A stretch of 64,000 bases of DNA from an uncultured Methanobrevibacter sp. (GTDB taxonomy: Archaea > Methanobacteriota > Methanobacteria > Methanobacteriales > Methanobacteriaceae): the NCBI RefSeq assembly GCF_902764455.1, contig NZ_CACWVY010000014.1, positions 1 through 64,000 on the forward strand, read 5' to 3'. Shown in pieces: positions 1 to 64,000 of this stretch. Under the pieces are notes generated by a model. It was given only the letters and a program-made list of their open reading frames with translations, was not told the origin of the DNA and did no database searches. The position numbers and the translations under genes are program-made. Within the stretch, counting starts at the first letter, position 1. Each line of letters begins with the position of its first letter.

Positions 1-1
1 G

Positions 2-100
2 TCAATGGGAGATAGCTTGGTAAACCTTATGTTGAAAAAAAACATAACAGCCCAAGAACAAATTACAAAAATGGTACAAACATTAAGTAATAGACTATAA
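2..100 (+). CDS. C-terminal end of an unidentified protein (partial)
   Basis: An open frame enters from the left edge and stops with TAA. About 32 residues are visible, hydrophilic at the end and probably helical. An internal ATG exists at codon 2, so a tiny separate ORF cannot be excluded, but no ribosome binding site can be seen. I do not recognise the family. This is the only plus-strand coding sequence before 8.2 kb, and it converges on the minus-strand genes that follow. Confidence 0.35.
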   Translation, partial: SMGDSLVNLMLKKNITAQEQITKMVQTLSNRL

Positions 101-665
101 AACTATATGTAATAGTCCTGAAGATAATTAACTCCACCATTTTCACCCTCCGAGAGATGAAATGAGGGAACACCATAACAGCGTATGGAAAAACTGTTAC
201 AATTAGCAAATAAATATCCTTTAAATATATTTAACATCATATTTATCTACCCCCTACAATTTTTGAAGGCTTTTTAACTTCATCTATATTGGTTAATTTA
301 TAATTTAAAGCTTGTTGAAGCCAATTGGGGAAATTATAGTGAAAAAAACATCACATATAAACTTTATAGGTTGAAGAATTAAATTAAAAAAAAATCGAGT
401 AAATAATAACAAATATGAAAATTAGCAAAATCACCAATTAAAATAGAAAATATGATTTAAGACTATAAACTGATATTAATATGCCTACTATTTTTTGTTG
501 AAAAATGAATTTGAACTGATATAAAATTGTTGCAAAATATATATAAGTCAACTAAATCAATTGCTTTAATTAAAAGTGTGTTGATTAAAAAATTAATGAT
601 GAATTTAGTTCAAAATTATCAATTGCAGCAAAGATACTAAAATAATCAATTGGGAAAGCCCATTT
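101..665. other. long AT-rich intergenic region
   Basis: This stretch of about 565 bases has no credible gene. Two weak inverted repeats are visible near its left end: CCCTC/GAGGG at about 147-168, and TAACAG/CTGTTA at about 177-201. The rest is AT-rich with stops in all frames. It lies between the end of the plus-strand partial gene and the 3' end of TFS, so it probably holds transcription termination for both. No tRNA or known riboswitch was recognised. Confidence 0.5.
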
Positions 666-983
666 CTAGTTAGAACTTCTCCAGGTGTTTCCGCATTTGG
701 CGCATCTTATAAAATTGGTTGGTGCCTCATCAGCAGATCTTGTCTGTACTGTCCACCAGTAGCCTTTTGTTCCACCACATTTATAGCAGGTTATCTTTGT
801 GGTTGGCAGTGCCACGTTTTTATTGTCAGTTACAATGACTTTCAATTCAGGGTTCTTTTCGCCTTCCATTGTATACTGTTCTTCAATGTCATCTTTTTCA
901 AGAGACTTTTCATAACCGCATCTACATTTAATCATACCATTATTCGGCATTAACATCTTACCACAATTAGGACAGAATTCCAT
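666..983 (-). CDS. tfs: transcription factor S (archaeal TFIIS/RPB9-like)
   Basis: TFS associates with archaeal RNA polymerase and stimulates cleavage of backtracked transcripts. The protein of about 105 residues has an N-terminal zinc ribbon (CPNCGKML...CRCG) and a C-terminal TFIIS-type ribbon (CYKCGG...CAKCGNTWR). The acidic hairpin RSADEAP between the last two cysteine pairs carries the Asp-Glu pair expected to act in the polymerase active site. I chose the second ATG because GGTG lies 9 bases before it, while the ATG five codons upstream has no ribosome binding site. The gene stands alone, upstream of the noncoding left edge. Confidence 0.9.
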   Translation of the reverse strand: MEFCPNCGKMLMPNNGMIKCRCGYEKSLEKDDIEEQYTMEGEKNPELKVIVTDNKNVALPTTKITCYKCGGTKGYWWTVQTRSADEAPTNFIRCAKCGNTWRSSN

Positions 984-1054
984 ATTACTAAACACCATTT
1001 AAAATTCGTAAGTATTAGTTTAATGAAACTTATTTATAAAATTAACTAAGGGAA

Positions 1055-1492
1055 TTATTCTTCCCAATACTTTTTTGTTCTTCTGTAAATAATAAAGTTG
1101 AATATCAGCATTAATGCAGCGAAAAGTACAAGATAAAATTCCTTGGACAGCAGTATCTCATAATTCACACCACCTAAGTTCAAGGCCAAAGATTCTGTTG
1201 GCGGAAATGCATTAGGTCCGAATATTAATGGAATTAAGAACACATAAGCCACGTCAAATAGTATGATATATACAACTGCAATAATGAACCGGACATAGTT
1301 GTTTGGAATTTTTCTTGCATCCACCAGATTATTTAGAGCATAAACAAGTAAAAAATAGAGACCGAATAAAATACCAAGATATACTCCGCCTTTTAGGTCA
1401 ATTGCTATAAATATATATGATACAAGTACAGCAATAATTAATGAGGATAAAAAATTAAAAACCAATGCACGATAAAAACTATCATCACCCAT
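1055..1492 (-). CDS. small multi-pass membrane protein, unknown function
   Basis: The protein of about 145 residues has four or five hydrophobic helices and a positively charged end (RRTKKYWEE). No family is recognised. The ATG at 1492 is preceded by AAGGTGATT at ideal distance. The longer frame starts at a TTG inside poor context, so the shorter form is preferred. It lies downstream of the DUF2149/ExbB/DUF2162 genes, about 95 bases after the DUF2149 stop, and might be co-transcribed with them. Confidence 0.6.
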   Translation of the reverse strand: MGDDSFYRALVFNFLSSLIIAVLVSYIFIAIDLKGGVYLGILFGLYFLLVYALNNLVDARKIPNNYVRFIIAVVYIILFDVAYVFLIPLIFGPNAFPPTESLALNLGGVNYEILLSKEFYLVLFAALMLIFNFIIYRRTKKYWEE

Positions 1493-1587
1493 TAAAATCA
1501 CCTTCAATAATAATATTGATTTTCAATACATATAAGGATTTAGAAAAATTTAAAAAAAGTAGTAAAAAAAAGTTTTTTGTGAAAGGA

Positions 1588-1911
1588 TTAACCTTCCACC
1601 ATAATCAGCTTACCCGTCGCAGGGTCTTTATAGACCTTACCCATCTCGGTATAACCTTGACCTGAGCTGTTTGAAGTATCAGGAGTTTCGTTTAACTGAT
1701 GACCCTGATCGACTTCAGTCATTGTCTTCTGCTGCATCTGCTCCTGAACATTATGTTCCGGATCTATCATTGCCTGCATGTTCCAGCTTATGATAACAAA
1801 AACTAAAAAGCCAACAGCAATAACAAGCATCGCATCTACAAGGTTTGATGTACCTGCCATTGGGTCTTCTTCGACTCTTTTAGACCTGCGTCTACTTTGT
1901 TTTCTTACCAT
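1588..1911 (-). CDS. DUF2149 protein, ExbD-like partner of the ExbB-type channel
   Basis: The 107-residue protein has an N-terminal basic cytoplasmic stretch, one transmembrane helix at about 24-44 and an external Gln/Thr-rich tail. The helix begins NLVDAMLV, which resembles the NLVDVMLV-type start of ExbD/TolR helices whose Asp carries protons. DUF2149 proteins are encoded beside MotA/TolQ/ExbB genes in methanogens. Here the start ATG lies 7 bases from the ExbB stop with GTGAT before it, so translation is probably coupled. The tail is shorter than the periplasmic domain of classical ExbD. The ExbD-like role is inferred from position, topology and the Asp. Confidence 0.75.
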   Translation of the reverse strand: MVRKQSRRRSKRVEEDPMAGTSNLVDAMLVIAVGFLVFVIISWNMQAMIDPEHNVQEQMQQKTMTEVDQGHQLNETPDTSNSSGQGYTEMGKVYKDPATGKLIMVEG

Positions 1912-1918
1912 AAAATCA

Positions 1919-2560
1919 CTAGCTCATTCTATCTAAAACAGCATCAATCAAAGCATCCAAATCTGAGAGATATTTGTCATACCAGCCGGATCTGATTTTA
2001 CCGATAACATAACATAATGCACCGGACCCGATACCAACAATGGTTGTGTTGAACGCTACAGTAAGGGAGCTTGCAAGAGTGTTGATGTCTCCTGCACCTA
2101 ATGCTGCAAGACCCGGACCCATCGGAATTAATGTACCCATTAACCCTAAAGTAGGTCCGATACGGGTAATAATATCGGTCTTTTGTAATGTTGATATAGT
2201 TTTTTCTTCTTCATATTCAAAGAGTTTACGAGCCAAAGCCTCTCTTGAATCTTTTCCCAAAGATTCGGAAGATGCAATTTCATCTAAAACCTTTTTTTGA
2301 GCTTTAGGAATATCAGCAGAAGAAATTACATTTTTTAAAGCTTCTTGAGACTCAGCTGCGTTAATTTCATAAATTAAATCTCTGATTGTACCAACTGGAA
2401 CTTTACGCCTTGATGTATACTCCGCAATGGCTCCACCCAAGGTAATAATTGTTATAATTACAATAACAAGTAAAATCACAAGAACTGGAATTGTCAGACT
2501 CTGTGAAATAACATCAAGTGAACCAGTTAAAAATTCTCCACCAGGAATATTTAAAGCCAT
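1919..2560 (-). CDS. MotA/TolQ/ExbB-family proton channel protein
   Basis: The 213-residue protein has an N-terminal helix (about 22-44), a cytoplasmic charged domain (about 50-125) and two C-terminal helices. It carries the ExbB/TolQ signature TRIGPTLGLMGTLIPM followed by LASSLTVAFNTTIVG. ExbB proteins form a pentameric proton channel around ExbD-like helices and convert proton motive force into mechanical work. The next gene encodes the ExbD-like DUF2149 protein. GGTGA precedes the ATG. In a single-membrane archaeon there is no outer membrane receptor, so the driven partner is unknown. Confidence 0.88.
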   Translation of the reverse strand: MALNIPGGEFLTGSLDVISQSLTIPVLVILLVIVIITIITLGGAIAEYTSRRKVPVGTIRDLIYEINAAESQEALKNVISSADIPKAQKKVLDEIASSESLGKDSREALARKLFEYEEEKTISTLQKTDIITRIGPTLGLMGTLIPMGPGLAALGAGDINTLASSLTVAFNTTIVGIGSGALCYVIGKIRSGWYDKYLSDLDALIDAVLDRMS

Positions 2561-2578
2561 ATTTTTTCACCAAAAAAT

Positions 2579-3289
2579 TTATTCAAGAATGGTTCGTCCC
2601 CTTCTATTTAATACAAAACCTCCTGCGATTAGAATAGCAAAAGCCAAAATAATCATCAGAATGTCCTGAGGAGAACCAAGAGTTACAGGAGTTGTGGTTT
2701 TTGATAATGCTCCTGCAATGTTTGGAATCACAATAGCTGAAAGAAGGAAGTATGCTCCTAACAAAAGCATAAAATTGCCTAAAACAACTGGATAAGGCTT
2801 TGAAATGTAGCCTACAATTGTATTTGAAGCAATATAAGTTACAACCATCACTCCAACTAAAGCTGCTGCTGCATACCAACTTAAATTAAGTGAACTGACA
2901 CCTATTGTCGGTGCAACAATCAAAACACTTGCAATAATTGAACCAAAACAACATGGACAAGGAGCAATAATGGCTAGAGAAGTCGCAGTAGATGTATTTT
3001 TATCATGTATTTTCCATTCTCTTATTGTAAATAAACCTGCTATAATCATAATTGAAGCCATAATAATGTAAAATATAGTATTATAGCTGTAGATAGCCTG
3101 AATCAGCTGATCAGCAAACAGAGAAGCAATAGCTGAAATTACAACAACCCCTCCACCGTATGCTATACAGATTACAGCAAATAATTTCTTAGGCAAATTA
3201 GCCAAACCAGATGCGAGTCCAATTTTTACTCCAAAAACAATGACTGACGCAAAAATACCAACTTGCCACAATACACTCATCATATCCAT
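2579..3289 (-). CDS. DUF2162 multi-pass membrane protein (putative transporter)
   Basis: The 236-residue protein has about seven hydrophobic helices and is typical of the archaeal DUF2162 family, whose function is not known to me. A helix near the middle contains PCPCC (in APCPCCFGS), an intramembrane cysteine cluster reminiscent of the CPC motif of metal-transporting ATPases. It is encoded immediately upstream of the ExbB-like and DUF2149 genes with 18 bases between stop and start, so it probably belongs to the same complex. GGAGA precedes the ATG. A metal transport role is inference. Confidence 0.75.
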   Translation of the reverse strand: MDMMSVLWQVGIFASVIVFGVKIGLASGLANLPKKLFAVICIAYGGGVVVISAIASLFADQLIQAIYSYNTIFYIIMASIMIIAGLFTIREWKIHDKNTSTATSLAIIAPCPCCFGSIIASVLIVAPTIGVSSLNLSWYAAAALVGVMVVTYIASNTIVGYISKPYPVVLGNFMLLLGAYFLLSAIVIPNIAGALSKTTTPVTLGSPQDILMIILAFAILIAGGFVLNRRGRTILE

Positions 3290-3333
3290 ATTAATTTCTC
3301 CACATCAAATTAAATTTAAAATTTTACAATTTA

Positions 3334-3361
3334 ATATTACTCTAATAAAGTATATATATTT
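3334..3361 (-). promoter_or_regulatory. likely promoter of the DUF2162-ExbB-DUF2149 operon
   Basis: On the minus strand an AT-rich TATA-like element (AAAATATATATAC) is followed by TTTATTAGAGTAATATT. The AGTAATA half-site resembles the dyad that surrounds the TATA box of the FmdE-like gene at 7800-7830. The transcript would start about 40-45 bases before the DUF2162 start codon. A shared regulator is only suggested. Confidence 0.35.
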
Positions 3362-3432
3362 TATAAGATGCCGATAAGAAAACTTACTAACATCAATATT
3401 ATATTTAACATCATCGTTAAAAAAGGTAATAC

Positions 3433-3912
3433 TTATTTTTTTAATTTCATATAAACACCGACACCAACTCCAATTATCACACCAATAATCAAACCTGAAA
3501 TCAAAGGAACAATGAAATTTGAATTATTGTCAGAATGAACCTCCACAGTATTAATCTTATTTAAACCATCCTTAATAGTATCATTATTAACATCATCTAA
3601 AACTATTAACCTGTCTGACACTTCATTATGGTTTTTTAAAAAATCTTTTGCAACATCCTGATAAGCAGTAACAAGAATTCTTTTATTGGAATTGTTCAGC
3701 ATGTGCTCCAGCTGATGATTAACCTCATCTCCAGAAGTGAATTTATATACGCTGATATTAATGTTGTTGCTGTCTGCAATTTCCTTAATCAAAACACCAT
3801 TATCCTCACCAGCAATAACCATTTTATCTGCTGTCACGTCAACACCGTGAGCATACAATGCATTGACACTTACCGCCAAAATTATCAGTATGAAAATTAT
3901 CTTTTTTATCAT
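3433..3912 (-). CDS. secreted, C-terminally anchored protein, unknown
   Basis: The 159-residue protein begins with a signal peptide (KKIIFILIILAVSVNALYA), continues with an external domain of about 105 residues predicted as alternating helix and strand, and ends with a glycine-rich transmembrane helix and KLKK. No family is recognised. It starts 1 base after the CbiM-like gene stop (GGGTGTTAAAATG), so it is the last gene of the FmdE/Ser-rich/CbiM-like run. CbiM systems often use an extra small membrane subunit (CbiN or NikL/NikN). This protein might play that part, but its sequence does not resemble CbiN. Confidence 0.6.
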   Translation of the reverse strand: MIKKIIFILIILAVSVNALYAHGVDVTADKMVIAGEDNGVLIKEIADSNNINISVYKFTSGDEVNHQLEHMLNNSNKRILVTAYQDVAKDFLKNHNEVSDRLIVLDDVNNDTIKDGLNKINTVEVHSDNNSNFIVPLISGLIIGVIIGVGVGVYMKLKK

Positions 3913-3913
3913 T

Positions 3914-4543
3914 TTAACACCCGTTTTTACTTAATTCAACCATTTCCGGTTTTATTTTCTTTATTGCATTAATTATTATTACATTTGCAAATCCTTCAAT
4001 CAAACTTATAAACATGTAAAATGGCACAAGAGTCGCTAAAAGACTATCCAAATTCATGGCGCCTGATAAAATTAAAATAAATACCTGGCCAAATGTTGCA
4101 GACATTATACCAATGACTGTGGATAAAAATATAGCCAAACTTTCATTTATATGCCTAAAAATATTATAAAATGCAAATGTCATGAAAGCAATTATAACAC
4201 CAATTACCAGAAAATTAGCACCAAAACAAACAATTCCTCCCATATTCAATACAAAAAACTGGATTAACAAACCAAAGAATGCAACCATATATGCTCTAAA
4301 TGGCCCCAGCATTATTGCAACCAAAGGAATTAAAAAGAAATGAATCGGCACTCCCAATGGGGAGGGAACAGATAATGAAGTCACCACAATGAAAAAAACT
4401 GAAAAAAGTGCAATTAAAATTATACCTCTTTCCTTATCTTCATTTTTAGAAAATTTATAAAGAAAAACAGCAACGAACATTAAGCTAATACACCAGTAGA
4501 CAATTGATTGTTCTAAAGGAAGGATTCCATCTGGCAAATGCAT
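3914..4543 (-). CDS. CbiM/NikM-like ECF transporter substrate component
   Basis: The 209-residue, about six-helix membrane protein begins MHLPDGILP, matching the N-terminal motif of CbiM/NikM proteins in which the start of the chain and His2 coordinate Co2+ or Ni2+. The start codon overlaps the stop of the Ser-rich gene (TAATG) and is preceded by AAGGTGATC, showing translational coupling. No CbiQ or CbiO lies beside it. It may share the energising module of the full cbiMNQO operon at 58.6-61.1 kb or be driven otherwise. Substrate is uncertain. Confidence 0.8.
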   Translation of the reverse strand: MHLPDGILPLEQSIVYWCISLMFVAVFLYKFSKNEDKERGIILIALFSVFFIVVTSLSVPSPLGVPIHFFLIPLVAIMLGPFRAYMVAFFGLLIQFFVLNMGGIVCFGANFLVIGVIIAFMTFAFYNIFRHINESLAIFLSTVIGIMSATFGQVFILILSGAMNLDSLLATLVPFYMFISLIEGFANVIIINAIKKIKPEMVELSKNGC

Positions 4544-5109
4544 TAGATCACCTTGAATTTATGCAATAACACCATCAAACCGAAGCCAATGAAAAATGCA
4601 ATAATTAAATAAATAATATTATTAAAACTTAATAAATTGTTGTTCTCTTTTGGAGAATCAATATCCCCAGTATTATTTACAGTAGTATTGTTTTTTTTAA
4701 TTATATTTTTTGAAGTATCTCCGTTACTAACAGCATGACCGTCACTGCCTGATTGTGAGTTTGCACCATCAGAACCACTTGAAGACTGAGAGCTTCCAGA
4801 AGAAGAACCACTTTGAGCCCCACTACTTTGAGAATACGAAGAACCGCCGCTACTTGAGGAAGATGATACAGCTTCAGAAGAACTTGAGGAAGATGATTCA
4901 ACTGGTGAATAGCTGGAAGACTCAAATGAACTAGCCGGACTGGAACTTTCAGATGGACTGACCACTTCTTCAGGAGTATATTCTCCGTGACCAGGATGGG
5001 CCGCAACCGCTGAAAATGTAATACCAACAACAGTCAATATCAAAAAACAACATAAAAAAGCTTTTTTATTAATTCTAAAACCCCCAAAAAAAATAAAAAA
5101 ATATTTCAC
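4543..5109 (-). CDS. Ser-rich secreted protein with HPGHG motif and C-terminal anchor
   Basis: A signal peptide (KKAFLCCFLILTVVG...AVAA) is followed directly by HPGHGEYTPEE, a histidine-containing, possibly metal-binding mature N-terminus. A Ser/Gly/Gln-rich low-complexity stalk of about 90 residues and a C-terminal transmembrane helix come next. The listed GTG start lies inside a terminator-like hairpin. A start at ATT 5073, 7 bases after GGGGG, would give a cleaner signal peptide (xNKKAF), but ATT starts are rare. The gene sits between the FmdE-like gene and the CbiM-like gene. A role in presenting metal to CbiM is inference. Confidence 0.65.
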   Translation of the reverse strand: MKYFFIFFGGFRINKKAFLCCFLILTVVGITFSAVAAHPGHGEYTPEEVVSPSESSSPASSFESSSYSPVESSSSSSSEAVSSSSSSGGSSYSQSSGAQSGSSSGSSQSSSGSDGANSQSGSDGHAVSNGDTSKNIIKKNNTTVNNTGDIDSPKENNNLLSFNNIIYLIIAFFIGFGLMVLLHKFKVI

Positions 5110-5123
5110 AAATGTGAAATATT
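5086..5123 (-). terminator. hairpin plus U-tract after the FmdE-like gene
   Basis: AATATTTCACA and TGTGAAATATT form a perfect 11-bp stem around two bases at 5100-5123, overlapping the stop codon of the FmdE-like gene. On the minus strand a run of about 14 bases, nearly all T, follows. This should terminate or attenuate transcription between the large anchored protein and the three smaller downstream genes, making them less expressed. Confidence 0.7.
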
Positions 5124-7740
5124 AATTTTTACGTTTTAAATATCCGTAACCTAAAATAGCACCTAAAATCAGTACTGCTGCAATTGCAACCAATATTGCA
5201 TTATTGTCTGCAGATTTGGTTGCCGGTTTTTTACTGACTTCATATGATTTAGCATCTTTTGCAGAATTAGATGAACTTGGTGAATTCTGACTGCTTGCAA
5301 TATCATTAGTAACCTCTTCAGCTGCACTGGCAATTGCATCAACAGATTGACCAACAAATGAGCTTACCCCATTAGATGGACTTGAAATACCTGACCTGGA
5401 ACTGCCTGATTGAGGGCTACTTGATTGAGAACTGCTTGATTGAGACGGTTTTGAAGAACCACCATTATCTACTTTAACATTATTGTTTTTATTTGAGCTG
5501 TCTTCAGTAGTAGTTTTGCTTGGATTTGAATTAACAGGAAGTTTGTCTTCCAAACCTTTAATATAGGATATTGAATTTCCCTGTTCGGTTGTAGTGGCTC
5601 CGGAAACAATTAATTTAAGCATTTCTTCATTGATTTCTTTTCTAGCAGTAGCTTTAAGAACCGGTCCCTGTACAAGATTTGGAGAGGAATAATCTCCTTT
5701 ATATAATTTGATATATTCTTCATAGGAATCAGACCCTTTAGCAAATTTAGGCCATTCACAATAAACAATTATTGCTTCACCGGTTTTAGTTGCACTATTC
5801 CATTTAATTGCAATACCTACTTCAGTACCATTTGTGTAAGTTAAATTATATCTTAAGTTATAATAATTTTCCATTCCCGGAGAAACACCAAGAAGTCTTG
5901 AAATTATATCATCCTTACAGTTATCGTCTGTTGTTATGTATATGAATGATTCGTTTTCATTTGTTATTGGAAGTTCACTGTATACAAAGTCAGTGATTAA
6001 ATAACCTGGAGAACTTCCACCGCAAACGTGATTGTGGAACAGCCATGCGACCAATACGTCGTATGGAGGATCATATTTCAATACACTTTGAATAACATAA
6101 TTTGCATCTCCGGTAGTATTGCCTGTTTCTATAAGTTTTCCTGTAGTTTCATCATATCTTAAACTGTAGGATAATGTATCTTTATTATTTGTACTGTTTA
6201 CCCAGAAGAAATCAAATACCAAATCCTTCCATAAGGCAGTATGAACCGGCAATAAAGTTTTTTTACTTAATCTTGAACCTAATACATCACTGATTCCGTC
6301 TAAAACCATTTCAGTACTTGTTCCATTGATTCTTACATAACTTGCTGAAGTTAATACAAATAAATTAGGATAATCTTTTGGTACAGATACCCCTTGTTCT
6401 TTCAAGTAATCCAATGCCATTTTACTAGCATCAGAACCTATTTGTTTAAGCTGTTCAGGAGTTAGTGCGGTATATTGTTTTACTGTCTGTTCTTCACGAG
6501 TTGCTTTTTTAAGGCTTAAATTAAGAATGTAATCCATATCCAAACCATGAGCACTTTTGAGAACATTTCCTTTACCCTGTTCTTCACCCATCAGATAATA
6601 AAGGTCATCCTGAGTGAGACCGTCAAATTCATATAACACATCTACAAGAGATGTTGGGTCGTCATGTAATGTTTTAATTAGCCAATTTTGATATTTCAAA
6701 TCATTGGTTGCACTTGCATCCGGATTTAATTTTGTAAGTTTTTTAAATGTTTCTTTAATTTTAGCTTCGTTATAGCTCATAATGATTATCAAACCAGTAT
6801 TTGATGTGCTGTTCCATCTGATAAATCCTGTCATGGATTTGTCAACCATTGTATCCACACCAATGTACGCCCTTTTACCTGGAGTAATATCCATTGTCCA
6901 AGTAAATGCATCATCATCTGAGTCACCAGGCACACCAATTACATAATATGCTGTGTTTTCAAGAGGTAAACCTGATTCTCCACGGGGAGGATAATATTTT
7001 AATAAGGTTTGTATCATTGCCTGACCGCTTATAAGTCCGGTACAGACATGTCCATGGTAAGTTGCTTGGGTTAAAACATCCTTAGGAATTCCGTTTGCCC
7101 ATGAATTTGCAATACTGATATAAGAGTATGCATCTTCATTTCCCAATAATTTCTGTAATTTTTTCCATTCCTTATCGGATATTTCAGGTCCTGCATTACC
7201 ATAATATAACGGAGTAGTAGCACCATTTTTATAAAATGCCATAGTTAATGCATCACCATGTTTAACTATGAAAGCTATATTTGTCGGATCTGATCTTATT
7301 GCAGATAATGTCAATAGATTTCCCTTACCATAAGATACATATCCATTAGAAGCATCAATTATTCCATTTAAAACATTTTCAGTAGTTACATTATCAATTC
7401 TTGTTAAACCTGCAGTTGTAATTACTAAAATATCATCTGCGGATTCGAAGTTTAATTTGCTATCTGCAGCGGAGGTTACATTATAACCAAGCTGATAGTT
7501 GCTATCATCTTTTAAATTAGAATCCACTGCACCGGATTGTAATGAATTTGCCTGTGAAGAAACAGAAACTGAATCCTCCAAATCAGATACAGAGCTAATT
7601 TCTTCTGAGGTTACTTCAATTAAATCATCATCCGGATTAATTGATAATGAGCCGTCAGCATCATCACTTGCCGAAGCGACTCCAATTAAACTGATTGTCA
7701 AAATCAATAAAATAACCATGAGAACACTTTGTTTTTTCAT
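5122..7740 (-). CDS. large membrane-anchored protein with two FmdE-like halves
   Basis: The protein of about 872 residues has an N-terminal signal peptide (KKQSVLMVILLILTIS...VASA) and two related halves of about 330 residues. Each has an FmdE-like histidine/cysteine motif, HGHVCTG near residue 230 and HNHVCGG near 568. A Ser/Gln/Asn-rich stalk (about 745-835) and a C-terminal helix ending YLKRKN follow. FmdE-family domains bind metal through such His/Cys motifs, but their role outside the cell is not established. AGGAGA precedes the chosen ATG; the longer frame starts inside the leader. It heads the run leading to the Ser-rich and CbiM-like genes. Presentation of a metal or metal cofactor at the cell surface is inferred. 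Confidence 0.78.
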   Translation of the reverse strand: MKKQSVLMVILLILTISLIGVASASDDADGSLSINPDDDLIEVTSEEISSVSDLEDSVSVSSQANSLQSGAVDSNLKDDSNYQLGYNVTSAADSKLNFESADDILVITTAGLTRIDNVTTENVLNGIIDASNGYVSYGKGNLLTLSAIRSDPTNIAFIVKHGDALTMAFYKNGATTPLYYGNAGPEISDKEWKKLQKLLGNEDAYSYISIANSWANGIPKDVLTQATYHGHVCTGLISGQAMIQTLLKYYPPRGESGLPLENTAYYVIGVPGDSDDDAFTWTMDITPGKRAYIGVDTMVDKSMTGFIRWNSTSNTGLIIIMSYNEAKIKETFKKLTKLNPDASATNDLKYQNWLIKTLHDDPTSLVDVLYEFDGLTQDDLYYLMGEEQGKGNVLKSAHGLDMDYILNLSLKKATREEQTVKQYTALTPEQLKQIGSDASKMALDYLKEQGVSVPKDYPNLFVLTSASYVRINGTSTEMVLDGISDVLGSRLSKKTLLPVHTALWKDLVFDFFWVNSTNNKDTLSYSLRYDETTGKLIETGNTTGDANYVIQSVLKYDPPYDVLVAWLFHNHVCGGSSPGYLITDFVYSELPITNENESFIYITTDDNCKDDIISRLLGVSPGMENYYNLRYNLTYTNGTEVGIAIKWNSATKTGEAIIVYCEWPKFAKGSDSYEEYIKLYKGDYSSPNLVQGPVLKATARKEINEEMLKLIVSGATTTEQGNSISYIKGLEDKLPVNSNPSKTTTEDSSNKNNNVKVDNGGSSKPSQSSSSQSSSPQSGSSRSGISSPSNGVSSFVGQSVDAIASAAEEVTNDIASSQNSPSSSNSAKDAKSYEVSKKPATKSADNNAILVAIAAVLILGAILGYGYLKRKN

Positions 7741-7799
7741 AATTATTCTCCTAAATTTTAGTATAACCATAAACTCTGATTATACCAACAAAAGTTTAT

Positions 7800-7830
7800 A
7801 GTAATAAATATATAAACATTATTTATTACT
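7800..7830 (-). promoter_or_regulatory. dyad enclosing the TATA box of the FmdE-like gene
   Basis: AGTAATAAATA and TATTTATTACT are perfect 11-base inverted arms separated by 9 bases. On the minus strand the centre reads GTTTATATATT, a good archaeal TATA box. The transcript would begin about 35-40 bases before the FmdE-like ATG at 7740. An operator in this position would block TBP binding, consistent with repression by an unknown regulator. Confidence 0.55.
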
Positions 7831-8264
7831 GCATATATTAATAATTATATAATCAGTAATACTAATTTAATGATGTTCAAAAAATTAGTAAATACAATTA
7901 AATCTGTTTAGCAAAAATAAAAAAGTATTATTTTTAAAAAATAGATTTAAATTCTACTTTCAGAAATTCAGCTAATGAGAATACCCAAAAATTAAAAAAG
8001 ACGAAAGTATTACTAAATGAAAATTTAATAACTTTATAACAAAGTTAATGACCTTTAAATTTTAAAAAAAATAAAACCCTCTCATTAAAAAACATTTTAA
8101 TTATTATTTATTATCAAATGTTAAATATAACATTGTTAATACTATTATTTACGAACAAAAGCAAATTTAAGTAGATTAAAAAAAATCAAAATAAGAACAC
8201 CAGAAAATTTTATAGTAATCAAATAAAATATATTATAATATTAAATTAAAAAATGAGGCAAAAC
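7831..8264. other. AT-rich divergent promoter region
   Basis: About 430 bases separate the promoter of the FmdE-like gene from the plus-strand ligase gene. No coding sequence is credible. Near the right end AAAATATATTATAATATTAAATT could supply the TATA element for the ligase transcript. Several GTATTA/TAATAC words occur (near 7850, 7927 and 8006), similar to those before ribC, without a clear pattern. Confidence 0.45.
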
Positions 8265-9566
8265 ATGTTTTGGAATGAAAAAATAGAAACTATGCCAAGG
8301 CAAGACCTTGAAGAATTGCAATTAAAGAAACTTCAGGCTACTGTAAAAAGAGCATTTGACAAGATTCCATACTACAACAAAAGATATACAGAAGCTGAAG
8401 TGTTTCCTGAAGATATAGAAACTTTAAAAGATATCGAAAAACTTCCATTCATCACAAAAGATGATTTAAGGGAAAGCTATCCTTTCGGACTGTTTGCAGT
8501 TGATATCAAAGACATTAAAGAACTGCACTCCTCATCCGGAACCACAGGTAAACCGGTTGTATCAGGATATACAGATAAAGATTTGGACACCTGGGCTGAA
8601 ACTACCGCACGTGGCCTTACCATGATGGGGCTTGGAGAAGACGACATTCTTCAAAATACTCATGGATACGGAATGTTTACCGGAGGATTCGGTGTTCACT
8701 ACGGATGTCACAAAATTGGAGCTGCAATTATACCAATCTCAACAGGACAGACCAGAAGACAGATTGAAATCATGGAAGACTTTGGAACAACAGGACTTAT
8801 TTTTACTCCATCATACGGAATCCATATAGGAGAAGTAGCTTTGGATGATGGAATCGATCCAAAAGAGTTAGGAATTAAAGCCATCGGATTCGGAGCTGAA
8901 ATGTGGACTGAAGAAATCAGACAAAGAGTTGAAGAGTTATTCGGCTGTAAAGCATTCAACATCTACGGTTTGACTGAACTTATGGGACCGGGAGTAGGTG
9001 TCGAATGTGAAGCGCAGGAAGGTCTGCATATTGCCGAAGACATTTACTATCCTGAAATCATCGATTCAAATACCGGCAGAACATTAGGTGAAAACCAGCC
9101 TGGAGAACTTGTACTGACCAATTTAGAAAGGGAAGGAATGCCGGTAATCAGATTCAGAACAAAAGATTTAACCAAAATCACTTATGAAAAATGCAGCTGC
9201 GGAAGAACACATGCTAGAATGAGCAGAATTACAGGCAGATCTGATGATATGATTAAGGTTAAAGGAGTAGCTATTTTCCCATCACAAATTGAAAAAGCAT
9301 TGCTTAAAGCAGGTGATGTAGAGCCTCATTATTTAATTATAGTTACAAGACCTGGAACTTTAGACGAAATCGAAGTTAAAGTGGAAGCGTCACAGGACAT
9401 TTTCTTTGACGGCATTAAAGAAATGATGTCTGTTCAAGATAAAATCGGAAAATCAATCGAAAACGAAACAGGAATCAGAGTAAAAGTAACATTAGTAGAA
9501 CCAAAAACACTACCTAGATTCGAAGGAAAAGCTAAAAGAGTAATTGACGAGAGGAATTTACACTAG
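8265..9566 (+). CDS. paaK: phenylacetate-CoA ligase family enzyme
   Basis: The protein of about 433 residues belongs to the AMP-forming adenylate enzyme superfamily, PaaK branch. It has the phosphate-binding SSSGTTGKP at about 88-96, YGLTE near 235, and a C-terminal AMP-binding domain containing GRSDDMIKVKG. In methanogens such ligases activate aryl acids imported from outside, which indolepyruvate:ferredoxin oxidoreductase then reductively carboxylates to aromatic amino acid precursors. The ATG at 8265 has TGAGG six bases upstream and matches the usual FWNEKIE start. An ACT-domain gene follows 8 bases downstream. The exact aryl substrate is unknown. Confidence 0.85.
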   Translation: MFWNEKIETMPRQDLEELQLKKLQATVKRAFDKIPYYNKRYTEAEVFPEDIETLKDIEKLPFITKDDLRESYPFGLFAVDIKDIKELHSSSGTTGKPVVSGYTDKDLDTWAETTARGLTMMGLGEDDILQNTHGYGMFTGGFGVHYGCHKIGAAIIPISTGQTRRQIEIMEDFGTTGLIFTPSYGIHIGEVALDDGIDPKELGIKAIGFGAEMWTEEIRQRVEELFGCKAFNIYGLTELMGPGVGVECEAQEGLHIAEDIYYPEIIDSNTGRTLGENQPGELVLTNLEREGMPVIRFRTKDLTKITYEKCSCGRTHARMSRITGRSDDMIKVKGVAIFPSQIEKALLKAGDVEPHYLIIVTRPGTLDEIEVKVEASQDIFFDGIKEMMSVQDKIGKSIENETGIRVKVTLVEPKTLPRFEGKAKRVIDERNLH

Positions 9567-9574
9567 GTGATGAC

Positions 9575-10006
9575 ATGAAAATCAAACAATTATCAATATT
9601 TTTACAAAACAGAATGGGAAGCTTATCAAAACCTCTGGAAGTATTGTCCGCCAATGACATTAACATAAGAGCAATGTGCATGGCAGACACATCAGAGTTT
9701 GGTATTTTAAGACTTGTTGTAGACAATCCTTTAAAAGGAAAAGAGGTGCTAGAAGAAAATAACTTTTTGGTAAAGGTTACAGAAATTATCGGCGTTGAAA
9801 TGTTTGATGCACCTGGCGGACTTACAGATGTTTTAAAAATCATCAAAGACAATGAAATTGATTTGGAATATCTTTATGCATTTACCCACGAAAAAGAGAA
9901 TAAGGCTATTCTATTGCTTCACAGCGAAAATATAGATGAGTTAATTTCAGTGCTTGAAGCAAACAGCATCACTATCGTCTCATCCGACGAAGTTTACAAT
10001 TTATAA
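9575..10006 (+). CDS. tandem ACT-domain protein
   Basis: The 143-residue protein consists of two ACT-like ligand-binding domains, the first beginning IKQLSIFLQNRMGSL and the second near residue 70 (FDAPGGLTDVL). ACT pairs usually bind amino acids and regulate enzymes. AGGTGAT lies just before the ATG and only 8 bases separate it from the ligase stop, so it is the second gene of a two-gene operon. PaaK/ACT pairs recur in archaea, where the ACT protein probably senses an aromatic amino acid. That sensing role is inference. Confidence 0.82.
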   Translation: MKIKQLSIFLQNRMGSLSKPLEVLSANDINIRAMCMADTSEFGILRLVVDNPLKGKEVLEENNFLVKVTEIIGVEMFDAPGGLTDVLKIIKDNEIDLEYLYAFTHEKENKAILLLHSENIDELISVLEANSITIVSSDEVYNL

Positions 10007-10010
10007 AATT

Positions 10011-10056
10011 TGAGATATATTTTGGACATATCTCACAATTTCTATTTTTTCATTTT
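10011..10056 (+). terminator. terminator of the paaK-ACT operon
   Basis: TGAGATAT and ATATCTCA form a perfect 8-bp stem with a 9-base loop, 4 bases after the ACT stop codon, followed by T-rich sequence (TTTCTATTTTTTCATTTT). Confidence 0.7.
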
Positions 10057-10171
10057 ATATTAATTTGAATAATTTTAGTATTATTATTAAACAAAATAAC
10101 AATTTCACTTATTTTTTAAAAAAAATCATTGAATAATATCCCAAAAATTTGAAAATATTTAAATATATTTT

Positions 10172-10213
10172 AATATATAAAATAAATTATAACTATCATG
10201 AATAATCATGATT
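10172..10213 (+). promoter_or_regulatory. promoter of the SDR gene with overlapping palindrome
   Basis: A TATA-like element (AATATATAAAAT) lies about 25 bases upstream of two ATCATGA repeats. The second repeat forms the perfect palindrome AATCATGATT at 10204-10213, close to the predicted transcript start and 19 bases before the gene. It could be an operator. Confidence 0.4.
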
Positions 10214-10232
10214 GTTTAAAAAGGTGATTAAA

Positions 10233-10976
10233 ATGGGAAAACTGGACGGAAAAGTAGCAATTGTAACTGGAGCAACCTCAGGAATGGGTAGAGATTCAGC
10301 AAAATTATTTGCAAAAGAAGGAGCAAAAGTCGTAGTAACAGGAAGAAACGAAGAAAGAGCAAAAGCAGTAGTAGACGACATAATCGCTGACGGCGGTGAA
10401 GCAATATACGTAATCGTAGATATGGCCAACCTTGATGAAGTTCCAAAAGTATTTGAAGCAACAATGGAAAAATACGGAACCATAGACGTTCTATTCAACA
10501 ATGCAGGAATGTTATCCATGTCCCCATTGATGGACTTGACACTTGAAGAATGGAACAGAGTATTCAACGTTAATGTCACCTCCGCATTACTCCTGACACA
10601 ACTTGTCGCACCAGTAATGAAAGAAAAAGGAAAAGGAACCATTGTCAATACATGTTCTGTAGCATCTTTTGGAGCACACCACGGATTTGCAGCATATGTG
10701 GACAGTAAACATGCAATGATGGGATTAACCAGATCAATGGCATGGGAATTAGGTCCTGAAATCAGATGTAACGGTATTGCACCTGGACTTATCCACACAG
10801 CTATGGTAGACAGTATCGGAGGACCTGAAGCATTGCAGCAAATGATTGACCAATGCCCAGTAAAAAGATGCGGCCAGCCTGAAGACATTGCAAATCTTGC
10901 ATTGTTCCTTGCAAGTGATGACTCTTCATTTATTGACGGTCAAATCATCAAGGCAGACGGTGGATTTGAAATTTAA
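10233..10976 (+). CDS. short-chain dehydrogenase/reductase (FabG-like)
   Basis: The 247-residue protein is a classical SDR. The Rossmann motif TGATSGMG is at about 13-20, NNAG near 90, the catalytic Ser lies in CSVAS and the YVDSK pair (YxxxK) near 155. The end ...IIKADGGFEI is typical of the 3-oxoacyl-ACP reductase/glucose dehydrogenase group. Substrate cannot be assigned. The ATG at 10233 follows AGGTGATTAAA, so the upstream TTG in the longer frame is not the start. It stands alone with its own promoter and terminator. Confidence 0.85.
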   Translation: MGKLDGKVAIVTGATSGMGRDSAKLFAKEGAKVVVTGRNEERAKAVVDDIIADGGEAIYVIVDMANLDEVPKVFEATMEKYGTIDVLFNNAGMLSMSPLMDLTLEEWNRVFNVNVTSALLLTQLVAPVMKEKGKGTIVNTCSVASFGAHHGFAAYVDSKHAMMGLTRSMAWELGPEIRCNGIAPGLIHTAMVDSIGGPEALQQMIDQCPVKRCGQPEDIANLALFLASDDSSFIDGQIIKADGGFEI

Positions 10977-10992
10977 AACAAATATGTTACAC

Positions 10993-11046
10993 GGAAGTCA
11001 GAAAAAACCATCTGGCTTCCCATTAAATTAAACTACTTTTTTTAAA
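10993..11046 (+). terminator. terminator of the SDR gene
   Basis: GGAAGTCAGA and TCTGGCTTCC form a 10-bp stem with one G-U pair and an 8-base loop, followed by a T run. A/T runs to the right could serve mptG on the other strand. Confidence 0.65.
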
Positions 11047-11092
11047 AAATACGATAAATATACAAAAAATAATTAAAAAAAAAAGAGGAAAG

Positions 11093-12079
11093 TTATTTTT
11101 CAATAACGTATCCATGATTTTGAGCTTTAGTGACAAATACAGTACCGTTTTCACCGATAATTTCTTTTGTTTTTTCTACAATATCTGCATTTGACTCATC
11201 GAAAAATGTGTATAAAACCGGTCCAAAGGATGAAATACCCACACCATATGCTCCTGCCTCTTCAATAGCTTTCATTGTAGGCAGGTAACTTGCATCCAGT
11301 GAATGTTCCAATTTGTTGAATCCGACTTTTTGAAGTTCACTTACAGCCCATCCAAAGTTTTTAATATCTTTTTCAAGCATGAATGGAAGAAGATTCATTA
11401 AAATCAAGTGTGATACCTGTTCCACTTCTTCTTTAGGTATAGGACAATAAGTCTGGAAAACATCAACCTCATCGTCACCTTCAACATGCACTTCAATTTC
11501 AGGAATTGCAATTAAAATATTCCATTCTTCAGGAAAATCATATCTTGCAACCAAAGTTGCTGGTTTTGCTTTGGAAGCCCCTGAAGGTAAAAATAAAGGT
11601 TTATCTTCTTTACTATGTCCTCCATCTACAATAAATCCTCCTAAATCGTGAGTATATGTTCCAATACCAGAGGTTCCGCCTCTTCCAACAATACTGCTTA
11701 ATTCACGACTTTCAATTTCAATACCCATTGTTTCAGTTATCAAATGAGCAGTTGAAACTGCAATTTGAGTTCCGCTTCCAAAACCGGAATGCGGAGGATA
11801 TGTTTGATGAACAATAAATTTGAATCCTGAATCAATATCAAAATGTTCTACTGTTTTTTTGGCCGCATCAGGAATCTTTTCCTTACATTCCAAAATAGCT
11901 TCCTCATCTGTTACAGTATCTGCAAATTCAAGTTCGATTCCACTTTCAGTTTGCTCCACTTCAAGTACAAATTGAGGGTCTTGTAATGCAAGACCAATTC
12001 CACCATCGACTCTTCTATATGACCCGTTTAAATCAATCAGGGACATATGTATTCTTGAAGGTGCTTTAATAATCATCAT
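11093..12079 (-). CDS. mptG: beta-ribofuranosylaminobenzene 5'-phosphate synthase
   Basis: The enzyme condenses 4-hydroxybenzoate with PRPP, an early committed step of methanopterin synthesis. The 328-residue protein belongs to the GHMP-kinase fold. It begins MIIKAPSRIHMSLIDLNG, as RFAP synthases do, and has the glycine-rich PPHSGFGSGTQ loop near residue 115 and GRGGTSGIGTYTHDLGGF near 147. GGAAGTGAA precedes the start; either of two adjacent ATG codons may be used. It lies just downstream of the zinc amidohydrolase-like gene. Confidence 0.9.
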   Translation of the reverse strand: MMIIKAPSRIHMSLIDLNGSYRRVDGGIGLALQDPQFVLEVEQTESGIELEFADTVTDEEAILECKEKIPDAAKKTVEHFDIDSGFKFIVHQTYPPHSGFGSGTQIAVSTAHLITETMGIEIESRELSSIVGRGGTSGIGTYTHDLGGFIVDGGHSKEDKPLFLPSGASKAKPATLVARYDFPEEWNILIAIPEIEVHVEGDDEVDVFQTYCPIPKEEVEQVSHLILMNLLPFMLEKDIKNFGWAVSELQKVGFNKLEHSLDASYLPTMKAIEEAGAYGVGISSFGPVLYTFFDESNADIVEKTKEIIGENGTVFVTKAQNHGYVIEK

Positions 12080-12142
12080 TTCACTTCCATAAAATATATT
12101 CCTTATATATTTATGTATTTAAAAATATTTAATAGTTTAGGA

Positions 12143-12793
12143 TTAAAAATTTAAATTATCGACAACATCCACCAGTTTTTCTGCCAGTTTCAAGGTCAAA
12201 TCCATCGGTTCGTAAGAATAGCATTCATAGACAATAGTGGCAATTCCTGCTTTGGATGTCGGTTCTGTAATATATGGAGGGCTTGATCTAAATTCAGGAG
12301 CATAATAAATAATTTCATCAATATTATCCAATATTTCATTCATGAATTTAGAAGATTTTTCATCAAAACCCGGTGCAAAAACAAAATTGGTAATCTTATA
12401 CTCTCCAGGACCTTTAGAACCTCTGTTGGAGTGAATATCTAAAAACAAATCATATTTTTTATTGATAATGTCATCACGAATGAATTCCTGAGCCAAAAGC
12501 TGGCCTTCAAGTCTTCCTTCAGTTTCACTGTTTTTATCCAAAACGTTAATGTTATAAATATAATAACAGTATTTCAAATCATTTTTTGAAGTTAATTTTT
12601 CAAATAGGGCTCTGTGGGATTTGCTCTCAAGAGGATGCATTCCAATTACATAAGCTATTTTGACTTTTGAATCTGCATCGCCAAAAGGACCATGAATATG
12701 CACACTGCCCAATTCATTTTCTCCAATTAATTCAGCTTCATATTCAGTTGAATCGATTTGTGCTTCACTTGTGGGCTCTTCTGGATAATCCAT
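12143..12793 (-). CDS. putative M14/AstE-like zinc amidohydrolase
   Basis: The 216-residue protein shows HPLES near residue 72 and DIHSN near 122, fitting the HxxE...H zinc site of carboxypeptidase A/succinylglutamate desuccinylase folds. A late glutamate (VYECY) is a candidate general base. The N-terminus is acidic and poorly conserved-looking. It is shorter than typical AstE enzymes. Substrate is unknown; a small acylated or peptide compound is a guess. It is transcribed between ferritin and mptG. Confidence 0.6.
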   Translation of the reverse strand: MDYPEEPTSEAQIDSTEYEAELIGENELGSVHIHGPFGDADSKVKIAYVIGMHPLESKSHRALFEKLTSKNDLKYCYYIYNINVLDKNSETEGRLEGQLLAQEFIRDDIINKKYDLFLDIHSNRGSKGPGEYKITNFVFAPGFDEKSSKFMNEILDNIDEIIYYAPEFRSSPPYITEPTSKAGIATIVYECYSYEPMDLTLKLAEKLVDVVDNLNF

Positions 12794-12832
12794 TTTTACA
12801 CCAAAAAAAAATAAGTTTAGACTAGATAGAAT

Positions 12833-13333
12833 CTAGTCTTCGGAAGGTGATCTTTCACCTAATTCTTTGTTTAATTCATATATTAATCTGTTATCGCCGT
12901 CAGCTAATTTAGCTTTTGCGAGTAATTCCATTGCGTTTTCTTCTTCTTCGACTTGTTCTTCAACAAACCATTGCAAGAAGTTGTTGGTAGCATGGTCTTT
13001 TTCTTCAATAGCTAAGTTAACTAAATCGTTGATAAGGCCTGTTACCATTTTTTCATGTTCAAGTACATGTTCAAAAGCTGCAAGTGGAGAATCCCATTCA
13101 GTTTGTGGTCCGTCAATTGCAGTTAATGTTACAGAAGCGCCTCTTCTGATAATGTAGTCATAGAATTTCATTCCATGTTCTAATTCTTCTTCTGCTTGTA
13201 CTCTCATCCAGTTAGCAAATCCTGCTAAATCTTCATCTTCAAAGTAAGCTGCCATGGATAAGTATAAATATCCTGAGTAAACTTCGGCATTTAACTGTCC
13301 ATTTAAAGCTTTTTCCATTTTTTCAGATACCAT
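12833..13333 (-). CDS. ftn: ferritin (non-haem iron storage protein)
   Basis: The 166-residue protein is a full-length bacterial/archaeal ferritin. Ferroxidase centre residues are visible in helix A ([11 protein letters not shown]), helix B ([13 protein letters not shown]) and helix C ([12 protein letters not shown]). Ferritins oxidise Fe2+ with O2 or H2O2 and store it in a 24-subunit shell, useful for oxygen detoxification in an anaerobe. GGTGATATTTA precedes the ATG. It is divergent from nudC and followed by the amidohydrolase-like gene. Confidence 0.93.
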
Positions 13334-13390
13334 TAAATATCACCAATATAATTTTGTTTCTGATTGAATATAAAACCTACTACAACTTTT

Positions 13391-13420
13391 ATTTATAAAA
13401 AAAATATACTTATAAATATG
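13391..13420 (+). promoter_or_regulatory. TATA box of a probably leaderless nudC transcript
   Basis: TTTATAAAA begins about 26 bases before the ATG at 13418, and no ribosome binding site precedes that ATG. This spacing predicts that transcription starts at or next to the start codon. Confidence 0.5.
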
Positions 13421-14215
13421 ATAGAAAAATCCCTTTATGAAAATTACACAATCGGCTTTGACGAAACTGTTACACCGGAAAGTGAAGATTACCTCTTTGT
13501 ATTTAATGAAAACAGAGAATTATACCTGGATGAAAATAAAAAATTGTCAAAGTCGCTTGACAGTTTTAATGTTAATTTTTGTTTTTATATTGGGGATTAT
13601 AAAGATGTTAAAGCATTTGTCGTTAATGTTAAAAGTGATGAAAGTTTTTATGATTTAAGGGAAGTCTATGAGTTTGACCATGATCTGTACCATATTGCCG
13701 GAAAGGCCGTTTTGGTAAACGACTGGTATATATCACACAGGTTTTGCGGCAGATGCGGATGTGAAACTCAAATAGATGAAAAGGACATGATGTTAAAGTG
13801 CCCTTCATGCGGTCAGGTGCACTATCCCCGCATCGCTCCTGCAATTATTGTGGCTATCAGAAATGCAGACAAACTGCTCATGGCAAAACACAGCTACCAT
13901 GACAACATAAGATATGCTCTGATAGCAGGTTTTGTAGAGCCTGGCGAAGCTATTGAAGAAGCTGTCAAAAGGGAAGTCCTGGAAGAGGTCGGAATTAAAA
14001 TTAAAAATCTGGAATATAAACGAAGCCAGTCCTGGCCGTTTCCTAATTCATTAATGCTTGGATTTACCGCAGAATATGAATCCGGCGATATTAAAGTTGA
14101 CGGCGATGAAATTCTAAAGGCAAAATGGTTTAAAAAAGATGAAATAATCAGATACGGATCCGACATCAGCATTTCCGACTGGCTGATTCAAGATTTTATC
14201 GATTCTGTCGAATAA
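13418..14215 (+). CDS. nudC: NudC-like NAD(H) pyrophosphatase (Nudix)
   Basis: The protein of about 265 residues has an N-terminal variable domain, a zinc ribbon (CGRCG...CPSCG) at about 112-136 and a Nudix box fitting GX5EX7REVLEEVG near 175-195. SQSWPFPNSLMLGF after the box is the SQPWPFPxS motif typical of NADH diphosphatases. NudC hydrolyses NAD(H) and removes NAD caps from RNA in bacteria; archaeal activity is inferred. The ATG at 13418 is preferred over an upstream TTG because a TATA box sits at leaderless distance. Confidence 0.88.
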   Translation: MIEKSLYENYTIGFDETVTPESEDYLFVFNENRELYLDENKKLSKSLDSFNVNFCFYIGDYKDVKAFVVNVKSDESFYDLREVYEFDHDLYHIAGKAVLVNDWYISHRFCGRCGCETQIDEKDMMLKCPSCGQVHYPRIAPAIIVAIRNADKLLMAKHSYHDNIRYALIAGFVEPGEAIEEAVKREVLEEVGIKIKNLEYKRSQSWPFPNSLMLGFTAEYESGDIKVDGDEILKAKWFKKDEIIRYGSDISISDWLIQDFIDSVE

Positions 14216-14279
14216 TTTAATCTAAAAAAATAACCAGTTAGACCAAATTACTAATATCAGTTTTTACAGAAATTACAGT

Positions 14280-15605
14280 ATGATTTATAAAAAATCAATA
14301 ATCATATTTTTATCATTAATAATTGTATTTACTGCAGTTTCTGCCGTAAGTGCAGCCGAATTAAATGATACTTCAATTGATGAACCAGTAGGTTTATCTG
14401 ATAAAGACAGTGGAATACTCTCTGTCAGTGACAATGAAAAGCTTTCAGGAGGCCAAGCCCAGGTGAAAGATGAAAACATGTCACTTAAGATTTCTTCAAC
14501 AGGAGATTTCTACGGAGAAACTAAACTGCATGTCTCCCTAATCAGTTCAAAGGATAATAGGGGTATTGCAGACGAAAATGTTTGGATTTTTGTAAACAAT
14601 AACTTTTGGGACAGCTTCACTACAGGTTCAGATGGAAAAATTGACATTGATTTCAAAAGAATGCCTGGAACCTATTTCATTAAGGCACAGCTGGAGGATT
14701 ATGATTTGGAAACCCCTAATTTTTCATTTGGAATCAATGGAATTTCAACAAATTTTGAACTTAAACAGACAAGCGCATACTACAAGGATACACAGTTAGT
14801 ATTCAAATTGACAAATATGAATACCAAAAAGGGACTTGCAAATGAGCAGATTGACGTCAGGTTTTCAAACGGCAAAACTGCAACATTGAAAACCAATTCA
14901 AAAGGAATAGCTACTTATGATGTTCCTTTCAATCCTGGAACATATAGCGTTACTGCAAAAACCCATTCCAAATATATTTACAGCAATTCAGTGACATTAA
15001 AAAATTTCATTATAGGCAAAACTTATCTGGCATTCACCCCAGTCAAATTATCCACTTCATACGGTTCAGGTAAATGCTTCACTGTTAAAGTTAAAAATAT
15101 GTATACAAAACATCCTATGAAGGGTGTAAAACTTAAATTAAAGGTTTATACTGGAAAAAGCTACAAGGCTTACAGTGTTACAACCGATTCAAAAGGTGTT
15201 GCAAGATTTGATGTTTCCACATTATCAATCGGAACACATAAAGTTACAATCAATAACGCCAACAAAAATATGGGCGGTTTTGAAAAAACCAGTTCAATAA
15301 CTCTGACAAAAGCAAAATTAAGCATTACAGCTCCAAAAATCACCTCAAATCATACAGGCACTTCAACATTTAAGATTACCATTAAAAATAAGCAAACAAA
15401 AAAAGCAATGAGCAACGTTAAAGCAACAATAAAAGTTTGGAGCGGAAAAAACTACAAAACAATTACTGTAAAAACAAATAAAAACGGTCAGGCCAGCATT
15501 TCAACCGAAGGGTTGGATATTGCAAGCCACAACGTTGATATTACTGTTCCTCAAACATCAAAAATCAGTAAGGCAACAGCAAAAAGTACAATTTTAATTA
15601 TTTAA
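14280..15605 (+). CDS. secreted Ig-like repeat surface protein (adhesin-like)
   Basis: The 441-residue protein starts with a signal peptide (KKSIIIFLSLIIVFTAVSAVSAA). Four beta-rich repeats of about 90 residues follow, each with a phrase like KGIATYDV/KGVARFDV/NGQASIST and LxTxSxGxxxF, as in Big_1/invasin-type and archaeal adhesin-like proteins. Lys/Thr-rich tails are typical of Methanobrevibacter surface proteins. No C-terminal transmembrane helix or sorting signal is seen, so retention may be through the wall. No clear ribosome binding site precedes the ATG. Confidence 0.75.
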   Translation: MIYKKSIIIFLSLIIVFTAVSAVSAAELNDTSIDEPVGLSDKDSGILSVSDNEKLSGGQAQVKDENMSLKISSTGDFYGETKLHVSLISSKDNRGIADENVWIFVNNNFWDSFTTGSDGKIDIDFKRMPGTYFIKAQLEDYDLETPNFSFGINGISTNFELKQTSAYYKDTQLVFKLTNMNTKKGLANEQIDVRFSNGKTATLKTNSKGIATYDVPFNPGTYSVTAKTHSKYIYSNSVTLKNFIIGKTYLAFTPVKLSTSYGSGKCFTVKVKNMYTKHPMKGVKLKLKVYTGKSYKAYSVTTDSKGVARFDVSTLSIGTHKVTINNANKNMGGFEKTSSITLTKAKLSITAPKITSNHTGTSTFKITIKNKQTKKAMSNVKATIKVWSGKNYKTITVKTNKNGQASISTEGLDIASHNVDITVPQTSKISKATAKSTILII

Positions 15606-15606
15606 A

Positions 15607-15630
15607 TGGTTTGTATATAACTACAAACCA
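15607..15630. terminator. bidirectional hairpin between convergent genes
   Basis: TGGTTTGTA and TACAAACCA form a perfect 9-bp stem with a 6-base loop, directly after the surface-protein stop and overlapping the last codons of the MalY-like gene. It could end both transcripts. Confidence 0.6.
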
Positions 15631-16796
15631 CCACTTATATTTTTTAAAGCTATTACACCTGCTTTTAGACGTCTTAAACCATCAACTAATAATTCCTGAG
15701 GACATGCAATATTCATTCTCAAAAATTCTTTTCCACATTCTCCGAAATCGTGTCCTGCAGACAAAAACAGTCCCTGATTTGTTCTTAAAAATTCACGCAA
15801 AACCTTTGAGTGAGCATTCAGCGCAGAACAGTCAAGCCATAAAAGATATGTTGCGTCGCATGGAACCAATTTTACTATAGGCAGTTCATTGGCAAGATAA
15901 TCCTTAACAATCTGTTTGTTTTCATATAATACCTGTCTTAGCTCATCAAGCCAATCTTCAGACTTACTGTAAGCTGCGATAACAGCAGCAGTTGCAAAGA
16001 CATTGCATGAATCAGAATTGTCCACATGCATCTGAGTTTTAATCTTATCCATCAAATCAGAGTTTTTAGTGTGAACAATGGAACTTTGAAATCCTGCAAT
16101 ATTAAATGATTTTGAAGGAGAAAGACATGTAATCGCTTTATCATATTCAAATGAAGTTTCAAAGGGATTGTATTTGACACCAGGATCAGTCAAATCACAG
16201 TGAATTTCATCAGAAATCAAAATCACGTCATGCTTTTTGCATAGCTTTCCTATTTCGGCCAAATCCTCTTTAGACCAGATTTTACCAATAGGATTGTGAG
16301 GATTGCAAAGTATCATCATTTTGACTTTGGAGAGCTTTTCATCCAAATCATCAAAATCAATGCGATATTTGTCATTTTCATATATTAATTCATTTTCCAG
16401 GACTTTTCTGTTGTTGTCTTCAATAACATAATAGAAAACATGATATACAGGTGACTGAATCAGGATTTCATCGCCTTCATCGGTTAGGCACCTTATCATC
16501 GATGAGATTGACGGCATTACTCCGATTGAGTATAGCATGTTTTCTTTTGACATGTTAAAGCCATACCTGGAATCCCACCAGTTAATGTAGGCTTCAAACA
16601 GCTCATCGGGAACAATTGTGTAGCCGTATATGGGATGGGATGCCCTTTTTTGAATAGCATTCTCAATAGCCGGAGCTACCCTAAAGTCCATATCCGCTAC
16701 CCACATAGGCAAATCATCATCAAATAAATCCCATTTCAGACAATTTGTATCGTGCCTGTCAATGACACTTTTAAAGTCATAGCTAGTATTTTTCAT
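15621..16796 (-). CDS. MalY/PatB-family PLP-dependent C-S lyase/aminotransferase
   Basis: The protein of about 391 residues begins MKNTSYDFKSVIDR and has LPMWVADMDF near residue 30, both hallmarks of the MalY/PatB family. It also has NPHNPIGKIWSKEDL, the DEIHCDL strand and SPSKSFNIAG, in which Lys binds pyridoxal phosphate. Members cleave cystathionine or cysteine (beta-lyase) and can transaminate. The start overlaps the end of the nitroreductase gene by 14 bases, so the two are co-translated. The longer frame extends inside the neighbour and is rejected. Confidence 0.85.
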   Translation of the reverse strand: MKNTSYDFKSVIDRHDTNCLKWDLFDDDLPMWVADMDFRVAPAIENAIQKRASHPIYGYTIVPDELFEAYINWWDSRYGFNMSKENMLYSIGVMPSISSMIRCLTDEGDEILIQSPVYHVFYYVIEDNNRKVLENELIYENDKYRIDFDDLDEKLSKVKMMILCNPHNPIGKIWSKEDLAEIGKLCKKHDVILISDEIHCDLTDPGVKYNPFETSFEYDKAITCLSPSKSFNIAGFQSSIVHTKNSDLMDKIKTQMHVDNSDSCNVFATAAVIAAYSKSEDWLDELRQVLYENKQIVKDYLANELPIVKLVPCDATYLLWLDCSALNAHSKVLREFLRTNQGLFLSAGHDFGECGKEFLRMNIACPQELLVDGLRRLKAGVIALKNISGGL

Positions 16797-17301
16797 AATG
16801 AATCCTGTCTTCGTCAAATTTATCCATGAATTTGTTTTCCCAACCTTCAGCAGGATATCCAATGGTAACAATAGAATAAGGTTTCAAATCAGATATATCA
16901 GAAATTCCAATAATTTCACCAATTTTAGCCATTCTTTCCTCTTCAGGTGCAACTCCATTCCATAAAGCACCTAATCCAAGGTTTACTGCTTCAAGCAGCA
17001 TGTTTTCACATGCAGCACCCATATCTTGTTGCCATACAGTTTTATAAAATGCCCTTTCAATGTTTGCAACAAGTACAATAGCTACAGGAGCATTTGTTAC
17101 TCTAGGTTTGATTTCACCAATTTTTGCAAGAGTTTCCTTGTTTTTGACTACAACAAACTCCCATGGTTCGGCTCCCAGTCTGGAGCCCGGTGCCTGCATT
17201 CCTGCCTTCAATATTTTTAAAATATCTTCATCACTAACTTCTTTATCCTGATATTCACGGATACTTCTTCTTGTATTAATTATTTGTTCAAAATCAGCCA
17301 T
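16783..17301 (-). CDS. nitroreductase-family flavoprotein
   Basis: The protein of about 172 residues begins MADFEQIINTRRSIREYQ, the FMN-binding start of the nitroreductase family. AGMQAPGSRLGAEPWEFVVV and the LGALWNGV segment of the flavin pocket follow. These NAD(P)H-dependent FMN enzymes reduce nitro or quinone compounds; the natural substrate here is unknown. I chose the ATG at 17301 by homology. An ATG four codons into the longer N-terminus overlaps GAGG, so the start is not certain. It is the first gene of a pair with the MalY-like gene. Confidence 0.82.
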   Translation of the reverse strand: MADFEQIINTRRSIREYQDKEVSDEDILKILKAGMQAPGSRLGAEPWEFVVVKNKETLAKIGEIKPRVTNAPVAIVLVANIERAFYKTVWQQDMGAACENMLLEAVNLGLGALWNGVAPEEERMAKIGEIIGISDISDLKPYSIVTIGYPAEGWENKFMDKFDEDRIHYEKY

Positions 17302-17363
17302 ATTTTTAAATAATATATTCCTCATATATAAAATTAGCTTTAAGTTAAATGGAGGTGAAAACA

Positions 17364-17852
17364 ATGAGAGCAAATAAGCTTCTTGGTTTGATATCAATAA
17401 TTCTAGGATTAATTTTTATAATATTCCCAATGTTTTCCTCTGCATTAGTTTCACTTATAGTAGGTTTAAGCCTGCTTTTCTTTGGACTATCAGCAGTTTT
17501 CATGGGCGCAACTATGACAAATCCTATCAATAATATCATTCCCCTCACATCGATAATTATTGGGATTATAGCAGTCATTTTCGGATTCCTGTTCATATTC
17601 TATATTGATGCATTGTCCTTTTTAGTTGGTATACAATTCTATATTGTAGGAATTATAATGATTGTATTTGGTATAACCGGATTAGTCTCCCACTCCAATC
17701 ATGTATCCAAATTCTCTTCAATACTTGTTTTAATAATGGGTATTGTTGCAATTGCACTGGGAGCGTTTGCACAAAGTGAACCTATATACCTTGCAATAAT
17801 TATAGGTGTTGTACTGATAATAGAAGGTATTGCATGGTTATTAACTGATTAA
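17364..17852 (+). CDS. DUF308/HdeD-like membrane protein
   Basis: The protein of about 162 residues has six short hydrophobic helices in a quasi-repeated pattern (LGLISIILGLIFIIFP..., then IVGIIMIVFGITGLV), as in DUF308/HdeD proteins. Function in archaea is unknown. GGAGGTG sits 7 bases before the ATG at 17364, so the upstream ATG that contains the site itself is rejected. It diverges from the nitroreductase gene. Confidence 0.75.
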   Translation: MRANKLLGLISIILGLIFIIFPMFSSALVSLIVGLSLLFFGLSAVFMGATMTNPINNIIPLTSIIIGIIAVIFGFLFIFYIDALSFLVGIQFYIVGIIMIVFGITGLVSHSNHVSKFSSILVLIMGIVAIALGAFAQSEPIYLAIIIGVVLIIEGIAWLLTD

Positions 17853-18031
17853 GGCTCGGTTAATAAAAAAAAAGAAATAGGATACAATCCAATAACACCT
17901 AACCGTCACCATATAAAAAATTATTAACCAAGCCCGGATTTTTAAATCCAATTAATACTTGGTTTTCAACTCTTAAATTATTTTTTGAAGTGCAAAAAAG
18001 CACATTTTCACACTTCCACAAGATTTAAATA
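17853..18031. other. hairpin-rich convergent intergenic region
   Basis: Several inverted repeats occupy this convergent gap: GCTCGGTTAAT at about 17854 with ATTAACCAAGC near 17934 (one mismatch, about 70 bases apart), CCAA-TTAATAC-TTGG near 17950, and AAGTGC-AAAAAA-GCAC near 17988 followed by TTTT. The last looks like a terminator of the DUF308 gene. The long-range repeat could form an extended structured 3' end. Confidence 0.45.
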
Positions 18032-18640
18032 TTATTTGCTTAATTCTGCTCCAATTTCAAAAGCCTTTTTTAAATCCAATTCAAATTGTTCTTCCCTTAA
18101 TTTTATTGTCTCTTCATCAGAAGCCCTGTCATAATCTCTCGGGACAATGTGGCGAATAGAATTGATTTCAACTTTCCCCTTAAACATTTTAAATAAATCT
18201 TCTGACATCTTGAGATTTGGACGCAGTTTATTTTCAAAATAACTTACGGAATGGAAGATAGAATAAAAGAGACCTACATTGATTTTACCTTTAAAAGCGT
18301 TTCCCACTTTATAATCAACTATACAAAACACTAACCTTTCCATTAAAGCCTTGTAATGGCTGCATGGATCTGTAAAAAAGATAGGAACACCAATTAAAAG
18401 ACAGTCACTGTCTAAAATTCTTTCAATCAATGGTGAAGTTTCATCTCTCCAGTGACATTTGCAGGACTTGCCTTCCTGTTTACATATCATACAACTCATA
18501 CATCCTCGCAAATCCAGCTTATATAAATCAACATATTCCACATCTGCACCAACAGATTCCGCACCTTTTGCAGCATATTTCATGAGTTGTGCATTTGAAT
18601 CTTTTCTTTTTGGACCTGCATTAATTACAACAGTTTTCAA
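18032..18640 (-). CDS. flavodoxin-like NADPH-dependent FMN reductase family protein (copy 2)
   Basis: The 202-residue protein has an N-terminal INAGPKRKDSN phosphate loop for FMN and a cysteine cluster CMSCMICKQEGKSCKC near residue 50. IGVPIFFTDP near 85, also of the flavin fold, follows. Such cysteine motifs in iron-sulfur flavoproteins can bind a 4Fe-4S cluster. The start is probably TTG at 18640, with AGGTGATTATA before it overlapping the stop of the upstream paralogue. The two adjacent genes arose by tandem duplication. Confidence 0.78.
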   Translation of the reverse strand: MKTVVINAGPKRKDSNAQLMKYAAKGAESVGADVEYVDLYKLDLRGCMSCMICKQEGKSCKCHWRDETSPLIERILDSDCLLIGVPIFFTDPCSHYKALMERLVFCIVDYKVGNAFKGKINVGLFYSIFHSVSYFENKLRPNLKMSEDLFKMFKGKVEINSIRHIVPRDYDRASDEETIKLREEQFELDLKKAFEIGAELSK

Positions 18641-18645
18641 TATAA

Positions 18646-19281
18646 TCACCTTTTGCTTAATTCACAGCCAATCTCGAATGCCTTTTCAAGGTCTTTCGGA
18701 AATTGAAGTATCCATTGCTTTTCCTTTAGCTCCTGTGAAAAACCGCCCATATTATATTTGGAATAATCACTTACCTGCAGAGTATCACATACCGGATAAG
18801 ATATGATTTCGCCGTTTAAAAATGAAAATAAAAATTCAGTGCTTGACAGACTTTCCTTCATGGACTGCTCATAAAACTCCAAAGGAGCATTCATTGTATA
18901 AAATATTCCGACATTGACCTTGCCAGGATAATAACTTGACCCGTCATCATAACTCATTATACAGAAAATCAACCTTTCAATCAATGCACGAAATTCACTT
19001 GTAGGCTGACCAAAGTAAATAGGAGAGCCTATCAAAAGGCAGTCAGCATCCAGAATCTTTTCAATTACAGGAGTCAAATCGTCTTTCCAATAGCATTTGC
19101 CTTTTGTTTTGTCCTTCAATTTGCAGACAAGACAACTTCTGCAACCTGTAAAAATCAAATCATATAAATTGAAATATTCCGTTTCAGCCCCTACGGATTC
19201 TGCACCCTTTTGAGCAGACTGTAAAATTTCAGCAGTATTCCATTTTTTTCTAGGGCTCGCATTGATTACAATTGTTTTCAT
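18646..19281 (-). CDS. flavodoxin-like NADPH-dependent FMN reductase family protein (copy 1)
   Basis: The 211-residue protein is a paralogue of the next gene downstream, with INASPRKKWNT as FMN loop, CRSCLVCKLKDKTKGKC as cysteine cluster and IGSPIYFGQPTSEF as second flavin motif. Cysteine spacing CxxCxxC then C resembles iron-sulfur flavoproteins. It is the first gene of the pair. Redox partner is unknown; reduction of quinones, oxygen or metal is possible. Confidence 0.78.
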   Translation of the reverse strand: MKTIVINASPRKKWNTAEILQSAQKGAESVGAETEYFNLYDLIFTGCRSCLVCKLKDKTKGKCYWKDDLTPVIEKILDADCLLIGSPIYFGQPTSEFRALIERLIFCIMSYDDGSSYYPGKVNVGIFYTMNAPLEFYEQSMKESLSSTEFLFSFLNGEIISYPVCDTLQVSDYSKYNMGGFSQELKEKQWILQFPKDLEKAFEIGCELSKR

Positions 19282-19406
19282 AATTATTATTTAAGAAAAA
19301 TAAGACATATAATGTTATTCATTTAATCTTACTGAAAAATAGGTGAATACAAATAAATGAAAATTTTAAGAAAAAAAAGATTTAAAAATTAAATAAAAAT
19401 TAAAAA

Positions 19407-19424
19407 ATGAGCATCAATGCCCAT
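19407..19424 (-). terminator. terminator downstream of serS
   Basis: ATGGGCAT and ATGCTCAT on the minus strand pair with a G-U and a 2-base loop, followed by TTTTTAATTTTTATTT. It lies 14 bases after the serS stop. Confidence 0.5.
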
Positions 19425-19437
19425 TATATAAAGAAAT

Positions 19438-20715
19438 CTATTTTTTAGCTTCAATTACAGTTTTTCCATTCATGTAAGGGACTAACACTTCAGGAACTTT
19501 AACACTGCCGTCAGGCTGTTGATAGTTTTCCAAAATACAGCACATTGTCCTCTCGGTAGCTATTGCAGTACTGTTCAAGGTGTGTAATGTCTGAGCATCT
19601 CCAGAACCTGCTCTTCCAAAACGTGTTTTAGTTTTACGGGCCTGATAGTCTTTACAGTTAGTGCATGAAACCAATTCCCTGAAGGCACCGGAACCTGGGA
19701 ACCATGCCTCCAGATCATATTTGATAGCTGCATTGTCATTTAAAGCAGAAGATACAATAGCTATAATCTGATATGGAAGACCTAATTTCTGATAGATTCT
19801 TTCGGTTACCTCCATCAGGTGGTCATGCTGATTTCTTGAATCATCAGGTGCGGAATAAATAAACTGTTCTATTTTTTCGAACTGGTGAACTCTGAATATT
19901 CCTAAGGTGTCTTTACCATGAGATCCTGCTTCTTTTCTAAAACATGTTGAAAGTGCACAGTATCTTAAAGGCAAGTCATCAGGAGATATAATTTCATTTC
20001 TGTGAAGTGCCGCCAGGGTCTGTTCGGCAGTTGCAATCAGATACATGTCCTCATTTTCAACTTTGTATAATGTTTCTTCAAACTCACCCAGTTCTGAAGT
20101 TTCAGCTGCAACTTCACCTTTTACAAAGAATGGAGTTTGCATTGGAATATATCCTTCAGATTCAAGTTCTGAAAGTGCAAACTGAATCAGTGCAAGGTTC
20201 AAGTGGAGAATATCTCTTTTAAGATAGTAAAAACGTGCCCCTGCAATGCTTGCTGCAGTTTCAAGGTCTGCACCATCAATTTTATTGATTAAATCAACGT
20301 GATTCAGCAGTTCAAAATCATATTCGGGGATTTCTCCGTAGGTTCTCACAACAACATTATCATCTTCTGTATCGGAAATAGGAACGTCCTCGTCAATGAT
20401 GTTTCCGACTTTGTATCTGTAATCATCCCTGAGTTTTAAATAATCTGCATTTTTAGCAGTTAACTCTTTAATTTCTGCTGCTACTTCTTTAGACCTTTTA
20501 ATTACTTCATCCAAATTACCTTCTTCTTTTGCTTTTTTAAATGATTTGGATAATTTATTTTTCTCTGATCTTAAAGAATTTAATTTGCGCTCACCTTCTC
20601 TCCATAAGGTGTCATATTCAATTACTTTTTCAACATTTTCTGTGTCTCTAAATCTCTTCTTTTCAGAGTCTATAATAATTTCTGGATTTTCTCTGAATAA
20701 TTTTATATCTAACAA
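19438..20715 (-). CDS. serS: seryl-tRNA synthetase (common class II type)
   Basis: The 425-residue enzyme charges tRNA-Ser. It has an N-terminal tRNA-binding coiled coil (about 30-105), motif 2 around YCALSTCFRKEAGSHGKDT and motif 3 with GSGDAQTLHTLNSTAIATERT. Length and start (MLDIKLFRENPEII) match the common bacterial/eukaryotic-type SerRS, not the longer methanogenic-type SerRS with its distinct N-terminal domain. It has its own short upstream region and a terminator. Confidence 0.95.
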   Translation of the reverse strand: MLDIKLFRENPEIIIDSEKKRFRDTENVEKVIEYDTLWREGERKLNSLRSEKNKLSKSFKKAKEEGNLDEVIKRSKEVAAEIKELTAKNADYLKLRDDYRYKVGNIIDEDVPISDTEDDNVVVRTYGEIPEYDFELLNHVDLINKIDGADLETAASIAGARFYYLKRDILHLNLALIQFALSELESEGYIPMQTPFFVKGEVAAETSELGEFEETLYKVENEDMYLIATAEQTLAALHRNEIISPDDLPLRYCALSTCFRKEAGSHGKDTLGIFRVHQFEKIEQFIYSAPDDSRNQHDHLMEVTERIYQKLGLPYQIIAIVSSALNDNAAIKYDLEAWFPGSGAFRELVSCTNCKDYQARKTKTRFGRAGSGDAQTLHTLNSTAIATERTMCCILENYQQPDGSVKVPEVLVPYMNGKTVIEAKK

Positions 20716-20866
20716 TATTTTGTCCCCTAAAATATTTTATTCAATATTAATTTAGATTCTTCTGTTTTTTAAAGTTAATGAAAAAATCAGCTTAAAATTA
20801 TGAAAAAAGTTGATGATTAAAAAAAAAGTAGTTTTTAGGGTCCACACCGAAACCCAAATATTTTGA

Positions 20867-21244
20867 TTATATCAATAATAAGTTTTCCTTAAAGCTTGCT
20901 TTCAAATCGCAAGCAAGTTTTTCAGAGTAATTTTCACCGTCAACAGTTACCATGGCAATTTCATATAAAACTTTGTTTAATGACTTGCCTTTTTCAGTTA
21001 ATATGTATTTTACGTTCTTTTTATCGCATTTGTCAACAATCTTTTGGATCAATCCATTGTTTTCCATGTCTTTCAGGCAGTTGCTTAAGACCTTGTTTGA
21101 AAGGTCAGGCTTGTCTTCCTTAAATTCATGGAACCGAGATTTGCCATAAAACAAATCACGCATTATCTGGATTACCCATTTTTTGTTGAATAATCTTACA
21201 ACCAATTCTATCGGACATGATTTAACATGTTTAGTGATGTTCAT
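20867..21244 (-). CDS. HxlR-family winged-helix regulator
   Basis: The 125-residue protein has the HxlR start CPIELVVRLFNKKWVIQIMRDL, a recognition helix region LSNKVLSNCLKDMENNGLI, and the wing YILTEKGKSL. HxlR/MarR-like regulators commonly sense thiol-reactive or electrophilic stress and control a neighbouring oxidoreductase. The ATG at 21244 follows GGAGGTC. Its promoter region holds a GTAAC/GTTAC dyad, but the divergently placed gene one would expect is missing or decayed. Confidence 0.85.
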   Translation of the reverse strand: MNITKHVKSCPIELVVRLFNKKWVIQIMRDLFYGKSRFHEFKEDKPDLSNKVLSNCLKDMENNGLIQKIVDKCDKKNVKYILTEKGKSLNKVLYEIAMVTVDGENYSEKLACDLKASFKENLLLI

Positions 21245-21319
21245 GATAATGACCTCCAAAAAATCAGTCGGTTATAATGACTTGTTTTTGAAGTATATAA
21301 ACTTTTCGCTTTTTACATG

Positions 21320-21335
21320 GTAACCGAACAGTTAC
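21320..21335. promoter_or_regulatory. GTAAC-N6-GTTAC dyad, candidate HxlR operator
   Basis: A perfect 5-base inverted repeat with a 6-base spacer lies about 75 bases upstream of the HxlR gene, next to a plus-strand TATA-like element (CTTTTATATATT) at about 21343. The arrangement suggests that it once controlled, or still controls, a divergent rightward transcript. Confidence 0.45.
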
Positions 21336-21969
21336 AAAAAGCTTTTATATATTATTTACCTAAGTTTGTATTGAAAGTTACACACCAGTGGCTTTCAAAA
21401 TCTAGGAGATGGCAAAATTAGATAGAGTAAACACTTGGAATGAAAATGAAAAATTTTCCCCTAAATAAACAGATGCAGATACGCAAATCATGACTCCCCG
21501 CATGAAAAGCGTATTGCACAACTAAAAACACTGCGGTTTTTTACATCTATTGGTCATACTGAATCCCATATAAAAAGTTCATTGGATTTCCAAAAGGAAT
21601 TTTTTGAGACGGCATTGAGCCGTCACCATCCTCCGAATCTATACCTCTAAAAAAAATATGGTTAAAATCAAAAAATTCCTGCTATCCCTATTATTAAATT
21701 CACATCAATATTTTCAGGTTATTTGTCAAATCAGCAAATCCTATTAAATAAAAAATATTAGCCCATTTTCCAAAAGCAACATCCACATTGCCCCATCACG
21801 TTTAAATCAGTTATATAACGATTGTTATAACTATAACGTAAAGAACTTAAATTAGAGAATAAAGCCAGTATTGTTTTAAAATCATTCAAAATTCCTTTTT
21901 AATGACAACAATTATATATCAAAAAGAATAATTATTAATATGTAATTAAATAATAAATGGATTGAGAAA
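21336..21969. other. gene-free 630-base region with possible decayed gene
   Basis: After a plus-strand TATA-like element, ATGGCAAAATTAG at 21411 (with GGAG before it) opens a 19-codon ORF ending at 21467. A second frame from about 21460 stays open for about 55 codons (HEKRIAQLKTLRFFTSIGH...) without a start codon and ends near 21650. The two could be remnants of one frameshifted gene controlled by HxlR. Farther right are palindromes GTTATATAAC and GTTATAAC at 21810-21831, upstream of the pyridoxamine kinase gene. Confidence 0.4.
21810..21838 (+). promoter_or_regulatory. TATAAC palindromes upstream of pyridoxamine kinase
   Basis: GTTATATAAC, GTTATAAC and a further CTATAACG follow one another over 29 bases, about 130 bases before the kinase gene. 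The repeats suggest an operator or overlapping promoter; no specific regulator can be named. Confidence 0.35.
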
Positions 21970-22815
21970 ATGAAAGAAACTACAAAAATTTTAACCATTC
22001 AAGACGTATCCTGTTACGGCCAGTGCTCAATTACAGTTGCACTACCGGTAATCTCTGCATTCGGAATAGAAACAGCCGTACTTCCTTCAGCTGTTTTATC
22101 CACACACACATCAGGATTTACAGGATACACAGTACGGGATTTAACAGAAGATCTTCCACTCATCCGTGAACATTGGGAAAGTGAAGGAATATATTTTGAT
22201 GCAATATATACAGGATTTATAAGTTCAATTACCCAAATTGATTATATTAAAGACATTATAGATTCCAGGCTAAAACCTGAAGGAAAAGTTTTTGTCGACC
22301 CTGCTATGGCAGACCACGGTGAATTTTACAACGGTTTTGACCAGGATTTTGCAGACAAAATGGGCGAGCTTTGTAAAATTGGAGACTACATTCTTCCAAA
22401 TACAACAGAAGCATGCTACATATTGCACAAAGCATGGAAGGAAGAATTCACAAAAGAGGAAATGCTGGAAATGGCAAACGACCTTACTGCATTTACAAAA
22501 AGACATGTCATCCTAAAAGGAGATACTCATAAGGAAGGCAAAATGGGAATGATTGTTGTCGACAAAGAAGAATCTACAACAGAATTCGTATACAACGACA
22601 AGGTAAACTATATATCCCACGGAACCGGAGATGTCTTTGCTTCATCTTTTGTAGGATCAACAATTATCGGCAAAACTCCAAGTGAATCTGCAAAGATTGC
22701 CGGAGAATTTACAAAAAAAGCTATAGAGGAAACTGTTGGAGACCCTACACACACCTACGGAGTCAAATTCGAAAGGGTAATCCCGCAGCTTCAGGATATA
22801 ATTAAATCTATCTAA
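21970..22815 (+). CDS. pdxY: pyridoxamine/pyridoxal kinase
   Basis: The 281-residue ribokinase-fold enzyme phosphorylates vitamin B6 vitamers to pyridoxal phosphate precursors. Diagnostic features are IQDVSCYGQCSITVALP at the N-terminus, VLSTHTSGF, VDPAMADHG near 115, and the ATP/anion-hole motif HGTGDVFASSF near 215. It is monocistronic and ends just before the convergent ArsC-like gene. An ATG with GAGAAA upstream is a weak but acceptable start. Confidence 0.88.
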   Translation: MKETTKILTIQDVSCYGQCSITVALPVISAFGIETAVLPSAVLSTHTSGFTGYTVRDLTEDLPLIREHWESEGIYFDAIYTGFISSITQIDYIKDIIDSRLKPEGKVFVDPAMADHGEFYNGFDQDFADKMGELCKIGDYILPNTTEACYILHKAWKEEFTKEEMLEMANDLTAFTKRHVILKGDTHKEGKMGMIVVDKEESTTEFVYNDKVNYISHGTGDVFASSFVGSTIIGKTPSESAKIAGEFTKKAIEETVGDPTHTYGVKFERVIPQLQDIIKSI

Positions 22816-22840
22816 AAAAAAAGAAAAAAGACAGGTTAAA

Positions 22841-23191
22841 TTACAATAACCTTTCTTCCCATTCTTTTACTTTAAAACCAACTAGAACAACATCATCATT
22901 TACCAAAATAGGTCTTTTAACAAGCATACCATCAGTTGCAAGTAAATCCAGCTGTTCATCTTCAGACATGTCAGGCAATTTATCTTTAAGTTTTAATTCT
23001 CTGTATTTCATGCCGCTTGTGTTAAAAAATCTTTTTAATGGCAAATCAGAAATTTCCCACCATTTGCGCAGTTCGTCAGCAGCAGGATTGTCTTCTATGA
23101 TATGTCTTGATTCATATTCAATATTGTGTTCATCTAACCATTTTTTAGCTTTTCTGCATGTTGAGCATTTTGGATAATTAACAAATAACAT
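22841..23191 (-). CDS. ArsC/Spx-family thioredoxin-fold protein
   Basis: The 116-residue protein has YPKCSTCRKAKKWLDEH at its N-terminus, with a CxxC pair as in Spx/MgsR and YffB-like ArsC homologues, and KRPILV near 95. ArsC-like members reduce arsenate with a thiol; Spx-like ones act on RNA polymerase in bacteria. In an archaeon the former or an uncharacterised thiol role is likelier. It follows the HAD gene on the same strand with about 45 bases between them. Confidence 0.75.
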   Translation of the reverse strand: MLFVNYPKCSTCRKAKKWLDEHNIEYESRHIIEDNPAADELRKWWEISDLPLKRFFNTSGMKYRELKLKDKLPDMSEDEQLDLLATDGMLVKRPILVNDDVVLVGFKVKEWEERLL

Positions 23192-23236
23192 AGTATCACT
23201 TAAATTTAATTTATGTCAATCAGGTAATATAGGTTT

Positions 23237-23890
23237 TCAGTTTTCCTCAAATAAAGATAGCAAATCACAGATATCATCAATAACATATGAAACATACTCA
23301 TTTTCATAGTCATTTTCATTGCCATAGCCCCATGTGACAAGAATACAGTCTATTCCTGCGTTTTGAGCAGTTTTGATATCAGTTATAGAATCACCAATGT
23401 ATACTGCATCATCAGCCTTTACATTGGCCATGTCCATTATCTTATTTACCCCATACGGATGAGGTTTTGAGGGGTGAGGATAGTCATGCCCTTCGATTGC
23501 AACAAAATCAATGTCTGAAAAATGTCTCTGCACAAATTCATTTAATGAATAATTTAAGCGGTTGGAATTGATGGCTAACAAAATGTTTTTATCCTGCAGT
23601 TTTTTTAAAACTTCATAAGAATTAGGAAACGGAAGTGTAAGCTCCTTTTTAGAGGCGTTATAATATTCAAGGTAAGTTTCCTTTACGGCCTCAAGATTTT
23701 GAGGAGTGCAATTTTCACCCAAAACCAGTGAAATAATCTCATCAATATTTCCCCCAAGACATGGAATATATTCTTCACGTGTCAGTGTTGGCAGATTATG
23801 GTCTGTCAAAGCCTTGTTAAAACAAATTACAACATCACAAATAGAATCAAACAGTGTTCCGTCAAAATCAAAGATTGCAAGTTTCTTCAT
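23237..23890 (-). CDS. HAD-superfamily phosphatase (phosphoglycolate phosphatase-like)
   Basis: The 217-residue protein has HAD motif I FDFDGTLFDS, motif II AINSNR, the lysine in HPSKPHPYG and motif IV GDSITDIKTAQNAG. The small cap between motifs I and II places it with phosphoglycolate/pyrophosphatase-like subfamilies. Substrate is unknown. Its promoter region contains the palindrome at 23952-23967, so it could be metal-regulated. Confidence 0.8.
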   Translation of the reverse strand: MKKLAIFDFDGTLFDSICDVVICFNKALTDHNLPTLTREEYIPCLGGNIDEIISLVLGENCTPQNLEAVKETYLEYYNASKKELTLPFPNSYEVLKKLQDKNILLAINSNRLNYSLNEFVQRHFSDIDFVAIEGHDYPHPSKPHPYGVNKIMDMANVKADDAVYIGDSITDIKTAQNAGIDCILVTWGYGNENDYENEYVSYVIDDICDLLSLFEEN

Positions 23891-23951
23891 GTTAATTAAT
23901 TTGTCATCATCAGATAAATTTGCATCGGATTCAAAGGAACAATATTAAAAA

Positions 23952-23980
23952 TTTAGGTATACCTAAAAATTTATATAGTA
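23952..23980. promoter_or_regulatory. 16-bp palindrome like a DtxR-type metal-repressor box, with TATA
   Basis: TTTAGGTATACCTAAA is a perfect palindrome that resembles binding sites of DtxR/IdeR-type iron- or manganese-dependent repressors. Immediately right is ATTTATATAG, a plus-strand TATA box, which also reads CTATATAAAT on the minus strand. The site could therefore control the 19-codon ORF at 24051, the HAD gene, or both. Confidence 0.55.
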
Positions 23981-24050
23981 TTAAAAAATAATAATAAATC
24001 AAGCAAATAGCATGACCGCATGTTATTCAAAAAAATAATGGAGGAAAAAT

Positions 24051-24110
24051 ATGATTATTGGAATTGAAAACTTAAAAAAACAAAAAGAAGAAAGCAAAAA
24101 CTCAGAATAA
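24051..24110 (+). CDS. 19-residue small ORF under a metal-box promoter
   Basis: An ATG preceded by GGAGG at 6 bases opens a short ORF (MIIGIENLKKQKEESKNSE). A palindromic box and TATA element lie about 75-100 bases upstream, and a perfect 10-bp hairpin 5 bases downstream. The complete set of signals supports expression of a short transcript. The peptide is highly charged after a short hydrophobic start. I do not recognise it; it might be a small regulatory protein or the remnant of a larger gene. Confidence 0.5.
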   Translation: MIIGIENLKKQKEESKNSE

Positions 24111-24115
24111 TTAAA

Positions 24116-24141
24116 AATCCCATTGCATTGACAATGGGATT
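24116..24141 (+). terminator. hairpin after the 19-codon ORF
   Basis: AATCCCATTG and CAATGGGATT form a perfect 10-bp stem with a 6-base loop. On the minus strand the hairpin could serve the convergent MFS gene. Confidence 0.6.
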
Positions 24142-24223
24142 ATCATATCCCACCACTATTATTTTTAAAAAACATCCCCATTAAAGAAAAACAACTGAAA
24201 TTAAAGAGAATTAAGATAAATAA

Positions 24224-25396
24224 CTATTTTTTAAGAGCATACAAACAGACTGGAAGTGCCAATAATGTAATTATGGAAGATATCATATAAACCGGCGCAT
24301 ATCCCTCAGAGGCAAAGACTCCAAGCAAAGCAGGTCCGAAACCCATTGTCGCATCACAAAATATAAAGAAAGTTGATACGGCATAAGAGCGGCGTTTTTC
24401 TGAAGTGTTTCTTGTAACAATTGTAGTACATGCTGAGTTGAGTGTTCCAAAACCCAGTGCAGCACAAACTGCACAGATTACCACAGTTAATGTAGACGGA
24501 TAAAAAGCAATCAAAAACAAACCTATAGCCTGCGCTATTATACCTGCCACACATATTATCAAATCCCCGCCCCTGTCCTGGATTTTACCTGCAACAGGCC
24601 TTGAAAGAATCAGAACAACAGAATATATGATGAAAAACCATGAAAATATACCTGTTAAATTGACTTCAACAGCATATAACCTATAAAATGACAAAATTGA
24701 AACATAACCAAGACTTGTAAGTGCTGTAAAAAATGAAACCGGAACGGCACCACGTTCAATAATCTTATCGAGACCGAAATAACTGGAATCCTTTTTGATT
24801 TCATGTTTGTTTGCGGGATCGTGAGCCGAAACGTCAATAAAGTAAATGCATATTAAAGCAATTGCAGAAAATATTGCTGCAAATAAAAAACATCCTGCAG
24901 AGCCAACACTATCATACAAAAATCCGCCAATGAATGGTCCGAGCCCTACTGCTAAAGTAGTACCCATCATGAAATAACCAAATGCCTCTCCAAAACGTCT
25001 TTTAGGAAGTACGGATGAAGCTATTGTAACTATTGCATTGGCTGATGCGCCAAAGCCTATACCATGAATAAACCTGACGATTAAAAGCAAATTAACATCG
25101 CTTACAATGAAATACAAAAGGCATGAAAGAAAATGAATGGTCATAAACGTTAATGCGGTTTTCTTCCAGCCGACTCTTTCCAAAGCATTTCCGGAATATA
25201 TTCTGGAGCATAAACCGCCAAAAATATATATTCCGGATACCAGACCTGCAATCATAGCAGAGGATCCCATTGATGTTGCATATTCAGTAACAGTAGACAT
25301 CAATACATACATTACAAGAGCCGTGCACAGCAGGGCTAGAAAAACCAGAAAAAATGACCTTGTAAATATTTTTTCATCATCAGCTGAAGCATTCAT
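24224..25396 (-). CDS. major facilitator superfamily (MFS) transporter
   Basis: The 390-residue integral membrane protein has 12 hydrophobic helices. The loop between helices 2 and 3 reads GNALERVGWKKT, and the RFIHGIGFGASANAIVTI helix 4 motif is common in drug/metabolite:H+ antiporters. Likely an efflux pump; substrate unknown. A short N-terminal cytoplasmic stretch (NASADDEKIF) precedes helix 1. It is followed upstream by the flavin-binding and TetR genes but with its own 68-base gap. Confidence 0.85.
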   Translation of the reverse strand: MNASADDEKIFTRSFFLVFLALLCTALVMYVLMSTVTEYATSMGSSAMIAGLVSGIYIFGGLCSRIYSGNALERVGWKKTALTFMTIHFLSCLLYFIVSDVNLLLIVRFIHGIGFGASANAIVTIASSVLPKRRFGEAFGYFMMGTTLAVGLGPFIGGFLYDSVGSAGCFLFAAIFSAIALICIYFIDVSAHDPANKHEIKKDSSYFGLDKIIERGAVPVSFFTALTSLGYVSILSFYRLYAVEVNLTGIFSWFFIIYSVVLILSRPVAGKIQDRGGDLIICVAGIIAQAIGLFLIAFYPSTLTVVICAVCAALGFGTLNSACTTIVTRNTSEKRRSYAVSTFFIFCDATMGFGPALLGVFASEGYAPVYMISSIITLLALPVCLYALKK

Positions 25397-25464
25397 AATA
25401 AAAAATAGTAAGTTAAATTAAAAAATATTTTCTATAAAAATTAAAAAAGAAAGAATCAAAATAA

Positions 25465-25878
25465 TTAGAAATTATATGATTCGTTGATTTTACCAGTTAT
25501 GTCCCTTATTTCAGCAGTTGCTTCTTCAAGGTGGAAAATAGCTAATTTATAACCGGTTTCATCATTATAGATTCCCTGCAGGAATTCATTTCCTTCAACA
25601 ATGGAATCAGCAAGATCATAGTTGTCTTCAAACACAGCTTTTCCATAATATCTAAGGAAATCTGTTTCAACAAGAGCAACTATCTCAACATATGGATTTT
25701 TCTCCATCTGTTTATAAACATCTTTAAAGTCACCAACACCAAAGTAAAGTTTTCCGTCTTTTAACAAATGAAAACCGAGAGGTCTGTTTTTAGGTTTATT
25801 TTCATCCACAGTAGCTAAGAAAAATACTTTAGCTTCATTCATAAATTCATCGATTCTTTCTGCACCTTCTAATACCAT
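25465..25878 (-). CDS. pyridoxamine 5'-phosphate oxidase-like flavin-binding protein
   Basis: The 137-residue split-barrel protein contains VFFLATVDENKPKNRPLGF, a typical start of the PNPOx-like FMN/F420-binding family, and GKLYFGVGDFKDVYKQM. Family members bind FMN or F420 and act in small-molecule redox chemistry. It follows the TetR-like gene by 25 bases, hence probably co-regulated with it. Exact function is unknown. Confidence 0.78.
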   Translation of the reverse strand: MVLEGAERIDEFMNEAKVFFLATVDENKPKNRPLGFHLLKDGKLYFGVGDFKDVYKQMEKNPYVEIVALVETDFLRYYGKAVFEDNYDLADSIVEGNEFLQGIYNDETGYKLAIFHLEEATAEIRDITGKINESYNF

Positions 25879-25903
25879 ATTATCACCAATATCTTATATA
25901 TTC

Positions 25904-26494
25904 TTAAATCATAATTCCTTCAAGGAAGATATTCAATAAATCATCGATATAATCGTTGGTTTCAAAACCAAGGCTTTTATTATAGATTTTCCATAATATT
26001 ACTGACTGGAACAAACTGGAATAACACATTACAGAAATTGACCTTGTGTTAATCTCTTTAATCACACCCTTATCTATCTGCAGTTTAAAGAATTCTTCAA
26101 GTTTATTCAGAATCAGATCTGTGATTTTCGAAATTAGAGGTTCATCCTCTTCATCATTTCTGACTTCTTCCATAGCAACTTTGAGTATGCTAAAATCACT
26201 GTCTTCAAGAGATAAAATACCGAAAAAAGAAATTTTGAGGAATACATCTATACTTTCATCTTCATCAAACTCAAAAATCTCATTTAATTTATCAATGAGT
26301 ATTTGCAGATAATATTCTTTTGTAGCATCTACAAGATTTTTTTTATTTTTAAACTTTCTGAAGATAGTTAATTCATTTACGCCTGCTTCAGCAGCTATTT
26401 TTTTAGTTGTTGCCTTATCAAAACCATTTTCCTGAAGAATTACTAGTGTTGCCTGAATAATTTTTTCTGATGTTTTATCGATTTCAGCTTCCAT
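25904..26494 (-). CDS. TetR/AcrR-family transcriptional regulator
   Basis: The 196-residue protein has the TetR N-terminal helix-turn-helix (IIQATLVILQENGFDKATTK, then AGVNELTIFRKFKNKKNLV) and a helical ligand-binding C-terminus. I chose the second Met because it gives the standard distance to the DNA-binding domain; no good ribosome binding site is visible. It may control the downstream flavin protein and the MFS transporter gene. Ligand unknown. Confidence 0.82.
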   Translation of the reverse strand: MEAEIDKTSEKIIQATLVILQENGFDKATTKKIAAEAGVNELTIFRKFKNKKNLVDATKEYYLQILIDKLNEIFEFDEDESIDVFLKISFFGILSLEDSDFSILKVAMEEVRNDEEDEPLISKITDLILNKLEEFFKLQIDKGVIKEINTRSISVMCYSSLFQSVILWKIYNKSLGFETNDYIDDLLNIFLEGIMI

Positions 26495-26552
26495 AAAAAA
26501 ATATATATTGTTATTATATTTTAAATCTTTTTGGAGGAGTTTCATTAATCGT

Positions 26553-27032
26553 TTAAAAAATAATCTTTTCCAATTTCAATAATTCAATTTTTCTATCGAT
26601 TCCGCCAGCATAACCTGTCAATTTTCCATTAACTCCCAAAACTCTATGACATGGTATTAAAATTGAAATCGGATTATGACCAACTGCTCCCCCAACGGCC
26701 TGCGCTGACATAGTTGGAGATATTCTTGAAGCGATTTGGCCGTATGTCATTGTCCTGCCATAGGGAATTTCTGAAAGTATTTTCCAGACCTTGAGTCTGA
26801 ATTCACTTCCCTGAGGTTTAATTTTGAAATCAATTTTAGGATTCAATCCTTTAAAATAATCGTCAAGCCATTTTTTAACATCTCTAAAAATAGCCAATTC
26901 GTCATTTTCCACAATATTTTCAGTTGACGGAAAATATTTTTGTCCGTAAAAGTAAACACCGCAAATTGATTCGCCATCACTTATAATCAGAATTTCTCCA
27001 AGAGGAGAAACATAATCAGTTGAATAGTACAT
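26553..27032 (-). CDS. ogt: methylated-DNA-protein-cysteine methyltransferase
   Basis: The 159-residue suicide enzyme removes alkyl groups from O6-alkylguanine. The helix-turn-helix region (IPYGRTMTYGQIA) and the active-site motif IPCHRVLG, whose Cys accepts the alkyl group, are present. The gene starts 2 bases after the cfbC stop, so it belongs to the same transcript. Length is normal. Confidence 0.93.
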   Translation of the reverse strand: MYYSTDYVSPLGEILIISDGESICGVYFYGQKYFPSTENIVENDELAIFRDVKKWLDDYFKGLNPKIDFKIKPQGSEFRLKVWKILSEIPYGRTMTYGQIASRISPTMSAQAVGGAVGHNPISILIPCHRVLGVNGKLTGYAGGIDRKIELLKLEKIIF

Positions 27033-27034
27033 GT

Positions 27035-27829
27035 CTACAAATATGATTTAAAAAATTCTTCAAATTCTTCGTCACTCATAGGTTCCGGAGTTGATATGTT
27101 TTCATTAGCCATAATGCTTGAAGCAAGGTCACGGTATTCTTGTGCTTCATCACTTTCAGGATATTTTTCTACAACGGTTTTTGCATCTAATTCAGCTTCT
27201 TGAATTAAATTACTTCTATGAATTGTACCAACTACATGTGTTCCTATCTTTTTTGCAAAGTCTTCAATTATTTGCTCCTCATTGTCCACATTTCTGCAGT
27301 TACACACTATACCGCTCAAGTTACCTTTAAGCTTTTTAACACCACGAACAATATTGTTTGCTGCATAAAGTGACATATATTCCCCAGAAGTAACAATTAA
27401 AACTTCATCAGCATATTTTTCACGTAAAGGCACTGAAAAACCGCCGCAAACTACATCTCCCAGCACATCATAAATGACCACATCCAAATCCTCATCAAAT
27501 ATGCTAAGTTTTTCAAGCCTTTTCATAGCTACAATAACACCACGTCCGGCACATCCAACACCAGGTTCAGGACCTCCGCTTTCAACACACTGAATGCCCT
27601 TAAAACCTGTAAAAACAAGATCATCTTTTTCAGGAGTACGATTTTCCTTTAATGTATGAACAACAGTAGGAATTCTTGAGCCGTATAAGGTACGTGTAGT
27701 GTCTGCCTTTGGGTCACAGCCTATTACAATACAATTCAAATCATCACTGCCCCATACGGCAGATAAATTGGCTACTGTAGTACTTTTTCCAATTCCCCCT
27801 TTTCCATAAATAGCTATTTTCTTAATCAT
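27035..27829 (-). CDS. cfbC: Ni-sirohydrochlorin a,c-diamide reductive cyclase, NifH-like subunit
   Basis: The 264-residue protein is a NifH homologue: P-loop GKGGIGKSTT, GCDPKADTTR, and cluster cysteines in GVGCAGRGV and VLGDVVCGGFSVP. In a methanogen without recognisable nif neighbours it fits CfbC, which with CfbD reduces Ni-sirohydrochlorin diamide in F430 synthesis, an ATP-driven reaction. The start overlaps the U32 peptidase stop by 8 bases with GAGGGATTCTG before the ATG, so translation is coupled. The partner cfbD is not in this window. Confidence 0.88.
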   Translation of the reverse strand: MIKKIAIYGKGGIGKSTTVANLSAVWGSDDLNCIVIGCDPKADTTRTLYGSRIPTVVHTLKENRTPEKDDLVFTGFKGIQCVESGGPEPGVGCAGRGVIVAMKRLEKLSIFDEDLDVVIYDVLGDVVCGGFSVPLREKYADEVLIVTSGEYMSLYAANNIVRGVKKLKGNLSGIVCNCRNVDNEEQIIEDFAKKIGTHVVGTIHRSNLIQEAELDAKTVVEKYPESDEAQEYRDLASSIMANENISTPEPMSDEEFEEFFKSYL

Positions 27830-29069
27830 CAGAATCCCTCTCCACTAACTTATATACAAAATCGTTTTTTCTTACCTTTGTTGGTATTAAAATAGCAACA
27901 TTTGAATTTTTATCAACACTGTCAACAGATTTTCCTTCAATCTGCATAGAATCAATTGTATGAGTAATCGAACCGGTAGTCTGACCCTGTATGATAATTT
28001 TATCACCTATTTTCAAATCATCCCATACCCTGATTTCAGCCGCCTTGACTTTATTGTAGTAATTTACAACCTGCCCTATGTCTTTTTTAATATATTTTGA
28101 CTGGTTATCCTCACTTGTCTCAAATGGAGTGCCAAAATAAAAGTTGGTGTCAAAACCACGGTTAAATACGCTTGTAAGCTCTTCCATCCATTCGTCCTTA
28201 ACATTATAATTTGAAGGATCTTCCTGAAAAGCGTCAATCGCTTCACGATAAATGCCAGTTACCATAGCACCATAATCAGGACTTCTTGCCCTTCCTTCTA
28301 TTTTAAATGATGCAACGCCGCTTTCAATTAATTCAGGAATATATTCTATCATGCACATGTCCTTTGGAGAAAAGAAGTTTGTTCTGTAACTTATATCATC
28401 GCTTCCTGTGACAATGAATCTTTCATCTTCCACATCAGAGAAGTTGACAACATTGTCTTCGCCTTCTTCATATGTCAATGTCCAGTTCTTGCGGCAGGGC
28501 TGCAGACAGTCTCCGCAGTTAGCACTCCTTCCATATAATCCATAACTCAAAAAGCATCTGCCTGAAATTGCCATACATATTGCACCATGAACAAAAATTT
28601 CAGTTTCAATCGGCGATTTTTGGGTAATTTCAGCAATTTCCCTTAAAGAAAGCTCCCGTGAAAGGATTGCTCTTTTTGCACCTAACTTTTTAAGGGTTTT
28701 TAAAGTGTAAGAATTAGTTACATTTTCCTGAACGCTGATGTGGGCTTCAAGCCCATATGAAACAGTATCTTCAATCAGGCCAATATCTGATAAAATAAGT
28801 CCGTCAATGCCTGAAGCAGAAATTGTCTCAAGGTTGGATTCAAGCTCCTCTGCAAGCTTTTCATTTAAAATAATATTTGTACATAAATAAGTTTTAGCTC
28901 CGTATTCTTCAGTTATTTTGCAAACATCACTTAAATCATCCAGAGAAAAGTTTTTTGCATTGGCCCTCATGTTATAATCATCAAGGCCAAAATAAACTGC
29001 ATCGGCTCCATTTTCTAAAACGGCACGCAGTGATATGAAATTGCCTGCCGGAGCTAATAATTCAACCAT
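27822..29069 (-). CDS. U32-family peptidase
   Basis: The 415-residue protein begins LLAPAGNFISLRAVLENGADAVYFG, the TIM-barrel start of U32 peptidases. It has the U32 signature EIFVHGAICMAISGRCFLS and clustered cysteines (CGDCLQPCR) that can bind an iron-sulfur cluster, as in tRNA/ubiquinone-modifying relatives (TrhP, UbiU). A role in RNA hydroxylation or cofactor synthesis is as likely as proteolysis. It overlaps cfbC and follows purF by 9 bases. Confidence 0.85.
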   Translation of the reverse strand: MVELLAPAGNFISLRAVLENGADAVYFGLDDYNMRANAKNFSLDDLSDVCKITEEYGAKTYLCTNIILNEKLAEELESNLETISASGIDGLILSDIGLIEDTVSYGLEAHISVQENVTNSYTLKTLKKLGAKRAILSRELSLREIAEITQKSPIETEIFVHGAICMAISGRCFLSYGLYGRSANCGDCLQPCRKNWTLTYEEGEDNVVNFSDVEDERFIVTGSDDISYRTNFFSPKDMCMIEYIPELIESGVASFKIEGRARSPDYGAMVTGIYREAIDAFQEDPSNYNVKDEWMEELTSVFNRGFDTNFYFGTPFETSEDNQSKYIKKDIGQVVNYYNKVKAAEIRVWDDLKIGDKIIIQGQTTGSITHTIDSMQIEGKSVDSVDKNSNVAILIPTKVRKNDFVYKLVERDSDD

Positions 29070-29078
29070 AAAAATCCA

Positions 29079-30500
29079 TTAAGGTTTATAGTAAGTCTCA
29101 GCTTCAAGACCTTCAGGCAATTCTGTAGGATAATCCTCGTTTAGACAGCCTAAACATAATTTCTCTTCGCCCATACCAATAGCCTCAACGAGGGCAGGAA
29201 GAGTTATATAACCTAAAGAGTCTATTTTTAACTGTTCCTGAATTTCTTCAACAGAATAATTCGCAGCAATCAACTCTTTTTTGGTTGCCATTGCAACTCC
29301 GTAGTAACATGGAGCAATAACAGGAGGGCATCCTACTAAAAAGTGAATTTCTGCAGGTTCAGCTTCCTTAACAAGGTCAAGCAACTGTTTGGAAGTTGTT
29401 CCTCTTACAATACTGTCATCGATTAAAATAATTTTTTTGCCTTTAATGGCTTCTTTAATTGGATTTAGCTTAAGCCTGACTGCCAGCTCCCTTTCTTCCT
29501 GAGTAGGCATGATGAATGTTCTTCCGACATATCTGTTTTTGATTAAACCTTCACCATAAGGAATACCTGATGCTCTTGAATATCCGATAGCTGCAGGAAT
29601 GGATGAATCCGGAACAGGAATTACTACATCCGCATCAATAGGATAGAGTTTGTGCAGCTGACGGCCGATATTCATTCTGGTTTCATAAACGTTAATGCCG
29701 TCAATGGTACTGTCAGGTCTTGCAAAATAAACATATTCGAACATGCAGTGGGAAAGTTTACATTTTCCTGCGCTTTCTAGCATGTGAGATTTGAGTTCAT
29801 CATCTTCAAAATAGACTACTTCACCCGGAACTATGTCTCTAATATATTCCGCATTTATTACATCAAATGCTACAGTTTCAGAAGCTAAAATAAATTCATC
29901 ATCCCTTTTTGCAACTGCAAGAGGTTTGATTCCCATAGGATCTCTTACACCATATAATTCACCGTCGATTAAAATAGTCAATGCATATGATCCAACAAGT
30001 TTTTTGCATACAGCTTCAATAGCCTCCAAAACATTTTTGCCATTGTCATAATGTTCTTTTTTAAGCATGTAACATATTACTTCAGAATCGGAATCAGACT
30101 TGAAATAAAATCCTTCGCTACTGAGTTCTTTTTTTAACTCAGCCGAATTGACAATGTCACCATTATGAGCCATTGCAATAAATCCGTCACCAAAATCAGT
30201 TACAAAAGGCTGTGAATTTTCAATTTTTGATTGGCCAGTAGTTGAATACCTTACATGACCAATTGCCATGCTTCCAGGCAAGTGATTAATTTCATTATCT
30301 TTAAATACATCAGTGATTAAACCCATACCGCAATAATGATTTAAACCATTTTCTGTATTAAAAGCAGCTATTCCTGCTGATTCCTGACCTCTATGCTGTA
30401 AAGCATATAAACAATAATAAACAAAAGATGCGACATTTTTAGAATCATCACTACAGTGAATTCCAACAATACCACACTTATCTTCCATCTCACCGTGCAT
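29079..30500 (-). CDS. purF: amidophosphoribosyltransferase
   Basis: The 473-residue enzyme transfers glutamine amide nitrogen to PRPP, the first step of purine synthesis. The Ntn nucleophile is the Cys in DKCGIVGIH, which is exposed after removal of a short propeptide. The PRPP motif is ILIDDSIVRGTTSKQL. Cysteines including CLGC near the C-terminus fit the 4Fe-4S type seen in Bacillus PurF. GGGAG lies 8 bases before the first ATG, so that start is kept. It is followed by the U32 gene. Confidence 0.95.
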   Translation of the reverse strand: MHGEMEDKCGIVGIHCSDDSKNVASFVYYCLYALQHRGQESAGIAAFNTENGLNHYCGMGLITDVFKDNEINHLPGSMAIGHVRYSTTGQSKIENSQPFVTDFGDGFIAMAHNGDIVNSAELKKELSSEGFYFKSDSDSEVICYMLKKEHYDNGKNVLEAIEAVCKKLVGSYALTILIDGELYGVRDPMGIKPLAVAKRDDEFILASETVAFDVINAEYIRDIVPGEVVYFEDDELKSHMLESAGKCKLSHCMFEYVYFARPDSTIDGINVYETRMNIGRQLHKLYPIDADVVIPVPDSSIPAAIGYSRASGIPYGEGLIKNRYVGRTFIMPTQEERELAVRLKLNPIKEAIKGKKIILIDDSIVRGTTSKQLLDLVKEAEPAEIHFLVGCPPVIAPCYYGVAMATKKELIAANYSVEEIQEQLKIDSLGYITLPALVEAIGMGEEKLCLGCLNEDYPTELPEGLEAETYYKP

Positions 30501-30565
30501 TATGTAAACTCCCTTAAAATAGTATAATTATAGTTATCTAAAAACTAGTATAAAAACAATAATGT

Positions 30566-31462
30566 TTAGTCCCAGAAATTCTCGAAAGTATCTGGAATTT
30601 CATCATAGGCATCCTTAACTTCCGGAACTTTCTCTTCCTTAATATCAGTTAAATCCTTTTTTAAATCATCAGCATTATCATCAACAAATATTAATGCAGT
30701 TCTAACAATATTTAACCATTCAATAGCCTTGGATTTATTTTCAGCAGCAATATAATTTTGACCGACAATAATATTTTCAGGCTTGAACTTATCAGTAGCT
30801 ATTACAATTCTTTTTTCATCCTTAAGCTCCTGCCTGAAGGTTTCCTGCCAAAGCTCTTCAAGATTGAATATTTCCAGAATCTCTTTTCGATATATATCCT
30901 CATAGCGTAATTTGAATGATGAAAAATCAGATTTTACCTCTTCGACATCTTCTCTCAGCTCATTGTTTTCCTGAGACAATATTTCATTTTCCTTGATTAG
31001 CTTATTGTAATCATCAAGAAGGCTATTATAGTTATGAGTTACTTTCATCAGTTTATTTTCCAGAGCGTGGATGTTAATCAGATTTAAAGAATAAGATAAT
31101 GTTGATTTTATGATTGAATTCAAGATTTCCTTTTCGGCCAATCTGAAGTCTATTGATTCATCTTCAACAATAATGTGAGTGTAGTCAAACAGTCCCACAT
31201 GATTAAAATCAGTTTTCAATTCATTAAAAAGAATATTATAGGTTTCATCATGACCATAACCTCCAATAAGCAAAATATCAGCGCCGGTAGCTACTTTTTT
31301 TACGATGCTTAATTCGGTAGTTGGAATTATTGATGAAACGATAATGTTGTAATCCTGTTCAAGCTGAATATTGTTTACAGCCTTTGATACAAGCTGGGCA
31401 ATATCCAGTCCCTGAACAATGATACGAACATCTATTTTTGATTCATGATTTTCATTTCCCAT
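30566..31462 (-). CDS. unknown coiled-coil protein
   Basis: The 298-residue soluble protein has an N-terminal alpha/beta domain (about 1-115) with IDVRIIVQGLDIAQL and GADILLIGGYGHD. A central coiled coil follows at about 130-190 (heptads with LDDYNKLIKENEILSQ), then an alpha/beta C-terminal domain and an acidic tail. No catalytic motif is recognised. AGGTAATTTTC precedes the ATG and galE lies 9 bases upstream, so it is part of the ferredoxin-GGR-galE run. Homologues seem likely in Methanobacteriales only. Confidence 0.6.
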   Translation of the reverse strand: MGNENHESKIDVRIIVQGLDIAQLVSKAVNNIQLEQDYNIIVSSIIPTTELSIVKKVATGADILLIGGYGHDETYNILFNELKTDFNHVGLFDYTHIIVEDESIDFRLAEKEILNSIIKSTLSYSLNLINIHALENKLMKVTHNYNSLLDDYNKLIKENEILSQENNELREDVEEVKSDFSSFKLRYEDIYRKEILEIFNLEELWQETFRQELKDEKRIVIATDKFKPENIIVGQNYIAAENKSKAIEWLNIVRTALIFVDDNADDLKKDLTDIKEEKVPEVKDAYDEIPDTFENFWD

Positions 31463-31471
31463 GAAAATTAC

Positions 31472-32440
31472 CTAAACTTTATTTATTTTTTCATGCCATT
31501 TCCATGCAGAGCTTACAATTTGCTCTAAATCATACTGAGGAATCCAGCCTAATTTTTCTCTGATTTTAGTTGAATCAGCTATAAGTATAGCCGGATCACC
31601 TTCACGGCGTTCATCCATTTTAACTTCAAAATCACGTCCTGTGACTTTTTTACACATGTCAATTACTTCACGTACAGAATAACCTTCACCATTTCCAAGG
31701 TTGAAGATATTTGATTCATGTTCATTGCATAAGTATTCATATGCTTTAATATGAGCATCTGCCAAGTCATTTACATGGATGTAATCACGAATGCATGTTC
31801 CGTCAGGAGTATCATAATCGCTTCCAAATATGGAAATGCTGTCCCTTTTTCCAATGGCAGCATCTAAAATCAATGGTATCAAGTGTGTTTCTGGGTCATG
31901 GAATTCCCCTATTTCACAATCGAAATCAGCACCTGCAGCATTGAAATATCTTAAAGATACATAGTTGAAATCACCTTTATCAGCTTCTCTTTGAAGAGCC
32001 TTTTCAGTGATAAATTTGGAGTGTCCGTAAGGATTGATTGGTTTTAGTTCTGTATCTTCTGTGATTGGAATCTGTTCAGGATTTCCATAAACTGCTGCAG
32101 TTGATGAAAGAATAAATTTGTCCACATTAAATTCTCTCATGACCTTCAAGAGATTTAAGGTATTTTTATAGTTATTTTTAAAGTATTTTTGAGGAAGTTC
32201 AACTGATTCGGCTACTGAAGAAAAAGCAGCAAAGTGAATAACACCATCTATATCATATTTTTCAAAAACTTCCCTGATATTGTCTTTTCCAAAGTCGTAG
32301 TTTTCAAAATTTCCCCATTTAACAAAGTTTTCATAACCTTTGCAAAGATTATCAACAATAACAGTGTCATAGCCTGCATTGTGTAGTGCTTTATTGGTAT
32401 GAGAACCTATATAACCTGCTCCGCCAGTAACTAAAATCAA
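31472..32440 (-). CDS. galE: UDP-glucose 4-epimerase family protein
   Basis: The 322-residue extended SDR has the NAD motif GGAGYIGSHTNKAL at the start, the catalytic Ser-Thr in SSTAAVYG and YGHSK (YxxxK). It ends with the GalE-like stretch RREGDPAILIADSTK. It interconverts UDP-glucose and UDP-galactose (or GlcNAc/GalNAc) for wall and surface glycans. The start is probably TTG at 32440, six bases after AAGGTG; the GTG within the site is less likely. It follows the GGR gene. Confidence 0.88.
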   Translation of the reverse strand: MILVTGGAGYIGSHTNKALHNAGYDTVIVDNLCKGYENFVKWGNFENYDFGKDNIREVFEKYDIDGVIHFAAFSSVAESVELPQKYFKNNYKNTLNLLKVMREFNVDKFILSSTAAVYGNPEQIPITEDTELKPINPYGHSKFITEKALQREADKGDFNYVSLRYFNAAGADFDCEIGEFHDPETHLIPLILDAAIGKRDSISIFGSDYDTPDGTCIRDYIHVNDLADAHIKAYEYLCNEHESNIFNLGNGEGYSVREVIDMCKKVTGRDFEVKMDERREGDPAILIADSTKIREKLGWIPQYDLEQIVSSAWKWHEKINKV

Positions 32441-32450
32441 TGTGAACACC

Positions 32451-33629
32451 TTAAATAAATTTACCTAATTTAAGTAACGCTTTTGGAGATACTTTAATTA
32501 ATTTTTTAACAATTTCAGTTGTGGAAATTTTCTCAAAGCTTTCACCTTGGAATGCGTGAGCAATGCTGTCAAGTTCTTCATCGGATAATGTAAGCAAGTA
32601 TTCCTGTACTTTTTTATATCTTTTGATTTCATGGTCAAGCTCATCGTGAGCCATTTGATCATATTGTTTTAGGAATTTTTTGGAGCAGTCCTCTTTGATA
32701 GCTTGAGCTGCAACCTGACCTGCACACATACCCCCGGTCATACCTGAGATGATTCCTCCACCAGTCAACGGATTTACCTGACCTGCTGCATCTCCAACAA
32801 CCATAATGTTGTCATCATATAATTTTTTAGTCATTCCGCCTACTGGGTCTCCACCAACGTTTAATTCAACTGCCTGAGCGTTTTGAGTGTATGGACATTT
32901 TGCAATAAAATCATCCAAGTATTCTTTAGCTGTTTTTTCAGCTTTATGAGGTAATATTGCTAAACCTACGTTTGCAATGTCATCACCTTTAGGGAAAATC
33001 CATACATATCCTCCAGGTGCACATGAACCTAAGTAGAATTCAATGACTCCAGGTTTTTCGAATTCAACATTACACATTTCGTATTGTACACCGGATTCCA
33101 TTTCTTTTGCTTTTGCAGCTGGTCTGAGACCTGCCCATCTTGCAACGTGACCTTCAGGACCGTCAGCGGCAATTAAAATTTTACATTTGTAGTCTATTTT
33201 TTCACCCATGCATTCGGTGTTGACAATATATCCGTTATCGATTTTTTCAATACCAGTTACTAAGGTTTTGATTTTTATTTCAGCACCTGCTCTTGCAGCA
33301 TCCATCGCCATGTGTTTGTCGAATACTTTTCTTTCCAATATGTAACCTGCTTCAGGAAGTTTAACTTCATCTTTGGTTAACCATACATCAGTTCCATCTG
33401 GTGTTTGAATCCTTACGCCTTGAATTTCCTGGGTTACCCAGCGAGGAGATGGTTCGATGCCCAGTTTTTCAAGGCCCTGAATTGAAACTCCTTCAGCACA
33501 TCTTTTTGGTGATCCAATTTCAGATTTTTTATCCATTAAGATTACTTTTGCTCCGCCTAAAGCTGCATGTTTTGCTGCACTGGAACCTGCAGGTCCAGAT
33601 CCTACTACTATTACATCAGTTTCAATCAT
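32451..33629 (-). CDS. geranylgeranyl reductase family flavoprotein
   Basis: The 392-residue FAD enzyme has the nucleotide-binding start VIVVGSGPAGSSAAKHAAL. It also has RCAEGV, PGGYVWIFPKGDDIANVG and VVGDAAGQVNPLTGGGI, as in digeranylgeranylglycerophospholipid reductases. It saturates the isoprenoid chains of archaeal membrane lipids. The ferredoxin gene immediately upstream (4-base gap) is probably its electron donor. Which lipid intermediate is preferred cannot be told. Confidence 0.9.
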   Translation of the reverse strand: MIETDVIVVGSGPAGSSAAKHAALGGAKVILMDKKSEIGSPKRCAEGVSIQGLEKLGIEPSPRWVTQEIQGVRIQTPDGTDVWLTKDEVKLPEAGYILERKVFDKHMAMDAARAGAEIKIKTLVTGIEKIDNGYIVNTECMGEKIDYKCKILIAADGPEGHVARWAGLRPAAKAKEMESGVQYEMCNVEFEKPGVIEFYLGSCAPGGYVWIFPKGDDIANVGLAILPHKAEKTAKEYLDDFIAKCPYTQNAQAVELNVGGDPVGGMTKKLYDDNIMVVGDAAGQVNPLTGGGIISGMTGGMCAGQVAAQAIKEDCSKKFLKQYDQMAHDELDHEIKRYKKVQEYLLTLSDEELDSIAHAFQGESFEKISTTEIVKKLIKVSPKALLKLGKFI

Positions 33630-33633
33630 ATAA

Positions 33634-33801
33634 TCATTCCTCTTTTTCTAAAGCATCAATTGGACATGCTTTAATACATGTATCACAATCTTTACAGTCT
33701 TCATCATTAAATACCAATGAATATTCTCTTACTTGAATTAAATTTCTTGGACAAACTCCTGCACATTCTCCGCAGAATGAGCACCAATCTTTAACAATCA
33801 T
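33634..33801 (-). CDS. small 2[4Fe-4S] ferredoxin-like protein
   Basis: This 55-residue ORF has two clusters, CSFCGECAGVCP and CKDCDTCIKACP, each with CxxCxxCxxxCP spacing. GGAGAT precedes the ATG, and the stop is 4 bases from the geranylgeranyl reductase start. The tight coupling suggests that it delivers electrons to that reductase, which needs two electrons per double bond. Confidence 0.9.
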   Translation of the reverse strand: MIVKDWCSFCGECAGVCPRNLIQVREYSLVFNDEDCKDCDTCIKACPIDALEKEE

Positions 33802-33921
33802 AAAATATCTCCTTAACTAACAGTTTATGTTATGAATAGTAAGTTTTTTATTATATTTAAAAGTTTAGTAAAAAATAGCTTTTAAAAGCAATAATTAAAG
33901 AAAAAAATAAGTTTTAAAGTA

Positions 33922-34347
33922 TTATTTTACCAATAATACTGGAACATCAGATGTTCTTAAAAGTCTTTCTGAAACAGAACCAATTTGAGTGTCAGAAACA
34001 TTATTTTCATCAAAAGATACGAACCGGTTATTATTTGCACCATGGGCTGATATAACAACCAAATCCGCACGGGTCTGCTTGACAATAAAACTCATGTCCC
34101 TTAAAGGATCTGCAGTAAGCAGGTGCTCTGTAACTTCAACACCCACAGCAGATGCCTTTTTGGTAATTTTTGCAAGAATTGCATCTCCGGAATCTTCTTC
34201 AGAATCATAGCTGTTTAATGAAAATTCCTCAAGAACATGAACTGCAGCTATTTTGGATGAAAATTTCTCTGCAATTTCAATGGCAATATCTGCGGCCTTG
34301 TCTCCGTATTCAGACCCATCAACGGGAAGCATAATTACATCAAACAT
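33922..34347 (-). CDS. universal stress protein (UspA family)
   Basis: The 141-residue protein has MLPVDGSEYGDKA at the start and a C-terminal GSVSERLLRTSDVPVLLVK. The expected ATP-binding GxxGxxG loop is poorly conserved (HGANNNRFVS), with a run of Asn/Asp, so nucleotide binding is uncertain. The ATG directly follows the stop of atwA (TGAATG), with GGAGA inside the end of that gene, so both proteins are made from the same mRNA. Confidence 0.83.
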   Translation of the reverse strand: MFDVIMLPVDGSEYGDKAADIAIEIAEKFSSKIAAVHVLEEFSLNSYDSEEDSGDAILAKITKKASAVGVEVTEHLLTADPLRDMSFIVKQTRADLVVISAHGANNNRFVSFDENNVSDTQIGSVSERLLRTSDVPVLLVK

Positions 34348-36054
34348 TCAACAATCTCCTTTCAGGTAATCTGCATGGCAGAAATCAATGAAGTTATCCA
34401 CGATTTCATCAATATCTTCACTGTCATCGATGATTTTTCCATCGTCCATGAATAGAGCCCTGTTGGACAGTTCCTTGATAAAGTCAGTGTTGTGTGAAAT
34501 CATTACAATGGTAATTCCATAATCCTTGGAAATTCTTTTAAGTGAATTTGTTACATCCCTTAAAGTTACAGGGTCCAAATCACCGAACGGTTCATCTAAA
34601 AGTAAAAATTTAGGTCTTGAAACTAAAATCAATGCAAGCATTACACGTACTTTCTGACCACCTGACAATTCATAAGATCTTCTATTGAGGATATCCAAAT
34701 CCAAATCAAGACTTTCAAATATGTCTGCCACTGCCTCTCTTGTAGCAGTTTCAGGAAATCTTGGGAAAAGGTCATTTAAAATTTCTGCATCCAAACCAAT
34801 CTGTTCCAATCTGTGTTTTGCTTCAGTTTCAGGCAAATCAGTCAGCAGATAAAATGAATCCAAAAGGTCTTCACCAATACCTATTCTTCTTGCCCTTTCC
34901 TGTGCCTCTTTAACAATATTTTCATTTTTGTATCCCAATCTTGCCGCAAGCTGGTTTAGAACTGTAGCGTAATGGCTCAATGCGAATTCCTGATGCATGA
35001 AACCTAATTTTGATCTGATTTTCATACGGCTCAATCCTGGAATTTCAATATCTCTCCATTCACCTTCTGTATAATAAAGGATATCTCCTTCATCAGGATT
35101 GTCCAGACCACCCAGCATTCTTAAAAGAACAGTTTTTCCAGCTCCGCTCGGACCGATAATGCTCAATATATTTTCGCTTTGAACTTTAAAGTTGATGTCC
35201 TCCATCTGGAGAACTTCACCTCCAGTCAATAAATAGAACCTTTTATAAACATCTTTTACATCAATAACATCCTCATCAGTAGAGATGTTTTCAATGTCAA
35301 CGATAGGCTGCATATCTGCCATGAATTTGTCACAGATTTCATCAGCTGTTCCTTCGTCGGCAATTTCACCGTCTTCAAGTAAAATTACCCTGTCAGCAAG
35401 ATATTTCTGAACATCAGGCAGGTGAGAAACGATAATAACAGTAATGTTTAATTCTTCATTGATTTTTTTAACTGCATCCAATATTTCTTGTTTAGTTTTA
35501 GGGCATGCCATAGTAGCAGGTTCATCAAGAAGTAAAGCTTTAGGTTGTTTTGCAAGCTGACGAGCCATGATAAGTCTTTGCTTTTCACCGCCGCTTAAAA
35601 CAGAAGCGTAATGACCTGCTTTATGAGTAAGTGAAACCAGTTCCAGAAGTTCATCTGCCTCTTCGCCGAATTCACTTTCAGCGACTTCAAAATTAGTGTC
35701 ACCCTCATCAAAGTATCTTCTTGCATATAACTTTCTTAAGACATTTTCACGCACAGTATCCGGCCATAGACCGAAAGACCTTTGAAGATGTATTGCAGTC
35801 TCTTTTTTGAGGTTATTGTAATAAAATTGGGAAGCACCTGCCTCTACAGTAACATCACCAACAGTAATACTTCCTTCATCAATATGTTCAACTCCTCTCA
35901 AGGCTCTTAAAAGTGTAGTTTTACCAGAACCACTTTTTCCCATGATTCCTAGAATTTCACCTTCCTTAACTTCAAAACTGACATCTTTAAGTGCCGGGAT
36001 TTTAGTTCCATCATCTAATTCATAATCTTTACTTACGTTTTCTACTTTTATCAT
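34348..36054 (-). CDS. atwA: methyl-coenzyme M reductase activation component A2 (tandem ABC ATPase)
   Basis: The protein of about 568 residues has two ABC ATPase domains and no membrane helix. Walker A motifs are GKSGSGKTT near residue 38 and GPSGAGKTV near 308; signatures are LSGGEKQR and LSGGQKVR. A2/AtwA couples ATP hydrolysis to reductive activation of the nickel cofactor F430 in methyl-coenzyme M reductase. The start is the ATG of IKVENVSKDY with AAAGGGG before it; the longer frame has no support. Co-transcription with the stress protein suggests a link to redox damage. Confidence 0.87.
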   Translation of the reverse strand: MIKVENVSKDYELDDGTKIPALKDVSFEVKEGEILGIMGKSGSGKTTLLRALRGVEHIDEGSITVGDVTVEAGASQFYYNNLKKETAIHLQRSFGLWPDTVRENVLRKLYARRYFDEGDTNFEVAESEFGEEADELLELVSLTHKAGHYASVLSGGEKQRLIMARQLAKQPKALLLDEPATMACPKTKQEILDAVKKINEELNITVIIVSHLPDVQKYLADRVILLEDGEIADEGTADEICDKFMADMQPIVDIENISTDEDVIDVKDVYKRFYLLTGGEVLQMEDINFKVQSENILSIIGPSGAGKTVLLRMLGGLDNPDEGDILYYTEGEWRDIEIPGLSRMKIRSKLGFMHQEFALSHYATVLNQLAARLGYKNENIVKEAQERARRIGIGEDLLDSFYLLTDLPETEAKHRLEQIGLDAEILNDLFPRFPETATREAVADIFESLDLDLDILNRRSYELSGGQKVRVMLALILVSRPKFLLLDEPFGDLDPVTLRDVTNSLKRISKDYGITIVMISHNTDFIKELSNRALFMDDGKIIDDSEDIDEIVDNFIDFCHADYLKGDC

Positions 36055-36136
36055 TATGTATGCCCCTTTATAATAATACAATATTATTCATGAAACTATT
36101 TATATTTTTTAGAATAATATTTAAATAGTGATAAAA

Positions 36137-36430
36137 ATGGCTAACGAGAATAAAATTCAAGAATATAAAAATGCCTTAGAACAAGAAAAATTAATGATTG
36201 AAACCCATTTTGCAAACATGGAACGCATTTTAGCTGACCAACCTAAATTAGATCAGCAAAAAGCATTTGGACTACTGTCTAACTATAACACTTTAAGTAT
36301 TCAATACGACCAATTGTGCAATGATTTAATTACATTTTTAAAGATATTTAAAGAAGATGAAAAGGAAATAAGACTTTATAAAACCGACGAGTTATTAGAG
36401 TTACTCGAAGAGAAAGTCAATCAATTTTAA
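36137..36430 (+). CDS. small conserved-looking helical protein, unknown
   Basis: The 97-residue protein is mostly charged, with heptad-like helices (EYKNALEQEKLMIETHFANM) and a Glu/Lys-rich end. GTGATAAAA precedes the ATG at 36137. It diverges from atwA. No function is assignable. Its 3' end overlaps the convergent zinc-ribbon gene by 4 bases. Confidence 0.55.
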   Translation: MANENKIQEYKNALEQEKLMIETHFANMERILADQPKLDQQKAFGLLSNYNTLSIQYDQLCNDLITFLKIFKEDEKEIRLYKTDELLELLEEKVNQF

Positions 36431-36960
36431 GTACTTTTATACTTTATTGAAACACCAGAACCGCCTGTAGTTGAATTTTCAGCTACAACCTTACCATTTC
36501 TTAAAAGTTGAATGGTAAGATTTTCTCCACTATACTTTTCAGCAGTTATCTCAACATCATCCCATGAAGCACAATCCAGCAAAAAGGTATTATCTCCAGA
36601 ACCGGTTTTTTCTACAAGATAATTTGGATCACCCATTTTAGCAAACCAGTTTCCATCAGATTTGATTACCGCTTTGAATGGATAAGTAGAAGAAGGATGG
36701 TGAGATCCATCATCATAAATAACATTTAATGAATCATTATTTGAAGGTTGAGAATTATTAAAAGCAAATGAAAACAATAAAAAAGCAATAATAATTATTC
36801 CCAAAACAATTACAATTTTTTTAGCTATGCCCACAGACCATGGCCTCTGTTTTTTTGTATTACCTGTCCGATAATCCTTTCGAGCCAAGAGGTAAGCACA
36901 ATTATCACAATATACAGATGAGGTTGCATTTTCATAACCGCATCTTGGACATTTTACCAT
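36427..36960 (-). CDS. zinc-ribbon membrane protein with extracellular domain
   Basis: The 177-residue protein has an N-terminal zinc ribbon (CPRCGYENATSSVYCDNC), a basic linker and one transmembrane helix (about 47-68). A beta-rich external domain of about 105 residues resembles secreted beta-sandwich modules. Similar architectures are common in Methanobrevibacter. The zinc ribbon would face the cytoplasm. Function unknown. Confidence 0.68.
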   Translation of the reverse strand: MVKCPRCGYENATSSVYCDNCAYLLARKDYRTGNTKKQRPWSVGIAKKIVIVLGIIIIAFLLFSFAFNNSQPSNNDSLNVIYDDGSHHPSSTYPFKAVIKSDGNWFAKMGDPNYLVEKTGSGDNTFLLDCASWDDVEITAEKYSGENLTIQLLRNGKVVAENSTTGGSGVSIKYKST

Positions 36961-37059
36961 AAATTTTAATTCCTTTATTTTCTATGTAAATGCTTTTAAA
37001 AATACTTATATTTAAACTTAATGGAAAATTATTTGTTCATTCTATAAATTGATAAGGAA

Positions 37060-38811
37060 TTAGTGATAATAATTATAGACATTTTCAGCCGTTTTTAGAT
37101 TCATACCCTCTGTTTTTGCTAATTCTTCAATTGATGCCTTCTTAATGTTATCAATTGTTCCAAATTCTTTTAAAAGATTCATCTTTCTTTTTTTTCCAAT
37201 TCCAGCGATATCATCAAGTGAAGAGGCTGATATATTCTTACTACGGAGTTTTCTGTGATAGGTAATTGCAAAGCGATGTGATTCATCCCTTACCTGCTGA
37301 AGCAAATGCAATGCCTGATTGTTTTTAGGAATAATAATTGGACGACTGGAGTTTGGAATAAATATCTCTTCAAATTCCTTTGCAAGCCCAATAATTGGAA
37401 TATGAGTGAGATTTAATTTTTCTAAAACGCCACAAGCCATACCAAGCTGTCCTTTACCCCCATCAATCACAATTAAGTCAGGTTCAGGGTCTCTGTCTAC
37501 CATTTTTAATCTTCTAGTCAGCAATTCCTCCATCATTGCAAAATCGTTTGGTCCGGGCGTTTCCATTTTGAAATGTTTATACATCTTTTTGTTGGGTTTT
37601 CCATCCTTGAATGAGACCTTGGAACCTACAGCAAATTTACCTGAAATGTTACTGATATCATAACCTTCAATAATTCTGGGCATTTTTTCAAGTTTCAGGT
37701 ATTTTTTGAGTTCTATCAATGCAGATTCCATCTTTTTCTTTTGATGCTTGATGATTTCAGCATTTTTTCTAGCCATTTTAACAAGACGTAATTTAACACC
37801 CTTTTGAGGAACTTTAATGTGAACCTTATTTCCTCTCATATCACTTAACCATTCTTCAAGCAGTTCCTTTTCGTCAATATCCTCATCCAAAAGAATCTGC
37901 TTTGGAACATGCCTGTTATATCCATAATACTGCTGAATAAAGGCAAACATGATTTCAGAAGATGAATCATACTGGGATGCACTCATCAAAAAGTCATCCC
38001 TACCTACAATCTTACCGTTTCGGATAGGCATTATGATTACTATAACCTCATTTTCACCAGGGGCAATAGCTATTACGTCCTGATCCAGGTCATCATCGAC
38101 CAAATCAACAAACTGTTTTTCCATAATCTCTTCAATGGAGTTAATCTGATCTCTTAAAACAGCTGCCTTTTCATACTCTTCATTTTCAGCAGCTTCAATC
38201 ATTTCCCTTTTGAGATTTTTGACAATGGTTGAATATTTACCCTGGAAAAACAGATCAATTTTACTGATAATTTCCGAATATTCCTTTTCTGAAATTTTAT
38301 CGTCACAAGGTGCATAACATAAGTCAATTTGTGAGTTTAAACATGGCCCGTTCATATTTCTGCAGGTTCTTATCTTGAATAGTGATTTTAAGAATTTTAC
38401 AGTCTGCTTTACAGAACTCACATCAGTAAAAGGACCAAAATAAACACCACTTTTTGTTACATTTCTTGTTATCAGCAAACGTGGAAACTTCTCATCTGTG
38501 ATTTTAACGTAAGGATATCTCTTGTCATCTTTTAGCTGAACATTATATCTGGGACGATGCTTTTTAATTAAAGTCGCTTCTAAAATCAAAGCTTCCTTTT
38601 CAGAATTAGTTATAATATACTCCAGACTATCAAAATGACTCATCAGGATTTGAGTTTTGGGTCTGTCAAGCTTTTCTCTAAAATAAGACTGAACTCTGTT
38701 TTTAAGGTTTTTTGCCTTGCCTATGTAAATGATGGTGTCAGTTTCATCACGCATTATATAGACACCAGGCTTGTTTGGCAAATTATCAGGAGATTTAACT
38801 TTAGTAGACAT
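37060..38811 (-). CDS. uvrC: excinuclease ABC subunit C
   Basis: The 583-residue endonuclease makes both incisions in nucleotide excision repair. It has the N-terminal GIY-YIG domain (GVYIMRD...IIYIGKAKNLKNRV), a UVR segment near 200-235 binding UvrB, an RNase H-like domain with DLIVIDGGKGQLG and a C-terminal tandem helix-hairpin-helix. AGGTGAGATTT precedes the ATG at 38811. It begins 9 bases after the giant helicase gene ends. Presence of bacterial UvrABC in a methanogen reflects an old transfer; uvrA and uvrB are not in this window. Confidence 0.94.
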   Translation of the reverse strand: MSTKVKSPDNLPNKPGVYIMRDETDTIIYIGKAKNLKNRVQSYFREKLDRPKTQILMSHFDSLEYIITNSEKEALILEATLIKKHRPRYNVQLKDDKRYPYVKITDEKFPRLLITRNVTKSGVYFGPFTDVSSVKQTVKFLKSLFKIRTCRNMNGPCLNSQIDLCYAPCDDKISEKEYSEIISKIDLFFQGKYSTIVKNLKREMIEAAENEEYEKAAVLRDQINSIEEIMEKQFVDLVDDDLDQDVIAIAPGENEVIVIIMPIRNGKIVGRDDFLMSASQYDSSSEIMFAFIQQYYGYNRHVPKQILLDEDIDEKELLEEWLSDMRGNKVHIKVPQKGVKLRLVKMARKNAEIIKHQKKKMESALIELKKYLKLEKMPRIIEGYDISNISGKFAVGSKVSFKDGKPNKKMYKHFKMETPGPNDFAMMEELLTRRLKMVDRDPEPDLIVIDGGKGQLGMACGVLEKLNLTHIPIIGLAKEFEEIFIPNSSRPIIIPKNNQALHLLQQVRDESHRFAITYHRKLRSKNISASSLDDIAGIGKKRKMNLLKEFGTIDNIKKASIEELAKTEGMNLKTAENVYNYYH

Positions 38812-38820
38812 AAATCTCAC

Positions 38821-41800
38821 CTAATTAAGTTCAACATAATCATTGACTATTTTAACACGATTGTTGGCAATCATCAAATCTAAAACACTATTGATTCTGG
38901 CTGATGTCTTTTTAGAAGTGGATTTGAAACCGAAATTACGTGAAGTTTCTTTTGCAATCTGTTTGGTTGAAACATTATCCTTATGCAGCAAAACCATTTC
39001 AATGCTTTTTGCTATTTCTTCATCGGAAATCAATTCTATATTAGGTTTTTGCCTTCTTCTAATTACCACATTATTATTTGATGCATCATATAGGAAATCA
39101 CCTATTTTAATTATATCTCCTGAATTTTCAGCTTCACTGATTGCAGATTGTACTGTTTTTTTCAGATTGGAGCCTGCTCTTTTAATATGGCAGCTGTCTT
39201 TGACTCTTTTGGTAACTTCCTTTACATGAATAGGGCCTTCAATGTCCACGATTGTGACAATTGATTTGGAAATAGTGGAAATCGGCTGTGAATATAACTC
39301 ATTTTGTGATGTCAAACCAATATCTGTGGCTTCGACATAATCAATGATTTCATCTTCAAGTTTTTTCTTGCCAGGAAGTTTTTTATCATCAAATGCCTTA
39401 AGCTTGTTGTTATTCTGGAATCTTTCCTTTTCAATTTCCTTATAATCCTCATCGGCTGACTGGATAATATTTTCCAATGCCTGATCTTTATATTCATCTG
39501 AAAACTCATCTTGAGTTTCAGTTACAATAACATCATCTTCAACGAAGTTATTATCAAAATCATTGCCGGTGAATTCTTTTTTAAGAGATTCCTCTTCCAT
39601 TTGAATAATCTTGTCTGAATCATCATCACTTGGTCTTGACAGATAGTCTCTCGGATCATATTCTTCAGTCCTGTCAACAACTGAAACATAATCAATTTCT
39701 GTCGGATTTTCAATTTCGTTAAGTGATTTGTTAATGTAAGCCATGTCCTTTTTTATTCCCCGAATAGAATCTTTCAAAGAACGTTTATTCTCATTTTTAT
39801 AGTAAACATTATTTTTTCTTAAAGGATTGGTAACATCAGTGGCACCTTTAAAGTATACTACTTCATCAGGTAATGTATTCTCTTCAACGGATTCATTTTC
39901 AACATCATTTTTGACATCTTCAATATCTGAAGTGACCTCAGAGGTTATTTCTTCATCAACAAACATATCTTCAATGTTTGATTCAAGCTCATCACCTGCA
40001 TCATCTTCATATTTAGGCTCAAAATTAATATCATTTTTAGGCTCTTGAATAATCTCAGAAGGTTTTTCATCTTCCTTGTCAAATACGTCACTCATGAACT
40101 GGTCCATAGCCTTGTCAATGACCCTAGTCGCTTCATCATGAATTTCATCCTGTTCATCATGACTCAAATCAGGCAATTCATCTGTAAAGATGTTGAGTTC
40201 TTCATCCTCTTCAAAGTAGTCATCATCATAGGATGTTTCAACTGATGGAATATATTGCGGATTAGCATCACCACCATTTACAATTTCAGCTTCAACAACC
40301 ATATCATCTTTAGGAGCAGGTTTATGCAATGGAGCATCCTCATCAATTACTTCACCGCGTACTGTTTCAATTTCCTCAACTTCCAGCTGAGATTCACCGG
40401 AAACCATCTCCGAAATTACAGATTTGACATAACTGGCCCGTTTATGTTTATTTTTAACTTTAAATTCTTGAGGAGCTTCATCCACCTCGTGGGTAGTATC
40501 TTCACTATCTTCTTCAGCTACCTCATCGTTACTGTGGTCAACATAAATATAATCATCATCAGAACCCAAGTCAACCTTGTCATCTTCAACATTAACATCA
40601 TCAGAACCTAAATCAACATCAACACCATCATGACTCAAATCCCTTCTATTATCAACATTAACATCATCAGAACCTAAATCAACAGAACCTAAATCAACAT
40701 CAACACCATCATGACTCAAATCCCTTCTATTATCAACATTAACATCATCAGAACCTAAATCAACATCAACATCTTTAGCATTAACCTCATCATTATCAAA
40801 ATGAACTTCTTTTTCAACATCTACTTCGTCAATGTCATTATTAGAAGATTTTTTAGGTTCAATATTGACTTTTTCTGAAAATATTGGCTTTTTAATATTT
40901 TTATCTTGAACTTCATCAAAGCTTGAATCCTCTTCAAACTCTTTTTCATCATAGACAGGTTCATCATCAACTTCAGAGGCATAATCGTGAATATCAAAGT
41001 CATCTTCGATATATGATTCATCATTTATCTCATCGTTACTATGGTCAACATAAATATAATCATCATCAGAACCTAAATCAACTTTTTCCTCAGCTGGTTC
41101 TTTTTCATTTTTAGAATCCTCAGTGAATTTAATATCTTCATCGATTTCATCTTCCAAATCTGAATTTTTACCTAAACCTTTATGGAATTTAAGTCCTGAG
41201 AAAAATGAAGTTTTATTTGATTCATCCTCATCAGGTTCTTCGTGAGTAATAAAATCCCTAACCTTTTGCTTAAAAGATCTTAGTTTAGATTCTTCTTCAT
41301 CTGCATAATCAGCATCATCTTCCCAAACTTCCGCATTGTCTTCTGGGGAAACATCTTCATCATCTTCCCAAACTTCTGCATCATCATTTTTATCTTGAGA
41401 TTCATCTTGAGATTCCCAAACTTCTTTATCATCCTGTGAATCTTCAACAACATCATTAACAGGTTGAGAATCATCATCCACTTCACCTATAGAACCATCA
41501 TCACCAACAGGCTCAGAAACATCATCCACTTCACCTATAGAACCATCATCACCAACAGGCTCAGAAACATCATCAACACTTACATCCACATCATCAGAAT
41601 CAGAAACAACACCAATATCATCAACACTTACATCAGGTTCAGAGACATCGACTTCTGGATTATGGTCATCAGCATCATCCTTTTCAATGTCTGATGTTTT
41701 AGCCGTATTGTCATTTTCCAAAATGCTGATTTCTTCATCAATTGAATCATCTTCTATGAACTCAGACGGATTAGGTTTAAATCCTTCTTCATCTGATTCT

Positions 41801-44800
41801 TCAACAGTAACAAATTCTGAAGGAGACTCAACTTGAGTTTTTTCTTCATTTATTGGATTGGAATTACCTGAATCAACATTTATATCATCATCTTCAAAGA
41901 ATTCTGAAGGGTCAATTGCGCTTACATCAATAGGCTTTTCAAAAACATCACCATCATCAACTTTTTCAACCTCCACAAAATCTGCAGGACCAATATCTTC
42001 AGGATTTATTTCAGATTCTTCTGCCTCTTTTTCAGCCTTTTCTTTTTCTTCTCTTTCACGGGCCAAACGCAATTCTTCAGCTTTTTTCTCAGCTTCCAAT
42101 CTTCTTTTTTCAGCTAATTTCTTCTCTTCTTCAGACCTGCGCCTCTCTTCTTCACGAGTTTGGCGAATTGATTTTTCAACGAATTCCAACAGTTTTTTAC
42201 GTCCCAAATCTCTGTTTCTATACCAGTCAGTTGACCATAAATGATATAATTTCCATCCGAGACCAGTTAAAACTTGTTCACGAAGCCTGTCCCTATCACG
42301 AGCTACCTTACTTGAGGAATACATTTTTCCGTCAGTTGTAATTCCCAATATATATTTTCCAGGGTTTTCATCATCCACAATAGCCAGATCTACCCTAAAT
42401 CCGGCACAACCTATTTGTCTGTCTACAGTATAACCATTTTCCTGCAGGAAACTAGCTATTGCATCTTCAAACGGTTCTACAGTGTATTCATCATTACCCT
42501 GTGTACCTAAAGTCAAATTTTCAGCATATTCTAAAAATTCCTTAAGGGATTTGACACCATAAGGAGGGTTAGCTGTTAAATTCATATCATAAGCTTTGAA
42601 GTTTGAAAATACTACACATTTTTCTCTTGCACGTGTAATCAATACATTTAAACGTCTTTCTCCTCCGTCCTGATTTAAAGGACCGAAATTAAGGGACATT
42701 TTTCCATCCTGGTCGTAACCATAACCCACACTGATTAGAATAACATCACGTTCATCTCCCTGTATTGTTTCAAGGTTTTTAACAAAGAAACGTTCTTCCT
42801 TATTGTCTGAGAATAACGGTTCATATTCAGGATGCTCCTTACGTTTTACTTCCAGAGCTTCCAATATTGCATTTTTCTGAGCAACGGAAAATGTTCCAAC
42901 ACCTAAACTTTTTGTATCACCATATTTTTCAAAGTGATTAAATATCTCTTCTACAACATCCTGTGCTTCAAGAGGATTAGCAGAAGATTTACCTCTCAAA
43001 TATTGAGTATTTGGATTATAATGGAATTTCAAACCAAGTTCCGGATCAGAATGTGAAGGTGACGGATAAACCAAAAGGTCATTGTCATAAAATTCCCTAT
43101 TTGAAACTGTAATCAATGATTCATGGCGGGATCTGTAGTGCCATTTAAGCATTTTAACAGGGAAGGATAATTTACAAAGATGCAAGATACTTTCCATATC
43201 CAGTGATGTAGCTTCCTCTTCATCGCTGTCTGCATCGGACATTTGGTCGAAAAATGAAGTTGGAGGCAATTGCTGAGTGTCTCCCATAACCACAGCAGTT
43301 TTACCCCTCATAAATGCACCTAATGCATCTTCAGGTTTTACCTGACTTGCTTCGTCAAAAATAACAACATCAAACTGCAATTCTTCATTTGTAGGGTCAA
43401 GGTACTGTGCAATAGATAATGGAGACATCATAAAACAAGGTTTAATCTGTTTTATCATTCCCCCTGCCCTTTCCAAAAGTTTTCTGACAGGCATGTGTCC
43501 GCTTTTTCTTGTAAATTCTCCGGCCAATATTTTTGCCTGTGGATTTTCAGTTCCTCCAAAGATTTTTGGAATATTACTGTTCAGTCTTTGGAATATCCTT
43601 TTACGGTTAAGGGTGAGAATCTTTTTGTCTAAATCCTTAAATTCCCTTATTCTGTTTTCATGAAGTTCGCCAACAAATGTTGCCAGTTCATGATTTTCAA
43701 CAAATAATATGTTTAAAAGTGAATCTGCAAAGTTTCCTTCAACCAATGCTTCAATATCTTCTTTTTTAATGTTTCTTTTCTCAATGGAATCTACAAACAT
43801 TCTTGCATTGGAAGTTTTCAGTGCATTTTTAGTATTCAAGTATTGTGACCATAAATGAAGACTTGATAGTTGTCCTCTCCAGGTATACAACTGTTCCTGC
43901 CATGCTTCAAATGGAACATCACCTGTTTCTCTTTTAAAGATTAATTTACTTCTAGGGTTTAATTTTTCCCTAAGTCTGGACAGTTCCCTTACAAATTCTT
44001 CTCCAGAGTCTATGTAATCTGCAAGGTCTCTTTCAGGGTTAAAGTCAAATAAGTCTTTACTCATCAAATCAATGGTGTTTTCTGAAAAGGTTCCTTCACG
44101 AACAAGGGCGGTAAATTCATTCATCCAGCGGGCAATAGTTTTTAAGTCTTCAGGATTTGCATTTAAATGCCAATATCCTCCATAATATTTTTTGCCCAAA
44201 GTTTCATTAGCTTCCAGATTTCTTCTCATTTTAATAACTGCTTTTGCTTCTTGCAGTTCTCTTATGATGTCATCAGCACTGCCTGTTACCGGACGGGCAT
44301 AATATCTTTCTACAATTTCATGATGCTGATTGGAACTAAAGAAACGGAAACGTTTGTTGGAAAGCTGCTGCAGCTCATAGATTAAACGGTCAATATCCAC
44401 CTGGAAAATGTTTTGGTTGAATTTATTTAAAATTCCGGCATATTTCTGATATCTTTGAAGTTCCTGAATTAATCTGAATGCATCATCATTGTTACTGTTC
44501 CATGCACCTGATTTTATGATACTTGCATCTATCAGTTCTGCATTCTGGGATTTGATGACTTCAAAAGCGGAAAGTGAATTTTTAAACTCATTTAGAGTAT
44601 CCGGTTTTTTTATTCCATAAATATCATAAACCCTTCCGCGCTCCACAAGGAAGTTATCCAAACTATGGAGAGTATCATTAATGAGCATTTCGATTTCTCT
44701 TAAATCTGCAGGAAGCAGACTTTTAGGAGAGCATTTGCTCCATGGATTCTCTTTGGAAATGGTCTGATATAACTCGGCAAGATTTTCAAGAGCAATTTTC

Positions 44801-46200
44801 ATATCATCCAAATCTTTTAAGGTTACACTTTCAGGACTTTCAAATCTAACCAGAGGCATCAGTGTATCTTTTCTTGCAAAATGATCATCTGCTGATTCTT
44901 TCATACCATATAATTGAAATGCGGATAAATTTACGGCAAATACAGGTTTATGAATAATTTGAGAATAATCATCCAATTGATGACGCAAGGTTTCAAGTTT
45001 TCGAATAGTCTGATCAATATTCAATGGTTCCTGATGACGTACGTTGGTTGCCTTCTGCAAATCCTTAAGGAATTTTTTTCTCCTGGTTTTATGGGAATGC
45101 AATTCCAAAACAAATTTGCCCAAACCTACAGCAGTCAATCTGTCTTTTACAACATCCAATGCTGCCATTTTTTCAGATACAAATAAAACTGATTTACCTT
45201 CTGCAAGTAACTCGGCAATTAAATTTACAATTGTCTGTGATTTACCGGTTCCTGGCGGTCCTTCCACAACAAGATTCCTACCGGCCTTAACGTCCTGAAT
45301 AGCTGCAATCTGGGATGAATCAGCATCCAAAACCTGATACATATTCTGATATTCAAGCCTTAAGTCAATATCCTCTTCTCTAAACGCTTCCTGATCGTTT
45401 TTGGCTGGATTGAAAATAGCCTGTATCAATTCATTTTTGGTTAAATCTACATTTTCAGCCCATGCTTCAGGATTTAAATCATTATACATTACAAATTTAG
45501 TAAAACTAAAGAAACCTAAAGCCACATCATTGTTGACTTCCCATCCATCCATACGAGATACTGCAAGACGGACTTTTGCAATATAATGGTCAATGACTTC
45601 ACCATATCTTTTGAATTCGAAATCAGGAAGTTCAATACCTGCTTCCAACAATTTGGCTTTAAGTGAAATGTTGGTTTGAATATCCTCTCCAGTCCATTCA
45701 AGATTGAATGATTCTCCAACCTTTTTCCTTTCCATTGCAACAGGAATCAAAACCAGCGGAGCCTTATTTTTCTGTCTTGGCTTGGATTTGTCTTTCCATT
45801 CCAAAAATCCAATTGCCAGATACAGAATATTATAACCTTGCTCCTGAAGCATTGTTTTAGCTTGGTTGTTAATGTAATATAATCTTTTTTGAAGTTCTTT
45901 TGGGGTCAAATCGGTAGCCAGCTTCCTGTCTCCTTCTGTAAACTTTGAAAAATCAAATGGAATGTGATCCCAAACTGAAGACTTGTCTTCCTTTTTGTCC
46001 TTTTTGTTTGCAACAAAATACATCTTGCTGTCTTGGAGAACAAGAGTTTGGAAAAGATTTAAAGGAGATTGATTTACTATAGTAATGGTTTTTGCTCTTG
46101 ATTTAAAGTTAAGAAGCTGATTTCTTAAAGTTAAATCCAATAGCTCCCTACGTAAATTCTTAAATTCCTTTTCGATTATATTAGTTGATTTGTTTAACAT
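38821..46200 (-). CDS. giant DUF4011/superfamily 1 helicase with nuclease and DUF3320-like domains
   Basis: The 2459-residue protein has an N-terminal DUF4011-like domain (about 1-300), Walker A GPPGTGKSQT near 311, DEASQ (motif II) near 951, ETIQGDERD near 1146 and LITRAREK near 1183. A Vsr/MTES_1575-like nuclease segment follows near 1270-1315 (FRVDLAIVDD, RDRDRLREQVLTGLGW). Next come a Glu/Lys/Arg coiled coil (about 1335-1395), about 900 acidic low-complexity residues with repeats, and a DUF3320-like C-terminus (about 2300-2459) containing GPIHVKEVTKRV. Related helicase-nuclease proteins occur in anti-phage defence. AAGGGTC precedes the ATG. uvrC follows on the same strand. Confidence 0.85.
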   Translation of the reverse strand: MLNKSTNIIEKEFKNLRRELLDLTLRNQLLNFKSRAKTITIVNQSPLNLFQTLVLQDSKMYFVANKKDKKEDKSSVWDHIPFDFSKFTEGDRKLATDLTPKELQKRLYYINNQAKTMLQEQGYNILYLAIGFLEWKDKSKPRQKNKAPLVLIPVAMERKKVGESFNLEWTGEDIQTNISLKAKLLEAGIELPDFEFKRYGEVIDHYIAKVRLAVSRMDGWEVNNDVALGFFSFTKFVMYNDLNPEAWAENVDLTKNELIQAIFNPAKNDQEAFREEDIDLRLEYQNMYQVLDADSSQIAAIQDVKAGRNLVVEGPPGTGKSQTIVNLIAELLAEGKSVLFVSEKMAALDVVKDRLTAVGLGKFVLELHSHKTRRKKFLKDLQKATNVRHQEPLNIDQTIRKLETLRHQLDDYSQIIHKPVFAVNLSAFQLYGMKESADDHFARKDTLMPLVRFESPESVTLKDLDDMKIALENLAELYQTISKENPWSKCSPKSLLPADLREIEMLINDTLHSLDNFLVERGRVYDIYGIKKPDTLNEFKNSLSAFEVIKSQNAELIDASIIKSGAWNSNNDDAFRLIQELQRYQKYAGILNKFNQNIFQVDIDRLIYELQQLSNKRFRFFSSNQHHEIVERYYARPVTGSADDIIRELQEAKAVIKMRRNLEANETLGKKYYGGYWHLNANPEDLKTIARWMNEFTALVREGTFSENTIDLMSKDLFDFNPERDLADYIDSGEEFVRELSRLREKLNPRSKLIFKRETGDVPFEAWQEQLYTWRGQLSSLHLWSQYLNTKNALKTSNARMFVDSIEKRNIKKEDIEALVEGNFADSLLNILFVENHELATFVGELHENRIREFKDLDKKILTLNRKRIFQRLNSNIPKIFGGTENPQAKILAGEFTRKSGHMPVRKLLERAGGMIKQIKPCFMMSPLSIAQYLDPTNEELQFDVVIFDEASQVKPEDALGAFMRGKTAVVMGDTQQLPPTSFFDQMSDADSDEEEATSLDMESILHLCKLSFPVKMLKWHYRSRHESLITVSNREFYDNDLLVYPSPSHSDPELGLKFHYNPNTQYLRGKSSANPLEAQDVVEEIFNHFEKYGDTKSLGVGTFSVAQKNAILEALEVKRKEHPEYEPLFSDNKEERFFVKNLETIQGDERDVILISVGYGYDQDGKMSLNFGPLNQDGGERRLNVLITRAREKCVVFSNFKAYDMNLTANPPYGVKSLKEFLEYAENLTLGTQGNDEYTVEPFEDAIASFLQENGYTVDRQIGCAGFRVDLAIVDDENPGKYILGITTDGKMYSSSKVARDRDRLREQVLTGLGWKLYHLWSTDWYRNRDLGRKKLLEFVEKSIRQTREEERRRSEEEKKLAEKRRLEAEKKAEELRLAREREEKEKAEKEAEESEINPEDIGPADFVEVEKVDDGDVFEKPIDVSAIDPSEFFEDDDINVDSGNSNPINEEKTQVESPSEFVTVEESDEEGFKPNPSEFIEDDSIDEEISILENDNTAKTSDIEKDDADDHNPEVDVSEPDVSVDDIGVVSDSDDVDVSVDDVSEPVGDDGSIGEVDDVSEPVGDDGSIGEVDDDSQPVNDVVEDSQDDKEVWESQDESQDKNDDAEVWEDDEDVSPEDNAEVWEDDADYADEEESKLRSFKQKVRDFITHEEPDEDESNKTSFFSGLKFHKGLGKNSDLEDEIDEDIKFTEDSKNEKEPAEEKVDLGSDDDYIYVDHSNDEINDESYIEDDFDIHDYASEVDDEPVYDEKEFEEDSSFDEVQDKNIKKPIFSEKVNIEPKKSSNNDIDEVDVEKEVHFDNDEVNAKDVDVDLGSDDVNVDNRRDLSHDGVDVDLGSVDLGSDDVNVDNRRDLSHDGVDVDLGSDDVNVEDDKVDLGSDDDYIYVDHSNDEVAEEDSEDTTHEVDEAPQEFKVKNKHKRASYVKSVISEMVSGESQLEVEEIETVRGEVIDEDAPLHKPAPKDDMVVEAEIVNGGDANPQYIPSVETSYDDDYFEEDEELNIFTDELPDLSHDEQDEIHDEATRVIDKAMDQFMSDVFDKEDEKPSEIIQEPKNDINFEPKYEDDAGDELESNIEDMFVDEEITSEVTSDIEDVKNDVENESVEENTLPDEVVYFKGATDVTNPLRKNNVYYKNENKRSLKDSIRGIKKDMAYINKSLNEIENPTEIDYVSVVDRTEEYDPRDYLSRPSDDDSDKIIQMEEESLKKEFTGNDFDNNFVEDDVIVTETQDEFSDEYKDQALENIIQSADEDYKEIEKERFQNNNKLKAFDDKKLPGKKKLEDEIIDYVEATDIGLTSQNELYSQPISTISKSIVTIVDIEGPIHVKEVTKRVKDSCHIKRAGSNLKKTVQSAISEAENSGDIIKIGDFLYDASNNNVVIRRRQKPNIELISDEEIAKSIEMVLLHKDNVSTKQIAKETSRNFGFKSTSKKTSARINSVLDLMIANNRVKIVNDYVELN
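40589..40774. repeat. imperfect tandem repeats in the acidic part of the giant helicase
   Basis: A unit of about 66 bases (about 22 residues: DLSHDGVDVDLGSDDVNV...) is present twice in full, the second time with a short internal duplication of DLGS, and partly a third time. The near-identical DNA shows recent duplication, presumably by slippage or unequal crossing-over. Confidence 0.85.
41473..41568. repeat. two perfect 48-base tandem repeats in the giant helicase
   Basis: Two identical 48-base units encode DDVSEPVGDDGSIGEV twice. They keep frame (16 residues each) and are acidic like the surrounding region. Their identity at the DNA level implies a recent event. Confidence 0.9.
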
Positions 46201-46357
46201 GATGACCCTTTAAAAGTGTAAAAAAAAATTCGAAATTCATATATTATTTTAATCCTATTATAATATAAAGTTTTCTAAATAATGTAATGTTAGTTAAAAA
46301 GTATTAAAAATAGAAAACAACATCAACAAAAAAGTGTTTACATGAATTTTAAATATT

Positions 46358-47182
46358 TCAGAATTTGTTTGATTTATAAGGTCCAAAATTTCTTATTTTT
46401 TCACTGGCAATTTGTGAAGCGAAGTTTCCAGCTTTTTCAGGTGATTTAAACAATAATTTTTGTGTCACATAAGCTGCCATATACGTATCACCACAACCCG
46501 TAGTATCCACAACTTTATCACAAGGGACGGGACTGATTTTTATTTCATCACCGCAAACTATTCTGGAACCCTTACTTCCGTTAGTTATGACCATCTCATC
46601 TACATCATAGTCAAGTCCAATTATGCTTTCTTCACCAGTATCTAAAAAAATAACATTAACGCCTGATAAAATTGATGTTAACTCATCAAAGTTATCTAAT
46701 TTTAATGTGTAATTGTCATTTACTTTATCGCCTTTGACTCTGAGAAACCCCTGTACCGACATAAAGATAGGAACATCAAAACCCTTCAGATATTCAATGG
46801 TTTCGGCGGGAAAATCAAATCTGTTTAAAGGATTTAAAACAAATCCGTCAATTTCATTAGGCAGGATGTTTTCAAAATCCCCCGGATAAATTGGTATATC
46901 TGCAAAATTGCTTAACTGCTGGCGAAAATCACGGTTATCTCTATCAGGATAGTTATTAATAAAAAAATGAGTATCATCTTTTTCAATTACCTTAACTTTA
47001 TCCAAATCGGGAAAATCATTAACAAGATTCTTATCACTGCAGTTGACAAGAGCAACATAGTCACTGTAAAACTCTTCAAATACAAAACTTTGAAAATAGG
47101 TTGCTCCACCTGTCTTTTGAGATTTTTCATCACCTATGACAATCAAATCCTTTGTTACCGGCCCAATTACTACAAGAGTCAT
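46358..47182 (-). CDS. PfkB-family carbohydrate/nucleoside kinase
   Basis: The 274-residue ribokinase-fold protein has GGATYFQSF near residue 25 and the ATP/catalytic motif DTTGCGDTYMAAY near 225, where the second Asp is the base. A short lid region distinguishes it from sugar kinases of bacteria. Substrate unknown. It follows the CDF gene by 21 bases and may be co-transcribed. Confidence 0.8.
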   Translation of the reverse strand: MTLVVIGPVTKDLIVIGDEKSQKTGGATYFQSFVFEEFYSDYVALVNCSDKNLVNDFPDLDKVKVIEKDDTHFFINNYPDRDNRDFRQQLSNFADIPIYPGDFENILPNEIDGFVLNPLNRFDFPAETIEYLKGFDVPIFMSVQGFLRVKGDKVNDNYTLKLDNFDELTSILSGVNVIFLDTGEESIIGLDYDVDEMVITNGSKGSRIVCGDEIKISPVPCDKVVDTTGCGDTYMAAYVTQKLLFKSPEKAGNFASQIASEKIRNFGPYKSNKF

Positions 47183-47203
47183 ATAAAAGAAAGTCCCCCT
47201 AAT

Positions 47204-48052
47204 CTATTCAAATTCAATAGTGATATCTACAACATGATATTTATTTGAAATAGAATAAATCTGTTTTTTAATTTCACCAACATCATAACCAAAATCAACA
47301 TCAACCTTTAATGTCATGACAGAATCAATGCCGTCAAGTGACCATATGTGAAAATCATCAATTGCATTAACCCCATCGATTTCCATAATGGAATTTTTAA
47401 ACTCAGCCACATCAAAATAATCAGGTGTTTTTTGGAGTAGAACTTCAAGTGATTTATATAAATTCCTTCCAAGGTTGAATATCAACCATAATGCTATTCC
47501 TATTGAAACAAACGGATCCAAATATGGGGCGCCCTCCCAAAACATTAAAACAACACCCAATATTAAAATAGTAAGCCATTCAAATATATCTCCTAATTGA
47601 TGCAGAAAAATAGCCTTTTCATTGAAAGTTTCTCCTTTGTGAAGACGATGAACAGAAACAAATTTGAAAACCACACCTATTACCGCTATAATAAGCATTC
47701 CTCCGGCATCAACCTCTTCAGGCGAGAATAATCTTGGAATAGCCTCCTGAAGAATAACGAATGCCATTATAATTACAAAAACGGAAATGATTACTGCACC
47801 TAAAATTGAAAATCTCTGATATCCATAGGAATAATTTTCCGATGAATCCTTTTGAGAAACCTTTTCCAATGCCCATGCAAGAGCAATTGAAATGGTGTCT
47901 GCCAAATCATGAATACAATCTGCAAGAATTGCCATACTGTTAGTAGCCAGACCTCCAATAATAACAATTATATTAAATGTAAGATTCATGAAAAATACAA
48001 ATGCTAAATTTTCACCGGCTTTTTTGTGATGACTATGTTTATCTATCCTCAT
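47204..48052 (-). CDS. cation diffusion facilitator (CDF) transporter
   Basis: The 282-residue protein has six helices, an N-terminal histidine stretch (HSHHKKAGEN) and the metal site motifs NSMAILADCIHDLADT in helix 2 and HQLGDIFEW in helix 5. A C-terminal ferredoxin-like cytoplasmic domain (about 200-282) is present. CDF proteins export Zn2+, Co2+, Fe2+ or similar divalent metals with proton exchange; the HxxxD/HDxxD pattern favours zinc or cobalt. Metal identity unproven. Confidence 0.9.
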   Translation of the reverse strand: MRIDKHSHHKKAGENLAFVFFMNLTFNIIVIIGGLATNSMAILADCIHDLADTISIALAWALEKVSQKDSSENYSYGYQRFSILGAVIISVFVIIMAFVILQEAIPRLFSPEEVDAGGMLIIAVIGVVFKFVSVHRLHKGETFNEKAIFLHQLGDIFEWLTILILGVVLMFWEGAPYLDPFVSIGIALWLIFNLGRNLYKSLEVLLQKTPDYFDVAEFKNSIMEIDGVNAIDDFHIWSLDGIDSVMTLKVDVDFGYDVGEIKKQIYSISNKYHVVDITIEFE

Positions 48053-48176
48053 TACTCATATTTTTGAAAAAAATCATATAAAAAATTTATTTAATTTCCG
48101 AATTAGAAAATTTAAAGAAAAATTTAAAAGTTAATTTTATTAACTAAAAGATTAAAAATTATTATAGTGATTTAAA

Positions 48177-48356
48177 ATGGCAGCAGTAGGAACAACAATT
48201 TTTTCACATATCCTTCCAGTTATATTCGGATTTTTTGGAATACTACTTATCATATCCGGAGCACTAGATGAAGACAAGGTTAAATTAGGATTAGGAGTTG
48301 CATTATTCATTTGTGCATGCATATTCCCATATATAATTTTAAGTTCTTTAATCTAA
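48177..48356 (+). CDS. small 59-residue two-helix membrane protein
   Basis: A short ORF from ATG 48177, with GTGATTTAAA before it, encodes two transmembrane helices (HILPVIFGFFGILLIISGAL and LGVALFICACIFPYIILSSL) joined by DEDKVKLG. Base composition and ribosome binding site look genuine. Function unknown; it diverges from the CDF gene and converges on the secreted protein gene. Confidence 0.7.
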   Translation: MAAVGTTIFSHILPVIFGFFGILLIISGALDEDKVKLGLGVALFICACIFPYIILSSLI

Positions 48357-48416
48357 ATTCTTTAACTTTTTTTCAAAACATTTTTAAAAAAGCCTTTCAA
48401 AAAAAATAAAAGTTTT

Positions 48417-48448
48417 GTTATCCCTGCACCATCAATGCAGTCAATAAC
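48417..48448 (-). terminator. hairpin downstream of the secreted protein gene
   Basis: GTTAT/ATAAC outside and CTGCA/TGCAG inside form a stem interrupted by 2-3 unpaired bases, about 45 bases after the stop at 48494. On the minus strand it is followed by T-rich DNA. A 17-codon frame also covers this place (see findings). Confidence 0.45.
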
Positions 48449-48493
48449 AATACAAGTAACAAAAAAATCAACGTTACCTTTAAAATGATTTAA

Positions 48494-48928
48494 TTATACT
48501 AATTTAATAGAATGTGCCATTTCTTTTAAGGTATTCATATCCAACTTGTCACTTGACAATATAACCAATTCACCATTTTTTTGGTAAAGTATTTCACTCA
48601 TGTTACCAACACTAGCATACTTAATATCACCATCAGTGGTAAAATTAACACCTAGTTTTGATAACTGGCTCATTGCATTTTTAACTGTATCGTTTACATC
48701 TTGTAAAGTATATGTTACGTTAAGATTATCACCAGCATCATAATATGCCACAGTACTTTCTAAAAAACCAGATGAATCCACTTTTTTAAATGTTGCATTT
48801 TTAGGAACGTTCATATCAAAATTTCCATCAAAATCGTGAGATACCATTTCTATGCTTGATGCAGCAACAGAACCTATAAGCAGTCCAAAAACTGCTGCGA
48901 ATACTAAAATTGACAATATTTTTTTCAT
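48494..48928 (-). CDS. small secreted protein, unknown
   Basis: The 144-residue protein has a signal peptide (KKILSILVFAAVFGLLIGSVAA) and a mature part of about 120 residues rich in Asp/Asn/Val with probable beta strands and helices. No anchor is seen, so it is released or bound to the wall. Similar short exported proteins are common in Methanobrevibacter. GGAGGAT lies 7 bases before the ATG. No function can be given. Confidence 0.65.
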   Translation of the reverse strand: MKKILSILVFAAVFGLLIGSVAASSIEMVSHDFDGNFDMNVPKNATFKKVDSSGFLESTVAYYDAGDNLNVTYTLQDVNDTVKNAMSQLSKLGVNFTTDGDIKYASVGNMSEILYQKNGELVILSSDKLDMNTLKEMAHSIKLV

Positions 48929-49289
48929 AAATATCCTCCAAGTTAACTAAATTGTTTTATGCAATAATCGCAGAAATAATTATTGCAGCATTAATACACT
49001 ACTATCCCAAATCTTCACTTTTTAAAACAAACAAGATATAAATGCATTAACAATTTAATCTATGTTTGAAAGTAATATATAATTATCTATTTTTATTGAA
49101 CAGAGCTGCAAAATATTGAAAACCCTGCACTATTTTTAGAATAGTGAAAAACATCTAGTTAGAACTTTAATTTCAGTTTAATTGTTTAATTAAAAATAAT
49201 AATTAAAAAAATAGTAAATGAAGGTTAAACACACCTTCTAAAGGCCTGCAAGAAAAATGTTAATGAAAATTTCTGCATATTAATAATGT
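48929..49289. other. intergenic region with hairpin
   Basis: About 360 bases without a gene. A hairpin CACTATT-TTTAG-AATAGTG lies at 49128-49146, with AAAAAC after it. Between 48930 and 49080 is the promoter region of the secreted protein gene. The rest is AT-rich with no recognised signal. Confidence 0.5.
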
Positions 49290-49979
49290 TCAATCAAGAA
49301 GTTTTACTTCCCCGGAGTGAAGACTTGTACCCATCAATACTTTTTTTATCCCAATAGACTCCAGTTCATTTAATGAATTTTTATTTAAACCTCCTGCTAT
49401 AATCAGCTTGTCTTTTAAATCAGAAAATTCATTTAAGAGTTTTTCATTATATCCTTTTTCAGTACCTACACCTGTAATGTCCAAAAGGATTATTTCATTG
49501 GGATCAAGCTCCTTTAAGATTTCCTTAAGCTCTGATAAATTTAAATCAAGGTTTTTAGAAAGCAACTCATTATCTTTTACATCAACACTTACTACAATCC
49601 TTTCTTTTGGAAATTTTTCAAATATCCTTTTCATCTCATCTATACTTTCAAGAGTTTCACTAGGAACAATGACCTTGTAGGCATAGTCCAGGAAAAATTC
49701 AAAGGCTTCACAGTTTTTTACGCCACCGTCAAAAATAACCGGTAAAATTGTGTTGACCATTTTTATATCATTAATGTTATGACCATGAGCTTCGATTAAA
49801 TCCAAATCTGCAATATACATCTCATCAGCACCATTCAACTTTAATCCCTGTGCAATATCAACAGGATTGGATGATGGAGCAAAAACAGTTCTTAATGGTG
49901 TGTATGTATCCCTCATTCCGGATTTGCCGCTTACAGCCTGGCCTTGCATTAAATCTATTACTGGAATTTTTTTAATCAT
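49290..49979 (-). CDS. HisA/HisF-related TIM-barrel protein (uncharacterised)
   Basis: The 229-residue protein starts IPVIDLMQGQAVSGKSG, as in HisA. It has YIADLDLIEAHGHN, VSVDVKDNE and a C-terminal phosphate-binding AGGLN and LMGTSLHSG. It belongs to the archaeal HisA-like group (COG1411 type) rather than to histidine synthesis itself; reaction unknown, with cofactor synthesis as a guess. It stands alone between two large intergenic regions. Confidence 0.72.
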   Translation of the reverse strand: MIKKIPVIDLMQGQAVSGKSGMRDTYTPLRTVFAPSSNPVDIAQGLKLNGADEMYIADLDLIEAHGHNINDIKMVNTILPVIFDGGVKNCEAFEFFLDYAYKVIVPSETLESIDEMKRIFEKFPKERIVVSVDVKDNELLSKNLDLNLSELKEILKELDPNEIILLDITGVGTEKGYNEKLLNEFSDLKDKLIIAGGLNKNSLNELESIGIKKVLMGTSLHSGEVKLLD

Positions 49980-50335
49980 ATTAAATAATTGGACAAAAGA
50001 AGTATTAAAAACTTAAGGAGGTGAGAAGAGCTGATGTGTTTGTCAGCTCTCTCGAGAAATACGAAAAATAATGATCAATTTAAGATTTATAACAGACAGT
50101 TATGAACCTCTACTAATTAGTTTTAATTACATAGTATATAAATGTTACTCTATTTTAGAAAAATTAAAGTATACTTGAATATATAATTTTTAAAAATAAT
50201 TATTAAAATATATATAATTATTAAATTATATATTAAAAAATAAACATTTATTCATGAAAAATGAAAAATTATAAAACGCCGAATTTTTAAGGCTTAAAAA
50301 TTAATAAATTTTAATAAAATTAGATTGATAAAGTT

Positions 50336-50447
50336 AAATTGAAAAAAATAAGTTTGAAGTAACTAGAAGAGGGAAATTGAAAGATAGTATTACGTGTTAC
50401 ATTTATATTGCTAAGCTATTGACATTACTTCAAACTCATTTCAATTT
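50336..50447. ncRNA. candidate structured RNA or large hairpin
   Basis: AAATTGAAA (50336-50344) pairs with TTTCAATTT (50439-50447), and AGTTTGAAGTAA (50351-50362) with TTACTTCAAACT (50425-50436). Together they give 21 bp of perfect stem with an asymmetric bulge around a 62-base loop. There is no ORF and no G+C-rich terminator look. Whether it is transcribed is unknown. Confidence 0.35.
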
Positions 50448-50520
50448 TGATGCAAAAAAATATGATAATATATCTTCACTCATCCTTGCACAATATAACT
50501 ATTGAAATTAATAGTATAAA

Positions 50521-50540
50521 TACTTTTTTATAAAAAAGTA
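50521..50540 (-). terminator. 20-bp AT palindrome after DUF3194 operon
   Basis: TACTTTTTTATAAAAAAGTA is perfectly self-complementary and lies about 60 bases downstream of the DUF3194 stop. T-runs on both strands fit archaeal U-tract termination. Confidence 0.4.
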
Positions 50541-50599
50541 ATACTTATTTTAATAAAAATATTTAAATAAGTAATACTGAAAAATTTAAAAAAAAATAA

Positions 50600-50884
50600 T
50601 TATTCCCTGAAATTCTCATCAATGTAGGAATCAAACTTCAAATAAGCTTCATCAATAGCTTTCATGATTTGGTCTTGGTTTATTTCAGAAAGCTCATCAA
50701 AAAGAATGCCAACATCAACATCAACGTCTAACTGATCATTTTCATAATTGAGGGTAATATCCAAATCCAAGTCTTCAACTTCTTTGGTGGAAATATTTTT
50801 AGAAACCTCTTTTTCCAATATTTCGCCAAAATCATCAGAAATAGTTGATAAATCTTCTGGAGATAGTTTTTTGAGTTTAGACAT
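50600..50884 (-). CDS. DUF3194 family protein
   Basis: The 94-residue acidic protein (KKLSPEDLSTISDDFGEILE...DVDVDVGILFDEL) matches the small archaeal DUF3194 family, usually encoded beside prefoldin beta. It has no known catalytic motif; a chaperone- or RNA-associated role is only suggested by context. It is the last gene of the operon, 33 bases after the prefoldin stop. Confidence 0.8.
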   Translation of the reverse strand: MSKLKKLSPEDLSTISDDFGEILEKEVSKNISTKEVEDLDLDITLNYENDQLDVDVDVGILFDELSEINQDQIMKAIDEAYLKFDSYIDENFRE

Positions 50885-50917
50885 GTAAATCTATAAAAAA
50901 AGAAAAAAGTATTAAGC

Positions 50918-51265
50918 CTATTGGCCCATACCTTGCATTGCATTTTGGATAGTTGCTTGCATTTCTTCAAGTTTTTTCATGACTCTTTCTTCTTGACGGG
51001 TCATGGTTTGTTTTCTTAATTGAAGAGTTTCTAATTTATCTTCCATTTCTGCTAATGTATCTGCGTATTCAACTTTAATAAGTAAAGTTCCAGCTTGTTT
51101 GAATACTTCAGTATTTTCATCAGTTTTTTTAAGTTCTTCTAAAGCTTTTTCAGTTTCTTGAATTTGAATTTCAACATTTTGAACCTGCATGGTTACTGCT
51201 TGAGCTTGTTGTTGTAATTGTTGAAACTGATTTAATTGATTTTGAATGTTTTCAGGAATCTCCAT
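50918..51265 (-). CDS. pfdB: prefoldin subunit beta
   Basis: The 115-residue protein is two long helices forming a coiled coil around a short beta-hairpin (TLLIKVEYADTLAEM), as in prefoldin beta. Six subunits (two alpha, four beta) hold unfolded proteins for the thermosome. GGTGATATT precedes the ATG. It lies in the conserved archaeal cluster with pcc1 and eL43. Confidence 0.95.
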   Translation of the reverse strand: MEIPENIQNQLNQFQQLQQQAQAVTMQVQNVEIQIQETEKALEELKKTDENTEVFKQAGTLLIKVEYADTLAEMEDKLETLQLRKQTMTRQEERVMKKLEEMQATIQNAMQGMGQ

Positions 51266-51285
51266 AATATCACCTAATTATTATT

Positions 51286-51555
51286 TTATAAGTTTGTTAA
51301 ATTATTTATTTCTGATGCTAATTTTATCCATTTTATAGCGGAATTGACAGAAGCTCTAAAGGATGTTGAGTCTTCAGCATCTATTTTGATAATAATTTTA
51401 GATTCATCCTGAACAATCGTCATTGATGATCTAAAATCCGGCGCAGTATCAAACTCCAAAAGGATTGAATTATAAACAATTTCAGCCTGATGACTGCTAT
51501 CAAATTCTATGGATATAATGCTGTTAAGCGATTCGAGAGGAGTTTCATCAATCAT
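51286..51555 (-). CDS. pcc1: KEOPS complex subunit Pcc1
   Basis: The protein of about 89 residues fits Pcc1: a beta-alpha-beta fold, with the LASEI-type C-terminal helix and ESKIIIKIDAEDSTSFRASV. Pcc1 dimerises and binds Kae1 in the complex that makes t6A37 on tRNA. GAGG is six bases before the ATG at 51555, so that start is preferred. It overlaps the Imp4-like gene by 8 bases. Confidence 0.85.
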   Translation of the reverse strand: MIDETPLESLNSIISIEFDSSHQAEIVYNSILLEFDTAPDFRSSMTIVQDESKIIIKIDAEDSTSFRASVNSAIKWIKLASEINNLTNL

Positions 51556-52033
51556 GTACATCCTCTAAAATCTTTTTAACATTGATTTGAAAATGGAGTT
51601 TATCTCCAAATTTATTGATAAAATTAATCTTAGCCATAAATTTTTCATCTTGAGAAATAAGGATATAATTATCCTCAGCCTTGTCCACTAAATCCAAACC
51701 TAAAATATCACTTAAAACATTAAGCTTATCAAATTGTGAAACTATTTTCAATCTTGAAGGTGCAATGTTAAGCTTTTCCGAATCCTGTGTAACACTGATA
51801 AGCATTACAAGCAAAACCTCACCCTTATTTGAATAAAAGGTTACTTTACTTGGATTTCCTTTGATTTCATTAACGACTGCCAAGTTAATTTCATCCAATT
51901 CAAGAGCCTTTAGCAGCAATTCGCGCATATTCATTTTTCCCCTATTAACAGAGGTTGAATCGGTAGAACGTGCTAAATTCTTACAGAACTTTCTAGTTTT
52001 TTGAGAAGGTTTTCTAGAAGTAGAAATTAACAT
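51548..52033 (-). CDS. Brix-domain (Imp4-like) ribosome biogenesis protein
   Basis: The 161-residue protein begins MLISTSRKPSQKTRKFCKNLARST, close to archaeal Brix/Imp4-like proteins, which are single Brix domains thought to assist rRNA processing. RGKMNMRELLLKAL follows near residue 31. Context (Rpo12, eL43, Pcc1, prefoldin) supports an RNA/ribosome job. No strong ribosome binding site is seen. Confidence 0.83.
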   Translation of the reverse strand: MLISTSRKPSQKTRKFCKNLARSTDSTSVNRGKMNMRELLLKALELDEINLAVVNEIKGNPSKVTFYSNKGEVLLVMLISVTQDSEKLNIAPSRLKIVSQFDKLNVLSDILGLDLVDKAEDNYILISQDEKFMAKINFINKFGDKLHFQINVKKILEDVHD

Positions 52034-52073
52034 TTAAATCAAAAATAGTGAAAATATGGATAAAAGCAAAGAA

Positions 52074-52205
52074 TTATCTTGCTTTTATAATTCTGGTTGT
52101 TTCTGGAACATTTTTGAATAAAATCCTATATCTGCATTTAGGACATTTATTTTCCATGTAGCTTTTATGGTCTACTTCTGCTCCACAACGTGGACATCTA
52201 TACAA
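52074..52205 (-). CDS. rpo12: RNA polymerase subunit Rpo12 (RpoP)
   Basis: This 43-residue subunit has one zinc ribbon, CPRCGAEV...CPKCRYRILFK, and ends TTRIIKAR as in archaeal Rpo12. It starts with TTG at 52205, preceded by GGAGG, and lies 3 bases after the eL43 stop. Rpo12 bridges subunits Rpo3 and Rpo10. Confidence 0.9.
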   Translation of the reverse strand: MYRCPRCGAEVDHKSYMENKCPKCRYRILFKNVPETTRIIKAR

Positions 52206-52208
52206 AGC

Positions 52209-52478
52209 TTATTCCTCCACTCTAATATCTCTGATACTACGTGCTGCAGATTTTGCCATAGGGGTTTGAGGAACGTAAGCTCCACCAGTGAATACTGCAC
52301 CACATTTTCTGCATTTCCAGATTCCAGCAGCTTGTCTTTTTACATATGGTCTATCACATTTAGGACAAACATGATTTTTTTTCATGTTTTCTTCAATGAT
52401 TTTAACAGATCTTTTTGCTTTTCTTCCGTATCTTGCACCGAACCTTCCTGTGATACCTACTTTTTTAGTTCTTGCCAT
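52209..52478 (-). CDS. rpl37ae: ribosomal protein eL43 (L37Ae)
   Basis: The 89-residue zinc-ribbon protein (CPKCDR...CRKCGA) begins [20 protein letters not shown] as in archaeal L37Ae. It is the first gene of the operon; a GGAGAGAATATAA ribosome binding site precedes the ATG. It binds 23S rRNA near the E site of the large subunit. Confidence 0.96.
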
Positions 52479-52651
52479 TTATATTCTCTCCGTAAATAAT
52501 AAAATTTAATTAAATGTAAATAAACATGATTATCTGAAAATAATCATAAAATTATCTAATATGATAATATAGTAGTTACTAATATTTAAAGGTTTGCTAA
52601 AATTAAGCATTTTAAAGAAAAAACACTTAACATTAAATAAAAAAAATATTG

Positions 52652-52710
52652 TTTAGATGAGAAATAAATTTCCTATAAATCCTTGCGCCATATTCTCAAT
52701 CTCATCTAAA
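52652..52710 (-). terminator. 11-bp inverted repeat after guaB
   Basis: TTTAGATGAGA and TCTCATCTAAA are perfect inverted arms separated by 37 bases, beginning about 20 bases after the guaB stop. On the minus strand AATATTTTTTTT follows. It fits a terminator with an unusually long loop. Confidence 0.6.
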
Positions 52711-52730
52711 AATATGAAAAAATCATCCAA

Positions 52731-54218
52731 CTATTCAAGAGTTGGATAATTAGGACTTTCATTAGTAATTAACAAGTCGTGAGGGTGGGATTCTTTTATA
52801 CCACTACTTGTAATTCTAACGAATCTGGCTTTTTCTTTCATTGCAGCAATATCTTTTGCACCACAATAACCCATGGATGATTTTAAACCACCAACTAACT
52901 GGAATAAGATTTCTGCAATAGTTCCTCTGTATGGTACAGCACCTTCAATACCTTCAGGAACGTATTTGGTATGGTTCATTTTACTTTTTTGACCTTGGAA
53001 GTATCTGTCTGCTCCACCATCATACTCGCTGGTCATTGCACCCATAGATCCCATTCCACGATATTTTTTGTATTGTTTACCGTTCATTACAACAATATCT
53101 CCAGGAGCTTCTAAGGAAGCTGCAAGTAAATTACCTAGCATTACTGCATCTGCACCGGCACCAATAGCTTTTGCAACATCACCGGAGTATCTGATACCTC
53201 CGTCAGCAATAACAGGAACACCGGAATCGCGAGCAGCATCAGCAACATCTGAAATAGCTGTAAGTTGAGGTACACCAACACCAGCTACAATACGAGTGGT
53301 ACACATTGAACCAGGACCAATACCAACTTTAAGTGCATCTACACCCATGGATATTAAGTCTTCAGCAGCTTCAGCAGTTGCAATGTTACCTACACATAAT
53401 TCAGCGTCAATATTATCTTTAATAGTTTCAGTAAATTTAACCACATTCATATTGTGTGCATGAGCGCAGTCAATGGAAATAATATCTGCCCCTGCCTGAT
53501 CAAGTGCCATCGCCCTGTCCAAATCGAATGGACCGCATGCTGCAGCGACCAAAAAGTTTCCATTTTTATCACGTGCTGCATTAGGATATTGTGATCTGTT
53601 TAAAATATCTTTAATAGTGATTATTCCTACCAGTTTGCCATCACGAACAACAGGAAGTCTTTCAACCTTGTTTTCATAAGCAACATTCAATGCTTCTTCA
53701 GCAGATACTCCTTCTTCAACAGTAACGACATCTGAAGTCATTATGTCTTTGATATGAGTTGAAGGTTCGGATTTTAAAACCGGCCTAATATCTCTTTTTG
53801 ATATAATGCCCAATACATCAGCATCATCATCAACAACAGGCAATCCGCTGATAAGTTCATCACGCATTATTTCTTCAGCCTGAATTACAGTGGAATCCGG
53901 AGAAATAGTTATAACATCACGAATAGTTAAATCTTCAGCATTTTTAACTTTTCTAACTTCTTCAACCTGTCTTTCTAAAGATAGATTTCTGTGAAGTACT
54001 CCAATACCACCTTGCTGTGCCATAGCAATTGCAAGGTCTGCTTCAGTAACGGTATCCATAGCCGCACTTAAAACAGGAATGTTCAATTTAATTCCTTTAC
54101 CTAATTCAATATTTGTACAAATATCTTTTGGTTCTACATAACTTGCGTTTGGAGTTAAGAGAAAATCATCAAAAGTATAAGACATTCTTGCTTCCTGGAC
54201 TTTTTTTGAATATGACAT
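52731..54218 (-). CDS. guaB: inosine-5'-monophosphate dehydrogenase
   Basis: The 495-residue enzyme oxidises IMP to XMP with NAD+, the committed step to GMP. The TIM barrel is interrupted by two CBS domains (about 95-215). The catalytic Cys lies in [13 protein letters not shown], with the flap RYFQGQ and YRG motifs following. Length is normal. mfnB ends 12 bases upstream, so the two are probably co-transcribed. Confidence 0.97.
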
Positions 54219-54230
54219 AATTACACCTAA

Positions 54231-54944
54231 CTAGAATGAATCCAATAATTCTTTAAGCTCAGCAACTGCAGTGTGGTGTATTTTACCAGTATTTCTGTCA
54301 CCACCAACACAAGCGGCTCCTCTAATACCTACAACATCACAACCAATATCATTCAATGGTTTTAATTGTTCCTTTTTAACGGACCCTGCAAGTGCAGTTA
54401 ATAAATCATAACTGTGAGCTTCTTCAACAAATTCTTTTAACTGATCAATATCTAAATAATCAAATAATGTATGACCGTCTTTAACAGCAGTATCCAACAT
54501 TGCAAGGTCGCATCCTGCATCTTTTGCTATTTTTGGAATTTCCATAGGGCCGACTGCACCTACACGGTGAGCGTCAGCATATCCTGCTGCTACAATAATT
54601 GTATCTTCACTTACATCTTTTACAGTTTTTACAACATTTTCCATGACTTCAACCGCTTCGTCATGGTCTTTTGTTCCATATAATCCAACTTTAATATAAT
54701 CTGCTCCGGAAACATGAGCACCCATTGCTGCAAGTGAAACAGTACCCGGTTTGTAAGGTACATCACCTAAAGTAGCACTGACAAGTTTGTCTTCAGGAGT
54801 TAATTCCCTAATCTCTTTAATTACCCATGGGAAATTAGCACCAAGGGAGCCTTCCTTAGGATTTTTCACATCAACAATATCTGCTCCGCCTTCAATAGAT
54901 TCAAGAGCTTCTTCACGATTTATAGGACTTATTAATAGAAGCAT
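54231..54944 (-). CDS. mfnB: (5-formylfuran-3-yl)methyl phosphate synthase
   Basis: The 237-residue TIM-barrel enzyme combines two glyceraldehyde 3-phosphate molecules to build the furan ring of methanofuran. [29 protein letters not shown] at its start contains the Lys (in DVKNPKEG) that forms the Schiff base, and [12 protein letters not shown] lies near the end. The gene begins with GGAGG six bases before the ATG. It precedes guaB. Confidence 0.93.
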
Positions 54945-55045
54945 ATATTTCCTCCAATAAAATATAATTTTATAATATAATAATATTACTTCCTTATTAT
55001 TTATAATATTATTGGTTTTTTGGAAAATTTTAAAAAAAATAGTGA

Positions 55046-56248
55046 TTAATAAGGAGAATCGTTTTTAGAAACATTCTCTTTGATAATGCCGTGAGCCTTT
55101 GGGTAAAATCCGACATCAGCTGATAATTTCCTCATGTTTTCAATTATTTCATTTGTCGGAATACTGACCGGACAGTTTAAAGTACACAGTCCGCACAAGG
55201 TACACATGTAAAGACCTGAATTATAGCAGGTTTCATCATCTTCAATGAACTTTGACATTGCAACACCACGGCCTCCAAGATAGTTGTTGAATCCGAATTC
55301 ATTACCTACTGCATTATATACAGGACAGTGCACTACACAATTTCCGCATCCAATACAATAAAGGCATTCCGGTGTAGCTTCACTTCTTCCATTGTCAAGC
55401 AGTATTACAACAACCTTTTCGGCACCATACATATTTTTCAGGAGTTTTTTCTCAATATCGGCAGTTTTTGAAGGTCCGGAAATTACATTCATATATGATG
55501 TCACATAGTTTCCTGTTGCAAAAATTGTCTCAAGCTTTACAACAGAGATTGCATCTTCAAGACAAGGTACAATTTTATCGATTCCAGCTACGATTATATG
55601 CAAATCTTTAAGTGAAACTATTGAAATATTGCCTTCATTGTGCACCATTACGAGGGAACCTTCTTCGGATGCTATAGCGTTGGCTCCACTTATACCTACA
55701 TTAGCATTTTCAAGACGTTTCAGCACATCCTTCCTGACAGTTTCCATGATTTCCCTAGCTTCAGGATTGACATTAACATCCAGGGAATCGTTGACAATAT
55801 CAGTAATCTTGGAAATATTCAAATGAGAAGCAGGACCTGTCGGATGAACGGGTTTATTATCAGTCCTTTTAAGCTGCAATATCCTATCTCCCAAATCAGT
55901 TTCAACAACGTCAATATCAGTGCCCTTAAGATGGGCTTTAAGATTGATTTCACCAAGAGTATTGGATTTTGCTTTAGCAATTGTAGTGCAGTCATATTCA
56001 GCCAATAGCTCATCAATGATATCCAATGCATCCTGTGCTGAATTAGCAATTTTAAAATCAATATCGTTGCGTTTAAATGATTCTAATGTCTGATTGAATA
56101 ACTCTTCGTTGTTTTCAATTGAGAACTTTTTAATTTCCTGAACTCTTTTAATTAATCTTTTGGTAGATGATGAGTCTTTAATAGTACCTGATCTTTTTTT
56201 AACTGTATTGAAAGATTTTCTCATTGTTTCAAGTTCACTGGTCTTCAT
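55046..56248 (-). CDS. LutB-like LUD-domain iron-sulfur protein
   Basis: The protein of about 400 residues has an N-terminal LUD (DUF162) domain (about 20-285) and two 4Fe-4S motifs, [15 protein letters not shown] and [12 protein letters not shown]. It resembles LldF/LutB, a subunit of bacterial lactate oxidation complexes. In a methanogen lactate oxidation is doubtful, so an electron-transfer role with the neighbouring LutA-like protein is proposed. The ATG at 56248 follows GGTGATGTGG and overlaps the LutA-like gene. Confidence 0.82.
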
Positions 56249-56906
56249 CCACATCACCATATTTTACTAAAAATTCAGTTAAATCCAAAACTTCAATATC
56301 ATCATTCTCAAGATTCAGTTTGCAGAAAGGACATGGAGTAACCAGTGTTTCACAATCGGTTTCCTTAGCCTGACTAATCCTTAAAGATGCCATCTCGTGA
56401 GCAATTTCGGGATAAGCTGACTTTACACCCCCTCCAGCGCCGCAACACAAACTGTTTTCACGAATATTTTCCATTTCAATCAGATTTGCAACTGAATCAA
56501 TTACCTCTCTTGGCTCATCGAAAACATTGCAATGGCGACCTAAATGACATGAATCATGATAAGTAACATCTAAATTCTTTTTAGAAAAACTAAGCTTGCC
56601 CTCTTTAATCAAATCATATAAAAGCTGTGAAATATGAACTACATCCAAACCTTCATAATCCTCTTTTAAAGTTTTATAACATCCCGCACAGGAAGTAATA
56701 ATAGTATCTCCCTTTAAAATTTCAGTATTTTTTCGGATTTGCTCTTCTGCTTCATCGATAAAACCGGTTCTAAGTAAAACAGATCCGCAACATTTTTCAT
56801 CATCCAATGTGTGAAAATCAACGCCTGCAATTTCAAGAAGTCTTTCAGTAGCTTTTGCAATGTCAGTTTGTTTTTCTCTTGCAGTGCATCCCCTAAAATA
56901 TAACAT
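56235..56906 (-). CDS. LutA/HdrB-like cysteine-rich (CCG) iron-sulfur protein
   Basis: The 223-residue protein has two CCG domains, CCGSVLLRTG near 41 and CCGAGGG near 155, with further cysteines in SCAGCYK and TPCPFCK. CCG domains in HdrB, LutA and GlpC bind non-cubane iron-sulfur clusters that handle thiols or hydride. Here it pairs with the LutB-like protein whose start it overlaps. Heterodisulfide-type electron transfer is possible. Confidence 0.84.
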   Translation of the reverse strand: MLYFRGCTAREKQTDIAKATERLLEIAGVDFHTLDDEKCCGSVLLRTGFIDEAEEQIRKNTEILKGDTIITSCAGCYKTLKEDYEGLDVVHISQLLYDLIKEGKLSFSKKNLDVTYHDSCHLGRHCNVFDEPREVIDSVANLIEMENIRENSLCCGAGGGVKSAYPEIAHEMASLRISQAKETDCETLVTPCPFCKLNLENDDIEVLDLTEFLVKYGDVDEDQ

Positions 56907-56909
56907 GAA

Positions 56910-57257
56910 CTATTCCTCTTCATCATCAAGAGTAATTTCATTTTGTATTGCTGTCTGTTTTACAACAGTATTCAAATCATTCTGCAGTTTATCTACAATA
57001 AAGTAAAGTCTTAAAATAGTATAAAACAATACTATGAATACTAAAATGATAATAAAATCTAAACCACGAGTTATGCCCACTAACCGGGCAAATTCATTAC
57101 TTAAATTTGGGAAAAGTGAAAATATTGCAACAACAATCCAGAAAAGAGCCCATAATAGTGTTGTAAGTGCAGAATTTTTTCCCCTTAAATATCTTAATAC
57201 AAACCATACAATAGCTATAATAGAAATAATCGGAAATATTAACGAATATAAAAACAT
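56910..57257 (-). CDS. DUF2304 membrane protein
   Basis: The 115-residue protein has three helices (about 4-24, 31-50 and 66-90) and an acidic C-terminus ending DDEEE, matching DUF2304. Members are commonly encoded beside GT2 glycosyltransferases and probably help them at the membrane. It lies 9 bases after the GT2 stop and 3 bases before the LutA-like start. Confidence 0.8.
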   Translation of the reverse strand: MFLYSLIFPIISIIAIVWFVLRYLRGKNSALTTLLWALFWIVVAIFSLFPNLSNEFARLVGITRGLDFIIILVFIVLFYTILRLYFIVDKLQNDLNTVVKQTAIQNEITLDDEEE

Positions 57258-57266
57258 ATTATCACC

Positions 57267-57971
57267 TTAAAACTGATGTTTAATCATTTGAAGCAATATT
57301 TTTATTGCAGCAGTAGTATTTGTTCCTTTTGCTTGAGTTTCTGGAGTGTAAATTGTTTTGATCGGAACTTCTGCAAATGGAATATTATTGTCATGGATTT
57401 CACGTATGAATTCTGAAGATATGAGATATCCAGTAGCGTTAATTGTAATTTTATTTAATGCCTCTCTGGTAATTGCCCTAAAACCAGTTTGAGAATCGCT
57501 TACATCTACCCTATAAAATATTTTGGTCAATAAATTCATTATGGCATTGGCATAATTTCTGCTTCTAGGCATATCTTCCAGAGGCCTTACGCCTATAACT
57601 GCCTGAGCATCTCCTACAACCAATGGTTTTATTACAGCATCCAAATCATCGGCTGAGTGCTGTCCATCTGAATCCATACTGACAACATATTTTGGATTGA
57701 ATTTCAAAACTGCATCAAAGCCTGTTTGTGTAGCAACACCAACACCTCTATTAATTAGTAAAGAAAAGACATGAATCTGATTTGGATATTTCCTTTTGGA
57801 TTCAAGAATAACATCCAATGTATTGTCTGTTGAACCGTCATTGACAATGACCATATTATATCCTTTCTCTGCAATTGATTCCAATACAGGCGGGATTCTT
57901 GTTGCTTCATTATATGCCGGAAGAACCACATATGTTGCATTTTTATCTTCCAAAGTTACTTCATATTCCAT
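57267..57971 (-). CDS. family 2 glycosyltransferase (dolichyl-phosphate mannose synthase-like)
   Basis: The 234-residue protein begins TYVVLPAYNEATRIPPVLE, has VNDGSTDNT and the metal-binding SMDSDGQHSADDL. RSRNYANAIMNL is followed by QTGFRAITREAL. GT2 enzymes transfer sugar from a nucleotide donor to polyprenyl phosphate or glycan. The adjacent DUF2304 protein supports a lipid-linked sugar acceptor. AAGGTGTAAA precedes the ATG. Confidence 0.87.
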   Translation of the reverse strand: MEYEVTLEDKNATYVVLPAYNEATRIPPVLESIAEKGYNMVIVNDGSTDNTLDVILESKRKYPNQIHVFSLLINRGVGVATQTGFDAVLKFNPKYVVSMDSDGQHSADDLDAVIKPLVVGDAQAVIGVRPLEDMPRSRNYANAIMNLLTKIFYRVDVSDSQTGFRAITREALNKITINATGYLISSEFIREIHDNNIPFAEVPIKTIYTPETQAKGTNTTAAIKILLQMIKHQF

Positions 57972-57982
57972 TTTACACCTTT

Positions 57983-58447
<465 letters not shown>

Positions 58448-58501
58448 TCACCTTATGAAAAAATATGTTTTTAATAATATAAATGTTTAGTTAATAATTA
58501 A

Positions 58502-58536
58502 AAAGTATTATGAATTAATACTGCGAGTAATACTTT
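58502..58536 (-). promoter_or_regulatory. GTATTA/TAATAC repeats upstream of ribC
   Basis: AAAGTATTA pairs with TAATACTTT (9-base arms), and inside lies another TAATACT. The region is about 60 bases upstream of ribC, above a TATA-like element (TTTATATTATT). Riboflavin genes of many archaea are controlled by RbkR, so an operator is plausible. The last part of cbiO mRNA could also use it as a terminator. Confidence 0.45.
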
Positions 58537-58576
58537 GGGCAGTATAATTATGAAAAAAATCTGATTTAAAAAAAAA

Positions 58577-59410
58577 TTAGTTTTTGTTTAACAAATCTAA
58601 AAACTTATCCTTAGCTTCGTCAATTGTTAACGGATAATCCCCTTGCATGTCAAAACCTTCCTTTTCAAGATCTTGGAAGAGTTCAGTGACAATTGGGACT
58701 TTTAAATTAGCTTGATCCAATATTTCAGGTTTTGCAAAAATTTCTTTAGGAGTTCCTTCTGCAATCAATAAACCATCAACTAAAACAAAAACACGTTCAG
58801 CATAATTAGGGACCAAATCTACTTCGTGTGTTGAAATTAAGATTGTAATTCCTTCATCATTAAGTTCTCTTAACAATTTTGACAAATCAACAACTCCCTG
58901 AGGGTCAAGGCCTGCTGTAGGTTCATCCAAAACCATCACTTCAGGTTTCATTGCAAGAATACCTGCAATGGCAACACGTTTCTTTTGACCTCCACTTAAA
59001 TGATGAGGTGCTTTTTTCTCATATCCTGACATACCTACACGGGCTAGGGCATATTCAACTCTGTCCTGAACCTCTTCCATAGACAATCCCAAATTAAGAG
59101 GACCGAATGCGACATCCTCCTCAACTGTAGGAGCAAATATCTGGTCATCAGGATTTTGAAATACAATCCCAACTTTTTGTCTGAATTTAAGCAATGACTT
59201 TTTATCATATTTTAATTCTTCACCATCAATGAAGACCTGACCTTCATCAGGTTCAAAAATTCCATTCAAATGAAGAAACAAAGTTGATTTACCAGCACCA
59301 TTTTTACCTAAAAGAGCAACCATTTCGCCTCTTTCGACCTTTAAGCTAACTCCTTTAAGAGCCTGATACTCAGAATTATAAGCATATTTAATATTTTTTA
59401 CTTCAATCAT
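58577..59410 (-). CDS. cbiO: cobalt/nickel ECF transporter ATPase CbiO
   Basis: The 277-residue ABC ATPase has Walker A LGKNGAGKSTLF near 36, signature LSGGQKKRVAIAG near 140 and Walker B VMVLDEPTAGLDP. It energises the CbiM/CbiN/CbiQ transporter, and may serve the CbiM-like protein at 4 kb. GGAGCATTAAC precedes the ATG at 59410; the longer frame overlaps cbiQ and is rejected. It is the last gene of the operon. Confidence 0.93.
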   Translation of the reverse strand: MIEVKNIKYAYNSEYQALKGVSLKVERGEMVALLGKNGAGKSTLFLHLNGIFEPDEGQVFIDGEELKYDKKSLLKFRQKVGIVFQNPDDQIFAPTVEEDVAFGPLNLGLSMEEVQDRVEYALARVGMSGYEKKAPHHLSGGQKKRVAIAGILAMKPEVMVLDEPTAGLDPQGVVDLSKLLRELNDEGITILISTHEVDLVPNYAERVFVLVDGLLIAEGTPKEIFAKPEILDQANLKVPIVTELFQDLEKEGFDMQGDYPLTIDEAKDKFLDLLNKN

Positions 59411-59411
59411 G

Positions 59412-60107
59412 TTAATGCTCCTTTTTTCTTGGTTCATAAACCGGAAGATCACCTGTGTAGCCTCTAGAATCTAAAGAATGTTGTAATGTTTCACTTTTAT
59501 CAAGTGCCCTTAAAAATATTGTACTTGCAAGAGCTCCTAAAGACTTGAATGAAGTCCAGTATGAATGATAACCCAATCTAGAGTTTTGAGCTTTCTGCAT
59601 AGTGTCGATTTCATTTAAAAATATGAATATAGTATTATACATCAAAAGTGCAATTTCAATTAAAATTTTTGGAACTTTAAAAGTTCTAAGGCAATTTAAA
59701 ATCTTTGCAATAGGAGTAGTCAATGCTAAAAATCCTAAACAAGGCAAACATCCCATAACTCTCATAAATGTATAAACAGCATAATGAAATGAATCATTAG
59801 TAACCACTATGCCCAGTATTCCAGTTTCATATATTACATCCCCCTTTCCAAAGAAGAACAGTAAAAATATACATGTTATAACAAGAAATGCCATTGGAAT
59901 TGACAGGAATTTCAAATAAGATCTATAGTTAATTTTTGCAATTGCTAAAATGACAATTGACATTACAACAAATATGAATACATCAAAATACAGATTATCG
60001 AGTGCTAATGTAACAATTAACAATATAATTGTTAAAAACAATTTAAAATAAGGATTTGTTTCTGTTAATTCATTATTATGTGCAATATAATCCATATCAA
60101 ATTTCAT
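59412..60107 (-). CDS. cbiQ: cobalt/nickel ECF transporter transmembrane subunit CbiQ
   Basis: The 231-residue membrane protein has about five helices and the Ala-Arg-Gly-like coupling helices (LRALDKSETLQHSLDSRGY) that contact CbiO. It forms the scaffold of the ECF transporter. The stop is directly next to the cbiO start. Confidence 0.92.
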   Translation of the reverse strand: MKFDMDYIAHNNELTETNPYFKLFLTIILLIVTLALDNLYFDVFIFVVMSIVILAIAKINYRSYLKFLSIPMAFLVITCIFLLFFFGKGDVIYETGILGIVVTNDSFHYAVYTFMRVMGCLPCLGFLALTTPIAKILNCLRTFKVPKILIEIALLMYNTIFIFLNEIDTMQKAQNSRLGYHSYWTSFKSLGALASTIFLRALDKSETLQHSLDSRGYTGDLPVYEPRKKEH

Positions 60108-60149
60108 AAAATCACTTAAAAAAAAAAAGAAAATTAAAGAAGAAATAAA

Positions 60150-60437
60150 TTATTCTTCTTTTCCTTTACCTCTCCAGTAACCAAATGCATAACCAATAAT
60201 GATTGCACCTATAGCTGCTTGAAGAGCAAATAATAAACTTTCTATTTCACCACTAGGTGGTTCCCATATAGATGAAAACCAAGGTTCAAAACCTGTTTCT
60301 TCGATAGCTTCACCTGCTGCATCATCTGCACCGCCAAAGTATCCGTCATCTTCTCCATGACCATTAAACATTATTAATGGTGCAATGAATAATATGATGC
60401 ACACAACAGCTAAAATAATTAATGTTGATGTTTTCAT
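60150..60437 (-). CDS. cbiN: cobalt transport protein CbiN
   Basis: The 95-residue protein has a helix at each end and an external loop GHGEDDGYFGGADDAAGEAI, as in CbiN. CbiN helps metal load into CbiM. It is directly downstream of cbiM (10 bases) and before cbiQ. Confidence 0.92.
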   Translation of the reverse strand: MKTSTLIILAVVCIILFIAPLIMFNGHGEDDGYFGGADDAAGEAIEETGFEPWFSSIWEPPSGEIESLLFALQAAIGAIIIGYAFGYWRGKGKEE

Positions 60438-60447
60438 TTATATCACC

Positions 60448-61113
60448 TTATGCTTCATTAGGAGCTAAAGCACCTAATTTATCTAATAATTTTGGTTTAT
60501 AAGCTTTTAATCTGTCCCATATAATTACGGTTAAGAGACCTTCACCAATAGCTAATGGCACTTGAGTTACTGCGAAAATAACTAAGAATTTGGTTAATGC
60601 TTCACCAAAAGTAGGAGCAGGGAAAGCGAAAGCTAATTGGAATGAAGTAGCTACATAAGTTAACAAGTCACCTAAAAATGCTGCAAAGAAGATTGCAATA
60701 GTTGATGAAACATTAGCTTTAGTTAAACCTTTATATACTAACCATGCGACTAATGGTCCGACAATTCCCATAGAGAATATGTTTGCACCTAAAGTAGTTA
60801 ATCCACCGTGAGCAAGTAAAATTGCTTGGAATAAAAGTACAATAGTTGCAAGTACTGCAGTTACAGCTGGACCAAATAATGCTGCGCCTAACCCGTTACC
60901 ACAAGGGTGAGAACAACTTCCAGTAACAGAAGGCAATTTCAAAGATGATAATACAAACATGAATGCACCACTTACAGCAAGCAATGCTTTTGATTCAGGG
61001 GTTTCATCCACGATTTTTTTAATTTGATATATACCAAATGCAACAACGATGAATGATATGACAAACCATATTATACACCAGTTTAATGGTAAATATCCTT
61101 CCATAATATGCAT
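60448..61113 (-). CDS. cbiM: cobalt/nickel ECF transporter substrate component CbiM
   Basis: The 221-residue membrane protein starts [12 protein letters not shown], the N-terminal metal-binding motif of CbiM, and has [15 protein letters not shown], another typical loop. It binds Co2+ (or Ni2+) outside. GGAGG lies 9 bases before the ATG. Order cbiMNQO is complete. Cobalt feeds corrinoids of the methyltransferase Mtr. Confidence 0.93.
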
Positions 61114-61135
61114 AAATAATTTCCTCCAAATAACT

Positions 61136-61163
61136 ATCAATACTAATTGATATATAACTCAAT
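61136..61163 (-). promoter_or_regulatory. ATTGA/TCAAT repeats around the cbiM TATA box
   Basis: ATCAAT-ACTA-ATTGAT (61136-61151) and a further TCAAT at 61159-61163 surround TATATAA on the minus strand, about 35-45 bases before the cbiM gene. The half-sites ATTGA could bind a metal-responsive repressor. Confidence 0.45.
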
Positions 61164-61273
61164 AAAAATTTAAAATATAATTAAAATTTATTAAAGTTTT
61201 ATTGATAATGATATTATATACCTTATTATATATAAATATTATATTTATAAAATAAAAGAACAAAGATGATACT

Positions 61274-61921
61274 ATGAACATAAAAAACAACTTGATATTA
61301 GCACTTGACGTAATGAGTGAAAGTGAAGCTATTGAAATATGTGATTCAATTAAAGAACAAATTGATACAATTAAAATAGGATATCCACTGGCACTTGCCG
61401 AAGGTCTTGAAATCATCAACAAACTAAAAGACAAATTCGGATTTAAAGTAATCTGTGACTTTAAGGTAGCAGATATCGACGCAACAAATGAAAAAATATG
61501 TGATGAAACATTCAAGGCAGGTGCAGATGCAATTATATGCCATGGTTTTGTCGGATCAGACAGTGTACAGGCATGTCTAGATATGGCAAACAAACACCAG
61601 AAAGAATTATTCCTGCTAACTGAAATGTCACATCCCGGAGCAAAAATGTTTCTGCAAAAAAATGCAGATGCAATAGCTCAAATGGGAGTGGACATGGGAA
61701 TCACAAACTATGTTGCACCTGCAACCAGACTTGACAGATTATCAGATATTCGTGATATTGTCGGGAAAGATGCATATATTATCTCTCCGGGTGTTGGAAA
61801 GCAAGGAGGAGACGGTAAAAAAACATTGGAATATTCAAATGCAATTATTGTTGGAAGAAGTATTTACGAATCAGATAATCCAAAGGAAGCATGTGAAAAA
61901 TTAATTGAATCCTTGAATTGA
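61274..61921 (+). CDS. pyrF: orotidine 5'-phosphate decarboxylase
   Basis: The 215-residue TIM-barrel enzyme makes UMP. Key residues are in VICDFKVADIDATNE (the DxKxxD signature) and PGVGKQGGD, with the phosphate site IIVGRSIYES. Divergent from cbiM. GATGATACT precedes the ATG. Confidence 0.95.
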   Translation: MNIKNNLILALDVMSESEAIEICDSIKEQIDTIKIGYPLALAEGLEIINKLKDKFGFKVICDFKVADIDATNEKICDETFKAGADAIICHGFVGSDSVQACLDMANKHQKELFLLTEMSHPGAKMFLQKNADAIAQMGVDMGITNYVAPATRLDRLSDIRDIVGKDAYIISPGVGKQGGDGKKTLEYSNAIIVGRSIYESDNPKEACEKLIESLN

Positions 61922-62005
61922 AACTAAACTATTTTAATTATAAGAAATAAATATAATATTGTTCTTATTATCTTTGAACAAACTGATTTAAATGGAGGAA
62001 AAAAT

Positions 62006-62254
62006 ATGGCAAACGAAGTAACAAAATTAATTATGGAAACTATTTTAGGATTGATTACAACTGCATTCGCACTTGTTGCAGGTTTAGCATGGAATGAAGC
62101 AATCCAAAAATTAATTGAGAAATTTATAGGTACTGGAGATGCTCTTCCAAGTTTATTCATATATGCTATAGTTGTAACCATTCTTGCTGTTATTGTTACC
62201 GTATTACTCGCAAGAGTAGCTGGTAAAATGGGAATTGACCTCGGTGATGACTAA
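62006..62254 (+). CDS. DUF5654 small membrane protein
   Basis: The 82-residue protein has two helices (about 10-33 and 45-70) and matches the archaeal DUF5654 family, function unknown (AGLAWNEAIQKL). GGAGG lies seven bases before the ATG. Confidence 0.75.
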   Translation: MANEVTKLIMETILGLITTAFALVAGLAWNEAIQKLIEKFIGTGDALPSLFIYAIVVTILAVIVTVLLARVAGKMGIDLGDD

Positions 62255-62258
62255 ATTT

Positions 62259-62290
62259 AAGGAATTTTATATTCCTTTTTTTACTTCTTT
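62259..62290 (+). terminator. terminator of the DUF5654 gene
   Basis: AAGGAAT and ATTCCTT form a 7-bp stem with a 5-base loop, followed by a T run. Confidence 0.7.
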
Positions 62291-62293
62291 TTT

Positions 62294-62821
62294 TTAATTC
62301 AAACTTTCAAAAATAATTCCTGCAAATACGTATGATATTTCAAATAAAAGGAAGCAAACAAATATCCAAATATCAAATACGCCATAGGCTGCAAGCAGAA
62401 GTATTACAATTTTCAATACAAACCTATATTCAAAAAATAGATTTAAAAACTTGTTTTGTGTAATTTTATGAATTAATTCATGGCCAACTTCATCTAAAAG
62501 TGTACCTAAAATACAAATTAGTAACACAACTAAATTCAACTCAGGAACTCCTGCAATTAATAACATTACAATGAAAACTATTAATGTAATTATATGATGA
62601 ATTCCATCTATTTTCAGTGCAAGGAAATTACCTATCGGAATAGCCATGAAAATATAAGCAGCATCTGAGCTGTAGATTGCAGCTAAAGCAGATGCAATAC
62701 CGCAAACAACTCCTAAAACACTAGCGAAAGTCAAATCATTATTTTCATCATATAAATCATCAGAATATTTCATGAAAAATCCTGATAAAATAAACAATAA
62801 GGCCAAAATTATATAACTCAT
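62294..62821 (-). CDS. multi-pass membrane protein, unknown
   Basis: The 175-residue protein has about five helices and a central LGTLLDEVGHELIHKI with a His/Glu pair (DExxHExxH-like). This pattern might bind zinc, but no known protease family is assigned. The start codon is 1 base from the stop of the deoxyhypusine synthase gene (ATTAAATG), so it is the second gene of that run. Confidence 0.55.
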   Translation of the reverse strand: MSYIILALLFILSGFFMKYSDDLYDENNDLTFASVLGVVCGIASALAAIYSSDAAYIFMAIPIGNFLALKIDGIHHIITLIVFIVMLLIAGVPELNLVVLLICILGTLLDEVGHELIHKITQNKFLNLFFEYRFVLKIVILLLAAYGVFDIWIFVCFLLFEISYVFAGIIFESLN

Positions 62822-63745
62822 TTAATCACCGCTAATCTTATCCAATGCTGCGGCATAAATTAAAGGGAAAATAACTGTAACATCACCAACAACACTGGCC
62901 AGACTAGAACCGCATCTTGCTTTTGCCCATGATTTTGCTTCTTCAAGAGGCGCTCCGCCCAAACTTCCGGCTTCAGGCCTGTCCATTGTAATCTGAATAG
63001 CCGCATCAAGACCTCCAGTAATTACATTGGAAGCTAATGTATAATGTTTGGTAAGGCCTCCTCCCAAAAGAACTGCACCCACTTTTTGAGATCCAAAGAC
63101 AATATCTGACAATAAAGGCATGTCTCCTGCAGCACTTACGGTAAAGTCATGGTCCTGTGAAAAAATCCATAACTGCAAACCCATCATCGAATCAATAAGC
63201 CCCGGTGCAAAAATCGGAACATCATTTCTAGCTGCAGCAGCTACAAATGAATTTTCATCTTCAACAAGAAGACCTATTTCATGAAGCAGTTCCTGAATTG
63301 AAACAACATTTTTTTCACTGGCTATCTTTTCAAATATTTTAGTTATTTCAGTTTCAAAAAGAGTGAAATCGTCAGAGCCTACATTGATGTCTGCAATTCT
63401 TCCGATACCTTCTTCGTTTAGTTCTTCATCATCTTTTCCTTCATGGCGATAATGAGCTCCACCAAACGATTCAACCAAATCATGAGTAATATTTGCGCCA
63501 CTTGAAACAATTAAATTGACATGACCTTCCTTAATCATTTTGGTCACAATATTTCGCATACCTCCCGGAATCAAAGGACCGCCAAGGCTTAAAAATACAT
63601 TCATGTCTTCATCTGAAATCATGTCCGCCAAAATATCGCAGGCACGAGCTACCCTGCCTGCACCTAATACTCCAGAACTTTCAAATTGATTAATCAAATC
63701 AATTATTTTCATATCTTTTTCAATGCTGAGCTGTGAAACTTTCAT
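62822..63745 (-). CDS. dys: deoxyhypusine synthase
   Basis: The 307-residue enzyme transfers the butylamine part of spermidine to a lysine of translation factor aIF5A. Characteristic are GAGRVARACDILADM, SLGGPLIPGGMRNI, SSGANITHDL, and VLLGGGLTKHYTLASN with the active lysine. The gene lies before the membrane protein and after the CBS-domain gene. Confidence 0.92.
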   Translation of the reverse strand: MKVSQLSIEKDMKIIDLINQFESSGVLGAGRVARACDILADMISDEDMNVFLSLGGPLIPGGMRNIVTKMIKEGHVNLIVSSGANITHDLVESFGGAHYRHEGKDDEELNEEGIGRIADINVGSDDFTLFETEITKIFEKIASEKNVVSIQELLHEIGLLVEDENSFVAAAARNDVPIFAPGLIDSMMGLQLWIFSQDHDFTVSAAGDMPLLSDIVFGSQKVGAVLLGGGLTKHYTLASNVITGGLDAAIQITMDRPEAGSLGGAPLEEAKSWAKARCGSSLASVVGDVTVIFPLIYAAALDKISGD

Positions 63746-63753
63746 TTAATCAC

Positions 63754-64000
63754 TTAATTAGTAATAATTGGGAATTGTTCTAAATTAGTTATGCTGTCTA
63801 TTAAATCTGTTCTTGTGACAATTCCTAGTAAAACCTGATTGTTATCTGCTATTATTAATCTTGAAATTGATTTTTTAAGCATCACTTCAATTGCATTTGC
63901 TATTTTCATATCTTCATTGACAATGACAACATTAGTTGACATTAATTCACCAACAGACAAGTTTTCCTTATCATGAGCTATTGCCTGGACAAGGTCTGTC
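63754..64000 (-). CDS. CBS-domain protein (partial, right edge)
   Basis: An open frame continues to the window end (TDLVQAIAHDKENLSVGELMSTN...). The visible part includes the end of one CBS domain (ITDLVQAIA-type) and a complete second CBS domain (VVIVNEDMKIANAIEVM...GIVTRTDLIDSI). CBS pairs bind adenosyl ligands. A Met-like TTG at 63960 is not the start because the frame is open upstream. It precedes deoxyhypusine synthase by 8 bases. Confidence 0.8.
   Translation of the reverse strand, partial: TDLVQAIAHDKENLSVGELMSTNVVIVNEDMKIANAIEVMLKKSISRLIIADNNQVLLGIVTRTDLIDSITNLEQFPIITN

Follow-up and report, generated by a model that had tools for sequence, protein, structure and literature searches.

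Motors of the ExbB family are understood as machines that reach the outer membrane or the wall. The locus analyzed here, from an uncultured gut Methanobrevibacter sp., places the gene for an ExbB-type channel among genes for anchored surface proteins, raising the question of what such a motor drives in an archaeon with a single membrane. We examined the 64,000-nucleotide stretch that contains it (positions 1 to 64,000 of contig NZ_CACWVY010000014.1; hereafter, the window). The seven-gene set is probably an ion-driven machine for scavenging nickel (or cobalt) that works without an outer membrane.

ORF reading and Pfam searches in the window recovered all seven adjacent minus-strand genes described in the initial annotation, each adjoining the next (Table 1). 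The start of the span at 1588 was retained, but its end at 7740 proved to be an internal ATG of an ORF that opens at 7770; the operon thus covers 1588-7770. Intergenic gaps range from −1 to 18 bp with the sole exception of 143 bp between the DUF2162 and p159 genes, and therefore one or two transcription units are expected. An array of regulatory elements was looked for in this 143-bp gap, and just a single GTAWTAC was found.

Table 1. Features of the operon and its promoter region (window coordinates).
Feature	Position	Strand	Remarks
DUF2149 protein	1588..1911	-	candidate ExbD-like stator rod; single TM helix bearing Asp26; Pfam 2e-22
ExbB/TolQ/MotA-family channel subunit	1919..2560	-	Pfam MotA_ExbB 2e-9
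DUF2162 polytopic membrane protein, PCPCC loop	2579..3289	-	Pfam 6e-65
143-bp gap, cassette versus motor trio	3290..3432	-	one GTAWTAC at 3426
p159, 159-aa anchored protein	3433..3912	-	signal/N-terminal helix, extracellular domain, C-terminal helix
CbiM/NikM-type S component	3914..4543	-	Pfam CbiM 2e-40
p188, Ser-rich, HPGHGEY	4543..5109	-	signal peptide, Ser-rich linker, C-terminal helix
FmdE2, 882-aa anchored surface protein	5122..7770	-	two FmdE domains; Pfam 1e-20, two stretches
Promoter region, shared with divergent AMP-binding gene	7771..8252	-	GTAWTAC at 7856 and 8007 plus near-matches

Next, we analyzed the motor trio (ExbB, DUF2149, and DUF2162). T143, T172, and the motifs GLMGTLIPmG and AF.TT of the ExbB-type subunit were invariant, and its profile matched MotA structures in a profile search. 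The DUF2149 protein adjoins the MotA/ExbB protein, as expected for a member of the CobN/HmuS-type motor system, and contains a conserved extracellular C-terminal segment, GkVYkDpatGKlimve. The ExbD-like Asp proposed for its helix corresponds to D26 (NLVDAMLV), which is invariant across archaeal and bacterial relatives. Asp and topology agree with TolR and ExbD, although profile scores of the TM segments were at chance level (E 1.1 for TolR and 2.2 for ExbD). The trio resembles TonB-ExbB-ExbD, TolQR, and MotAB stators in the channel fold family, the invariant Thr residues, and the TM Asp of the small subunit. It differs in that the operon lacks TonB, TolA, and an outer-membrane receptor; a TonB-like transducer and an outer-membrane receptor were likewise absent from the annotated archaeal operons. 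In T. lovleyi, a separate ExbB-ExbD-TonB adjoins the trio. The PCPCC previously noted in DUF2162 was present. A PDB fold search with its AlphaFold model (pLDDT 72) gave no match below E 0.2, and a literature search found no paper treating DUF2162.

The complete system had been thought undescribed. This was not the case for the motor trio, whose usual partner, also in bacteria, is a secreted CobN-like protein (PMC12583661, PMC10434189); the role of archaeal CobN-like proteins is described as unclear (PMC12583661). The trio lies beside a secreted CobN-like chelatase in the majority of Methanobacteriales as well as in hmu-type operons of bacteria, and the source genome has such a copy (C17). The closest known systems are hmuYRSTUV of Bacteroidota and the CobN-ExbB-DUF2149 operons of P. 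aeruginosa (PA1922-1925) and T. lovleyi (pGLOV01). Like the window operon, they contain an ExbB-type channel, DUF2149, usually a DUF2162-like protein, and a large extracytoplasmic anchored metal protein, and they are regulated by metal supply. In contrast, the bacterial systems operate in cells with an outer membrane, in most cases include a TonB receptor, and use CobN or HmuS as the partner. The window operon encodes no secreted anchored CobN-like chelatase; FmdE2 stands in its place and, together with p188, CbiM, and p159, replaces CobN/HmuS. The FmdE2 cassette formed by these four genes did turn out to be new as a trio partner, and a literature search found no paper pairing FmdE with ExbB.

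The large protein was confirmed to have two FmdE-like halves, with HGHVC at 239 and HNHVC at 579. FmdE2 further has a signal sequence, a C-terminal helix, and a juxtamembrane tail in which E844 is invariant. A sequence search against the PDB returned nothing, whereas a fold search matched FmdE-like 2glz (probability 1.00, E 5e-3). FmdE2 shares this fold, the Pfam FmdE domain (present twice), and H-x-H-x-C with the FmdE family (2glz and FmdE of Fmd operons), but differs in being duplicated, secreted, and anchored, in its extra domains and YEV tail, and in lying outside an fmd operon context. Both HxHxC motifs were found in all full-length FmdE2 proteins. Short relatives (490-640 aa) encoded upstream of many trios lack both HxHxC and the tail, and were therefore treated as degenerate or repurposed and rejected as working partners.

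The two proteins noted earlier as secreted and anchored, p159 and p188, each have a signal sequence and a C-terminal helix. Just past the predicted cleavage sites, AHG.DVT is conserved at the mature start of p159 and HPGH in p188, the latter being a putative surface His-metal site. The p159 gene adjoins cbiM in 42 of 42 loci; its product showed no detectable similarity to known families, and its profile gave no credible match in the PDB. The assignment of CbiM as an ECF component was upheld, and its metal ligands M1, H2, and H68 are intact in an alignment with NikM2 (4m58). A CbiQ/CbiO energizing module was absent from 1588-7770, a lone CbiQ was observed near one cassette (L244), and the complete MNQO sets of the genome lie elsewhere (window 58577-61140 and C33). 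The cassette is similar to CbiMNQO/NikMNQO in having CbiM with an intact N-terminal metal site and a small two-helix helper with an extracellular domain, but it has no Q or O beside CbiM, and its helper, p159, belongs to no recognizable family.

The CobN-like and FmdE2 proteins share a tail, K[SA]YE[VI]xK, ahead of the C-terminal helix. This tail was detected in 73 of 87 full-length CobN or FmdE2 proteins versus 3 of 143 other C-terminally anchored proteins. A tail-only HMM matched almost solely FmdE2-size and CobN-size ORFs in 60 genomes, and 19 of the 20 unknown matches retrieved were CobN. The window FmdE2 carries it as KSYEVSK, a feature we propose here for motor partners of the CobN/HmuS type. 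The common tail is a candidate motor-docking signal. A domain common to CobN and FmdE2 was ruled out; the likeness is that of signal, linker, and tail only.

The initial annotation had made the unity of the operon depend on whether its halves are neighbors in other genomes. They are: trio and cassette adjoin in a number of genera, in many cases with the gene order unchanged. Three genera have the same seven-gene order, and further genera have versions that are rearranged or contain CobN. In the genus of M. marburgensis and M. thermautotrophicus, FmdE2, CobN, and the trio occur together. Linkage to the trio held for roughly half of the 42 cassette loci (binomial 4e-23, taking a rough 2% as the rate expected by chance; related genomes inflate this p-value, like all those here). 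In the trio tree, FmdE2/CbiM-linked trios are distributed over three or more distinct clades, and 30 of the 80 rows in its set show a trio without any recognized neighbor. The two halves belong together and, judged by gene neighborhood, the motor trio has a second, recurring partner in the FmdE2 cassette. The earlier idea that the motor acts on anchored FmdE-like proteins gains from these neighborhoods; the trio occurs in other operons as well, usually with CobN as its partner, and the two halves are also found apart. Genomic evidence gives good support to the view that an archaeon with a single membrane couples an ExbB-type motor to anchored surface proteins, and we infer that the coupling is mechanical.

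The PCPxC loop was kept in all 28 of the 28 DUF2162 proteins found with CobN and in 0 of 14 genomes with dedicated FmdE2/CbiM trios. As far as these comparisons tell, DUF2162 has dropped the loop in dedicated FmdE2/CbiM operons and kept it with CobN, and is a putative metal permease belonging to the CobN branch. Because DUF2162 of the window clade retains PCPCC, the window trio may continue to work with a CobN protein whose gene lies elsewhere (C17 or C38).

We then considered which metal is moved. GTAWTAC, a motif chosen after part of the data had been viewed (half-site arrays emerged from reading promoter sequences), occurred upstream of system genes at 3.59/kb versus 0.40/kb elsewhere, about ninefold, while control heptamers were flat. 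A simple dyad search across promoters revealed no common long palindrome. The motif resembles the NikR half-site GTGTTAC (PMC545781), but half-site spacings were 18 and 32 bp versus the published N13/14, and the resemblance does not prove NikR binding. The source genome encodes NikR, and GTAWTAC also precedes an MNQO operon. In the M. marburgensis proteome, the 'Transporter' MTBMA_c10530, CobN1, and NikR1 rise under Ni limitation (PMC12350162); MTBMA_c10530 was placed in the CobN-linked trio by gene counting only. Among Co, Ni, Mo, and W, the metals first put forward, this regulation (element and proteome) points to nickel, with cobalt less likely, and not to Mo or W.

Taken together, we see about an even chance that the operon encodes one surface system, driven by the ion gradient, for taking up scarce nickel (or, with lower likelihood, cobalt). 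Anchored FmdE2 and p188 would capture metal in the wall space through their HxHxC and HPGH sites. ExbB and DUF2149 would make up a motor of the cytoplasmic membrane powered by the ion gradient; this motor would engage the KSYEVSK tail of FmdE2 and work the surface protein so that the metal is released. The metal would then pass to CbiM and its helper p159, partners by gene order, and be imported without an ATP-driven Q/O module. DUF2162 would be the membrane partner in the CobN branch, dispensable where CbiM is present. More tentatively, and with the balance somewhat against it, the ion-gradient motor would work directly on anchored surface proteins through an interchangeable docking tail, pulling metal from extracellular sites with no outer membrane, one motor serving several surface partners: CobN-like chelatases, FmdE2, and one or more other types that carry the tail.

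Alternatively, two separate systems may be neighbors in one regulon, a trio serving CobN and an independent FmdE2/p188/CbiM/p159 importer. We consider this rather unlikely. The orthologous locus of close relatives is a trio without the cassette (L091, L094, L181-L193), the cassette stands alone in 22 of 42 loci, the 143-bp gap separates the halves, and a common regulatory element would favor co-location. However, the trio tree places operons of identical seven-gene order in different clades, ExbB-DUF2149 is embedded in one cassette without DUF2162 (L222, one genome), the FmdE2 and CobN tails are alike, and DUF2162 changes with its partner. A different task for the ExbB-DUF2149 motor, such as wall remodeling or surface protein turnover with the metal genes as passengers, is improbable. 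ExbB/TolQ/MotA motors do take part in several processes, and flippase genes adjoin some cassettes; in both archaea and bacteria, however, its partners (CobN, FmdE2, CbiM) show a consistent link to metals, and the regulation is of a metal type.

The substrate could also be a metal-tetrapyrrole (heme, cobamide, or F430-like), captured and stripped or imported, instead of free or weakly bound metal. In bacteria, counterparts of the trio are located in hmu operons for heme, together with the heme de-chelatase HmuS (PMC12583661). CobN belongs to a tetrapyrrole chelatase family, and FmdE2 adjoins CobN in several genera. Nevertheless, CobN is missing from FmdE2-only operons, which carry instead CbiM, an S component for metal ions whose metal ligands are intact, and annotation links the CobN/ExbB/DUF2149 operon of P. 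aeruginosa to the uptake of zinc and iron. FmdE is not known to bind tetrapyrroles. We hold this substrate to be rather unlikely. Molybdenum or tungsten is suggested by the FmdE domains, named after the molybdenum formylmethanofuran dehydrogenase operon, and by a ModE-like HTH-TOBE regulator near the cassette in several Methanobrevibacter (L247). CbiM, however, is a divalent-cation S component, the ModE-like neighbor is not conserved, and the common element also precedes the MNQO operon and resembles NikR sites, leaving this substrate very improbable.

That ExbB motors are repeatedly paired with anchored metal proteins in archaea lacking an outer membrane points to a broader role, in which the energy of an ion gradient frees surface-bound metal. 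If the motor indeed works through an interchangeable docking tail, ExbB-DUF2149 of bacterial hmu-type operons would be a chelatase motor and not a TonB energizer. The proposal offers a concrete, testable function for DUF2149, DUF2162, and many archaeal CobN-like proteins. Since methanogens have a large nickel demand, the system also bears on the competition of gut methanogens for nickel.

The seven genes of the window operon comprise a cassette, namely FmdE2 (anchored, with two FmdE domains), p188 (Ser-rich, with HPGH), CbiM and p159 (a 159-aa anchored protein), and a trio of DUF2162, ExbB and DUF2149, a candidate ion-driven motor. Intergenic spacing is tight, the sole exception being the 143 bp that separate p159 from DUF2162, and FmdE2, p188 and p159 each carry a signal or N-terminal helix plus a C-terminal helix. 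The window genome comprises 85 contigs (2.75 Mb); where near relatives of the locus are named, they belong to gut Methanobrevibacter.

Linkage was analyzed with p159, the most specific cassette marker, which was found in 55 of the 150 genomes, representing 15 of 19 genera. CbiM adjoined p159 in all 42 p159 loci read, and 20 of these loci had the trio no more than 14 kb from p159 (binomial 4e-23 against a chance adjacency of ~2%, itself a rough estimate). Beyond these 20 loci, genome G049 carried the trio at ~15 kb, and G033 had only ExbB-DUF2149 within the cassette, DUF2162 being absent. The exact seven-gene order occurred in three genera, namely the window genus (G000, G110 and G142), g3 (G011, G030, G068 and G047, whose ExbB was identified from the translation) and g4 (G031, with two FmdE2 copies), and on contig L260. 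CbiM-p159 was divergent from FmdE2-p188-trio in G005, G014, G027, G131 and G140; the FmdE2 cassette was joined by CobN and the trio in G035, G072 and G076; and genus g18 showed FmdE2-CobN-trio. FmdE2-linked trios were spread over at least three separate clades in a concatenated-trio tree. Close relatives also had a trio lacking the cassette at the orthologous position, and a cassette lacking the trio at other places, indicating that the parts are separable. The initial annotation had proposed one ExbB/ExbD-like metal/cofactor uptake system, to be abandoned if its halves never neighboured each other in other genomes. Identical or rearranged joint loci were found in several genera, and the operon and its recurrence are established. 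The halves belong together, yet each also occurs alone; the single-system claim is partly supported. Contig L260 is labelled 'uncultured Bacillales bacterium', probably a binning error. Several trio-less cassettes (L247 and relatives) adjoined a ModE-like HTH-TOBE regulator and a flippase.

The motor family and its CobN-linked version are already known. DUF2162 was present in 128 of the 150 Methanobacteriales genomes, where its commonest recognised partner was CobN, placed ahead of it. The window genome has such a second trio on contig C17, immediately after a 1692-aa secreted, anchored CobN-like protein, in the same layout as Bacteroidota hmu-type and Proteobacteria CobN-ExbB-DUF2149 operons. 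In T. lovleyi, the trio and CobN adjoin a separate ExbB-ExbD-TonB set, suggesting that the trio has a role other than energising TonB.

Full-length FmdE2 and CobN-like proteins share a C-terminal order of Ser-rich linker, K[SA]YE[VI]xK-type motif, 10-20 residues and C-terminal helix. YE[VI] preceded this helix in 47 of 49 full FmdE2 and 26 of 38 CobN, compared with 3 of 143 other C-anchored proteins; most FmdE2 and CobN lacking it had E-[VIL] variants, and bacterial CobN tails were looser versions (VEGFEMKE, VQGQVMTP). A tail-only HMM run against 60 genomes matched almost only FmdE2-size and CobN-size ORFs; among 20 unknown matches fetched, 19 were CobN and one a further type (L294). The common tail is established, and our literature search found no description of it. 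We propose that it may be where the motor engages its partner. Two other anchored proteins bear such tails (Table).

PCPxC was present in DUF2162 of 28/28 CobN-linked trios, 29/30 trios without a recognised partner and 4/4 window-clade trios, and in 0/14 genomes with dedicated FmdE2/CbiM trios from other clades (or 17 loci when contigs fetched more than once are included). At the sequence level, PCPxC state correlates with the partner. The simplest reading is that DUF2162 would pass metal in the CobN branch and be freed of this role where CbiM is present. Predicted-model and structure comparison settled no fold for DUF2162.

In every full-length FmdE2, the first domain carried HGHxC and the second HxHxC, and the protein had very few other cysteines; the NikM2 N-terminal metal ligands are kept in CbiM. 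The top structure match of the FmdE2 model (residues 85-720, pLDDT 81) was FmdE-like 2glz. Derivatives of 490-640 aa beside many trios lacked both HxHxC and the tail; in many gut Methanobrevibacter, such short derivatives immediately preceded the trio (L161-L170, L198).

A candidate regulatory element, GTAWTAC (extended form, AGTATTACT), was common to the system genes. Its density was 3.59 per kb in the 500 bp upstream of FmdE2, CobN, DUF2162 and CbiM, as against 0.40 per kb across the remaining non-coding parts of these loci (binomial 1.5e-71, a statistic that ignores kinship); six control heptamers of like make-up showed no enrichment. At least one element occurred in 65 of 76 FmdE2 upstream regions. 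Triple clusters were found at two places only in the window genome, ahead of the C17 CobN operon and of the C51 P-type ATPase; the C33 MNQO operon (a complete CbiMNQO/NikMNQO-type ECF transporter) had four sites, and the window MNQO operon had none directly upstream. In Methanothermobacter-type genomes, the FmdE2-CobN-trio operon is flanked by a His_biosynth gene and DUF3194-prefoldin; at this place the window has an empty site.

Coordinates of the features discussed
Feature	Location	Positions	Strand	Remarks
FmdE2 (882 aa), p188, CbiM, p159, DUF2162, ExbB, DUF2149, in that order	window	1588-7770	-	gene calls and domain search
Empty site	window	49979-50600		both flanks kept, operon absent
Persisting GTAWTAC elements	window, empty site	50387, 50538, 50571		
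MNQO operon	window	58577-61140		
Second full-length FmdE2 (925 aa)	L012 (contig C4)	8623-11400		both HxHxC and YEV tail; no cassette or trio
Heavy-metal P-type ATPase	L350 (contig C51)	3-1373		named from sequence; GTAWTAC array ahead
Anchored protein, 1173 aa	L294	2736-6257		neither CobN nor FmdE2; KSYEVSK tail; possible third partner type
Anchored protein, 533 aa	L170	909-2510		KSYEISK tail; no Pfam match; just downstream of trio
Lone CbiQ	L244	7787-8554		divergent from FmdE2-p188-CbiM-p159; GTAWTAC array in between
ModE-like regulator and flippase	L247	5601-6308		

The GTAWTAC half-site resembles the delta-proteobacterial NikR half-site, GTGTTAC (PMC545781), and the window genome has one NikR gene. 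Under nickel limitation, M. marburgensis upregulates MTBMA_c10530 ('Transporter'), CobN1 and NikR1 (PMC12350162), and its c10550-c10570 are one CobN-like chelatase spread over three genes (PMC3087415). The trio-adjoining CobN of genome G019 is broken up into exactly three ORFs, with DUF2162, ExbB and DUF2149 coming after it in descending order; this genome's FmdE2 is also preceded by a GTAWTAC-type promoter element. By gene counting, c10530 would be ExbB, or else DUF2162, should the annotation include a small ORF in between. The FmdE2/CbiM version of the trio system was not found described in the literature searched. We infer that this system would release metal mechanically in an ion-driven manner, with CbiM as the import path and nickel as the metal.
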